From Bacteroidales bacterium (lineage in GTDB: Bacteria; Bacteroidota; Bacteroidia; Bacteroidales; WCHB1-69), in NCBI GenBank assembly GCA_017994425.1, contig JAGOKS010000015.1:1-36831 (forward strand): a DNA stretch of 36,831 nt. Direction: 5' to 3'. The notes beneath the pieces were generated by a model. The model saw only the letters and a list, made by a program, of their open reading frames with translations, was not told the DNA's origin and did no database searches. Shown one piece after another: positions 1-36,831 of this stretch. The position numbers and the translations under genes were made by a program. Within the stretch, counting starts at the first letter, position 1. Each line of letters opens with the position of its first letter.

Positions 1-17
1 ATTAATTATATATATAC

Positions 18-45
18 AAAATGGCTTTCTTTTGAAAGCCATTTT
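18..45 (-). terminator. Terminator after the first lipoprotein gene
   Basis: A perfect 12-bp stem (18-29 pairs with 34-45) closes on a TTTT loop, five bases past the stop codon of the minus-strand lipoprotein gene. The A/T-rich stem ends supply the U-tract. Because the stem is symmetric it could also act on the other strand. Confidence 0.7.
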
Positions 46-49
46 AGAA

Positions 50-289
50 TTATTTACATTTAATTTCTACAGTAACCACTTTACCATCCGTTACCCAGGA
101 TAAACCTTGATGGGGATTTACTGATTGTTCCTCGCAAACACTCGACTCAAAATACTTAACTGTATTATCACTTAGAACAGCTATCTTTTGTCCATCCTCA
201 TAACGAACGCAATTGCATTGTTTTGCACATGAACTACTCAATACAGCAACAATAGCTGAAACAGCTACTAAAAATAAAATCTTTTTCAT
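50..289 (-). CDS. Small secreted lipoprotein, unknown function
   Basis: This 79-residue protein starts with a typical lipoprotein signal: a Lys-Lys N-terminus, a hydrophobic stretch and a lipobox-like SSSC with Cys at about residue 21. The mature part is only about 58 residues and carries further cysteines (CNC, one in SVCEE, and one two residues from the end), so a small disulfide-stabilised fold is possible. A -7 element lies upstream at 334-341 and a hairpin terminator follows directly, so it appears to be a single-gene transcript. I do not recognise the family. Similar short Cys-containing lipoproteins are common in Bacteroidota, and no function can be assigned. Confidence 0.7.
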   Translation of the reverse strand: MKKILFLVAVSAIVAVLSSSCAKQCNCVRYEDGQKIAVLSDNTVKYFESSVCEEQSVNPHQGLSWVTDGKVVTVEIKCK

Positions 290-333
290 ATAATATGTAT
301 TTTTAATGTTAATTATTATTGTTTAAATTTTTA

Positions 334-341
334 CAAAAGTA
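334..341 (-). promoter_or_regulatory. -7 promoter element (lipoprotein at 50-289)
   Basis: Reads TACTTTTG on the minus strand, a full match to the Bacteroidota TAnnTTTG -7 consensus, about 45 bases before the start codon. Confidence 0.6.
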
Positions 342-426
342 GTTAAATAAAAGACATAATATAATATTCTTTAAAATAATAAAAAAAATATTTTATCATT
401 TACGCAAAAGATAAACGAAATTAATG

Positions 427-434
427 TATTTTTG
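427..434 (+). promoter_or_regulatory. -7 promoter element (OmpA-family gene)
   Basis: TATTTTTG matches the TAnnTTTG consensus. The expected transcription start near 440 leaves almost no leader for an ATG at 452, but a normal one of about 50 bases for the ATG at 491. This is one reason for choosing 491. Confidence 0.65.
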
Positions 435-490
435 CAATCGAATCTAACTAAATGAGTAATCAGCTATTTATCCAATTTAATTATAAAAAA

Positions 491-1762
491 ATGAAAAACA
501 AAAAAAACATAAGTTTCTTATTAACTGGATGGTTTATTTTATCAGGCATGCTATCTTATAGTCAAATTGATATACGGGGAAAAATTAAACAAAAAGTGGA
601 GGAAAGAGTTGAACAAAAAGTCGATGAAAAAATCGATGAAGGCTTGGATGAAATTTTTAATGAAAATGAAGAAATAGAAACTGAAGAAGAAATAAACAAT
701 GAAGGGAATGAATCTCAAAGTCAAAAAACTAATTCAACAAAACCTCAAGAAAAACCAAAATTAGAATCTTATACTAAATATGATTTTATTCCCGGAGATA
801 AAATTTTATTTTATGAGGATTTTTCACAAGATGCCATCGGCGATTTCCCCGCTTTATGGACATCTAATAGCGGTGGTGAAGTCAAAAAAGTGAATATTGC
901 AGAAGGTAAATGGTTTCATTTAAATGGCAAGGATGCTGTATATTGTTACTCGAAAACCATTAATTTTCCCGATAATTTTATAATTGAGTTTGACATTATT
1001 CCAGATGCAGAATATTATCATGGAATTACTTATACTTTATACCAAGAAGATTTAGAAAACCCGAAAGAAATTAATGATGATTTATATCCAGGATTAAAAG
1101 GTTTACATATTACACTCAAACAAGATGGGTGGACAACAAAAGGGTATAATAATGTAACTAGTGCCGATTGGCTTATTGGAGAAAGTTCTACAAATCCTGT
1201 TAAATTAGAAGAAGTAAATCATGTTATAATTTGGATACAAAAAAGAAGAGTAAGAATTTATCATAATGGCGGTAAAGCACTAGATGTTCCTACGAATATA
1301 TACAGTGAAACACAATTCAATAAAATGCTTTTTTCGGGTTGGGATGCCAATAGCTTTCCTATGGTTACTAATCTAAAAATTACAACTGCCTCTCCGGATA
1401 TGCGAAGTAAATTATTAACTGAAGGAAAAATTATATCGTACGGCATTTATTTTGATAGCGGGAAAGACATCGTTAAACCGGAATCCTACGGCTCACTAAA
1501 AGAAATTGCAAAAATATTGACAGAAAATCCGGAGGTTAAAATAAAAATAATCGGACATACTGATAGCGATGGCAATGATGCCTTGAATCTAGATCTGTCA
1601 AAAAGAAGAGCTCAAAATGTTAAAAATGCTTTAATAAAAGATTTTAGTATTAATAGCGATCGTATACAAACAGATGGAAAAGGCGAAATAGAACCACTCG
1701 CACCTAATACATCCTTCGAAAATAAAGCTAAAAACAGAAGAGTGGAATTTATCAAAATTTAA
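491..1762 (+). CDS. OmpA-family outer membrane / peptidoglycan-binding protein
   Basis: A secreted protein with three parts. Residues 1-25 are a signal peptide ending at SYSQ. Residues ~28-75 are a highly charged Lys/Glu segment with heptad-like spacing, probably an amphipathic helix or coiled coil. Next comes a ~190-residue beta-rich region (FYEDFSQDAIGDFPALW...) resembling the concanavalin-like domains often found ahead of OmpA in Bacteroidota. The last ~105 residues are a clear OmpA C-terminal domain (IYFDSG start, GHTDSDG, NLDLSKRRAQNV, final NRRVEF) that binds peptidoglycan. An upstream in-frame ATG at 452 would add 13 residues in front of the signal peptide; the start at 491 gives a normal signal peptide. 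It is probably monocistronic. The ligand of the middle domain is unknown. Confidence 0.85.
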   Translation: MKNKKNISFLLTGWFILSGMLSYSQIDIRGKIKQKVEERVEQKVDEKIDEGLDEIFNENEEIETEEEINNEGNESQSQKTNSTKPQEKPKLESYTKYDFIPGDKILFYEDFSQDAIGDFPALWTSNSGGEVKKVNIAEGKWFHLNGKDAVYCYSKTINFPDNFIIEFDIIPDAEYYHGITYTLYQEDLENPKEINDDLYPGLKGLHITLKQDGWTTKGYNNVTSADWLIGESSTNPVKLEEVNHVIIWIQKRRVRIYHNGGKALDVPTNIYSETQFNKMLFSGWDANSFPMVTNLKITTASPDMRSKLLTEGKIISYGIYFDSGKDIVKPESYGSLKEIAKILTENPEVKIKIIGHTDSDGNDALNLDLSKRRAQNVKNALIKDFSINSDRIQTDGKGEIEPLAPNTSFENKAKNRRVEFIKI

Positions 1763-1916
1763 TTTATTTTTGTAAACACATTCTTTTTCAGAGATATTTA
1801 TAAAAAAACTCTCATTCTTTTTTCAATTTTTCATAAAATCAAGTCTTGTTTTTCTTTTAATTAGTTGAAAAATTAAATCTGTGTGATAAAAATAGATTTT
1901 GTGTTTTTAATTTTTA

Positions 1917-1924
1917 TATTTTTG
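1917..1924 (+). promoter_or_regulatory. -7 promoter element (gene pair at 1944-3403)
   Basis: TATTTTTG, TAnnTTTG consensus, with an implied start near 1930. The following ATG at 1944 is favoured over the GTG at 1938, which would leave a shorter leader. Confidence 0.6.
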
Positions 1925-1943
1925 TCAAGTATAAAAAGTGCAA

Positions 1944-2639
1944 ATGTATTTACGTAGCTTAAATAATATTGTTTTTCTTATTTTCTTTATACCTATTTAT
2001 ATTAATGCCCAAATTGATGTAAGATTACAAGCTGATATTGGCAAAAACAATCTCAGTTTACATGCGTTTTCCAATGCAGCCGTCATGACTTCATTTTATT
2101 TTACAAAAAACACTTTTAGTATTGGAAGTCAATTAACTATTTCTGATAATCCCTTACCTGCTTTTTACATAAATTATACTCGAAATATTGAAATATATAA
2201 ACAAAAGTTTGACTTGAAAGCCTTCTATACCTTTGATATGTTTTCAGAAAAACTGTATGAAATTAACCGTGGTTTACTAGCCGGATACATCTTACCTCAT
2301 TTTACATTTAAAATTGGTACAAATTTTAGAACTTACCGCATTTTTACAAACAGTGATAGTACAATTAACGAAAATTTTAATTTCATGTATTTGGTAACCT
2401 ATTATATAAATTCTCCCGCAAGCAATTGGAACGTAGGCATAACGCTTACAAATTTTGATTTTTTTCTAATCAATCAAGAAACAAATCCTATGTTCAACAT
2501 AGAAACATTCTATACAATAACCCCACACTTAAAGGTTTTATTTGAAGCATGGTATATTAGTTCTGGAGCATTGAATTTAAGCGTGAATCCTTTTGGTTTT
2601 TACTTTAGAACAGCGTGTGTATGCAATATAAATTATTAA
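1944..2639 (+). CDS. Secreted, probably outer-membrane beta-barrel protein
   Basis: The 231-residue protein has an N-terminal signal peptide ending near YINAQ. The rest is made of alternating hydrophobic/polar, aromatic-rich stretches with many Tyr, Phe and Asn residues and no long hydrophobic helix, as in small outer-membrane beta-barrels. The last residues are Asn-Ile-Asn-Tyr. I cannot place it in a named family. Its 3' end overlaps the next gene by 19 bases, so it is translationally linked to the metallophosphoesterase lipoprotein. That suggests the two act together at the envelope. A GTG two codons upstream is an alternative start. Confidence 0.7.
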   Translation: MYLRSLNNIVFLIFFIPIYINAQIDVRLQADIGKNNLSLHAFSNAAVMTSFYFTKNTFSIGSQLTISDNPLPAFYINYTRNIEIYKQKFDLKAFYTFDMFSEKLYEINRGLLAGYILPHFTFKIGTNFRTYRIFTNSDSTINENFNFMYLVTYYINSPASNWNVGITLTNFDFFLINQETNPMFNIETFYTITPHLKVLFEAWYISSGALNLSVNPFGFYFRTACVCNINY

Positions 2640-3403
2640 AATTAATAGGCTTTATAAGCATTATAGGCTTGACTTCATGTGAAAAGATTGACCTAAGAGG
2701 TGCTTTCTTTTCGTATCAAACCGTCAACGAACGTTTTGAAGAATCAATGGAATGGAATGAAGAAAATCCATTTAAGGAAATTAAAACGACTAACGAAGCG
2801 TATTCTTTTTTTGTAATGGCTGACAGTCATATTGGAGGCATTGAAAACTTTCAGACATTCACAAAAAACGCTATCTCATCAAAGGCTTTAGCCTTAGTGA
2901 TGGTTGGAGATATTACAACCGGACGTATTAAAGACTACGAAACATTATCACAAAACATTCCTCACGAAGATTCCATTACATCCTTTTTAATGGTTGGAAA
3001 TCACGATATTTATTTCGATGGTTGGAAAGAATTTTATAAACGTTTTGGTTCATCAACGTACTATTTTTGGGTAAAAACACCTAAAGCTAAGGATTTATTT
3101 ATTTGTCTTGATTCCGGAAGTGGAACCTTGGGAGACAAGCAATTACAATGGTTAAAAGACTTATTACAAGAAAAACGAAACTTATATCGTCATTGTATAG
3201 TATTCACTCATGTTAATTTTTTCCGCACACGACACACAGGTAGTACCAATCCTGTTGTTGATGAATTGCAAACTTTAATGGATTTATTCTATACTTACAA
3301 TGTTAATTTCGTCATAATGGGACATGATCATATAAAAAGCATAGAAAATTTAGAAAAAACAACCTATATTACATTGGATGCAATCTTGGATGGTTTTAGT
3401 TAA
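2621..3403 (+). CDS. Calcineurin-like metallophosphoesterase lipoprotein, C-terminally truncated
   Basis: This protein carries the full dimetal phosphoesterase motif set in order: ADSHIGG (D-x-H), VMVGDIT (GD), VGNHD (GNHD), a His in FTHVNF and MGHDH (GHxH). It starts with a lipoprotein signal whose lipobox is LTSC, so it is predicted to be anchored in the envelope and act on an unknown phosphoester. The start at 2621 overlaps the upstream barrel gene by 19 bases. The frame ends at a TAA (3401-3403) just after the last beta-strand motif (TLDAILDG). Beyond that stop the same frame stays open for 19 more sensible codons to TAA at 3461. The gene therefore appears to have lost its normal C-terminus through a single base change (CAA to TAA would restore a Gln). 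All metal-binding motifs remain, so activity may be retained. Confidence 0.85.
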   Translation: MQYKLLKLIGFISIIGLTSCEKIDLRGAFFSYQTVNERFEESMEWNEENPFKEIKTTNEAYSFFVMADSHIGGIENFQTFTKNAISSKALALVMVGDITTGRIKDYETLSQNIPHEDSITSFLMVGNHDIYFDGWKEFYKRFGSSTYYFWVKTPKAKDLFICLDSGSGTLGDKQLQWLKDLLQEKRNLYRHCIVFTHVNFFRTRHTGSTNPVVDELQTLMDLFYTYNVNFVIMGHDHIKSIENLEKTTYITLDAILDGFS

Positions 3404-3463
3404 GCAAGTTATTTAAAACTATCAATAGACGATTTTGTAGAGAATGAATTTGTTAATCTGTAA
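3404..3463 (+). other. Cut-off C-terminal end of the metallophosphoesterase frame
   Basis: Directly after the TAA at 3401-3403 the same frame encodes 19 residues beginning ASYLKL and ending FVNL before a second TAA (3461-3463). The alternation of beta-strand residues and acidic turn resembles the last strands of this enzyme family, so the segment reads as a remnant of the original gene end and not as spacer. Confidence 0.5.
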
Positions 3464-3516
3464 ACCTGATAAAAATCGTATCTTTTAAATGTTCGATTCA
3501 TTAAAAGAAAAAAACA

Positions 3517-3524
3517 TACTTTTG
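3517..3524 (+). promoter_or_regulatory. -7 promoter element (histidine phosphatase)
   Basis: TACTTTTG matches TAnnTTTG about 32 bases before the ATG at 3557. Confidence 0.65.
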
Positions 3525-3556
3525 TAATCTTAAAAATTATCATTAGATAAAATAGT

Positions 3557-4192
3557 ATGCATAGAGAAGAAATTATTAAAGAGTCTTACAAAAAAAATTG
3601 TTACGGATTGGTAGTAAGGCATGCAACACGAGAAGCCATTAAAGACGTAAAACAATCTATATATCAATTGCTTACTCCTGAAGGAAAAGCTATGGCTTAT
3701 ACTTTCGGAACTAAATTATCAGCGAATAAACCTATCAGAATATATCACAGTTTTATTGAAAGATGCAAACAAACAGCTGATTGTATTGCAGAAGGGTTTC
3801 AAGGCGAAGTCATTTCAATAAACATTGCCGATTCATTAACCGGATTTTATGTTTACAATCCGGAATCCGTATTAGGAAGCGTAAACGACATTGGAAGTTT
3901 TAAATTTTTAAGTGATTGGTTTCAAAATTTTTATTCAAAAAAAGACATTATGCCTGCCCTTGAAGCACGACAACAAATGCTTAATTTCTTTATAGATACT
4001 TTTAATCCGGACTATTTAAACATTTACATTACTCATGATTGGAATATTGCTGTATTATACAGTCTGCATTATAATGTTATAAATGAAGTGTACAAATGGC
4101 CTGGATATATGCATGGAGTTAGTTTAGAACATAACAATCTGAAACATTCAATATATATTGAAGCCGAAGCACCCATAGAAATTAATTGTTAA
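3557..4192 (+). CDS. Histidine phosphatase superfamily protein
   Basis: The N-terminus holds the signature catalytic LVVRHATRE (Arg21-His22), where the His would be the phosphorylated nucleophile. A second Arg lies in the YHSFIERCKQTAD segment, the usual phosphate-pocket position. The C-terminal THDWN supplies the second catalytic His, with an adjacent Asp as in the branch-2 (acid phosphatase-like) HD motif. There is no signal peptide, so it is cytoplasmic. At 211 residues it is short for branch 2 and closer to phosphoglycerate-mutase-like phosphatases. It has its own promoter and no operon partner. The substrate cannot be told from sequence. Confidence 0.8.
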   Translation: MHREEIIKESYKKNCYGLVVRHATREAIKDVKQSIYQLLTPEGKAMAYTFGTKLSANKPIRIYHSFIERCKQTADCIAEGFQGEVISINIADSLTGFYVYNPESVLGSVNDIGSFKFLSDWFQNFYSKKDIMPALEARQQMLNFFIDTFNPDYLNIYITHDWNIAVLYSLHYNVINEVYKWPGYMHGVSLEHNNLKHSIYIEAEAPIEINC

Positions 4193-4243
4193 TTTTTTTT
4201 ATTTTTTTTTAAATTGTTTTTGTTTTATTAACCAAAAATAGCA

Positions 4244-4251
4244 TATTTTTG
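4244..4251 (+). promoter_or_regulatory. -7 promoter element (lipoprotein / K-Q-rich protein operon)
   Basis: TATTTTTG matches the consensus. It implies a leader of about 130 bases before the ATG at 4388, unusually long for this window, and that leader contains an 18-codon ORF. Confidence 0.6.
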
Positions 4252-4307
4252 CACAACATTAAAAACGTTATTATTTTATTGATTATTACATTTTATCAAC
4301 ATTAATA

Positions 4308-4364
4308 ATGGAGTTTGAAACCATTAAAAAAAACAAGGCGGAAACTGAAAAGCCAGATGAGTAA
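4308..4364 (+). CDS. Possible 18-codon leader ORF
   Basis: An ATG-started frame of 18 codons (begins MEFETIKK, ends KPDE) lies inside the transcribed leader of the small lipoprotein gene, 23 bases before its start. The peptide is highly charged and has no signal sequence. It may be a regulatory upstream ORF, a tiny protein or chance; only its position argues for it. Confidence 0.25.
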   Translation: MEFETIKKNKAETEKPDE

Positions 4365-4387
4365 GTATAAATTATAAAAAAAATAAT

Positions 4388-4591
4388 ATGCTAAAAAAAA
4401 TTTTAACACTCACAGTCATCGGTTTATTTTTTGCCGCATGCGGCGGAAATACAGAAACCACGGAAGCCACACAAGAACAAATTGAAGCTATTGAACAATC
4501 TAATCAAAAATTAGATGAAGTAATTAATTCTTCAACAGAAGAAATTGATACTTTGCAAAGCGAAATTGATAATTTACTAAATAATATTTAA
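4388..4591 (+). CDS. Small coiled-coil lipoprotein
   Basis: A 67-residue lipoprotein: signal peptide with lipobox FFAAC (Cys at about residue 18), then about 45 residues rich in Glu, Gln and Ile/Leu at heptad-like intervals (IEAIEQSNQKLDEVI, IDTLQSEIDNLLNNI). The mature part is predicted to be one long helix that could oligomerise, somewhat like Lpp in shape though not evidently homologous. The next gene starts five bases downstream, so the two are co-transcribed and probably function together in the envelope. No known family is recognised. Confidence 0.7.
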   Translation: MLKKILTLTVIGLFFAACGGNTETTEATQEQIEAIEQSNQKLDEVINSSTEEIDTLQSEIDNLLNNI

Positions 4592-4596
4592 TCATT

Positions 4597-5187
4597 ATGA
4601 AAAAGATATTCGTAATCATCGTAGCTGTGTTAACAGTTTGCCATCTAGGAATGGCCCAAGGTAAAGGGAAAGGTCAACAAAACGGAAAGTCCGAACAGAA
4701 AATCGAAAAAACAGAACATAAACAACAAGGTAAAGAGCTTAAAAAGGATACCGTAAATGCGGATAAACAGCACATGCAACAAAACAAAAAACAAAAAGGA
4801 GACAAAGTGCAAGCAGAAAAAGAAACTAAAGATCAAAATCAAGGGCAAGGAAATGCCTATGGTAAAAATAAAGGTGATTTACAAGGAAAAGAATTTGGTC
4901 AACAAAGAGCTGCCGATGCAAGAGCTGCTGCTCAATTAAAAAAAGATGAAGCCGAAAAACACATTAAAACACAAGAAGATCAAATTAAAACGAATGAAAC
5001 CAAAATAAAAGAAGCTAAAACTAAAGTAGAAACCCAAGAAAAAAAAGGTGAAATCAGCAAAGAAGAAGCTAAAATCAAACAAGAACAAATACAGCAAGCT
5101 GAAGAAAAAGTAAACAGAATGAAAACCGCTGTTGAAAAAGAAAAAAAAGAGGTAGAAAAAATAAATGAAACCTTACAAGCAGAATAA
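4597..5187 (+). CDS. Secreted Lys/Gln/Glu-rich low-complexity protein
   Basis: A signal peptide (cleavage near GMAQ) is followed by a Gly-Lys-Gln segment (GKGKGQQNGK) and then a long stretch dominated by Lys, Glu, Gln and Ala. Around residue 85 there is a more conserved-looking patch (NAYGKNKGDLQGKEFGQQRA) ahead of a ~90-residue probable coiled coil. The patch resembles a recurring motif of small secreted Bacteroidota proteins of unknown function. The C-terminal helix could pair with the coiled-coil lipoprotein encoded five bases upstream. A strong terminator follows. No enzymatic motif is visible. Confidence 0.7.
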   Translation: MKKIFVIIVAVLTVCHLGMAQGKGKGQQNGKSEQKIEKTEHKQQGKELKKDTVNADKQHMQQNKKQKGDKVQAEKETKDQNQGQGNAYGKNKGDLQGKEFGQQRAADARAAAQLKKDEAEKHIKTQEDQIKTNETKIKEAKTKVETQEKKGEISKEEAKIKQEQIQQAEEKVNRMKTAVEKEKKEVEKINETLQAE

Positions 5188-5200
5188 AAATATCACTTTT

Positions 5201-5243
5201 ATAATAAAAAATCCTCTGATATCAACAGGGGATTTTTTATTAT
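5201..5243 (+). terminator. Strong intrinsic terminator
   Basis: An 18-bp stem (5201-5218 with 5226-5243, one G-U pair) around a 7-base loop, with a run of six T in the 3' arm. It closes the lipoprotein / K-Q-rich protein transcript just before the next promoter. Confidence 0.85.
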
Positions 5244-5252
5244 AAAAATAAG

Positions 5253-5260
5253 TACTTTTG
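5253..5260 (+). promoter_or_regulatory. -7 promoter element (EFR1 gene)
   Basis: TACTTTTG matches the consensus. The implied transcript start leaves a leader of only about 17 bases. Confidence 0.6.
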
Positions 5261-5283
5261 TAAAGCAGTAATTTTTAAAAAGT

Positions 5284-6321
5284 ATGACCCCTTATTCAAA
5301 ACTAATTGTTTATTATTTTTCAGGCACCGGAAATTCTAAAAATGTAGCTATTTGGTTATCTGAAGTTGCTCTTGAAAAAAACATGAAATTTGAATTAAAT
5401 AACATTACACAATGCAATAAACACAACATCCTCTCCCCTCCTCCGAACGTCTTACTTGCTTTTGTTTCTCCTATACATGGATTTAACTATCCCATAATTA
5501 TGTTGAAATTTATTTTACAATTTCCGAAAGGGAAGAATAATATTTTATTATTAAACACAAGAGGTGGTTTATTGGCAGGCAAAAAAATAATTCCGGGAGT
5601 TACAGGCCTTGCTTTTTATGTTAGTGCCTGTATTTTAAAAATAAAAAAGTATTCCATCAAAGCAATGTATCCTGTGAATTTGCCATCCAATTGGACATTC
5701 CTCCATCCAGGATTAAAACAAGAAGCGGTTACTTATATGCATATTATTAATAAAGAAAAAATTCGCAATTTTGCCCGTAAAGTATTCGATGGAAAAAGCA
5801 ATTATAAAGGGTTGTATGAAATTATTCAAGACAGTATTGCAGCACCTATTTCAATTTTATATTTTTTCATCGGGCGATTTTTCTTTACTAAAACTTATTT
5901 ATCATCAAGAGAATGCAACCATTGCAATATTTGTATTAATAACTGCCCGAAAAAAGCAATTATTACAATTGACAAACGACCTTTTTGGACTTTTAAATGT
6001 GAAAATTGCATGAAATGTATCGCCAATTGTCCACAAAAAGCTATTCAAATCACACATGGACTATTTACATTGTATATTTTGCTTTTTTATGTATTCTTTA
6101 TAAACACGTTTTTCTTTTATTTCGAACTTTATATTTTTGAAATAGAGAGCCAACTAGCTAAAAACATCATTGAAACGGGTTTGTGTTTAGGTCTCTTTGC
6201 AGCATGGTATCGTTTGATACATTTCCTGATTCGAGTTCCCTTCTTTGAGCGTATTATGTCTTATACTTCTCTAACAAAATTGCGTTTCTGGAGAAGATAT
6301 AAAGCACTTGAAAATGTATAA
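5284..6321 (+). CDS. EFR1-family flavodoxin/ferredoxin with C-terminal membrane helices
   Basis: The N-terminus is flavodoxin-like with the FMN phosphate loop YFSGTGNSKNVA (residues ~12-23). At residues ~210-255 there are two [4Fe-4S] ferredoxin motifs (CNHCNICINNCPK and CENCMKCIANCPQ). This fusion defines EFR1 proteins, predicted cytoplasmic electron carriers linking FMN to two iron-sulfur clusters. Unlike a minimal EFR1 protein, this one continues with about 90 residues containing two probable transmembrane helices, which would fix it to the inner membrane. It has its own promoter and converges on the GNAT gene 7 bases away. Electron donor and acceptor are unknown. A low-potential anaerobic reaction is plausible. 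Confidence 0.87.
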   Translation: MTPYSKLIVYYFSGTGNSKNVAIWLSEVALEKNMKFELNNITQCNKHNILSPPPNVLLAFVSPIHGFNYPIIMLKFILQFPKGKNNILLLNTRGGLLAGKKIIPGVTGLAFYVSACILKIKKYSIKAMYPVNLPSNWTFLHPGLKQEAVTYMHIINKEKIRNFARKVFDGKSNYKGLYEIIQDSIAAPISILYFFIGRFFFTKTYLSSRECNHCNICINNCPKKAIITIDKRPFWTFKCENCMKCIANCPQKAIQITHGLFTLYILLFYVFFINTFFFYFELYIFEIESQLAKNIIETGLCLGLFAAWYRLIHFLIRVPFFERIMSYTSLTKLRFWRRYKALENV

Positions 6322-6328
6322 ATGATTT

Positions 6329-6781
6329 CTAATCGTTGAGATAACAATGCATTATTAAAGCATTAGCCCCATCTATATAATAATTTGTTTTAATCCCAGT
6401 TTCAATAAACCCAAACTTTTTATATAGTTGAATAGCTTGATTGTTATTTTCTCTTACTTCTAAACTAATACACGGATAATGCATTTCTTTCGCTACATTA
6501 ATAAGATGATGCATTAAAACTTGCCCAACATTTTTACCACGTGCATTCGGATGAACAGCAATTGAATATAAACGAATTTTTTTAGACCGTTTTTTTGTTA
6601 GCAGTATATAATAACCCAGAATTTGTTTATTATTCTCAGCAATATAAAAAATTGCATGCATCAATAAATATTTAAATTGACGTTTCGAAAAGCTATCCAC
6701 ATCAAAGCTGGCATATTCTATTTCTACAATTTCTTTTAAATCAGATATAAGCGCTTTACGAATCTCGACATTTATGTTCAT
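6329..6781 (-). CDS. GNAT N-acetyltransferase (RimI-like)
   Basis: A single GNAT domain of about 150 residues. The acetyl-CoA loop is VHPNARGKNVGQVLM (an R-G-x-x-G-type motif A). It is followed by the SLEVRENNNQAIQLYKKFGF block typical of RimI-type protein N-acetyltransferases. The ATG at 6781 is chosen over a TTG at 6793, which overlaps the upstream stop. It lies 8 bases behind the RLAN/RimK gene, so the two form an operon. Comparative work on amidoligases (Iyer, Aravind and colleagues) noted RLAN-containing RimK proteins next to GNAT acetyltransferases. The likely role is acetylation of a peptide or amino compound made or attached by the ligase. Confidence 0.85.
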   Translation of the reverse strand: MNINVEIRKALISDLKEIVEIEYASFDVDSFSKRQFKYLLMHAIFYIAENNKQILGYYILLTKKRSKKIRLYSIAVHPNARGKNVGQVLMHHLINVAKEMHYPCISLEVRENNNQAIQLYKKFGFIETGIKTNYYIDGANALIMHCYLND

Positions 6782-6789
6782 AACAAATA

Positions 6790-8253
6790 TCAATATTTAT
6801 ATTCCAATGCTTTTGAAAAATAATTAAGAATCCTGTAATACAATTCATCCCCTAAAATAGCATCTTCAACTTCGTGGTCAATACTCGGATTATCATTTAC
6901 TTCTATTACTATCGCTTTGTCATTAATTAGTTTAATGTCTACCCCATACAACCCATTTCCAATACATGAAGTTACTTTAATTGCTGCTTTAAGCACATTT
7001 TTAGGCACTTGGTAAATTGGTATAGTTTCATATGCTCCACAACTACCTTTCCCTCTTTTAGCATGATTATATATTTGCCAATGATCTTTGGCCATAAAAT
7101 ATTTACAAGCAAATAAGGGCTCATTGTCAAGGATTCCTATTCTCCAATCAAATTCAGTAGGAATAAATTCTTGTGCAAGTAAAATAGCGGACTTTGTAAA
7201 CAATAGGGCCAATGCCTCTGACAATTCGTTATTGTTTGTAATTTTTTTAATATCAAAAGAAAAAGAACCATCAGGAATTTTTATGATAAACGGAAGTCCA
7301 AGTTGAGCAACAATAGATGAAAATGTGTTTTTGTTGGATTTAAACAACAAAAGAGATTTAGGTGCTAATATTTTTTCTTTAAGTAGTAATTCATTTAAGT
7401 ATACCTTATTAGTACATCGAATAATTGAAACAGGATCGTCAATTACAATCATATCTGCTTGTTTTGCACGTTGGGAAATTTGATACGTAATATGATTTAA
7501 TGCTGTGGTAGAACGAATAAACAAAGCATCAAACTCCATTAATCTGGTTATATCTTCTTCGGTAATTAATTCAGCATGAATATTCATTTTTTTTGCAATT
7601 TCTAAAAATTTGCTTAAAGCTTTTTTATCACTTGGAGGAAATTCCTCTTCAGGATTATAGAAAATTGCTAAATTATATCGAAATGATTTGGGCGAACGTG
7701 GAGAACGCCATACTTTTTGATTAAATCTATTTAGTGCTTCAGCAAAAAAATCTTGTTCTTCATCCGTAAGTTGAATTAACGAACGAAATTGTATACTCTC
7801 AATTTGGTTACGAGACTTATTATAAAATCCCACGCGTAATAGTGGACAAGGATAATGATCAAAAATATACCGAGCAATCTTTTCTAATCCTTTCTCTTTA
7901 CATGTACCGAAATAAATATCTAAATACCAAATTTCATCAGCAATATCATTCTTTTGTGCCCACTGATAGCATATTTTGTGTAAGACATTATCCATTCTCA
8001 CACCTACTCCTGATTCTAAACGATTAAGAGTTTGCACATTGGGGATAATTTTATCGCCTCTTGCCTGAGCTAATAGGGAACAATAGTATCCTTCTGAATT
8101 ATAAGATAAATTAGCACTTAAATTAATGACAACGTTCGATCTTCCATCTTCGGATTTATGTTGTAAATAATCAGAAACTGTTAAAATACTTTTTGTTTTA
8201 TAAAAAGGATTCCAAACAGATAAATCATCGAGTAATAATAAAACTTCTTGCAT
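6790..8253 (-). CDS. RimK-family ATP-grasp ligase with RLAN N-terminal domain
   Basis: About 487 residues. The first ~200 match the RLAN (RimK-like ATP-grasp N-terminal) domain, with blocks such as KSEDGRSNVVINLS, SLLAQARGDKIIPN and LNRLESGVGVRMDNVLHK. The C-terminal half is ATP-grasp: a Lys in FIIKIPDG, the DWRIGIL strand, YGVDIK, and the metal-binding VIEVNDNPSID. RimK-type enzymes form amide bonds between an amino acid and a protein or peptide via an acyl-phosphate; this family's acceptor is not known. The ATG at 8253 is preferred over a TTG at 8274, which lies inside the -7 element. It is co-transcribed with the GNAT gene and divergent from a secreted M20 peptidase. Confidence 0.85.
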   Translation of the reverse strand: MQEVLLLLDDLSVWNPFYKTKSILTVSDYLQHKSEDGRSNVVINLSANLSYNSEGYYCSLLAQARGDKIIPNVQTLNRLESGVGVRMDNVLHKICYQWAQKNDIADEIWYLDIYFGTCKEKGLEKIARYIFDHYPCPLLRVGFYNKSRNQIESIQFRSLIQLTDEEQDFFAEALNRFNQKVWRSPRSPKSFRYNLAIFYNPEEEFPPSDKKALSKFLEIAKKMNIHAELITEEDITRLMEFDALFIRSTTALNHITYQISQRAKQADMIVIDDPVSIIRCTNKVYLNELLLKEKILAPKSLLLFKSNKNTFSSIVAQLGLPFIIKIPDGSFSFDIKKITNNNELSEALALLFTKSAILLAQEFIPTEFDWRIGILDNEPLFACKYFMAKDHWQIYNHAKRGKGSCGAYETIPIYQVPKNVLKAAIKVTSCIGNGLYGVDIKLINDKAIVIEVNDNPSIDHEVEDAILGDELYYRILNYFSKALEYKY

Positions 8254-8271
8254 AATTATTAAAAATTGAAG

Positions 8272-8279
8272 CAAAAGTA
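8272..8279 (-). promoter_or_regulatory. -7 promoter element (RimK/GNAT operon)
   Basis: TACTTTTG on the minus strand, 18 bases before the ATG at 8253. It overlaps the alternative TTG start, which therefore cannot be used from this promoter. Confidence 0.65.
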
Positions 8280-8330
8280 CTCAAAATATTAATAATTTGA
8301 ACTATTATTTTTTTATTTAAATAAAAATAG

Positions 8331-8338
8331 TACATTTG
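8331..8338 (+). promoter_or_regulatory. -7 promoter element (M20 peptidase)
   Basis: TACATTTG on the plus strand, back to back with the ligase promoter about 52 bases away, so the two units may be co-regulated. It leaves a leader of about 30 bases before the TTG at 8374. Confidence 0.6.
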
Positions 8339-8373
8339 TAAACTGATTTATACACATTGAAAAAAAATATATC

Positions 8374-9834
8374 TTGAAACTTTTTAAACATTCTAATCAC
8401 AACATATATCACAGATTTCTAATAAAATCGACTTTTAGTATATTTCTTATAGTATTATTTTTATTTAAAAGTTATAAAATTCAGGCTCAAGAAAATTATG
8501 ATTCTTCTACTACTTCTGCCATTCAATTTTTAAGTGAATACATCCGTATTCCTTCTGCATCAGGGAATGAAAATCAGGCAGCCATTTTTTTGATGCAAGC
8601 TTGCGAAAAGAAAGGATTACATATTTATAAAATATCAGATACAATTGGTAGCGTTAATTTTGCAGCCTCCCTTTATCCTCTTTCTTTAAATAAACCCAAT
8701 ATTATTTTTCACAATCACATAGATATTGTTCCTGCAGGCGACAGTAACCTCTGGATTTATTCACCCTACAGCGGCAAAATTGCTGATGGAAAAATCTGGG
8801 GAAGAGGTTCGCTTGACAATAAAGGGTTGGCTGTTATACAACTATTTACAATTGAAAAGTTCATTGATTTAGCTAAAAAGAAAGATTTACCCTATAATGT
8901 TACCATTGTTTGTGTTTCCGGAGAAGAAACCGGAGGGTTTAAAGGAAGTGCCATTGTAAGTGAAAATTTTAAAGAAATATTCAATCCTGTGGTTGTGATA
9001 GGCGAAGGTGGTGCAGGTATGAAGGATATTGCATTCTTAGACAAAGCCAAAACATTCTTTGGCATTTCAATAACCGAAAAAAGCTCTGTTTGGCTTAAAA
9101 TAAACTATAAGGTACAATCTGCAGGACATGCTTCGATTGTAGGTTTTGATTATGCATATAAACGCTTGATAAAAGGATTACACAAGTTAATTGACGAACA
9201 ACAACCCATACAAATTACCAATGAAGTTAAACTAATGTTCTCGGAAGCAGGTAAAAGCATTGGAGGAATCAAAGGATTTGCTTTTAAAAATTTAGACCGG
9301 AAAATTTTTCGCCCAACTATAAAAAAGTATGTAAAAAAAGTCCCCGAATTCGAATCCATGTTATGCAATACCATTACCATATCAAGTTTTGGAGAAATAT
9401 ATAATACTACTAACCAAACTCCAATGGAAGTACATGCTACTTTAGATTGTCGACTTTTACCGGGTACATCTATCAATGATATGATTGATATTATTTATAA
9501 AACAATTAACGATTCTTTATTGCACATATCCATATTAAAATCCAGTCCACCCGCATATACCAGTTATCCTGATTTTTTCTTTCACAAACTGAGTTTATCT
9601 ATAAAAAAAATATTCCACGATGCAGAAGTAATTCCTATGCTTCTGCCGGCTTCTACGGACAATTCTTATTATAGGGCTTCAGGATGCCCGGTTTTTGGAC
9701 TTAATCCAATGATAATTGAAGCTAACCAAATGAACTCCATACATAATTTTAATGAATACATAGATATAGAAGACATAAATAACGGGATTTTAATATTTGA
9801 AGATTTTTTACAATCGCTATTAAAACCTATTTAA
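8374..9834 (+). CDS. Secreted M20-family metallopeptidase
   Basis: The N-terminal signal peptide (hydrophobic core FLIVLFLF, cleavage near KIQAQE) sends it to the periplasm or beyond. The M20 zinc ligands are all present: HNHIDIV (His with Asp), GRGSLDNKG (bridging Asp), the catalytic pair GEETGG, VIGEGG, and IHNFNEYI near the C-terminus (last His). A dimerisation (lid) domain lies between. It belongs with the M20/M25/M40 di/tripeptidases and amidohydrolases. The only reasonable start is TTG, supported by the promoter position; no Met occurs before the catalytic domain. It is divergent from the RimK/GNAT operon, which could make or modify the amide bonds this enzyme cuts (inference). Confidence 0.87.
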   Translation: MKLFKHSNHNIYHRFLIKSTFSIFLIVLFLFKSYKIQAQENYDSSTTSAIQFLSEYIRIPSASGNENQAAIFLMQACEKKGLHIYKISDTIGSVNFAASLYPLSLNKPNIIFHNHIDIVPAGDSNLWIYSPYSGKIADGKIWGRGSLDNKGLAVIQLFTIEKFIDLAKKKDLPYNVTIVCVSGEETGGFKGSAIVSENFKEIFNPVVVIGEGGAGMKDIAFLDKAKTFFGISITEKSSVWLKINYKVQSAGHASIVGFDYAYKRLIKGLHKLIDEQQPIQITNEVKLMFSEAGKSIGGIKGFAFKNLDRKIFRPTIKKYVKKVPEFESMLCNTITISSFGEIYNTTNQTPMEVHATLDCRLLPGTSINDMIDIIYKTINDSLLHISILKSSPPAYTSYPDFFFHKLSLSIKKIFHDAEVIPMLLPASTDNSYYRASGCPVFGLNPMIIEANQMNSIHNFNEYIDIEDINNGILIFEDFLQSLLKPI

Positions 9835-9930
9835 TATTTCTTTTTATTTATATTTCCTCTATGTTTTTTTTAATATGTTGCAAAAGAAAATATTTTCTAA
9901 AATAAACTTTTTTCAAAAACAAAATCAAAA

Positions 9931-9938
9931 TATTTTTG
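9931..9938 (+). promoter_or_regulatory. -7 promoter element (blc operon)
   Basis: TATTTTTG matches the consensus, 37 bases before the lipocalin ATG. Confidence 0.6.
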
Positions 9939-9975
9939 TTTACTATGTATTAAAATTTAAAAAATAATATAAAAG

Positions 9976-10518
9976 ATGAAAATTAAAAATTTAATTACCA
10001 AATCATTATTAGTAGTAATAGGTGTATTATCTTTGATTGCTTGTGCGAAAATCCCTAAAGAAGCTGTTGCCGTTGATAATTTTAAAAAAGAAAAATATTT
10101 AGGTAAATGGTACGAAATTGCTCGTTTAGATTTTCGTTTTGAAAAAGATCTCAACAATACTACTGCCAATTATTCAATAAATGAAGATGGAAGCATCAAA
10201 GTTACTAACAGAGGGTACAATTATATAAAAAAAGAATGGGATGAAGCTATCGGAAAAGCAAAATTCAGAGGTGATGAAAACGTAGCTATGCTAAAAGTTT
10301 CTTTCTTTGGCCCTTTTTACTCAGGATATAATGTGATTGCACTAGATAGTGATTATACCTATGCATTAGTAGCCGGTAAAAACTTGGATTACCTATGGAT
10401 ACTTTCTCGTGAAACCACAATCCCTGAAGCGGTAAAAAAAGAATATTTAGATATCGCAGAAGAATTAGGATATAAAACAACTGATTTAATTTGGGTAGAA
10501 CATAATGATCAAAAATGA
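9976..10518 (+). CDS. blc: Outer-membrane lipocalin lipoprotein Blc
   Basis: A lipoprotein signal (lipobox LIAC, Cys at about residue 23) is followed by a lipocalin domain. The first conserved region is YLGKWYEIARLDFRFEKDL, with the invariant G-x-W motif. The second is YNVIALDSDYTYALVAG, and the closing LWILSRETTIPEA is typical of Blc. The length (180) is normal. Blc binds lysophospholipids or fatty acids and is linked to envelope stress in other bacteria. The stop codon overlaps the next gene's start in an ATGA arrangement, so it heads a three-gene operon with a DNA repair glycosylase and an FMN reductase. Confidence 0.93.
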   Translation: MKIKNLITKSLLVVIGVLSLIACAKIPKEAVAVDNFKKEKYLGKWYEIARLDFRFEKDLNNTTANYSINEDGSIKVTNRGYNYIKKEWDEAIGKAKFRGDENVAMLKVSFFGPFYSGYNVIALDSDYTYALVAGKNLDYLWILSRETTIPEAVKKEYLDIAEELGYKTTDLIWVEHNDQK

Positions 10519-10946
10519 GAATTTGGTCGTTACATCCTAAATATTTAGACACAAAAGGATTGATAGCTCTTTGGCGTGAAACATTACTCGCCAAACATGT
10601 TTTGCAAGGGAAAACCAAAGCTTATATCCATCATCCACAACTGGAAAGATTTAAACAACAACAACATCCTCTTAATTATATCAATAAATATTTACTTGAT
10701 GTATACGAAGAATCTATCGTACGTGGGTTTGTTTTCGACAAAAGTAAAATCGGCACCATACTTCCTACAGAAAAGATTTCGCTCAATAAAGGTCAGTTGG
10801 AATATGAAAAAAATCACCTACTCTTTAAATTAAAATTAAGAGATCCGAACAAATACCACGTACTTACTTTATTACCGGAAATTGAGACTCATCCTCTTTT
10901 TGTTTTACAAGAAGGAGACATTGAAAATTGGGAAATAATTAGATAA
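10515..10946 (+). CDS. Pyrimidine-dimer DNA glycosylase / endonuclease V family
   Basis: The opening MRIWSLHPKYLDTKGLIALW followed by RETLLAKHVLQGKTK and HHPQLERFK is the signature of the bacterial Pyr_excise (T4 DenV-like) family, which removes UV-induced cyclobutane dimers and nicks at the abasic site. The Glu in ALWRE sits where the catalytic Glu of T4 DenV lies. At 143 residues the size agrees with this family. It overlaps the lipocalin gene by four bases (ATGA) and is followed 8 bases later by an FMN reductase gene. Some family members are annotated only as DUF proteins, and the enzymatic specificity here is inferred. Confidence 0.8.
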   Translation: MRIWSLHPKYLDTKGLIALWRETLLAKHVLQGKTKAYIHHPQLERFKQQQHPLNYINKYLLDVYEESIVRGFVFDKSKIGTILPTEKISLNKGQLEYEKNHLLFKLKLRDPNKYHVLTLLPEIETHPLFVLQEGDIENWEIIR

Positions 10947-10954
10947 TGTAAAAA

Positions 10955-11488
10955 ATGAAAAAAATAATTGCTTTTGGTGCTTCCTATAGTAAAAATTCCA
11001 TCAATAAACAGTTTGCACATTATGCTGCACAGCAGTTTGATAATACGATAATAGAATTGCTGGATTTAAACGATTATCCTCTTCCTCTATTCACTGTAGA
11101 TGTGGAAGCAACTATCGACTATCCCGAACCTATTTATCAGTTTTTAAAAAAAATAGAAGAAGCTGATTTACTTATCATTTCCATGGCTGAACACAATGGG
11201 AATTTTTCAGTTGCTTTTAAAAATTTATTCGATTGGATTTCACGAATCAAATACAAAATGTTTGAAAATAAAAACATTTTACTATTATCTACATCTCCCG
11301 GTAAAAGAGGTGGTGTAAACTCCCTTGAAATAGCTAAATTTCAATTTCCTATACATGGTGCAACCATAGTAACAACATTCTCATTGCCTTTGTTTGATTC
11401 TAACTTTAATCAACACAAAGGAATTACGAATCCTCACTTAGAACAACAATTTCAAGAAGCAATCACTTTAACAAAAGAGAAATTCTAA
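10955..11488 (+). CDS. NADPH-dependent FMN reductase family protein
   Basis: A flavodoxin-like fold: IAFGASYSKNSINKQFA forms the FMN phosphate loop, EADLLIISMAEHNGNFSVAF carries the family's usual E-x-N-x-x-x-S-x-x-x-K block (an acidic/Asn substitution is visible), and NLFDWISR follows. Length (177) is standard. The protein probably reduces FMN, quinones or azo compounds with NAD(P)H in the cytoplasm. It is the third gene of the blc operon, 8 bases behind the DNA glycosylase gene, which hints at an oxidative or photodamage stress role for the operon. Confidence 0.85.
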   Translation: MKKIIAFGASYSKNSINKQFAHYAAQQFDNTIIELLDLNDYPLPLFTVDVEATIDYPEPIYQFLKKIEEADLLIISMAEHNGNFSVAFKNLFDWISRIKYKMFENKNILLLSTSPGKRGGVNSLEIAKFQFPIHGATIVTTFSLPLFDSNFNQHKGITNPHLEQQFQEAITLTKEKF

Positions 11489-11528
11489 TAAAAGTGATAT
11501 TATTTACAGAATACATGCAAATAAAATG

Positions 11529-11536
11529 TACTTTTG
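11529..11536 (+). promoter_or_regulatory. -7 promoter element (methyltransferase)
   Basis: TACTTTTG matches the consensus. The implied leader before the ATG at 11605 is about 60-65 bases. Confidence 0.6.
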
Positions 11537-11604
11537 TAACAATAAATCTCACTATTAACTTACAGCATTTATTTTGAGCTGTTTTCACTAAAAAATATTC
11601 ACTG

Positions 11605-12444
11605 ATGAAATTAACGCATGAAAAGAGAGTAGAGAAATTCTATTCTCATGGTTCTGATACAAGAGGATTACAAGACGGAGGCTATCTTTCCTTCGGATAT
11701 TGGACAGAAAACATAAAACATTATTGTCAAGCAGTCGATGCACTGATAAACAAAATTCTGCAATTTGAAAAACCAAACACATCGGGAAAAATATTAAATG
11801 TTGCTTGCGGCTATGGAGCTGAAACAAAGAAAATTTTTGACTGTATTCAACCACATAAAATAATTGCAATTGATATAACGGAAGACCACATAAATTTCGC
11901 CAAAGAGCAGAATGCACTTAAAGCCAATTCTGAACAAATTGAATTTAAAAAAATGGATGCATGTAAACTTGATTTTGAATCAGATAGTTTTGACTATGTC
12001 ATCGGCATTGAAGGTCATGCTCACTTCAACACCAGAGAAGTGTTCTTGCGCAATACCTTTCGAGTATTAAAAAAAGACGGTGTCTTACTACTTTCTGATA
12101 TCATGGTTGACAAAAAAGCTGCTTTAAAAAACAGCTTTAATAAAATAGTTAGTAATTTTTGTGCAAAACATTGGCATATGCCCAAAGAAAATTGGATGTC
12201 TGTACCTGAATTAAGTGTATTACTTGAAAATATAGGTTTTAAAGTCGATACAGCTGAAAGTGTAGGAAATAAAGTCTTTCCTGGATTTTCAAAATATAAT
12301 TTAAAATGGAATTCTATTCAAAATGCTATTCAAACGAGAGGATACCGAATAGGAATAGGGCTCACATTTATATCTTGGTTATTAGGATTTGTACATCGAA
12401 GAGGTTTAATTGATTACGTATTTATTAGAGCGGTGAAAGTTTAG
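11605..12444 (+). CDS. Class I SAM-dependent methyltransferase
   Basis: The protein contains the Rossmann-type SAM motifs: motif I ILNVACGYGAET, an acidic residue after strand 2 (IIAIDIT), QIEFKKMDACKLDFESDSFDYV (motif II/III) and VLKKDGVLLLSDIM (motif IV). The order resembles sterol-, tocopherol- or glycine/sarcosine-type small-molecule N- or C-methyltransferases. The C-terminal ~70 residues include one hydrophobic stretch (IGIGLTFISWLLGFV) that could bind a lipid-like substrate or the membrane. The gene has its own promoter and no operon partner. The substrate is unknown. Confidence 0.8.
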   Translation: MKLTHEKRVEKFYSHGSDTRGLQDGGYLSFGYWTENIKHYCQAVDALINKILQFEKPNTSGKILNVACGYGAETKKIFDCIQPHKIIAIDITEDHINFAKEQNALKANSEQIEFKKMDACKLDFESDSFDYVIGIEGHAHFNTREVFLRNTFRVLKKDGVLLLSDIMVDKKAALKNSFNKIVSNFCAKHWHMPKENWMSVPELSVLLENIGFKVDTAESVGNKVFPGFSKYNLKWNSIQNAIQTRGYRIGIGLTFISWLLGFVHRRGLIDYVFIRAVKV

Positions 12445-12521
12445 TTATTGTTAGTATTGTTAATTTATATTAAATTATTTGAAAATTCAATATTGTAAAT
12501 AAAACGAAGCATATAACTACG

Positions 12522-12983
12522 TTAATATCCCCTTTCTTCTGCTCTACGTTCATCTTTTTCTTTAATCGTTGCCCTCTTATCATACATTTTTTTCCCTCTG
12601 GCTAGATAAATATCTAATTTCGCATATCCTTTTTCATTTACAAACAATAAAGTTGGAATAACGGTTGTTCCCTTTTCATTTAATTTGGATTGGATTTTTC
12701 GCAATTCACGTTTGGTAAGCAACAACTTTCGGTCACGTTTAGGTTCATGATTATTATAGCTCCCTTGTATATACTCGGAAATATGCAAGCCTCTCACCCA
12801 TAACTCATTGTTTTCAAACACACAATAAGCGTCTGTCAAATTGGCTTTCCCTTCCCTGATGGATTTGATCTCAGTTCCGGTAAGAACAATTCCTGCCGTA
12901 TATTTAGTCAGCAAAAAATACTCGAATTCTGCTTTGCGATTTTTTATACTTATAATATTATTATTTTCTTTTTTCTTTCCCAT
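12522..12983 (-). CDS. smpB: SsrA-binding protein SmpB
   Basis: SmpB binds tmRNA and delivers it to stalled ribosomes for trans-translation. The translation shows the whole conserved core: NRKAEFEYFLLTKYTAGIVL, GTEIKSIREGKANL, FVNEKGYAKLDIYLARGKK and the positively charged tail YDKRATIKEKDERR that reads the empty mRNA channel. The length, 153 residues, is typical. It lies 50 bases downstream of dsbD on the same strand and has no clear -7 element, so it may be read from the dsbD promoter. The tmRNA gene is not in this window. Confidence 0.97.
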   Translation of the reverse strand: MGKKKENNNIISIKNRKAEFEYFLLTKYTAGIVLTGTEIKSIREGKANLTDAYCVFENNELWVRGLHISEYIQGSYNNHEPKRDRKLLLTKRELRKIQSKLNEKGTTVIPTLLFVNEKGYAKLDIYLARGKKMYDKRATIKEKDERRAEERGY

Positions 12984-13033
12984 TGATTAATTATAAGCGT
13001 CAATTCAAGTCTATATATAAAACAAATACAGCA

Positions 13034-15109
13034 TTATTGCTTTTTAAAATTAGCTAATCCTTCTTCAAGAAAAGCAACAAAATTTTTCACATCTTTATCG
13101 TAAGACTTAGGTTCTTTGGTAAGATATTTTCCACTGGCATCCATCAATACATATAAAGGTTGTGCATTAACATTAAACTCTTTAATCTGATAATTAAGGT
13201 TTTTCTTACCTAAAGTTTTAATAGTTTTTCCATCTACAGATTGCTCCCATTCTTCTTCAGGAAGTTTAATTGTATTAGCATCGGCATATAATGCAACCAT
13301 TACATAATCATTTTGCAAAATAGGCTTAACTTGTGGGTCATTCCATACATAATATTCCATCTCACGACAATTAGCGCAAGTTTTTCCTGTAAAATCCACA
13401 AATATTGGTTTCCCTACTTCCTTAGCATAAGCTTTAGCTTCTTCTAAATCAAAAAAACCTTGAAAACCGCTAGGAAGATGTAGTTTATCTATATATTTTC
13501 TATTAGAAGGCAAACTAGTTATTTGTTTTGTCCCTCCTCCTTTTTCTTCAATGGATCGCTCAATATCAAAATCTTGCGTCGTCATTGGGGGAATATAACC
13601 CGATAAGGCTTTTAAAGGAGCACCCCATAAACCGGGAATCATATAAACAACAAAGGATAACGTAATCAAAGCTAAAAATAAACGAGGAACCGTAATGCTT
13701 TCAACAGGAGCATCTCCTTTAAAACGTAACTTCCCTAAGAAGTATAATCCTAATAATCCAAAAGTTACAATCCATAGTGACAAGTATGTTTCTCTATCAA
13801 GAATGCCCCAATCAGCACTCAAATCAGCCATGGACAAAAATTTTAATCCTAAAGCTATTTCTAAAAAACCAAAAACTATTTTTACGGTATTCAACCAACT
13901 TCCGGATTTAAGTTTATTGATAACCGAAGGAAACATAGCCAATAAAGTAAAGGGCAAAGCAAAACCTAATGAAAATCCCAACATGGAAATAAAAAACACC
14001 AAACTTTGGCTTGAACCGGAAGCCATCTCGATAAGTGCAGCTCCTAAAATCGGACCTGTACAAGAAAATGACACTAAAACCGTTGTCAATGCAATGAAAA
14101 ACGACCCCATATAGCCCCCTTTATCGGATTGTTTATCAGATTTGTTTATCCAAGAACTTGGTAATGTAATCTCAAATAAACCGAAAAACGAAAAAGCAAA
14201 AATCATAAAAATCAAAAAGAAAATAACATTTGGCACCCAATGAGTGCTGATAAGATACATAGCATCTTTTCCCAATAATAAGGTTAACGCTAATCCTAAT
14301 ACTGCAAAAATAAAGATAATAGAACCTCCAAAGAAATAAGCCTGTTTCAATCCTTGTTTACGACTTTTTTCTCCTTTCATAAAAAAACTGATGGTCATAG
14401 GTATCATCGGAAAAACACAAGGTGTTATTAATGCTAATAATCCGGCCCCAAAAGAAATTAAAAACACCAACCACCACGGTTTGTCTTTTGTATCAGGTTG
14501 AGAAGCTATTTTATTTGTTTTATTTTTAACATTTTCACCCTTTTTATCGGGTATAATTTGAGATTCATCAATAGTAATAGTATCAATAGAAGAATCATTT
14601 TTAGAAGTATTCTCTTCTGCCTTTTCCTCTTTCACTTGTGGAATTCCTTTTATTTTAAAACTGAAATCCTCGCCTACCAATACACATTTTCCTTCTATAC
14701 AAGCTTGTGCATCTACAATAGCTTCTATCACAAAATCTTTTTCTGATAACACTTTAATTTTTTGTTTAAAAACTACCGGAGATTTTTCAAAGTAACGATC
14801 GGTGCCAAATTCATCCGTGAATTCAATATATGCAGGTTCGGTAGTTTTACCTATAAGTTCATATTTTGAAGAAGGCTCATAGGTAAATACCGTTTGTTGT
14901 GTGATTCCTTCTGTATTATATTGTGAATACAAATGCCATCCTTTTTCCACATTTGCTGTTATTTGTATTTCAACAACATTATCCTTAAGAACTTTTGTTG
15001 CATACGTCCATTTAACGGGTTTAGATAATTGAGCAAAAGCACCAAAAAGACAAAGTGTTAAAAGAGAAGAAAAAACAATAGCCTTTCCATTTTGAATCAT
15101 ATTTCTCAT
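13034..15109 (-). CDS. dsbD: Thiol:disulfide interchange protein DsbD
   Basis: DsbD passes electrons from cytoplasmic thioredoxin across the inner membrane to periplasmic partners. After a signal peptide (ending GAFAQ) comes an N-terminal Ig-like domain (to ~residue 165) containing EACIEGKC-like cysteines. An eight-helix membrane domain holds the paired cysteines in ITPCVFPMIPM and SFSCTGPILGA. A C-terminal thioredoxin domain carries CANC (DFTGKTCANCREM, about residue 577). All three redox pairs are present, so it should be functional. The ATG at 15109 is chosen because the -7 element at 15128-15135 overlaps the longer start at 15130. smpB follows on the same strand. Confidence 0.93.
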   Translation of the reverse strand: MRNMIQNGKAIVFSSLLTLCLFGAFAQLSKPVKWTYATKVLKDNVVEIQITANVEKGWHLYSQYNTEGITQQTVFTYEPSSKYELIGKTTEPAYIEFTDEFGTDRYFEKSPVVFKQKIKVLSEKDFVIEAIVDAQACIEGKCVLVGEDFSFKIKGIPQVKEEKAEENTSKNDSSIDTITIDESQIIPDKKGENVKNKTNKIASQPDTKDKPWWLVFLISFGAGLLALITPCVFPMIPMTISFFMKGEKSRKQGLKQAYFFGGSIIFIFAVLGLALTLLLGKDAMYLISTHWVPNVIFFLIFMIFAFSFFGLFEITLPSSWINKSDKQSDKGGYMGSFFIALTTVLVSFSCTGPILGAALIEMASGSSQSLVFFISMLGFSLGFALPFTLLAMFPSVINKLKSGSWLNTVKIVFGFLEIALGLKFLSMADLSADWGILDRETYLSLWIVTFGLLGLYFLGKLRFKGDAPVESITVPRLFLALITLSFVVYMIPGLWGAPLKALSGYIPPMTTQDFDIERSIEEKGGGTKQITSLPSNRKYIDKLHLPSGFQGFFDLEEAKAYAKEVGKPIFVDFTGKTCANCREMEYYVWNDPQVKPILQNDYVMVALYADANTIKLPEEEWEQSVDGKTIKTLGKKNLNYQIKEFNVNAQPLYVLMDASGKYLTKEPKSYDKDVKNFVAFLEEGLANFKKQ

Positions 15110-15127
15110 ATCAATAATTTTTTTTTG

Positions 15128-15135
15128 CAAAAGTA
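15128..15135 (-). promoter_or_regulatory. -7 promoter element (dsbD)
   Basis: TACTTTTG on the minus strand overlaps the most upstream possible dsbD start codon, ruling that start out. The leader to the ATG at 15109 is about 13 bases. Confidence 0.6.
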
Positions 15136-15214
15136 CATTTTTTTAGATTATCTGTAGCTTACGATAACATCAAAGATTCATTTCTATCTACAATATTGAA
15201 ACTACAAAAACAAA

Positions 15215-15787
15215 TCAAAGCATCTTCTGTTCTTTAAACATTCTCTTATAAATTAGAGCCTTTTCTTCCAATGATTTAGGATATGCTCTTGAAGATGATG
15301 GCATACGATACAATACCATATTTCGTCCTAGAAAGTTAAAAACGGAAGACTCTCCCAACTTGGATTTATTTACATTAATAATGGAGCAAATTATTTCCGT
15401 AGCTTTTTCACCTGTTGTAACAACAGCTTGACATTCCGGCAATAATGAAAGTGTGTGTGACACATCTATCACTTCTTTTACCTCTAAATATTTATCAGAA
15501 GCATTGTTATTCAATCGTACTATTGCTCGAGCCGTATCCCCCAACGCAATCCCTTTTTCATTTAAAAAACCTACAATACGTTCTTTATCAAAAACTTTTT
15601 TACTTGAATCTATAAAAAATTCCTTATCCTTAAAAAATACCAAACCAAAAATACGCCACATATCGTTTTGTAAATTAGGATAATAAAAATCCATAGACCA
15701 TCTTTTTCTAGCCGGCGGAAAACTTCCCAGCATAAGTAGTCGGGCATTTTGAGGTAAAAAAAACGGCAAAGGATGTTGCTCAATCAT
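15215..15787 (-). CDS. Uracil-DNA glycosylase superfamily protein
   Basis: The motif LLMLGSFPP corresponds to motif 1 (the G-x-x-P-type catalytic/uracil-pocket loop) of the superfamily. DFYYPNLQNDMWRIFG is the following conserved block. Near the C-terminus, LYRMPSSSRAYPKS replaces the classical HPSP loop. These features match a Bacteroidota-rich branch of glycosylases annotated as uracil-DNA or mismatch-specific glycosylase; activity on uracil or hypoxanthine is inferred. It lies 5 bases downstream of the TEX264-like gene on the same strand, so the two share an operon. Confidence 0.78.
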   Translation of the reverse strand: MIEQHPLPFFLPQNARLLMLGSFPPARKRWSMDFYYPNLQNDMWRIFGLVFFKDKEFFIDSSKKVFDKERIVGFLNEKGIALGDTARAIVRLNNNASDKYLEVKEVIDVSHTLSLLPECQAVVTTGEKATEIICSIINVNKSKLGESSVFNFLGRNMVLYRMPSSSRAYPKSLEEKALIYKRMFKEQKML

Positions 15788-15792
15788 TTCAA

Positions 15793-16350
15793 TTATTTGT
15801 TAGTGATTTCTTTACGATAGATGATTTTTTTGTTTGGTACATCATAAATTTCAGTAATAGCACCTTTCTCACTATATCCGTTTGTTTTAACATATTCTCC
15901 TATATTAGGATACACCCTCATTATTCCAATCATCACAGAAAGGAAGCCTTTGAAAGGAAACTCAACAACTACATAGTTGCCTACAGGAAAAGTTTTAATT
16001 TGATATTTGTTCTTCAATAATGTTAATTTATTCGTATCACGCTCTTCAAGCAAACAACCTAATTCCGAACGCAACTTGCTTCTCTCTACGTATTTTGGAT
16101 TATCGTAATAAATGCCGCATCCTTTGAAAGTTTCTATTTTCTCGTTATTTAATAGTGAATTATACACTTTATCCATGACTTGCGAACTCTGACTATAATC
16201 ACCAATCATTTCTTCATAGATAAAAATTTCTCCTCCCTGAGTAGAGACTTTACATTCAATTTTTGTAAAACCTCCATAATACGCATAAACACTAACTACA
16301 ATCATTACAATAAATAGTACAACAATCAAAATAATTTTTAAAACTTTCAT
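15793..16350 (-). CDS. Membrane-anchored GyrI-like domain protein (TEX264-like)
   Basis: One strong N-terminal transmembrane helix (ILIVVLFIVMIVVSVYAYY, residues ~6-25) precedes a GyrI-like (SOUL/bacterial small-molecule-binding) domain. The block IYEEMIGDYSQ, then FKGCGIYYDNPKYVERSKLR and ELGCLLEE, resembles human TEX264, which has the same layout of one N-terminal helix plus a GyrI-like domain. The protein is probably tethered to the inner membrane. Which side the domain faces depends on topology, and the basic N-terminus is too short to decide. It is the first gene of a two-gene operon with a DNA glycosylase. Function in bacteria is unknown. Confidence 0.65.
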   Translation of the reverse strand: MKVLKIILIVVLFIVMIVVSVYAYYGGFTKIECKVSTQGGEIFIYEEMIGDYSQSSQVMDKVYNSLLNNEKIETFKGCGIYYDNPKYVERSKLRSELGCLLEERDTNKLTLLKNKYQIKTFPVGNYVVVEFPFKGFLSVMIGIMRVYPNIGEYVKTNGYSEKGAITEIYDVPNKKIIYRKEITNK

Positions 16351-16383
16351 GATTTTTTATTTAATTATAACATATTAAAAAAA

Positions 16384-16419
16384 ATGAAGTTGTTCATTAA
16401 TTTCAACAAACAACTTCAT
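16384..16419 (-). terminator. Intrinsic terminator after the DUF1015 gene
   Basis: A perfect 11-bp stem (16384-16394 with 16409-16419) is followed on the minus strand by eight T (complement of 16377-16384). It lies 24 bases past the DUF1015 stop and separates it from the TEX264-like operon. Confidence 0.8.
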
Positions 16420-16442
16420 CATATTTTACAAATTAAATTTTA

Positions 16443-17693
16443 TTATTTTAATTCATGAACGACTAAACCGGAACGCAATTTAGGTTCAAACCAAGTAGTT
16501 TTAGGAGGCATTATATTACCTGTATCAGCAATAGTTATCAATTGATTCATCGAAACAGGAAACATTGCAAAAGCAGCCACCATCTCACCCGAATCCACAC
16601 GTCGTTTCAATTCTCCCAATCCACGTATTCCTCCGACAAAATCAATTCGTTTTGATGTACGTAAGTCTTTAATATCTAATATCTGATCCAATACCAAATT
16701 CGATAAAATGGTTACATCCAAAACACCTATAGGATCATTATCGTTAAAGGTTCCCTGTTTTGCTGTCATTCGGTACCATTTACCATCCATATACATACTA
16801 AATTCATGCAATTTCATCGGTTTATAAATATCAGCACCCATTATTTCGAGCGTAAACGATGATTGAAGCTTTTTAACAAACTCTTCTTTTGTTAAACCAT
16901 TCAAATCTTTAATCACACGATTATAGTCAATAATTTTCAATTGATTATCAGGGAAAATTACGGTCATAAAATAGTTATACTCTTCCGTTCCGTTATGATT
17001 CGGATTTTTTGATTTTTGTTCTTGCCCCACTAAAGCAGCAGCCGCCGTACGATGATGACCATCGGCAACATATAAATTCGGTATGTCGTTTTTAAATATT
17101 TCAACTATTCGTTTAATTATTGCTTTATCGTCGATTACCCAAAATGTATGTCCAAATCCTTCATCAGCAACAAAATTATATTCCGGTTTCTGATTTTTTA
17201 CGATAGTTGATACAATAGTATCTATTTCCTTATGTGCAGGATAGGTAAAAAATACCGGTTCAACGTTTGCATTCGTAATACGTACATGAATCATACGATC
17301 TTCTTCTTTATCTTTACGTGTCAGTTCATGTTTTTTAATATTACCTTTTATGTAATCATCGGTATGTGAACATGCTACTATGCCGTATTGTGTGCGACCT
17401 TCCATGGTTTGAGCATAGATATATAATTTTTCTTCTTTATCTTGTACCAACCATCCATTGGTTTTAAACTTATTGTAGTTTTCCACTACTTTATCATACA
17501 CTTCCTTGCCGTGTTCATCTATGCATTCCGGTAAATCAATTTCTGCTTTGGTAATATGTAACAACGAATAAGGATTATTTGCTGCTTCTACTCGAGCCTC
17601 TGCTGAATTTAACACGTCATATGGACGGGAAGCTAATTGTTTTACGATGTCTTTTGGAGGACGTAATCCTTTAAATGGTTTAATGATTGCCAT
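16443..17693 (-). CDS. DUF1015 family protein
   Basis: The opening IIKPFKGLRPPKDIVKQLAS followed by RPYDVLNSAEAR defines DUF1015. Further family blocks are KEEDRMIHVRITNANVEPVFFTYP, the His-rich YVADGHHRTAAAALV and GGIRGLGELKRRVDSGEM. At 416 residues it is full length. No signal peptide or membrane helix is present, so it is cytoplasmic. The GHHR motif suggests phosphate or metal binding, but no activity is established to my knowledge. Homologues often lie near serine-biosynthesis genes in Bacteroidota; here it stands alone between its own promoter and terminator. Confidence 0.93.
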   Translation of the reverse strand: MAIIKPFKGLRPPKDIVKQLASRPYDVLNSAEARVEAANNPYSLLHITKAEIDLPECIDEHGKEVYDKVVENYNKFKTNGWLVQDKEEKLYIYAQTMEGRTQYGIVACSHTDDYIKGNIKKHELTRKDKEEDRMIHVRITNANVEPVFFTYPAHKEIDTIVSTIVKNQKPEYNFVADEGFGHTFWVIDDKAIIKRIVEIFKNDIPNLYVADGHHRTAAAALVGQEQKSKNPNHNGTEEYNYFMTVIFPDNQLKIIDYNRVIKDLNGLTKEEFVKKLQSSFTLEIMGADIYKPMKLHEFSMYMDGKWYRMTAKQGTFNDNDPIGVLDVTILSNLVLDQILDIKDLRTSKRIDFVGGIRGLGELKRRVDSGEMVAAFAMFPVSMNQLITIADTGNIMPPKTTWFEPKLRSGLVVHELK

Positions 17694-17760
17694 ACTATAT
17701 TTTTTTATGTTTTTGATATTTAATTATTTTCAAAAAATATTTTTATTTAATTTTCAAATG

Positions 17761-17768
17761 CAAATGTA
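17761..17768 (-). promoter_or_regulatory. -7 promoter element (DUF1015 gene)
   Basis: TACATTTG on the minus strand, about 67 bases before the ATG. The rest of the gap between 17694 and 17946 is AT-rich and shows nothing else I can identify. Confidence 0.55.
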
Positions 17769-17946
17769 CTAAATATTTATTTACACTTAAGCTACTCATT
17801 TAATTCTTATCCTTGATTTTTATTTCATATTTACATCTAATTAATTTAAACATATTATTTGGCTTTAGTATATAAACTTAATTATATAAAATAAGTAAGA
17901 ATATTCACATAAAATGAATTTAATTAAGATTACGTTAAAAAAAATT

Positions 17947-18609
17947 TTATTCTGCTAAATTTCTTAAAGCCGGAGTACTCAAGATGTGTACTTTCTTATT
18001 AGCAATGCTTATCATTTTATCTGCTTGCATTTCAGAAAGACTACGCGTTAAAGAAGGACGCGCCACGCTAAATATTTCTGCTAACCGCTGATGGGAAGGA
18101 ATTTCTATTATATCTTTCCCCTTTATTTGTTTTTGATTCAGTAAATATTTAGCAATCTTACCCTTTAAACTTAATTTCATTACATTCAACTTCTCGTTTA
18201 AAAAATACGTTTGTTCGGAAATTATTTCTAAAAAATTAAACAATATCTGACTATTCTTTTGCAATATGCTCATAAAATCTTTCCGAGGAATCATGATTAA
18301 CTCACATGATTCCATTGCATAAACACTTACAGGATAGTAATTATTTTTAATATATAAAAAAGCCGGAGCCAACACCTTGGGAGCTGTAAATTCTTCTACC
18401 ACCATAATTTTCCCACTATAATTAATTTTTTCTGCTACTGCCCTCCCACTATATAAAATAATTAAATCAACACATACATCATTTTGAAAAATAATGATAG
18501 AATCTTTGCTATATTTCTTTGTTTTATAACGTGTTTGATTTAACAATGCTTGTATTTCATCTTTTGAAATGTTTTTAAACAAACTGCATTTTGCTATTTT
18601 TTCTTCCAT
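17947..18609 (-). CDS. Crp/Fnr-family transcriptional regulator (HcpR-like)
   Basis: An N-terminal cyclic-nucleotide-binding-like beta-barrel (residues ~1-115, e.g. KYSKDSIIIFQNDVCVDLI) is joined by a long helix to a C-terminal winged helix-turn-helix. That domain has HQRLAEIFSVARPSLTRSLSEM, the Crp-type helix-turn-helix. There is no N-terminal Cys cluster, so it is not a Fnr-type iron-sulfur sensor. It is divergent from hcp (96 bases between starts) with a perfect palindrome between them. By position it is an HcpR-type regulator responding to nitrosative stress; HcpR of Porphyromonas is known to control hcp. Haem or other ligand binding is not visible. Confidence 0.87.
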   Translation of the reverse strand: MEEKIAKCSLFKNISKDEIQALLNQTRYKTKKYSKDSIIIFQNDVCVDLIILYSGRAVAEKINYSGKIMVVEEFTAPKVLAPAFLYIKNNYYPVSVYAMESCELIMIPRKDFMSILQKNSQILFNFLEIISEQTYFLNEKLNVMKLSLKGKIAKYLLNQKQIKGKDIIEIPSHQRLAEIFSVARPSLTRSLSEMQADKMISIANKKVHILSTPALRNLAE

Positions 18610-18627
18610 GAGATTATTTTTATTATG

Positions 18628-18641
18628 GTAACATATGTTAC
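18628..18641. promoter_or_regulatory. Operator palindrome between the Crp/Fnr gene and hcp
   Basis: GTAACATATGTTAC is a perfect 14-bp palindrome of the Crp/Fnr size class. Its centre (18634.5) is about 42 bases upstream of the hcp start predicted from the -7 element, the classical class-II activator position. On the minus strand it lies just downstream of a weak -7-like element for the regulator gene, so autorepression is possible. Confidence 0.7.
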
Positions 18642-18663
18642 AAATTTTATGCCTTTAATAGTA

Positions 18664-18671
18664 TATCTTTG
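18664..18671 (+). promoter_or_regulatory. -7 promoter element (hcp)
   Basis: TATCTTTG matches TAnnTTTG, 35 bases before the hcp ATG. It sets the likely transcription start near 18677, from which the palindrome is centred at about -42. Confidence 0.65.
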
Positions 18672-18706
18672 CATCAAAATTAACTATTAATTAAATTTTA
18701 AAAAAA

Positions 18707-20359
18707 ATGAACGCTATGTTTTGCTCTCAATGTCAAGAAACTGCTCAAAACACTGGCTGCGTAGTCAGAGGAGTTTGTGGGAAAAGTCCGGAAGTTGCTA
18801 ATTATCAAGATTTATTAATCTATGTATTAAAAGGATTATCAAAAATCAATCATTGTTTACGTCAATCGGGAAAAGCATCCGAAAAAGCTGATTTATTTAT
18901 CATGAACGGATTGTTTATGACAATTACGAATGCTAATTTCGATAAACAACGTTTTATCACAGAAATAAAAGCCGGATTAGCTTTACGCGATGAATTAAAG
19001 AAAGAAGCAACCAAATGTAAAGTAAATTGTGAATTCATACATCACGATGCACTTGTGTGGAATGCTGCAACTGAAGCTGAAATGGAAGAAAAAGCTAAAA
19101 AAGTCGGCATTCTTTCTACTGAAAACGAAGACATCCGTGCACTACGCCAAATGCTGGTGTTAGGAATAAAAGGAATGGCTGCTTATGCCGAACACGCCTA
19201 TAATCTTAATCATATTGATAAAGATATATTCGATTTCATGCAAATAGCTTTAAGTAGTACTTTATCCGAACAAAGTAAAGATGAATTGTTAGGATTAGTC
19301 ATGAAATGTGGAGAATATGGTGTAAAAACCATGGCTTTATTGGACAAAGCCAATACTTCAACTTACGGAAATCCACAAATCACAAAAGTGAACATTGGTG
19401 TTAAAAATCGTCCGGCTATTTTAATCAGTGGTCATGATTTAAAAGATTTGGATGAGTTATTAGCTCAAGCAGAATCCGAAGGTGTGGATGTATATACTCA
19501 CTCCGAGATGTTACCTGCACATTATTATCCGTATTTTAAAAAGTATACAAACCTTGTTGGTAATTATGGCAATGCATGGCATCGTCAGACAAAAGAATTT
19601 GAAACCTTTAATGGTCCTATTCTATTTACTACGAATTGTATTGTGCCCCCACGCACCGATAATACTTACAGCGACCGCGTATATACTACAGGAAGCACAG
19701 GTTTTACAGGTTTTCCTCATATAGCTGACAGAGTAGATGGAAAGACAAAAGATTTCTCACAAATCATTGCCCATGCCAAACGTTGCAAAACACCGGAAGC
19801 TATCGAAAACGGTGAAATTATAGGTGGATTTGCCCATAATCAAGTTATTGCGTTAGCCGATAAAGTGGTTGACGCTGTAAAAAGTGGTGCAATTCGTAAA
19901 TTTGTAGTTATGGCAGGTTGCGACGGACGAATGAAAAGTCGTGAATACTATGCCGATTTTGCACAAAAACTTCCGAAAGACACTATTATTCTAACAGCCG
20001 GTTGTGCTAAATACCGTTACAATAAATTACAATTAGGCGATATAGGCGGAATTCCAAGAGTACTCGATGCCGGTCAATGTAATGACAGTTATTCATTAGC
20101 CGTTATTGCACTCAAACTAAAAGAAGTGTTTGGCTTGGACGATGTAAATAAACTGCCCATAGTGTATAACATTGCATGGTACGAACAAAAAGCAGTTATT
20201 GTATTGTTATCATTGTTAAGTCTTGGCGTTAAAAATATCCATTTAGGACCTACCCTTCCGGGTTTCCTTTCTCCTAATGTGGCAAATATTTTAATCGAAA
20301 GTTTTGGAATCGGAGGCATTTCAACCGTCGATGAAGATTTGAAAAATATGATAGGATAA
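18707..20359 (+). CDS. hcp: Hybrid cluster protein / hydroxylamine reductase
   Basis: This cytoplasmic enzyme reduces nitric oxide or hydroxylamine using a 4Fe cluster plus the hybrid iron-sulfur-oxygen cluster. The N-terminal cluster motif is [13 protein letters not shown] followed by VVRGVC (C-x2-C-x8-C-x5-C), the short spacing of the anaerobe-type proteins and not the longer E. coli spacing. Hybrid-cluster ligand regions appear later: [29 protein letters not shown] and a Glu-containing stretch near NIAWYEQKA. Its 550 residues match the family. A gene for Hcr, the usual reductase partner, is not adjacent, so electrons must come from another carrier. A terminator follows. Confidence 0.97.
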
Positions 20360-20379
20360 TTTCTTCAACTATTATAATT

Positions 20380-20411
20380 AAAAGAGGGTGTTTCATTAAA
20401 CATCCTCTTTT
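20380..20411 (+). terminator. Intrinsic terminator after hcp
   Basis: A 14-bp stem (20380-20393 with 20398-20411, one G-U pair) around a CATT loop, ending in a run of T, 20 bases after the hcp stop. Confidence 0.85.
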
Positions 20412-20567
20412 TTATAACAAATTATTTTGAATTATATATATCGCAGCTACTTTGCTAATTTCAAAACATTTGATCTCATATATTTTTGCTGAAACGACAT
20501 CTTTGATACTTTGTAATCATCATTTAAAAAACTTTTCTGAATCATACATTTATATTAAAAAAAAATA

Positions 20568-20575
20568 TATCTTTG
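20568..20575 (+). promoter_or_regulatory. -7 promoter element (rpsF operon)
   Basis: TATCTTTG matches the consensus, 53 bases before the rpsF ATG at 20629. It excludes longer in-frame starts back to 20452. I saw no CCG-bulge hairpin like the S6:S18-binding leader described in other bacteria. Confidence 0.65.
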
Positions 20576-20628
20576 CAATCCTAAAAAATAAATTAATAAA
20601 AATTTTTAACTTAAACATTATCAGAGAC

Positions 20629-21000
20629 ATGGTAAATCATTACGAAACCGTTTTCATTATGACTCCCGTTTTGTCTGAAGATCAGATGAAGGAAACGGTA
20701 AGCAAGTTCGAGAAAATTTTGCTCGACAATGGCTGTGAGCTTGTGCACCAGGAAAACTGGGGCATGCGAAAATTAGCCTACCCAATTGGGAAAAAATCAT
20801 CGGGTTTTTATCAATTGTTTGAATTTAAAGCCGAAGGTCCGTTTGTAAAAGAATGGGAAATTCAATTCAAACGCGATGAAAGAATCATTCGTTTTTTAAC
20901 GGTTGCTCTTGACAAACACGGCATTCAGTACAATGAGAAAAGACGTGAAAACAAAAAAAATGCTGCAGAAGCAGCCAATAAAGTAATTATTAACGAATAA
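20629..21000 (+). CDS. rpsF: 30S ribosomal protein bS6
   Basis: A ribosomal protein of the platform that pairs with bS18. The conserved opening [18 protein letters not shown] and the block [17 protein letters not shown] identify it, and [16 protein letters not shown] ends the core. The start at 20629 gives the family's normal beginning (MVNHYE) and a length of 123 residues; the frame is open further upstream but that part lies before the promoter. First gene of an rpsF-rpsR-rplI operon. In Bacteroidota, bS6, bS18 and bS21 have been reported to hold the anti-Shine-Dalgarno tail of 16S rRNA. Confidence 0.97.
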
Positions 21001-21011
21001 TATTTATCACG

Positions 21012-21287
21012 ATGGCACAGTCAAATACAGATATAAAATATTTAACACCCATTGCGGTTGATGTTAAAAAGAAGAAATTTTGTCGTTTTAAAAAACACGG
21101 CATTAAATACATTGATTATAAAGACGGACAATATCTACTTCGTTTCATTAACGACCAAGGAAAAATATTACCAAGACGTCTTACAGGGACATCCTTAAAA
21201 TACCAAAAGAAAGTTGCTCAGGCAATTAAAAGAGCACGTCACATTGCTATTCTACCTTATGTTGCCGATAACTTAAAAGAAAAATAG
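21012..21287 (+). CDS. rpsR: 30S ribosomal protein bS18
   Basis: The core motif [16 protein letters not shown], then [19 protein letters not shown] and [14 protein letters not shown] identify bS18. At 91 residues it is slightly longer at the N-terminus than the E. coli protein, as is usual for the phylum. It lies 11 bases behind rpsF. Its TAG stop overlaps the Shine-Dalgarno sequence of rplI. Confidence 0.98.
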
Positions 21288-21291
21288 GAGG
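21286..21291 (+). promoter_or_regulatory. Perfect Shine-Dalgarno sequence of rplI
   Basis: AGGAGG ends 9 bases before the rplI ATG and overlaps the rpsR stop codon. It is the only full Shine-Dalgarno I noticed ahead of any start in the window, where other genes have A-rich leaders. Confidence 0.8.
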
Positions 21292-21300
21292 AAAATACAA

Positions 21301-21750
21301 ATGGAAATTATTTTAAAAGAAGATATCGTTAACTTAGGATATGCCAATGAAATCGTAAACGTGAAAAACGGTTACGCTCGCAATTTTTTATTTCCTAAAA
21401 AATTAGCTATTCCTGCTACTGATTCCAATAAAAAAATCTTGGCTGAAACCATGAAACAACGAAGCCGAAAATTGGAAAAAATGAAAAACGACGCCATGAG
21501 TTTGGCTGAACGTTTAACCGACTTAACCGTAAATATTCTTGTAAAAGCAACCGAAGAAGGTACAATTTACGGTTCAGTTACAAACATTAATGTATCTGAA
21601 GCGTTGAAAGAACAATTTGATATTGATATTGATCGTAAAAAAATACTTATTCAAGGTCAACACATTAAAGAGTTAGGTCAATATAAAGCCAGCGTTGGCT
21701 TACATAAAGATGTTCGCGTTGATTTTAACTTAAACGTTATCAGCGAATAA
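21301..21750 (+). CDS. rplI: 50S ribosomal protein bL9
   Basis: The N-terminal domain begins with MEIILKEDIVNLGYANEIV and continues NVKNGYARNFLFPKKLAIPA, the standard bL9 signature. A long connecting helix and a smaller C-terminal RNA-binding domain follow, for a total of 149 residues as expected. It is the last gene of rpsF-rpsR-rplI, 13 bases behind rpsR, and is closed by a strong terminator. A full AGGAGG in front of the start is unusual for this phylum. Confidence 0.98.
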   Translation: MEIILKEDIVNLGYANEIVNVKNGYARNFLFPKKLAIPATDSNKKILAETMKQRSRKLEKMKNDAMSLAERLTDLTVNILVKATEEGTIYGSVTNINVSEALKEQFDIDIDRKKILIQGQHIKELGQYKASVGLHKDVRVDFNLNVISE

Positions 21751-21770
21751 TCTTTTCGTTTAGTAAACAT

Positions 21771-21800
21771 AAACCATTTTCTAAAAATAGAAAATGGTTT
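21771..21800 (+). terminator. Intrinsic terminator of the rpsF-rpsR-rplI operon
   Basis: A perfect 12-bp stem (21771-21782 with 21789-21800), 6-base loop, then six more T (21801-21806). Confidence 0.9.
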
Positions 21801-21924
21801 TTTTTTGCTCTGTCTTATTATTCTTTCTATTCAGATAAAACAATAAACAAAAGCTAAATCTATTTCGTGATTTGAATTTTACTTCTATTTCATTAAAATA
21901 CATCTATAGAATTAAAAAAATTAG

Positions 21925-21932
21925 TACTTTTG
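21925..21932 (+). promoter_or_regulatory. -7 promoter element (porP/porE-like operon)
   Basis: TACTTTTG matches the consensus, 37 bases before the porP/sprF-type ATG. Confidence 0.65.
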
Positions 21933-21969
21933 TTAAATATTTTGAACATCAAATTTAGATATTATAACA

Positions 21970-23007
21970 ATGTATTTAAAAGGATTTCATTTTAAAATTA
22001 TAAGGATATTATGTATATTAAGCCCATTATATTTTAACATATCGGCACAGGATATACATTTTTCTCAATTTTGGATGAATCCGATTTCCTTGAATCCTGC
22101 TTCAACAGCTTTCTATGATGGTAATTTTCGTGTAGGTGCATATAATCGATCACAATGGTATACTGTTACAAAAGCGTATCAAACAAATGGCTTATGGTTT
22201 GATTTGCCGATTGCAAAAAGACCTTCACATCAAGATATTTTCGGCTTTGGAATGACATTTGACTTTGATGTAGCCGGTAATTCAAAGTACACTACCATGC
22301 AATCCAATGCTATGTTTTCTTATGCTCGTTCATTGAATCGCAAAAACAATCATTTTATCATGATAGGTATCTCGGGAGGAATCGCACAACGTACGATTGA
22401 TTATGCATCATTAAGCTTTGACGAACAATTCCAAGATGACATGTACGAAAGCAGCAATCCTATCAACGAAACTTTTCCAACGACCAAATTTCTTTTTGGG
22501 GATTGTGCTGCGGGCATACAATGGTTTTATCAACCAAGTGAAGCATTTTATTATCAAGCCGGAATAAGTGCTTTTCATCTTAATATGCCTAAACAATCCT
22601 TATTGAAAGACAAAAGTATACGTCTTCCTATTAAGTATAATCTCCAACTATCGGTTGGATTCGGACTTAATAGAGATATGATTATAACCCCCAGTTTATT
22701 TTACAGTCGACAACTTCAATATCAAGAATTCATGATTGGTTGTATGTATACATATATCATCAGTCGGGACCAACAAGGGAATATAAAGAAATTTGAAATT
22801 GGCTTGGATTATCGTTGGAAAGATGCTCTTTACGTTGTTTTGGGTTTTGAAATAAAAAGAATCCGATTAAATTTCAGTTACGATTTTAATATTTCCAAAC
22901 TTACACCTGCAAGCAATGCTCAAGGAGGTGTGGAAGCCAGCATGTATTATATTTTTAAACATAAGAAAACATACAAACGAAAAGAAATTCCATGTCCTAT
23001 ATTTTAA
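21970..23007 (+). CDS. PorP/SprF-type outer-membrane protein of type IX secretion
   Basis: A signal peptide (ending NISAQ) is followed directly by the family's hallmark DIHFSQFWMNPISLNPASTAF. The next family block is GNFRVGAYNRSQWYTV. The remainder is a beta-barrel with many aromatic strands, and the family-typical SYDFNISKLTPASNAQGGVEASMYYIF closes the protein. PorP/SprF proteins are outer-membrane partners of the type IX secretion system and also serve as shuttles for gliding adhesins. It is 12 bases upstream of a PorE-like gene, the usual pairing. Whether it is the core PorP or an accessory paralogue cannot be decided here because no PorK/L/M/N genes are nearby. Confidence 0.87.
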   Translation: MYLKGFHFKIIRILCILSPLYFNISAQDIHFSQFWMNPISLNPASTAFYDGNFRVGAYNRSQWYTVTKAYQTNGLWFDLPIAKRPSHQDIFGFGMTFDFDVAGNSKYTTMQSNAMFSYARSLNRKNNHFIMIGISGGIAQRTIDYASLSFDEQFQDDMYESSNPINETFPTTKFLFGDCAAGIQWFYQPSEAFYYQAGISAFHLNMPKQSLLKDKSIRLPIKYNLQLSVGFGLNRDMIITPSLFYSRQLQYQEFMIGCMYTYIISRDQQGNIKKFEIGLDYRWKDALYVVLGFEIKRIRLNFSYDFNISKLTPASNAQGGVEASMYYIFKHKKTYKRKEIPCPIF

Positions 23008-23019
23008 TAGTTAGCGGCA

Positions 23020-25284
23020 ATGAAGCAAAAAATAATTTATATTTTACTGTTATGCTGTCCCTTGCTTACTATAGCTCAGCAGAGCAATGAATATTTGCTT
23101 TGGGCTGCCGATGCTGCTAAACAAAAAGATTTTCAATCAGCAACTTACTTTTATCAAGAATATATCAAACAAGGATATCCGTTAGATCCCAAAGTGTATT
23201 TTTTGTACGCTCATGCTTTACATAAATCCTATCAATATCTAGATGCAGAATTGATGTACGAAAAAGGACTAAAGATCGACACGCTTAAAGCTTTTCCCGA
23301 AGGTTTGTTTGAACTGGCTATGGTAAAAAAAAATCTTTCCAAATATAAGGAAGCTATAGAATTACTTCAAAAATATCAACTTTTAAAGACTTCCGATACA
23401 CTAATTTCTTCTAAAAGACTGCGGTCTGAAATTGATATCTGCCAAAAAGCTACTTTTATTCTTTCTGATACTCTCCCTTTGTACATCGAACAATTTAATA
23501 CTATTATTAACACATCCTTTTCCGAATTTAATCCTATGCAATTAGGCGATACAGCTTTGTATTTCTCTACCTTGCGTCCAATTACAACTAACTCAAGCAC
23601 ACATATTATTGAAGATTTTTATATTTCAAAAATCTATGCCACCAAGTATGAAATAAACGGATTTTCAGAGCCTAAACCTATTTCAAAAAAAATTAATCAT
23701 CCTAAATACGACAATGCCAACTTTTGTTTTAATCAGGATAAAACTAAACTATACTTCAGTCGTAAACAACCCAATCAAAAAACGAAAATATGGGTTTCAG
23801 AATTAGTAAGAGAGAAATGGCAAAAACCAAAACTTTTGCCGTCCGTCATTAACCATCCCGATGCAAATAACACCCAGCCTTTTCTTGTTACATTAGATGA
23901 GAATAATGAAATTTTGTATTTTGTTTCCGACCGTCCTAAGGGTATCGGTGAAATGGATATATGGTTTGCTGTTATAACAAAAGATCATTTTGGCGAAGCC
24001 ATTAACGCCGGAAGTAATATCAATACTCTCGGGAATGAAATTACGCCCTTTTATTACACTCCTACTCAAACATTATATTTTAGCTCGGATTGGCATCCCG
24101 GCTTAGGAGGTTATGATATTTTTAAATCTAAAGGGGCCATGAGTAATTGGAGTGATCCCGAACTTATGGGGTATCCATTCAACTCTCCGGCAAACGACAT
24201 TTATTTCACGATAAATGAAGTAGACTCTGACGGTTTTTTTACTTCAAATCGAAAATCAAGTTATGACATAACACAAGCGACTTGTTGTAATGATATTTTT
24301 CTTTATGAATGGAAACCTGTTATACAAAACATTCAAATTGATACAATTCCTGTTAAAGATACGATGGATATACCTTTGCTGCTCACTAAAATATTACCCA
24401 TTAATTTATATTTTCACAATGACGAACCCGATCCGAAAACAACAGCTGTAACAACGAACAAAAATTATAAAAATACATTGGATGAATATTTTTCTTTACA
24501 GGAACTTTATAGAGAAGAGTATTCAAAAGGATTGGAAAATAAAGAAAAAGAAGAGGCTATTGCAACTATTGATGCTTTTTTCAAGGATTATGTACAAAAA
24601 GGATATGAATTATTGGAAATGTTTTCCTCTTTATTAATGAATGATTTGCAAAGAGGTAAATCTATAAATATAACCGTTAGTGGATTTGCAAGCCCTTTAT
24701 TTTCTGACGAATATAACATAAACCTCTCTTTACGAAGAATTGAAAGTTTGAAAAATTATTTAAGAGAATACAACAATGGTGTTTTTATTCCATATATGGA
24801 TAGTACTAAATCTAACCAATTACATATAATCAATGCTCCTAAGGGTAAAACCATGGCTAATCCGTATGTAAGCGATAATCCCAATGACAAACGAAATTCT
24901 ATCTACAGCATAGCTGCAGCCTTTGAAAGAAGAGTACAAATTTTTGGTTATGATGAAGATACAATAATAAAGACCCTATTTCTTTCGGTTCCGGATTCTT
25001 TGTTAACGTTTATTTCGACACCGGGAGTTACTGATTATATAAAATACATTGAAATAAAAAATTTAGGGAAAGACACCATTTATTTAAAGGATATACAAAC
25101 AAATAGCAAGATGTTTCAAGTAAGTATGGAAAAAAACGTTTTAAAATCAAATGAGAACACTTATCTAAAAGTTACTTTTACAGAAAGAGCCTTTCGCTTT
25201 TCCCCATTACTGCAAATTACAATAAAAGCAAGTAAGGACAGTGAACATAAAGATATTATAATAAATTGCCTGTTAGAGAAATAA
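23020..25284 (+). CDS. PorE-like TPR/PD40/OmpA protein with extra C-terminal domain
   Basis: After a signal peptide (ending LTIAQ) come tetratricopeptide-like repeats (residues ~25-140, e.g. KVYFLYAHALHKSYQYLDAE). A PD40/WD40-type beta-propeller follows (~160-430, repeated blocks such as NKTKLYFSRKQPN and QTLYFSSDWHPGLGGYDIF). An OmpA-like domain lies near 530-640 (VSGFASPLFSDEYNINLSLRRIESLKNYL). This is the PorE architecture. The protein then continues for ~100 residues with an Ig-like/DUF1573-style domain (ISTPGVTDYIKYIEIKNLGKD) that I do not remember in standard PorE. It is co-transcribed with the PorP/SprF gene, and in type IX systems such proteins link the barrel to peptidoglycan. Confidence 0.83.
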   Translation: MKQKIIYILLLCCPLLTIAQQSNEYLLWAADAAKQKDFQSATYFYQEYIKQGYPLDPKVYFLYAHALHKSYQYLDAELMYEKGLKIDTLKAFPEGLFELAMVKKNLSKYKEAIELLQKYQLLKTSDTLISSKRLRSEIDICQKATFILSDTLPLYIEQFNTIINTSFSEFNPMQLGDTALYFSTLRPITTNSSTHIIEDFYISKIYATKYEINGFSEPKPISKKINHPKYDNANFCFNQDKTKLYFSRKQPNQKTKIWVSELVREKWQKPKLLPSVINHPDANNTQPFLVTLDENNEILYFVSDRPKGIGEMDIWFAVITKDHFGEAINAGSNINTLGNEITPFYYTPTQTLYFSSDWHPGLGGYDIFKSKGAMSNWSDPELMGYPFNSPANDIYFTINEVDSDGFFTSNRKSSYDITQATCCNDIFLYEWKPVIQNIQIDTIPVKDTMDIPLLLTKILPINLYFHNDEPDPKTTAVTTNKNYKNTLDEYFSLQELYREEYSKGLENKEKEEAIATIDAFFKDYVQKGYELLEMFSSLLMNDLQRGKSINITVSGFASPLFSDEYNINLSLRRIESLKNYLREYNNGVFIPYMDSTKSNQLHIINAPKGKTMANPYVSDNPNDKRNSIYSIAAAFERRVQIFGYDEDTIIKTLFLSVPDSLLTFISTPGVTDYIKYIEIKNLGKDTIYLKDIQTNSKMFQVSMEKNVLKSNENTYLKVTFTERAFRFSPLLQITIKASKDSEHKDIIINCLLEK

Positions 25285-25298
25285 TCAACACTGTAAGC

Positions 25299-27464
25299 TT
25301 AATTAACCAATGTCATTTCATCCACAAGATGTTTTGCTCCTGCAAATTTATCAATTATAAATAAGACAAAACGTATATCTACCGAAATGTTTCTGCATTG
25401 GTCGGGGTCGTACTGAATATCGCTCATAGTTCCTTCCCAACATCTATCGAAATTCAATCCTAACAAATGCCCTTCAGCGTTTAATATGGGACTGCCCGAA
25501 TTGCCGCCGGTAGTATGATTGGTAGCAATAAATGCAACCGGCATTTCACCATTGGCATTGGCATACTTACCGTAATCTTTATTTTTATACAGTTGTTTTA
25601 ATTTATCTTCAACCACATAATCATAAATATCAGGATTTTCTTTCTGCATAATTCCTTCTATGGTAGTATACGGCAAATAAGCTACTCCATCGGCAGGAAA
25701 GTACCCTTTCACTTTCCCATACGTTAATCGCATGGTCATATTAGCATCCGGATAAAATATCTTATTGGGTTGCATTTCCATCAATGCAGCTATCCATACT
25801 CTTTCTAAACTATCTAATGTTAATTGCATCTGAATTAATTTCGGATAAATTTCCGCCGAATACTGTATCCTTAACGGATAAACAAGCCTATAGGCTAAAT
25901 CCTTTTGCAAGGTTTTGTATTGGGATGGTTTATATTTTTCAAGGAAACTGATTAATTTCTCTTGATTCACAAAAACAGAACCACCATAGATATCATCAGC
26001 CATTTTAGAAAAATCACCTTTATACTTTTTATCAAGAGCCTTAAACTCCTCCGGTAATTCCAATTTATCCACTTGAGCATAATACTTTTTCATTAACACA
26101 ACAAACAATTCTTTATCAACTTTTGCATTATAGTTCTTGAAAAAGCCTTTGGCTATTTGGATAAAGCGTTGGCGAAGGGTATTTAATGTTTCCTCCGACA
26201 TGTCCGGATTTTGTTCGCTTTCATCTATCAAACGGGTAAAGCTCATTGCAAAATTCAACAACTCAATCGCTGCTACACTTTCTCGGAAATAAGCTGCAGA
26301 AGTATGTATCGGAGTATATTGTTGATAAAAATTCTCCAAAGCAGGTAATAAGCCTTTATACCTGTCGTTTCGAGTTTTATCTTCTTGTATCCAACGGATA
26401 AATTCAGCTTCGAGAGCTTGCTTTTTAGAAATAACATCCAGGCGTTTTAATCCTTTGTTTTCGCCTATCCATTTTTTCCATCCATTGGCAATGCCGGCAC
26501 TTTTAGCAGCATACTGAATCCGAATTAAAGGATCCATATCCATATAACGTTTTATAATATCTAAACGTTGGGTACGCAAATCAATGGCAATAGGGTTGAT
26601 ATGATTCTGAACAAGATCTACGCCCCAGGATGTCAAGAACTGCTGAGTACTTCCCGGATATCCAAAAACAAAAGTAAAATCATCTTTCTCAACACCTTTC
26701 AATGAAATAGTTAAATGTTTTTTGGGTGTATACGGGATATTATCTTTCGCATATGAAGCAGGTTTATTGTCTTTATCGGCATAAATTCTAAACACGGAGA
26801 AATCACCGGTATGGCGAGGCCACATCCAGTTATCAGTATCCCCACCGAATTTTCCTATATTAGATGGAGGAGCCCCTACCAGACGAATATCTTTAAAAAC
26901 TTCATTTACAATTAATATATATTGATTGCCTCCGTAAATAGGTTTGATGACTGCCGTATAATGTGTGCCTTTCGTAACTTCGGTAATAATTTTACGCATA
27001 CTTTCATCAATAGCCATTTCTCTTTGCTGCTCGTTCATAAAATCAGGGCATACGTTGATGAGAACTTCTTTTGTAACATCTTTCATATACACTAACAATG
27101 TAACCGTAAGACCGGGAATTGGCAATTCTTGTTCTTTATTCATTGCCCAAAAACCATTGGTAAGGTAATCATGTTCAAGACTACTCTGTGATTGTATACT
27201 TCCATAACCGCAATGATGATTGGTTAATAGTAATCCTTTATCCGAAACAATATTTCCGGTACATCCCCCACCAAATAAAACAATAGCATCTTTTAAACTT
27301 ACCTGATTGACACTGTATATATCTTCTGCTGATAGTTTCATGCCTTTGGCTTTCATGTCTTTTTCGTTTAACAGTTGCAATAAATACGGCAACCACATAC
27401 CCTCATCTGCTTTTACCGGCAGTAAAAACAATATTATAATCGTAAAAATTCCTAATCTCTTCAT
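25299..27464 (-). CDS. S46 dipeptidyl-peptidase, DPP11 type (Asp/Glu specific)
   Basis: A 721-residue secreted serine peptidase. The signal peptide (ending PVKA) is followed by the S46 landmarks: DEGMWLP, the catalytic His region TNHHCGYG, the Asp-containing GGDTDNWMWPRHTGDF and the nucleophile TTGGNSGSPI (Ser656). The specificity residue 18 positions after the nucleophile is Arg674, in LNFDRCWEGT. DPP11 (Porphyromonas Arg673) has Arg here and cleaves after Asp/Glu, while DPP7 has Gly. This copy is therefore predicted to release acidic dipeptides from peptides in the periplasm. It converges with the PorE-like gene 14 bases away and has its own promoter. Confidence 0.95.
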   Translation of the reverse strand: MKRLGIFTIIILFLLPVKADEGMWLPYLLQLLNEKDMKAKGMKLSAEDIYSVNQVSLKDAIVLFGGGCTGNIVSDKGLLLTNHHCGYGSIQSQSSLEHDYLTNGFWAMNKEQELPIPGLTVTLLVYMKDVTKEVLINVCPDFMNEQQREMAIDESMRKIITEVTKGTHYTAVIKPIYGGNQYILIVNEVFKDIRLVGAPPSNIGKFGGDTDNWMWPRHTGDFSVFRIYADKDNKPASYAKDNIPYTPKKHLTISLKGVEKDDFTFVFGYPGSTQQFLTSWGVDLVQNHINPIAIDLRTQRLDIIKRYMDMDPLIRIQYAAKSAGIANGWKKWIGENKGLKRLDVISKKQALEAEFIRWIQEDKTRNDRYKGLLPALENFYQQYTPIHTSAAYFRESVAAIELLNFAMSFTRLIDESEQNPDMSEETLNTLRQRFIQIAKGFFKNYNAKVDKELFVVLMKKYYAQVDKLELPEEFKALDKKYKGDFSKMADDIYGGSVFVNQEKLISFLEKYKPSQYKTLQKDLAYRLVYPLRIQYSAEIYPKLIQMQLTLDSLERVWIAALMEMQPNKIFYPDANMTMRLTYGKVKGYFPADGVAYLPYTTIEGIMQKENPDIYDYVVEDKLKQLYKNKDYGKYANANGEMPVAFIATNHTTGGNSGSPILNAEGHLLGLNFDRCWEGTMSDIQYDPDQCRNISVDIRFVLFIIDKFAGAKHLVDEMTLVN

Positions 27465-27493
27465 ATTTCTTTTTTATTTATTAAATTGATTTG

Positions 27494-27501
27494 CAAAAAT
27501 A
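27494..27501 (-). promoter_or_regulatory. -7 promoter element (S46 peptidase)
   Basis: TATTTTTG on the minus strand, 29 bases before the ATG. Confidence 0.6.
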
Positions 27502-27659
27502 CATGAAAATTCCATATCATATACTTTAGCCTATAAAAATATTGAATCAGAACTGTTAATCTTTTGAATTTAGTTACAATATAAAATTCAAATTATTATA
27601 TTTTTTAGCTATGCAAACACCACACCTATTATGGTTATAATCTAGCCTCCCCATCCGGG

Positions 27660-27770
27660 TCCACCCCTCTAAATCTCCCCAAACGGGGAGACTTGGCTGT
27701 ATTGCGTGTTGTGAGAGTATTGCCTTGTAGGGTTGGTTCATTTTTTATATGATTTCGTTTTGCAAAAATA
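27660..27770 (-). repeat. Direct repeat, copy A, with -7 element and ATG
   Basis: A 111-bp sequence that recurs at 28704-28814 with about five differences (roughly 95 % identity). On the minus strand it begins with a -7 element (27763-27770) and a short leader. An ATG at 27741 then opens a frame (MNQPYKAILSQHAIQPSLP) that includes an 8-bp palindromic CTCCCC/GGGGAG hairpin. In copy A the frame runs on past the repeat for a further ~30 codons with no recognisable protein. Confidence 0.85.
27763..27770 (-). promoter_or_regulatory. -7 element within repeat copy A
   Basis: TATTTTTG on the minus strand, 21 bases before the ATG at 27741. Confidence 0.5.
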
Positions 27771-27857
27771 TACTTTTATTTTTATCCATAAAATTCACTA
27801 CATTAATTTTTAAAACCAAACACTTATAGTAAAAGGGACAGATGGTAAATTACCCCC

Positions 27858-28010
27858 TTAACAACTCCAAAGCAAAGAAATTAATCCAATTATAAAAAGA
27901 AGTCCATAAACAATTGCTCCTAATGTAATACTTAAATCCATAAATTTAAAAATAGGATTTGAATTTTTCTCATTATCCTTCTCCCTATGTTCCTTTGCTT
28001 TTTCTTCCAT
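27858..28010 (-). CDS. 50-residue single-pass membrane protein behind the Rhs tip
   Basis: The frame starts with ATG 7 bases after the stop of the Rhs-tip gene, on the same strand. It encodes a charged N-terminus (MEEKAKEHREKDNEKN) and one strong transmembrane helix (residues ~27-48, with the stretch AIVYGLLFIIGLISLLW). The last residues are SC. Its position directly behind an Rhs C-terminal tip is where cognate immunity genes lie. Small membrane proteins do serve as immunity against membrane-active toxins, but the evidence here is only positional. It may also be a chance frame. Confidence 0.4.
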   Translation of the reverse strand: MEEKAKEHREKDNEKNSNPIFKFMDLSITLGAIVYGLLFIIGLISLLWSC

Positions 28011-28017
28011 TTATAAA

Positions 28018-28785
28018 TTATTCTTCGGTTAATGTTTTTCTTATTTTCTCTTTCTTATTGTCAATTATAATTTCTAATCTTTTTGTTACTTCTTTTTCTA
28101 TATTAAAATCTTTTTGTGAAGTAAGATTTTTATCTGACAAAATATCTTTCTTAATTTCATTTGTAACAGATTCATAGAATGAAAAAGTGTACTCTTTGAG
28201 ATTATCGCCATATCCATAAATTTTTCCCATACCCTCTTCTTCAAGAACTTTAATAGCTAAATAATCTATCGTCATTTCTTTGGTCTCTGGTTCTGAAAGA
28301 GCTGCAAACATAGAAGATGCTGCTTGTCTATTCAAATTTAACAGAAACTTTCCAAGACCTTCAATTTTTGCTAATTTTGTAAGCAATTTCAAACTGCCTA
28401 AACCAAAAAATTGAAGTCCATATCCTATAATATCATTAGTTGTAATATCAAAACTTGGGTCTTTTGCCCTTTGAATACCAAGCATTCCTTCATACATTAA
28501 TCCAAGATATGGTATAGCTGTCATTTTAGAAACTAAATTAACCCATTTATAATTTGTAACCATAGCCTTATATCTTGTGCTATTATTCTTAGAAGGAGGT
28601 TTGATATAATATCTCCCCGTCGGATCAACAAACATTACCGGATTATTCGCACAATAGGTATAGGGTGAAATGGAAGGATATTTCTCAAACATCGGATCTC
28701 GGCTCCACCCCTCTAAATCTCCCCAAATGGGGAGACTTGGCTGTATTGCGTGTTGTGAGAGTATTGCCTTGTAGGGTTGGTTCAT
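28018..28785 (-). CDS. Rhs C-terminal fragment fused to repeat-derived start
   Basis: Residues 1-26 come from the direct repeat (MNQPYKAILSQHAIQPSLP...). From about residue 28 the sequence is the end of an Rhs core: WSRDPMFEKYPSISPYTYC, then NNPVMFVDPTGR (ending near residue 58). A ~200-residue variable tail follows, without a catalytic signature I recognise. It holds a helical, partly hydrophobic region (DIIGYGLQFFGLGSLKLLTKL) and a charged C-terminus. Rhs cores normally span over a thousand residues, so the body is missing: this is an orphan tip, a decayed or displaced end of a larger Rhs gene. The junction lies at a GGGTGGA shared by repeat and core. A small membrane ORF follows. Confidence 0.7.
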   Translation of the reverse strand: MNQPYKAILSQHAIQPSLPIWGDLEGWSRDPMFEKYPSISPYTYCANNPVMFVDPTGRYYIKPPSKNNSTRYKAMVTNYKWVNLVSKMTAIPYLGLMYEGMLGIQRAKDPSFDITTNDIIGYGLQFFGLGSLKLLTKLAKIEGLGKFLLNLNRQAASSMFAALSEPETKEMTIDYLAIKVLEEEGMGKIYGYGDNLKEYTFSFYESVTNEIKKDILSDKNLTSQKDFNIEKEVTKRLEIIIDNKKEKIRKTLTEE

Positions 28786-28814
28786 TTTTTATATTATTTC
28801 GATATGCAAAGATA
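28704..28814 (-). repeat. Direct repeat, copy B, providing the Rhs-tip start
   Basis: Second copy of the 111-bp repeat, exactly 1,044 bases from copy A. The -7 element and ATG are both kept. Here the frame runs in register into the Rhs core remnant. Confidence 0.85.
28807..28814 (-). promoter_or_regulatory. -7 element within repeat copy B
   Basis: TATCTTTG on the minus strand. It differs from copy A at one of the two free positions only, so both stay consensus. Confidence 0.5.
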
Positions 28815-28877
28815 CAAATAAATTATATCGGTTTACGAAAAAATGATTATTTAATGTAACCCTCTTGCCTTCATGCT

Positions 28878-28895
28878 CCTCCCCATTTGGGGAGG
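28878..28895. repeat. REP-like CCTCCCC hairpin
   Basis: A 7-bp perfect stem (28878-28884 with 28889-28895, ATTT loop) followed by GGGAGGGGTGGG. The G-rich flank and C-rich arm resemble the repeat hairpin at 27660-27770. It looks like a third, diverged relative of the same family. Confidence 0.6.
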
Positions 28896-28922
28896 CGGGA
28901 GGGGTGGGATTTTGCAAATATT

Positions 28923-28939
28923 TCACCCCTACGGGGTGA
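28923..28939. repeat. REP-like hairpin with TAC loop (1)
   Basis: Perfect 7-bp stem TCACCCC/GGGGTGA around TAC. It shares the CC-TAC-GG centre with the hairpin at 28976-28992. Confidence 0.65.
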
Positions 28940-28975
28940 GAAAACGGGAATATATACCTTTTAGTTATAGATATG

Positions 28976-28992
28976 CAACTCCTACGGAGTTG
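28976..28992. repeat. REP-like hairpin with TAC loop (2)
   Basis: Perfect 7-bp stem CAACTCC/GGAGTTG around TAC. The stem sequence differs from the first hairpin while the centre is the same, as in families that keep structure and change the arms. Confidence 0.65.
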
Positions 28993-29005
28993 AGAGAAAA
29001 TTTAG

Positions 29006-29285
29006 AATTAAAAATTAAAAATTAAGAATTGTTAATGAATGAATTAGGTTGTATGTAGCATTTGTAAGCACGACGATTCTATCGGGCAAAAGAAATCCCT
29101 CTTATCGAATAGCGCGTTGTATCAAGTTTAATGCTTAATTCATCATAATTAACTGCAGAGGAGGCAGAGGTTTTACGCAAAGAACGCAAAGAGATATACA
29201 CAGCCTACCCTTATTTTTTCGGAACGAAAAAAACGTCTTTAGACTTTTGTCTTCATTTTTAATTCTTAATTTTTAATTTTTAATT
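29006..29285. mobile_element. MITE-like segment with perfect 25-bp terminal inverted repeats
   Basis: The first 25 bases (29006-29030) are the exact reverse complement of the last 25 (29261-29285), enclosing 230 bases without a convincing gene. The interior contains a tandem ACGCAAAGA pair (29175-29192) and a near-repeat GCAGAGGAG/GCAGAGG (29155-29170). No target-site duplication is evident beside the ends. The arms are A/T-only except for one G or C, so chance or homopolymer-driven similarity is possible, although a 25-of-25 match is unlikely. It could be a non-autonomous element or a long stem-loop RNA. Confidence 0.5.
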
Positions 29286-29351
29286 GATTTCATCCGCGTG
29301 CCATTAAAAATAAACATTAACAAATATATGATAAGCAAAAGAAAATTTTCA

Positions 29352-29359
29352 TACTTTTG
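29352..29359 (+). promoter_or_regulatory. -7 promoter element (meaB)
   Basis: TACTTTTG matches the consensus, 25 bases before the meaB ATG. Confidence 0.65.
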
Positions 29360-29384
29360 TAAACGTTAAACAGCAATTAAAACA

Positions 29385-30497
29385 ATGGACAAGAAGAATC
29401 AATCGGCATTAAAAATACAAGAAGGAATTGAACAGCCATCTCGTATAAATCCTTATTTGCAAAACAAAAAAATAAAGAAGTCTGTATTGTTAAGCAAGCA
29501 AGAATATGTTGAGGGAATATTATCTCAAAATATTATTGTTTTAAGCAAAGCCATCACTTTAATAGAAAGCGATTTAAGAAAGCATCACGATTTAGCACAA
29601 GAAATTATTGAAGCCTGCATCCCCTATTCGGGAAATTCCATACGTATCGGAATCACAGGTGTCCCCGGTGCAGGAAAAAGTACATTTATTGATACCTTCG
29701 GCAAACACATCACTTCATTGGGACATAAATTAGCCGTATTAACAATAGATCCGAGTAGCGAATTATCGAAAGGGAGTATATTGGGAGATAAAACACGTAT
29801 GGAATCCTTATCCACAGATAGCAATGCCTTTATACGCCCCTCTCCTTCTGCCGGTTCACTGGGAGGAGTAGCCCGTAAAACGCGCGAAAGCATTATCTTA
29901 TGTGAGGCTGCCGGTTTTGAAACCATTATTGTTGAAACAGTAGGTGTTGGTCAATCAGAAACAGCCGTACATTCAATGGTTGATTTTTTTCTTTTATTAA
30001 TGATATCCGGTGCCGGGGATGAATTACAAGGTATTAAACGCGGTATTATGGAAATGGCCGATTTAATAGTTGTCAACAAAGCTGATGGTGACAATTTAAA
30101 AAATGCCGAACTCACCAAAACGCAATTAGCAAGTGCTTTACGATTATTCCCTATGACTGCTTCCAAATGGATACCTACCGCCATAACAACTTCTGCCATT
30201 CAGAATAAAAACATTGAAATGGTGTGGCAAATTATTACCGACTATATCACCCATACAAAATCAAACGGGTTTTTTGTTGAAAACAGAATTCATCAATCAA
30301 AAAAACGTTTTTATCACTTTTTAGAAGAAGAGTTATTTGCGCATTTTTATTCAGACAATGACGTTAAAGCAAATCTTGACATTATCGATAAACAATTATT
30401 AGAACATAAACTTAGTTCTTATGCAGCAGGGAAAAAACTACTGGATATTTACTTTAAAAATGTTTGTGAAAACATGGATACTTACAAAAAGAAATAA
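29385..30497 (+). CDS. meaB: Methylmalonyl-CoA mutase-associated GTPase MeaB
   Basis: A G3E-type GTPase that loads and protects the B12 cofactor of methylmalonyl-CoA mutase. It has Walker A IGITGVPGAGKST (about residue 92), the Asp-rich LTIDPSSELSKGSILGDKTRM, the effector loop FIRPSPSAGSLGG and the switch FETIIVETVGVGQSE. The base-recognition motif is VVNKADGDN. Length 370 is slightly above average because of a ~25-residue N-terminal extension (KIQEGIEQPSRINP). The mutase genes are not next to it here, although they usually are. It converges on infB with no base between the two stops. It supports a propionate/succinate pathway. Confidence 0.95.
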   Translation: MDKKNQSALKIQEGIEQPSRINPYLQNKKIKKSVLLSKQEYVEGILSQNIIVLSKAITLIESDLRKHHDLAQEIIEACIPYSGNSIRIGITGVPGAGKSTFIDTFGKHITSLGHKLAVLTIDPSSELSKGSILGDKTRMESLSTDSNAFIRPSPSAGSLGGVARKTRESIILCEAAGFETIIVETVGVGQSETAVHSMVDFFLLLMISGAGDELQGIKRGIMEMADLIVVNKADGDNLKNAELTKTQLASALRLFPMTASKWIPTAITTSAIQNKNIEMVWQIITDYITHTKSNGFFVENRIHQSKKRFYHFLEEELFAHFYSDNDVKANLDIIDKQLLEHKLSSYAAGKKLLDIYFKNVCENMDTYKKK

Positions 30498-33400
30498 CTA
30501 TCGTTTTACTTCTACTTGTTCAAAGCCTTCGATAATATCTCCTACTTTAATATCATTAAATCCTACGATATTCAACCCACATTCATAATTTGCCGAAACT
30601 TCTTTCACATCATCTTTAAAACGTTTCAACGAGCCTAATTTACCCGTAAAGATAACGATACCATCGCGAATTACACGTATTTGAGTGTTACGTTGAACTT
30701 TTCCGTCAAGGACAAAACATCCTGCTATTGTACCAACTTTTGAAATATGGAATGTTTCCCTGACTTCGATATTGCATACAATATTTTCTTTAATTTCAGG
30801 AGCACGCATACCTTCAATAGCGTCTTTAAGTTCGTTAATGGCATCATAAATTATGGAGTATGTACGAATATCGACTTGTTCTTGTTCAGCTAATTTTTTA
30901 GCACCCCCTGAAGGACGAACCTGGAATGCAATAATAATGGCATTAGAAGCAGAAGCGAGTAACACATCCGATTCAATTACTTGCCCTACCGATTTATGAA
31001 TAACATTCAACTGAACTTCATTGGTTGACAATCGCAACAATGCATCTGTCAAGGCTTCGATAGAACCATCGACATCTCCTTTAACAATGATATTTAATTC
31101 TTTAAAATCACCAATGGCAATACGTCTTCCAATTTCATCCAGCGTAATATGTTTTTGTGTACGTAATCCTTGTTCACGTACCAATTGGATTCTTTTATTA
31201 ACAACAGCTTTGGCTTCACGTTCTTCTTTATATACTTTAAAAGTATCTCCCGCCTGAGGAGCACTGTTTAAACCAAGTATCAAGACAGGCGAAGAAGGTC
31301 CTGCTTCTTTAACAATTTGATTTCTTTCATTATACATAGCTCTTGTTTTACCACAAGCAGAGCCGGCAGCAATAACATCACCGGTACGTAAAGTACCATT
31401 TTGCACCAGTATTTTTGCTACATAGCCACGACCTTTGTCTAATGAAGATTCTATAACAGTACCGGTAGCAATTGCTTTTGGATTTGCTTTTAAATCAAGC
31501 ATCTCAGCTTCTATCAATACTTTTTCCAGTAACACTTCCACATTAAGTCCTTTTTTTGCAGAAATATCCTGACTTTGAATTTTACCTCCCCATTCTTCAA
31601 CCAAAAGGTTCATATTTGCCAATGAAGCTCTGATTTTTTCCGGATCAGCACCGGGTTTATCAATTTTATTGATAGCAAATATCATGGGAACACCGGCAGC
31701 TTGAGCATGATTGATAGCTTCAGTGGTTTGTGGCATAATGCTATCATCAGCGGCAATAACCACAATAACAATATCGGTTACTTTAGCACCGCGAGCACGC
31801 ATGGCGGTAAAAGCTTCATGACCGGGTGTATCAAGAAAGGTTATTCGTTTTTTATTTGGAAGTTGCACTTCATAAGCACCAATATGTTGGGTAATCCCCC
31901 CCTCTTCACCGGCTATAACGTTTGTTTTTCTAATATAGTCAAGCAATGACGTTTTCCCGTGGTCAACATGTCCCATAACGGTTACAATGGGAGAACGTTC
32001 TACTAAAAATTCGGGGTTCATATCAATTTCATCTTCTTTTTCTTCATCGTCCAGTCCGACAAACTGCACTTTAAAGCCAAATTCATCGGCGAGCAAAGAA
32101 ATAGTTTCGGCACCTAAACGTTGATTAATGGCTACTGCCATCCCAATACTCATACACGTTGATATTATCTGTGTAACAGGCATATTCATCATAGCAGCCA
32201 ATTCATTAGCAGTAATAAATTCGGTTACTTTGAGAATATTCTTTTCCATTTCGGAACGCTCTTGTGCTTCGATAATTTCATGTTGAATATGTTCTCTTTT
32301 TTCTCTACGATATTTAGAAGATTTCGTTTTCCCGATTGGCGCTAAGCGAGCCATAGTTTTCTTAACTTGTTTTTCGATTTCTTCATCTGAATAATCAACT
32401 TTATGACTAGTTTTAGGCGGAATTACTCCTCTATCCTTACGCTTTTTAAAACCTAGAGTAGTCTCTTCGGCTTCAGGATATTTTGAAAAAGAAGTTTTTA
32501 TACGTTTTCGTTTTTTCCTTACATCACCTTCTGATTCTATGTTTCCCGTGTTCTTTTTCCATATTTTTTTAGGCTCCTTTTTTTCTATATCAGCAGTATC
32601 TTCTTTGAGTTTATCTTCCGTAAAATTAGGTGCTGAATCGTCTTTCTTAGTGCTTTTTACAAAATCATTCTTCTTTATTTGTTTGAATTTTTCTTGTTGT
32701 TGTCTTTTATTTTCTAATTCTTTTTCTTTTTTCTCTTTCTTTTCTTTCTGCAGTTCTTCTCTTGATTTTTTCTTAGGTTTGGTAAGCATATTCATTTTTG
32801 CTAAATCAATCATACCAATAACATTTGGTTTGGGAGCTTTAGCATCATTCTCTTGCTCTGTTGTAATAATGTCGTTTGTCTCCAATAAAGACTCATTCTC
32901 TTCGTGAGATAAATCATCTGTTTGTATTTTTTCATTTTCTATTTCCTCTTTATCGGGTTGGGATTGAGTTTGTTCTTTTTTCTTCTCTATTTCCGATTCA
33001 GGATCGTATTCAATAGTAGTGTCTGTCATTTCTGCATCCACATCTGCATTTATTGGCTCTACGATTTTTTCAACATCCAATTGTTCTACAGGGGACGCCT
33101 TAATTTCAATATCCTCATTTGAGAGAATCGCTTGCTCATTGTTTGTGGATGTATCTTTCTTTTTAGTTTTCTTTTTTGTATGTGTATCTAAATCTATCTT
33201 ACCTACAATTTTTAATTTTTGTTTAGGAACTTCAATCGTAGCAGGAACTTTTTCTTCTATAGGAATTTCTTTAGGTTTTTCCTTTTCATGCTTTTCGATT
33301 TGTGTAGGTTGATTAATGATAATTTCTTTTTTCTCATTATCTGAAACCGTCCGTGTTTCTTCTTTATTATCAGAAGTTGTATGGGATTTAAAACCACTCC

Positions 33401-33614
33401 CTATTTCAAGTTTTTGTGATTCAGCTTTTACGTCTTTTTCTTTTTTATATTCTTGGTCAATAAGTTCATATAATTCAACACTTAACTTTGTGTTATCATT
33501 ATTTTCAATCACAAATCCTTTTTTAAACAAAAAATCAACAATAGTAGATGTAGCAACATTATATTCTTTTGCTGCTTTGCCTAATCGTGGTATTATTTTT
33601 TTTTCTTCTGACAT
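30498..33614 (-). CDS. infB: Translation initiation factor IF-2
   Basis: IF-2 brings initiator tRNA to the 30S subunit and hydrolyses GTP on subunit joining. The C-terminal half shows the G-domain: GHVDHGKTSLLDYIRK (G1, about residue 546), DTPGHEAFTAMRARGA (G3), NKIDKPGAD (G4) and SAKKGLNV (G5), followed by domains II-IV. The first ~450 residues are Lys/Glu-rich with an N-terminal IF2N-like head (RLGKAAKEYNVATSTIVDFL) and a long charged linker. The total, 1,038 residues, is large but usual for Bacteroidota. It is the last gene of rimP-nusA-infB and abuts meaB tail to tail. Confidence 0.98.
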   Translation of the reverse strand: MSEEKKIIPRLGKAAKEYNVATSTIVDFLFKKGFVIENNDNTKLSVELYELIDQEYKKEKDVKAESQKLEIGSGFKSHTTSDNKEETRTVSDNEKKEIIINQPTQIEKHEKEKPKEIPIEEKVPATIEVPKQKLKIVGKIDLDTHTKKKTKKKDTSTNNEQAILSNEDIEIKASPVEQLDVEKIVEPINADVDAEMTDTTIEYDPESEIEKKKEQTQSQPDKEEIENEKIQTDDLSHEENESLLETNDIITTEQENDAKAPKPNVIGMIDLAKMNMLTKPKKKSREELQKEKKEKKEKELENKRQQQEKFKQIKKNDFVKSTKKDDSAPNFTEDKLKEDTADIEKKEPKKIWKKNTGNIESEGDVRKKRKRIKTSFSKYPEAEETTLGFKKRKDRGVIPPKTSHKVDYSDEEIEKQVKKTMARLAPIGKTKSSKYRREKREHIQHEIIEAQERSEMEKNILKVTEFITANELAAMMNMPVTQIISTCMSIGMAVAINQRLGAETISLLADEFGFKVQFVGLDDEEKEDEIDMNPEFLVERSPIVTVMGHVDHGKTSLLDYIRKTNVIAGEEGGITQHIGAYEVQLPNKKRITFLDTPGHEAFTAMRARGAKVTDIVIVVIAADDSIMPQTTEAINHAQAAGVPMIFAINKIDKPGADPEKIRASLANMNLLVEEWGGKIQSQDISAKKGLNVEVLLEKVLIEAEMLDLKANPKAIATGTVIESSLDKGRGYVAKILVQNGTLRTGDVIAAGSACGKTRAMYNERNQIVKEAGPSSPVLILGLNSAPQAGDTFKVYKEEREAKAVVNKRIQLVREQGLRTQKHITLDEIGRRIAIGDFKELNIIVKGDVDGSIEALTDALLRLSTNEVQLNVIHKSVGQVIESDVLLASASNAIIIAFQVRPSGGAKKLAEQEQVDIRTYSIIYDAINELKDAIEGMRAPEIKENIVCNIEVRETFHISKVGTIAGCFVLDGKVQRNTQIRVIRDGIVIFTGKLGSLKRFKDDVKEVSANYECGLNIVGFNDIKVGDIIEGFEQVEVKR

Positions 33615-33652
33615 AAATTTATGTAATTAATTAAAATTTTAAAAGTCAATCC

Positions 33653-34894
33653 TTATTGTTCAAATTCTGCTTTGATAATACGTAGGACTTCATCGATTGT
33701 TTCTTCTTCTAAATCGGTACGGTGTATAAGTTCATCTCTTGAAATATCAAGGACATTTTTAGCTGTATAACAACCTATATTTTTAAGAGCGTCAATTATC
33801 CATTGATCAATTTCATCTGAAAATTCTTGTAATTCGACATCTTCTTCATCAATTACATCATTTCTGAATATATCAATTTCATAGCCTGTAAGTTTACTTG
33901 CCAATTTTATATTACTTCCACCTTTACCAATTGCCAAAGAAATTTGATCAGGATTCATATATACACGAACACTTTTTGATTCTTCGTTGAGTTCAATGCT
34001 TGTAATTTTAGCCGGACTTAGTGCACGCGAAATATATAATACATTGTTGGTTGTAAAATTTATTACATCAATATTTTCGTTTCTCAATTCTCTTACGATC
34101 CCATGAATACGCACTCCTTTCATACCTACACAAGCACCAACAGGATCTATTCGGTCATCATAGGTTTCGACTGCAATTTTTGCTCTTTCACCGGGAACAC
34201 GTACAATATTTTTGATTATTATTAATCCATCGTAAATTTCAGGAATTTCTTCTTCCATTAAACGTTCAAGAAATACCGGAGACGTTCGGGAAACAACAAT
34301 AAATGAGGAATTCATTCTCGGTTCTACTTTAATTACAACAGCGCGAATAGGATCTCCTTTTTTATAAAAATCTCCAGGTATTTGCTCATTTTTAGGCAAT
34401 AACAGTTCTATTCCTTCCTCATCAACAAGTAGAATTTCTTTTTTAAACACTTGATAAACGGTGCCTGTTACAATTTCACCTATACGACTATTATATTTTT
34501 GATAAATAATATCCCCTTCATATTCCATAAGTTTTGTAACCAAATTTTGGCGTAATGACAATATTTCTCTTCTTCCGAAATCTTCCAAACGAATCTTTTG
34601 ACAGACTTCTTCTCCTACTTCAAAATCCGGTTCAATTTTAATAGCTTCAGATAATTCGATTTGTCTAACCGGATCTGTAAGATTGCCATCTTCTACAATT
34701 TCAAAATATCGCTGAAATTCGACATCTCCTTTATCCACATTTGTAATTACACTTACATTTGCCTCTTGTCCATACTTTTTTAATAACATATGTTTGAAAA
34801 TATCTTCGAGGATAAACATAAATGTTTCTCTATCAATATTTTTTAATTCTTTAAACTCAGTAAATGATTCTATTAAATTCAGATCTTCTTTCAT
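33653..34894 (-). CDS. nusA: Transcription termination/antitermination factor NusA
   Basis: NusA binds RNA polymerase and nascent RNA to control pausing and termination. Residues 1-125 form the polymerase-binding domain. An S1 domain follows (GEIVTGTVYQVFKKEILLV, about 133-195), then two KH domains, seen in CVGMKGVRIHGIVREL and SLAIGKGGSNIKLASKLTG. The C-terminus has an acidic stretch and a short helix-hairpin domain. At 413 residues it lacks the two acidic repeats of E. coli NusA, as in most non-proteobacteria. It is 17 bases behind rimP and 38 ahead of infB. The operon leader contains a terminator-like hairpin, compatible with NusA autoregulation. Confidence 0.97.
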   Translation of the reverse strand: MKEDLNLIESFTEFKELKNIDRETFMFILEDIFKHMLLKKYGQEANVSVITNVDKGDVEFQRYFEIVEDGNLTDPVRQIELSEAIKIEPDFEVGEEVCQKIRLEDFGRREILSLRQNLVTKLMEYEGDIIYQKYNSRIGEIVTGTVYQVFKKEILLVDEEGIELLLPKNEQIPGDFYKKGDPIRAVVIKVEPRMNSSFIVVSRTSPVFLERLMEEEIPEIYDGLIIIKNIVRVPGERAKIAVETYDDRIDPVGACVGMKGVRIHGIVRELRNENIDVINFTTNNVLYISRALSPAKITSIELNEESKSVRVYMNPDQISLAIGKGGSNIKLASKLTGYEIDIFRNDVIDEEDVELQEFSDEIDQWIIDALKNIGCYTAKNVLDISRDELIHRTDLEEETIDEVLRIIKAEFEQ

Positions 34895-34911
34895 ATCTTA
34901 TTTATATATAA

Positions 34912-35367
34912 TTAATTTTTATTAAACACAACTTCAAGTTTTGCTTCTTCAATTTCATCCATTGATATTTCTTTTACAACAGAAGGATTTTTTTTATTAC
35001 CTTGAATCTCCAATAAAAGACTTTGTTCCTGTGCTTCTATTAATGTACCTTTTAATTTACTTTGATCCTTCATTTTTATAGATAACATTTTCCCTTCTGC
35101 ATTTTTATATTGACGAAACATAACAAATGGTCTACCTAATCCAAAGGAAGACACATTTAATTCAAAATCAACTTTATCTCTATCTAAATGCTTTTCCACA
35201 AAACGGCTAACTTGGATACAACTATCTATTGACACTCCATTATCGCCATCTAAAAACACCAAAATAGTATTCCCTTTTTTAACTTTCACTTCAGTAATAA
35301 ACAAATCAGTGCCTTGGATAGCTTCCAAAACTAATTTTGTTATCAAGTCATTATTTAGTATACTCAT
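34912..35367 (-). CDS. rimP: Ribosome maturation factor RimP
   Basis: RimP assists 30S assembly. The N-terminal domain block ISIDSCIQVSRFVEKHLDRD followed by FELNVSSFGLGRPF fits the family; the usual E-V-S-S-P-G-L becomes NVSSFGLGRP. The C-terminal SH3-like domain includes GTLIEAQEQSLLLEI. Length 151 is normal. It opens the rimP-nusA-infB operon. No -7 element is found between it and the upstream tRNA-Gln, so transcription probably enters through the tRNA and its terminator-like hairpin. Confidence 0.93.
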   Translation of the reverse strand: MSILNNDLITKLVLEAIQGTDLFITEVKVKKGNTILVFLDGDNGVSIDSCIQVSRFVEKHLDRDKVDFELNVSSFGLGRPFVMFRQYKNAEGKMLSIKMKDQSKLKGTLIEAQEQSLLLEIQGNKKNPSVVKEISMDEIEEAKLEVVFNKN

Positions 35368-35385
35368 CTTTATTGTACTAAAAAA

Positions 35386-35407
35386 GGAGTAAACTTTTGG
35401 TTTCTCC
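35386..35407 (-). terminator. Terminator/attenuator between tRNA-Gln and rimP
   Basis: On the minus strand a stem of GGAG-AAAC with GTTT-A-CTCC (one bulged base) around CAAAA is followed by six T (complement of 35380-35385). It lies 47 bases after the tRNA and 18 before the rimP ATG. It probably ends tRNA transcripts while letting some polymerase through. Confidence 0.65.
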
Positions 35408-35454
35408 TTCTTAATAATTATCCCTTAAATTTCGTTCATTCAACGACGAACTTG

Positions 35455-35525
35455 TTGACCAACCAGGATTCGAACCTAGACAGGCAGTACCAAAAACTGC
35501 AGTGCTACCATTACACCATTGGTCA
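35455..35525 (-). tRNA. tRNA-Gln (anticodon UUG)
   Basis: A complete cloverleaf can be folded on the minus strand: acceptor TGACCAA/TTGGTCA, D stem GTGT/GCAC with AATGGTA loop, anticodon stem GCAGT/ACTGC with loop TTTTGGT (anticodon TTG) and a T stem around TTCGAAT. The discriminator is A and no CCA is encoded. It is 71 bases long with its own -7 element upstream, and it precedes the rimP-nusA-infB operon. Confidence 0.95.
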
Positions 35526-35540
35526 TGTTCAAAAGCAATG

Positions 35541-35548
35541 CAAAAGTA
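35541..35548 (-). promoter_or_regulatory. -7 promoter element (tRNA-Gln, probably rimP-nusA-infB)
   Basis: TACTTTTG on the minus strand, 15 bases before the tRNA 5' end. A TTGACAAA-like upstream element precedes it, a good strong-promoter candidate. Confidence 0.65.
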
Positions 35549-35731
35549 AAAAAAAAACGTTTGTCAATAACAAGATTTAGAAAAAAAAATAATAATTTAC
35601 AACTATCTATATAAGAATGAATTATTATGCTTTTACTATTTTTAAATTAATTTTACGGACAAACAAAAAAAACAAGCATCCATATTTTTGGCATAAAAGA
35701 CGAGATTTTTTTGTATTTTTAATGACAAATT

Positions 35732-35983
35732 TTATGGAACAGGGTCATAACCACTTTTTCCCCAAGGATGACAAGAAAGGATACGTTTGAATGTTAACCA
35801 ACCTCCTTTGAAGGGTCCGTATTTTTTTATGGCTTGCAAACCATATACAGAACATGTGGGAGTAAAACGACAAGAAGGAGGGAAAAAAGGAGATATTGCA
35901 AACTGATACATTTTAATTAATACAATAAGAACAAAAGTTAAACTTTTACTTATTATTGTAAAAATAAAAATTAAAACTTTCAT
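35732..35983 (-). CDS. yidD: Membrane protein insertion efficiency factor YidD
   Basis: YidD supports YidC-dependent membrane insertion. An N-terminal amphipathic/hydrophobic segment precedes the family block [20 protein letters not shown], with the conserved cysteines, and the end [19 protein letters not shown]. The length, 83 residues, is standard. Its start codon overlaps the stop of the acyltransferase gene by one base (TAATG), so the two are translationally coupled. In many bacteria it sits with rpmH-rnpA-yidC; here it does not. Confidence 0.96.
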
Positions 35984-36534
35984 TATAAATTAAATTTTTC
36001 CGGATGTTTGCCTTTCATCCCTCTATAAAAATCTTCAATGATTATCAAATCTTTTTCGTAATCTCCGCTTGGATAAATACAAGGACCAATCCCTCCTTTT
36101 TTGGTACTCCAATCTAAATAGCCTAAGAAAATAGGCACTTTTGCAAATTCCGCAATAAAATAAAATCCTCTCTTCCATGATTTAACAAGCTTTCTTGTGC
36201 CTTCAGGAGCTATTAAAATGGCTATTTCATCCGACTTTTTAATAATATTTCCAACATCAAATGGCAAGCTGCGTATTTTTTTACTATCCACAGGTATGCC
36301 ACCCCATTTTCTTAAAAAATACCCTATCGGAAAAACAAAATATTGCTTTTTAATTAAAAATTTAATGTTAACCCCCATAGCAGTAAAAACCATTTTCCCA
36401 ACGATAAAATCATAAAGGCTGGTGTGAGGAGCAAACGCTATAATACTTTTTCTTGCTTCAGGAGGGACACTGTAATCAATATGAAAACCTGTAATTTTCA
36501 AAATGAATTTAATGATTTTAACTTTCACATTCAT
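35983..36534 (-). CDS. PlsC-type 1-acyl-sn-glycerol-3-phosphate acyltransferase
   Basis: A short acyltransferase of about 183 residues with the catalytic HTSLYD (H-x4-D), the substrate-binding GGIPVD and the EGTR motif in that order. This is the PlsC/LPLAT fold at the inner membrane, which transfers an acyl chain to lysophosphatidic acid or a related lipid. It has a hydrophobic N-terminus but no full transmembrane helix. The ATG at 36534 is chosen because a TTG at 36555 leaves almost no leader after the -7 element. It is co-transcribed with yidD. Its small size and lack of an N-terminal membrane domain suggest an accessory paralogue of the main PlsC. Confidence 0.87.
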
Positions 36535-36555
36535 GCTTATAGAAAATATGCTCAA

Positions 36556-36831
36556 CTACAATAAAAATAATTGCAAAAATATTAAATTTATAAATTAAAA
36601 ATGAGAAATTGTATAGAATAATTTATTCTATTTAGTTAATATACGTATTGCCAAACATTCGATAAAATTCAACAGATTATTGTTCCACTTTATTACGCAG
36701 GGTATTTCTAACTGATATTCTACTATATATAGAACAATAGTGATGAGTATTATGTAAATGACTTTTCATAAACATTATTTATACAACTATTCCTTAGTTA
36801 TTTATATTATTTTTTATTTTTTTTTATAAAA
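36556..36831. other. AT-rich intergenic end of the window
   Basis: I see no gene, no RNA structure and only one promoter element (36574-36581) in these 276 bases. The sequence is very A/T-rich with several short T runs, and any upstream gene on the minus strand lies outside the window. Confidence 0.6.
36574..36581 (-). promoter_or_regulatory. -7 promoter element (acyltransferase-yidD)
   Basis: TATTTTTG on the minus strand, 40 bases before the ATG at 36534. Confidence 0.6.

What the first reader, a model, noticed from the sequence alone, without database searches (positions are those of the whole stretch)
27660..28814. Two 111-bp direct repeats that each carry a promoter and start codon
Copies A (27660-27770) and B (28704-28814) match at about 106 of 111 positions. 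On the minus strand both contain a TAnnTTTG element, a 21-base leader and ATG followed by the same ~26 codons. The -7 elements differ only at a free position. The repeat therefore behaves like a mobile transcription-plus-translation initiation cassette able to switch on whatever sequence lies behind it. I know no named element of this kind.
Basis: partly seen in the sequence, partly recalled or inferred. Interest (0 to 1): 0.7.

Follow-up and report, generated by a model that had tools for sequence, protein, structure and literature searches.

The report
Shared start cassette for orphan toxins
The two repeats are copies of a short promoter-plus-start-codon unit that one genus of uncultured Bacteroidales carries about a dozen times per genome, almost always in front of detached toxin tips and their putative antidote genes; this could explain how such orphan toxin modules, which usually lack a start signal in other bacteria, get switched on.

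Summary
It is not a lone local duplication. In copy B the ATG opens a 255-aa orphan RHS tip: a 32-codon leader, the last ~29 positions of the RHS core, then a variable tip, followed 7 nt later by a small membrane-protein ORF. Copy A is the leader alone. A profile of the unit finds 46 copies, in four of six genomes of this genus and in none of 53 genomes from 16 sister genera. The unit precedes many different RHS tips, joins the RHS core at several points, and in G004 sits directly before two secreted immunity-like ORFs. The -7 element varies almost only at its free positions. All seven ATG-to-core distances are multiples of three. A second leader type, internal in the arrays, never has the promoter (0/24 versus 21/21). 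In the closest species the same tip and flank (99.4% identical) carry that other leader, so the start unit is exchanged. It combines orphan polymorphic-toxin modules with mobile-promoter/MITE behaviour.

The parts
28807..28814 (-). Copy B: -7 element TATCTTTG, 21 nt before the ATG
   Evidence: TAnnTTTG is the common upstream motif of this genome's genes and the published Bacteroidetes -7 consensus (PMC7366714)
28700..28814 (-). Copy B of the repeat: -7 element, 21-nt spacer, ATG, leader codons with in-frame palindrome
28708..28734 (-). Palindrome CTCCCCATTTGGGGAG-ATTTAGAGGGG inside the leader frame (encodes SLPxWGDLEG)
28879..28906 (-). Related palindrome upstream of copy B, about 95 nt before the ATG, in inverted orientation to the one in the leader
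28018..28785 (-). Orphan RHS tip ORF, 255 aa: leader (32 aa), RHS core end, variable tip
   Evidence: TIGR03696 positions 47-75 of 76, E=5e-6, below the curated cut-off because only the end is present
28615..28704 (-). RHS core end (DPMFEKYPSISPYTYCANNPVMFVDPTG), the stretch shared by all tips and the likely recombination site
28021..28614 (-). Variable C-terminal tip, candidate toxin domain, no known family; 100% identical in G021
27858..28010 (-). 50-aa ORF with one apparent membrane stretch, 7 nt behind the tip stop: candidate immunity gene (inferred from position)
27656..27770 (-). Copy A of the repeat: same promoter, ATG and leader, but no RHS core behind it
27763..27770 (-). Copy A: -7 element TATTTTTG, 21 nt before the ATG
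27574..27741 (-). Copy A leader-only ORF, 55 aa; conserved unchanged at the same site in G021

Best explanation
The repeat is the common 5' end (promoter, ATG and ~30-codon leader) of orphan RHS tip/immunity modules in one Bacteroidales genus. It gives each module its own transcription and translation start, so that tip and downstream immunity candidate are read as one operon. The start unit spreads by being copied and exchanged between modules: by recombination in the leader and RHS-core stretch that all modules share, and by insertion of a palindrome-plus-promoter unit into modules that had only the promoterless internal start (type N). Copy A is a terminal cassette of the same array that has lost its tip. 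Shown: copy number, conserved -7/ATG/frame, two leader types, leader exchange and array gain/loss between species. Inferred: promoter activity, translation, toxin and immunity function, and the recombination mechanism. The most likely benefit is expression of the immunity genes.
For: 46 model hits in 4 of 6 genomes of the genus, 0 in 53 genomes of 16 other genera. 21/21 P-type starts with upstream sequence have TAnnTTTG 20, 21 or 33 nt before ATG; 0/24 N-type starts do. In 27 aligned copies the six fixed -7 positions carry 2 changes (both in one broken copy), the two free positions 16. A DNA-only search, with no ORF requirement, finds all 15 P and 16 N leaders in frame with the RHS core, with seven distinct P distances (93, 96, 117, 120, 177, 180, 222) all 0 mod 3 and no stops. 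Same tip, immunity candidate and S46 flank at 99.4% in G021 but with the N leader and two more modules upstream. C123 (4 modules) versus G021:C60 (2), outer tips 100% identical, junction inside leader/core. Unit inserted at three positions inside N-type starts and in other contexts. G004:C149 and C80: 7-codon cassette ORF, then 1 nt, then a secreted immunity-like ORF. G004:C93: ORF behind a leader remnant is 35% identical (3e-30) to ORFs directly behind RHS tips in G021.
Against: No transcript, proteome or toxicity data. Copies are homologous, so counts are not independent events. Both key genomes are short-read MAGs (assembly type inferred from fragmentation and, for G021, contig names) and many contigs end in these repeats (C11, C20, C35, C87, C127), so some leader-tip joins could be assembly chimaeras. 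Several copies are decayed (leader-only, truncated). The leader has no recognisable secretion signal, so how a toxin made this way would be delivered is unknown. No full-length RHS gene was found in this incomplete genome (longest 661 aa).
Confidence: 0.72

Rival explanations
1. Autonomous MITE-like element: palindrome, promoter, ATG and palindrome form a non-autonomous transposable unit that inserts in front of toxin modules by a transposase acting in trans.
For: Constant 5' boundary (CCACCCCTC...) next to at least five unrelated upstream contexts, three of them inside N-type starts; inverted palindromes on both sides of promoter and ATG in several copies; tandem units at C123:46868-47186.
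Against: 3' boundary not constant; no target-site duplication seen; no Y1/RAYT transposase in the genome; nearly all copies lie in RHS arrays, which a free transposon would not prefer.
Confidence: 0.15
2. Whole-module duplication only: leader, tip and immunity are copied together and tips then diverge; the 5' end has no mobility of its own and is conserved merely by descent.
For: Tandem arrays with a repeated order leader-tip-immunity.
Against: Identical tip with two different leader types; same leader joined to the RHS core at several points and to immunity-like ORFs; unit inserted inside N-type starts.
Confidence: 0.07
3. Non-coding regulatory repeat: the conserved feature is the promoter and the hairpin; the ATG and frame are incidental and the tips are decaying pseudogenes.
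For: Palindrome also occurs outside RHS (C58, C139); RNA hairpin more stable than shuffles, z -2.4; leader-only copies exist.
Against: Frame kept across seven leader lengths with no stops; tips of 220-300 aa open in most copies.
Confidence: 0.05
4. Ordinary local duplication: copies A and B arose by duplication in this window and have no wider meaning.
For: Two direct repeats 1,044 nt apart.
Against: 12 copies in this genome and 46 in the genus.
Confidence: 0.01

Closest known systems
Orphan rhs-CT/rhsI and cdiA-CT/cdiI modules (Poole 2011 PMC3150448; Koskiniemi 2014 PMC3967940)
   Same: Displaced C-terminal fragments keeping the end of the core, each followed by a small ORF, in arrays; module gain, loss and exchange at the conserved boundary.
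   Different: Published orphans usually lack translation initiation signals and are co-transcribed from the main locus or cryptic; here each has an ATG, and many have a private repeated promoter.
Putative mobile promoters (Matus-Garcia 2012; van Passel 2014; cited in PMC8049555 and PMC4596501, originals not readable here)
   Same: Short repeated promoter sequence in front of different genes in one genome.
   Different: Carries a start codon and in-frame leader codons too, and is confined to one functional class of targets.
MITEs with promoters or fusible ORFs: Correia/NEMIS, RPE (review PMC2229807); BrickBuilt of Porphyromonas gingivalis (PMC4596501)
   Same: Small palindromic dispersed repeats; some carry promoters (Correia, BrickBuilt), some are translated in frame inside proteins (RPE, 107-bp Correia).
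   Different: Here promoter, ATG and translated palindrome are combined in one unit that supplies the N-terminus; BrickBuilt is strictly intergenic; no target-site duplication shown here.
rAID orphan immunity arrays of Bacteroidales (described in PMC12247911)
   Same: Arrays of co-oriented short immunity-type genes with conserved sequence between them, in the same order.
   Different: rAID has a dedicated tyrosine recombinase and immunity genes without tips; here tips are kept and no recombinase goes with the arrays.

Membership tests
Orphan Rhs tip/immunity module | C-terminal rhs fragment retaining the end of the RHS core | tested here: met
   TIGR03696 end matched in P0001 and 14 other places; partial matches are below the curated cut-off, three longer copies are above it
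Orphan Rhs tip/immunity module | Small ORF directly behind the tip | tested here: met
   Gaps of mostly -20 to +58 nt, many ORFs beginning with a signal-peptide-like stretch; 50-aa ORF in the window
Orphan Rhs tip/immunity module | Lies downstream of a full-length rhs gene | tested here: inconclusive
   None found in this 88.5% complete MAG, longest 661 aa; other genera of the family have ~3,000-aa RHS genes followed by tips
Orphan Rhs tip/immunity module | Usually lacks translation initiation signals | tested here: not met
   ATG in frame in all 31 leaders found by DNA search; the published definition says 'usually', so this makes it a variant rather than an exclusion
Orphan Rhs tip/immunity module | Toxicity neutralised by the cognate immunity protein | not testable with these tools
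   Needs expression experiments
Putative mobile promoter | Homologous promoter copies upstream of non-homologous genes in one genome | tested here: met
   Non-homologous tips and immunity-like ORFs; most targets still share ~85 bp of RHS core
Putative mobile promoter | Promoter activity | not testable with these tools
   Only motif conservation
MITE | Terminal inverted repeats | tested here: inconclusive
   Inverted palindromes flank promoter and ATG in several copies, absent upstream in others, including copy A
MITE | Target-site duplication | tested here: inconclusive
   None evident by eye at the junctions; TTTTTGCAAAA on both sides at some sites may instead be the two promoter copies
REP/REPIN with RAYT transposase | RAYT (Y1_Tnp, PF01797) in the genome | tested here: not met
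   No match; genome 88.5% complete
rAID system | Dedicated tyrosine recombinase at the array | tested here: not met
   Only C20 has one nearby, XerC/D-like by eye; none beside C71 or C123

The most novel reading that the evidence does not exclude
A dedicated, self-spreading start element (palindrome, promoter, start codon and fusible N-terminal codons) that converts silent orphan toxin/immunity modules into autonomous genes: an initiation MITE specialised on polymorphic-toxin arrays.
Probability: 0.2. Interest if true: 0.78.

Novelty: new variant of a known kind. Interest (0 to 1): 0.6.

Why it matters
In the enterobacteria studied, orphan Rhs/CDI tips mostly lack start signals, leaving open why they are kept and how their immunity genes are expressed (PMC3150448, PMC3967940). 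A lineage that has fitted a common, exchangeable promoter-plus-ATG to its orphan modules makes that question testable: the same tip exists with and without the promoter in two sister species. It also shows a repeat that moves both halves of gene initiation at once, including codons translated through a palindrome.

Tried and rejected
Local duplication only: rejected by copy number. RAYT-driven REP: no PF01797 protein. Phage-borne spread: no exact match in viral contigs. Known structured RNA: Rfam finds nothing at 27.6-28.9 kb. Cassette driving a housekeeping gene: at C49 it lies upstream of an aminotransferase, but relatives without the array keep a similar proximal upstream sequence, so capture is not supported; the S46 peptidase next to copy A has its own TAnnTTTG. 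Pfam gave no convincing family for the tips examined apart from DUF4347 in the C20 661-aa copy and a sub-threshold pre-toxin PT-TG match. The same cassette in other genera: none by model, though G010 has its own repeated 5' start without TAnnTTTG. The original mobile-promoter papers were not held.

Full report
Observation. The two direct repeats exist exactly as described: 106 of 111 positions identical, extending to 115 nt at 95%. Both have, on the minus strand, TAnnTTTG, 21 nt and an ATG. Copy B's ATG opens a 255-aa ORF; copy A's closes after 55 codons.

What it is. The protein from copy B reads MNQPYKAILSQHAIQPSLPIWGDLEGWS-RDPMFEKYPSISPYTYCANNPVMFVDPTG and then a unique tip. The second block is the end of the RHS core (TIGR03696 positions 47-75). 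The host genome (2.24 Mb, 144 contigs, 88.5% complete) holds 24 DNA matches and 18 protein matches, in tandem arrays on C123, C20, C11 and C127 and singly elsewhere. Each module is leader, RHS core end, a different tip, and within a few nucleotides a different small ORF, often starting like a secreted or lipoprotein. This is the anatomy of orphan polymorphic-toxin tip/immunity modules. In the window the small ORF is 27858-28010 (-), 50 aa with a membrane stretch.

Two kinds of start. P-type modules begin with the finding's repeat. N-type modules begin with AAAGCAAAGCG-ATG and MKxYVVNNFKA. A promoter-blind search finds TAnnTTTG within 60 nt of the ATG in 21 of 21 P starts (spacing 20, 21 or 33) and 0 of 24 N starts (copies are related, so this is a contrast, not an independent test). 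N-type starts follow the previous ORF by 44-131 nt (up to 134 for the longer C variant), P-type mostly by more, so P-type looks like an operon head and N-type like an internal cistron. TAnnTTTG is the published Bacteroidetes -7 consensus (PMC7366714), and in this window 12 of 16 genes with intergenic upstream DNA carry it, against 1.4 expected from shuffles and 6 on the antisense strand.

Selection on promoter and frame. In 27 aligned copies from four species the fixed -7 positions carry two changes, both in one broken copy, and the free positions sixteen. A DNA-only search finds P leaders with seven different ATG-to-core distances, all multiples of three and free of stops, although palindromes and other repeats have been inserted in the leader (two hits at distance 57, MYYYSARYY..., are RHS sequence and not leaders, and are left out). 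That is hard to explain unless the leader is translated from this ATG.

Census. A sequence profile of the unit gives 46 matches: 12 in this genome, 13 in G021, 19 in G004, 2 in G041, none in G032 or G049, and none in 53 genomes of 16 other genera of the family. Contexts: RHS tips joined at the EKYPSISPY point; at GYLYAPFGEI (C35, G021:C70, C82); at FYAFNAKE (G004:C16, C114, C58, C77); at YYAAWICRFVSVDP (G021:C138); a 1,108-aa RHS protein (G041:C43); directly before secreted immunity-like ORFs after a 7-codon frame (G004:C149, C80); and leader-only remnants. An ORF behind a G004 remnant (C93) is homologous to ORFs directly behind tips in G021.

Natural experiments. G021:C89 matches the window at 99.4% from the RHS core through tip, immunity candidate, copy A and the S46 peptidase, but has the N-type leader and two further modules upstream. 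The same tip thus has two different start units; the simplest reading is that the array contracted in this genome by recombination in the shared core, placing a P head on the last tip. At C123 this genome has four modules where G021:C60 has two; the outer tips are 100% identical and the junction lies inside the leader/core stretch. At C49 an array stands next to an aminotransferase where G021, G004 and G041 show none in the proximal 330 nt. The unit made of palindrome, promoter and ATG is found inserted at three positions within N-type starts (C20, C49, G021:C70), after an older promoter copy, inside another leader and in two other contexts.

How it probably works. Shown: multiplicity, conservation, frame, restriction to one genus and one functional class, exchange between modules. 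Inferred: RNA polymerase starts just downstream of the -7 element, ribosomes start at the ATG, and tip and immunity are made together. Because leaders carry no recognisable export signal, the benefit is probably immunity expression with the tip kept as a recombination reserve; that last step is the least certain. Spread needs no special enzyme: the shared ~85-bp core and leader offer homology. A MITE-like route is possible because the 5' boundary is constant and palindromes flank several copies, but no transposase or target duplication was seen.

Known relatives. Published orphan Rhs/CDI modules match the anatomy but usually lack translation starts (PMC3150448, PMC3967940). Mobile promoters, Correia/RPE-type MITEs and BrickBuilt each share part of the behaviour. 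rAID arrays share the immunity-array logic but have a recombinase. I therefore rate this a new variant that joins two known kinds.

Caveats. Both main genomes are fragmented MAGs and repeats end many contigs, so individual joins need long reads. Everything about expression and toxicity is untested.

Noticed in passing
L028:7180-8013 (G000:C123) and L082:5794-6672 (G021:C70): Leaders lengthened in frame by what looks like an intergenic repeat (IYSWGCLNFTLRYSCFPLRSKWGGKGG) and by palindromes, with the frame kept.
   Followed up: partly
L136, L135, L137, L143, L144 (G004 C36, C26, C169, C156, C54): In G004 the upstream half of the promoter (GATTGAAACAAATAAAAGTATACTTTTGCA) also occurs before ORFs with another spacer repeat (ACTGTCCTA..AGGGGGACACTT) instead of the leader; a second promoter-linked repeat.
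   Followed up: no
L096, L097, L202 (G011, G037, G027): Orphan RHS tips in other genera begin with short odd leaders (MPRTPSPHHRITASPP..., MPHHLSTFSSQFSPSP...) that look like translated intergenic DNA; start sites may have been invented repeatedly.
   Followed up: partly
G010 loci L098, L194, L196, L199, L200: Another genus has its own repeated 5' start (MKNRIGKYNKHYYTGNHLSS) with 80-88% identity reaching upstream of the ATG and no TAnnTTTG within 120 nt.
   Followed up: partly
tips at L027:2-832, L028:7180-8013, L026:3340-4392, L030:8727-9488: Several variable tips contain HExxH-like motifs (HELSH, HELGH, HEAVH, HELKH), suggesting metallopeptidase toxins; noted by eye only.
   Followed up: no
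window 4303-4372 (+): Rfam DUF805 RNA (RF03081), 58.9 bits, above the gathering score.
   Followed up: no
window 29006-29285: 34-nt inverted repeat arms (AATTAAAAATTAAAAATTAAGAATT...), 91% complementary, 212 nt apart, between the array and meaB.
   Followed up: no
L140 (G004:C82) about 1053-1099 (-): The upstream region of an SDR/FabG-like gene resembles the cassette promoter (83% over 48 bp); a possible source of the promoter or chance.
   Followed up: no
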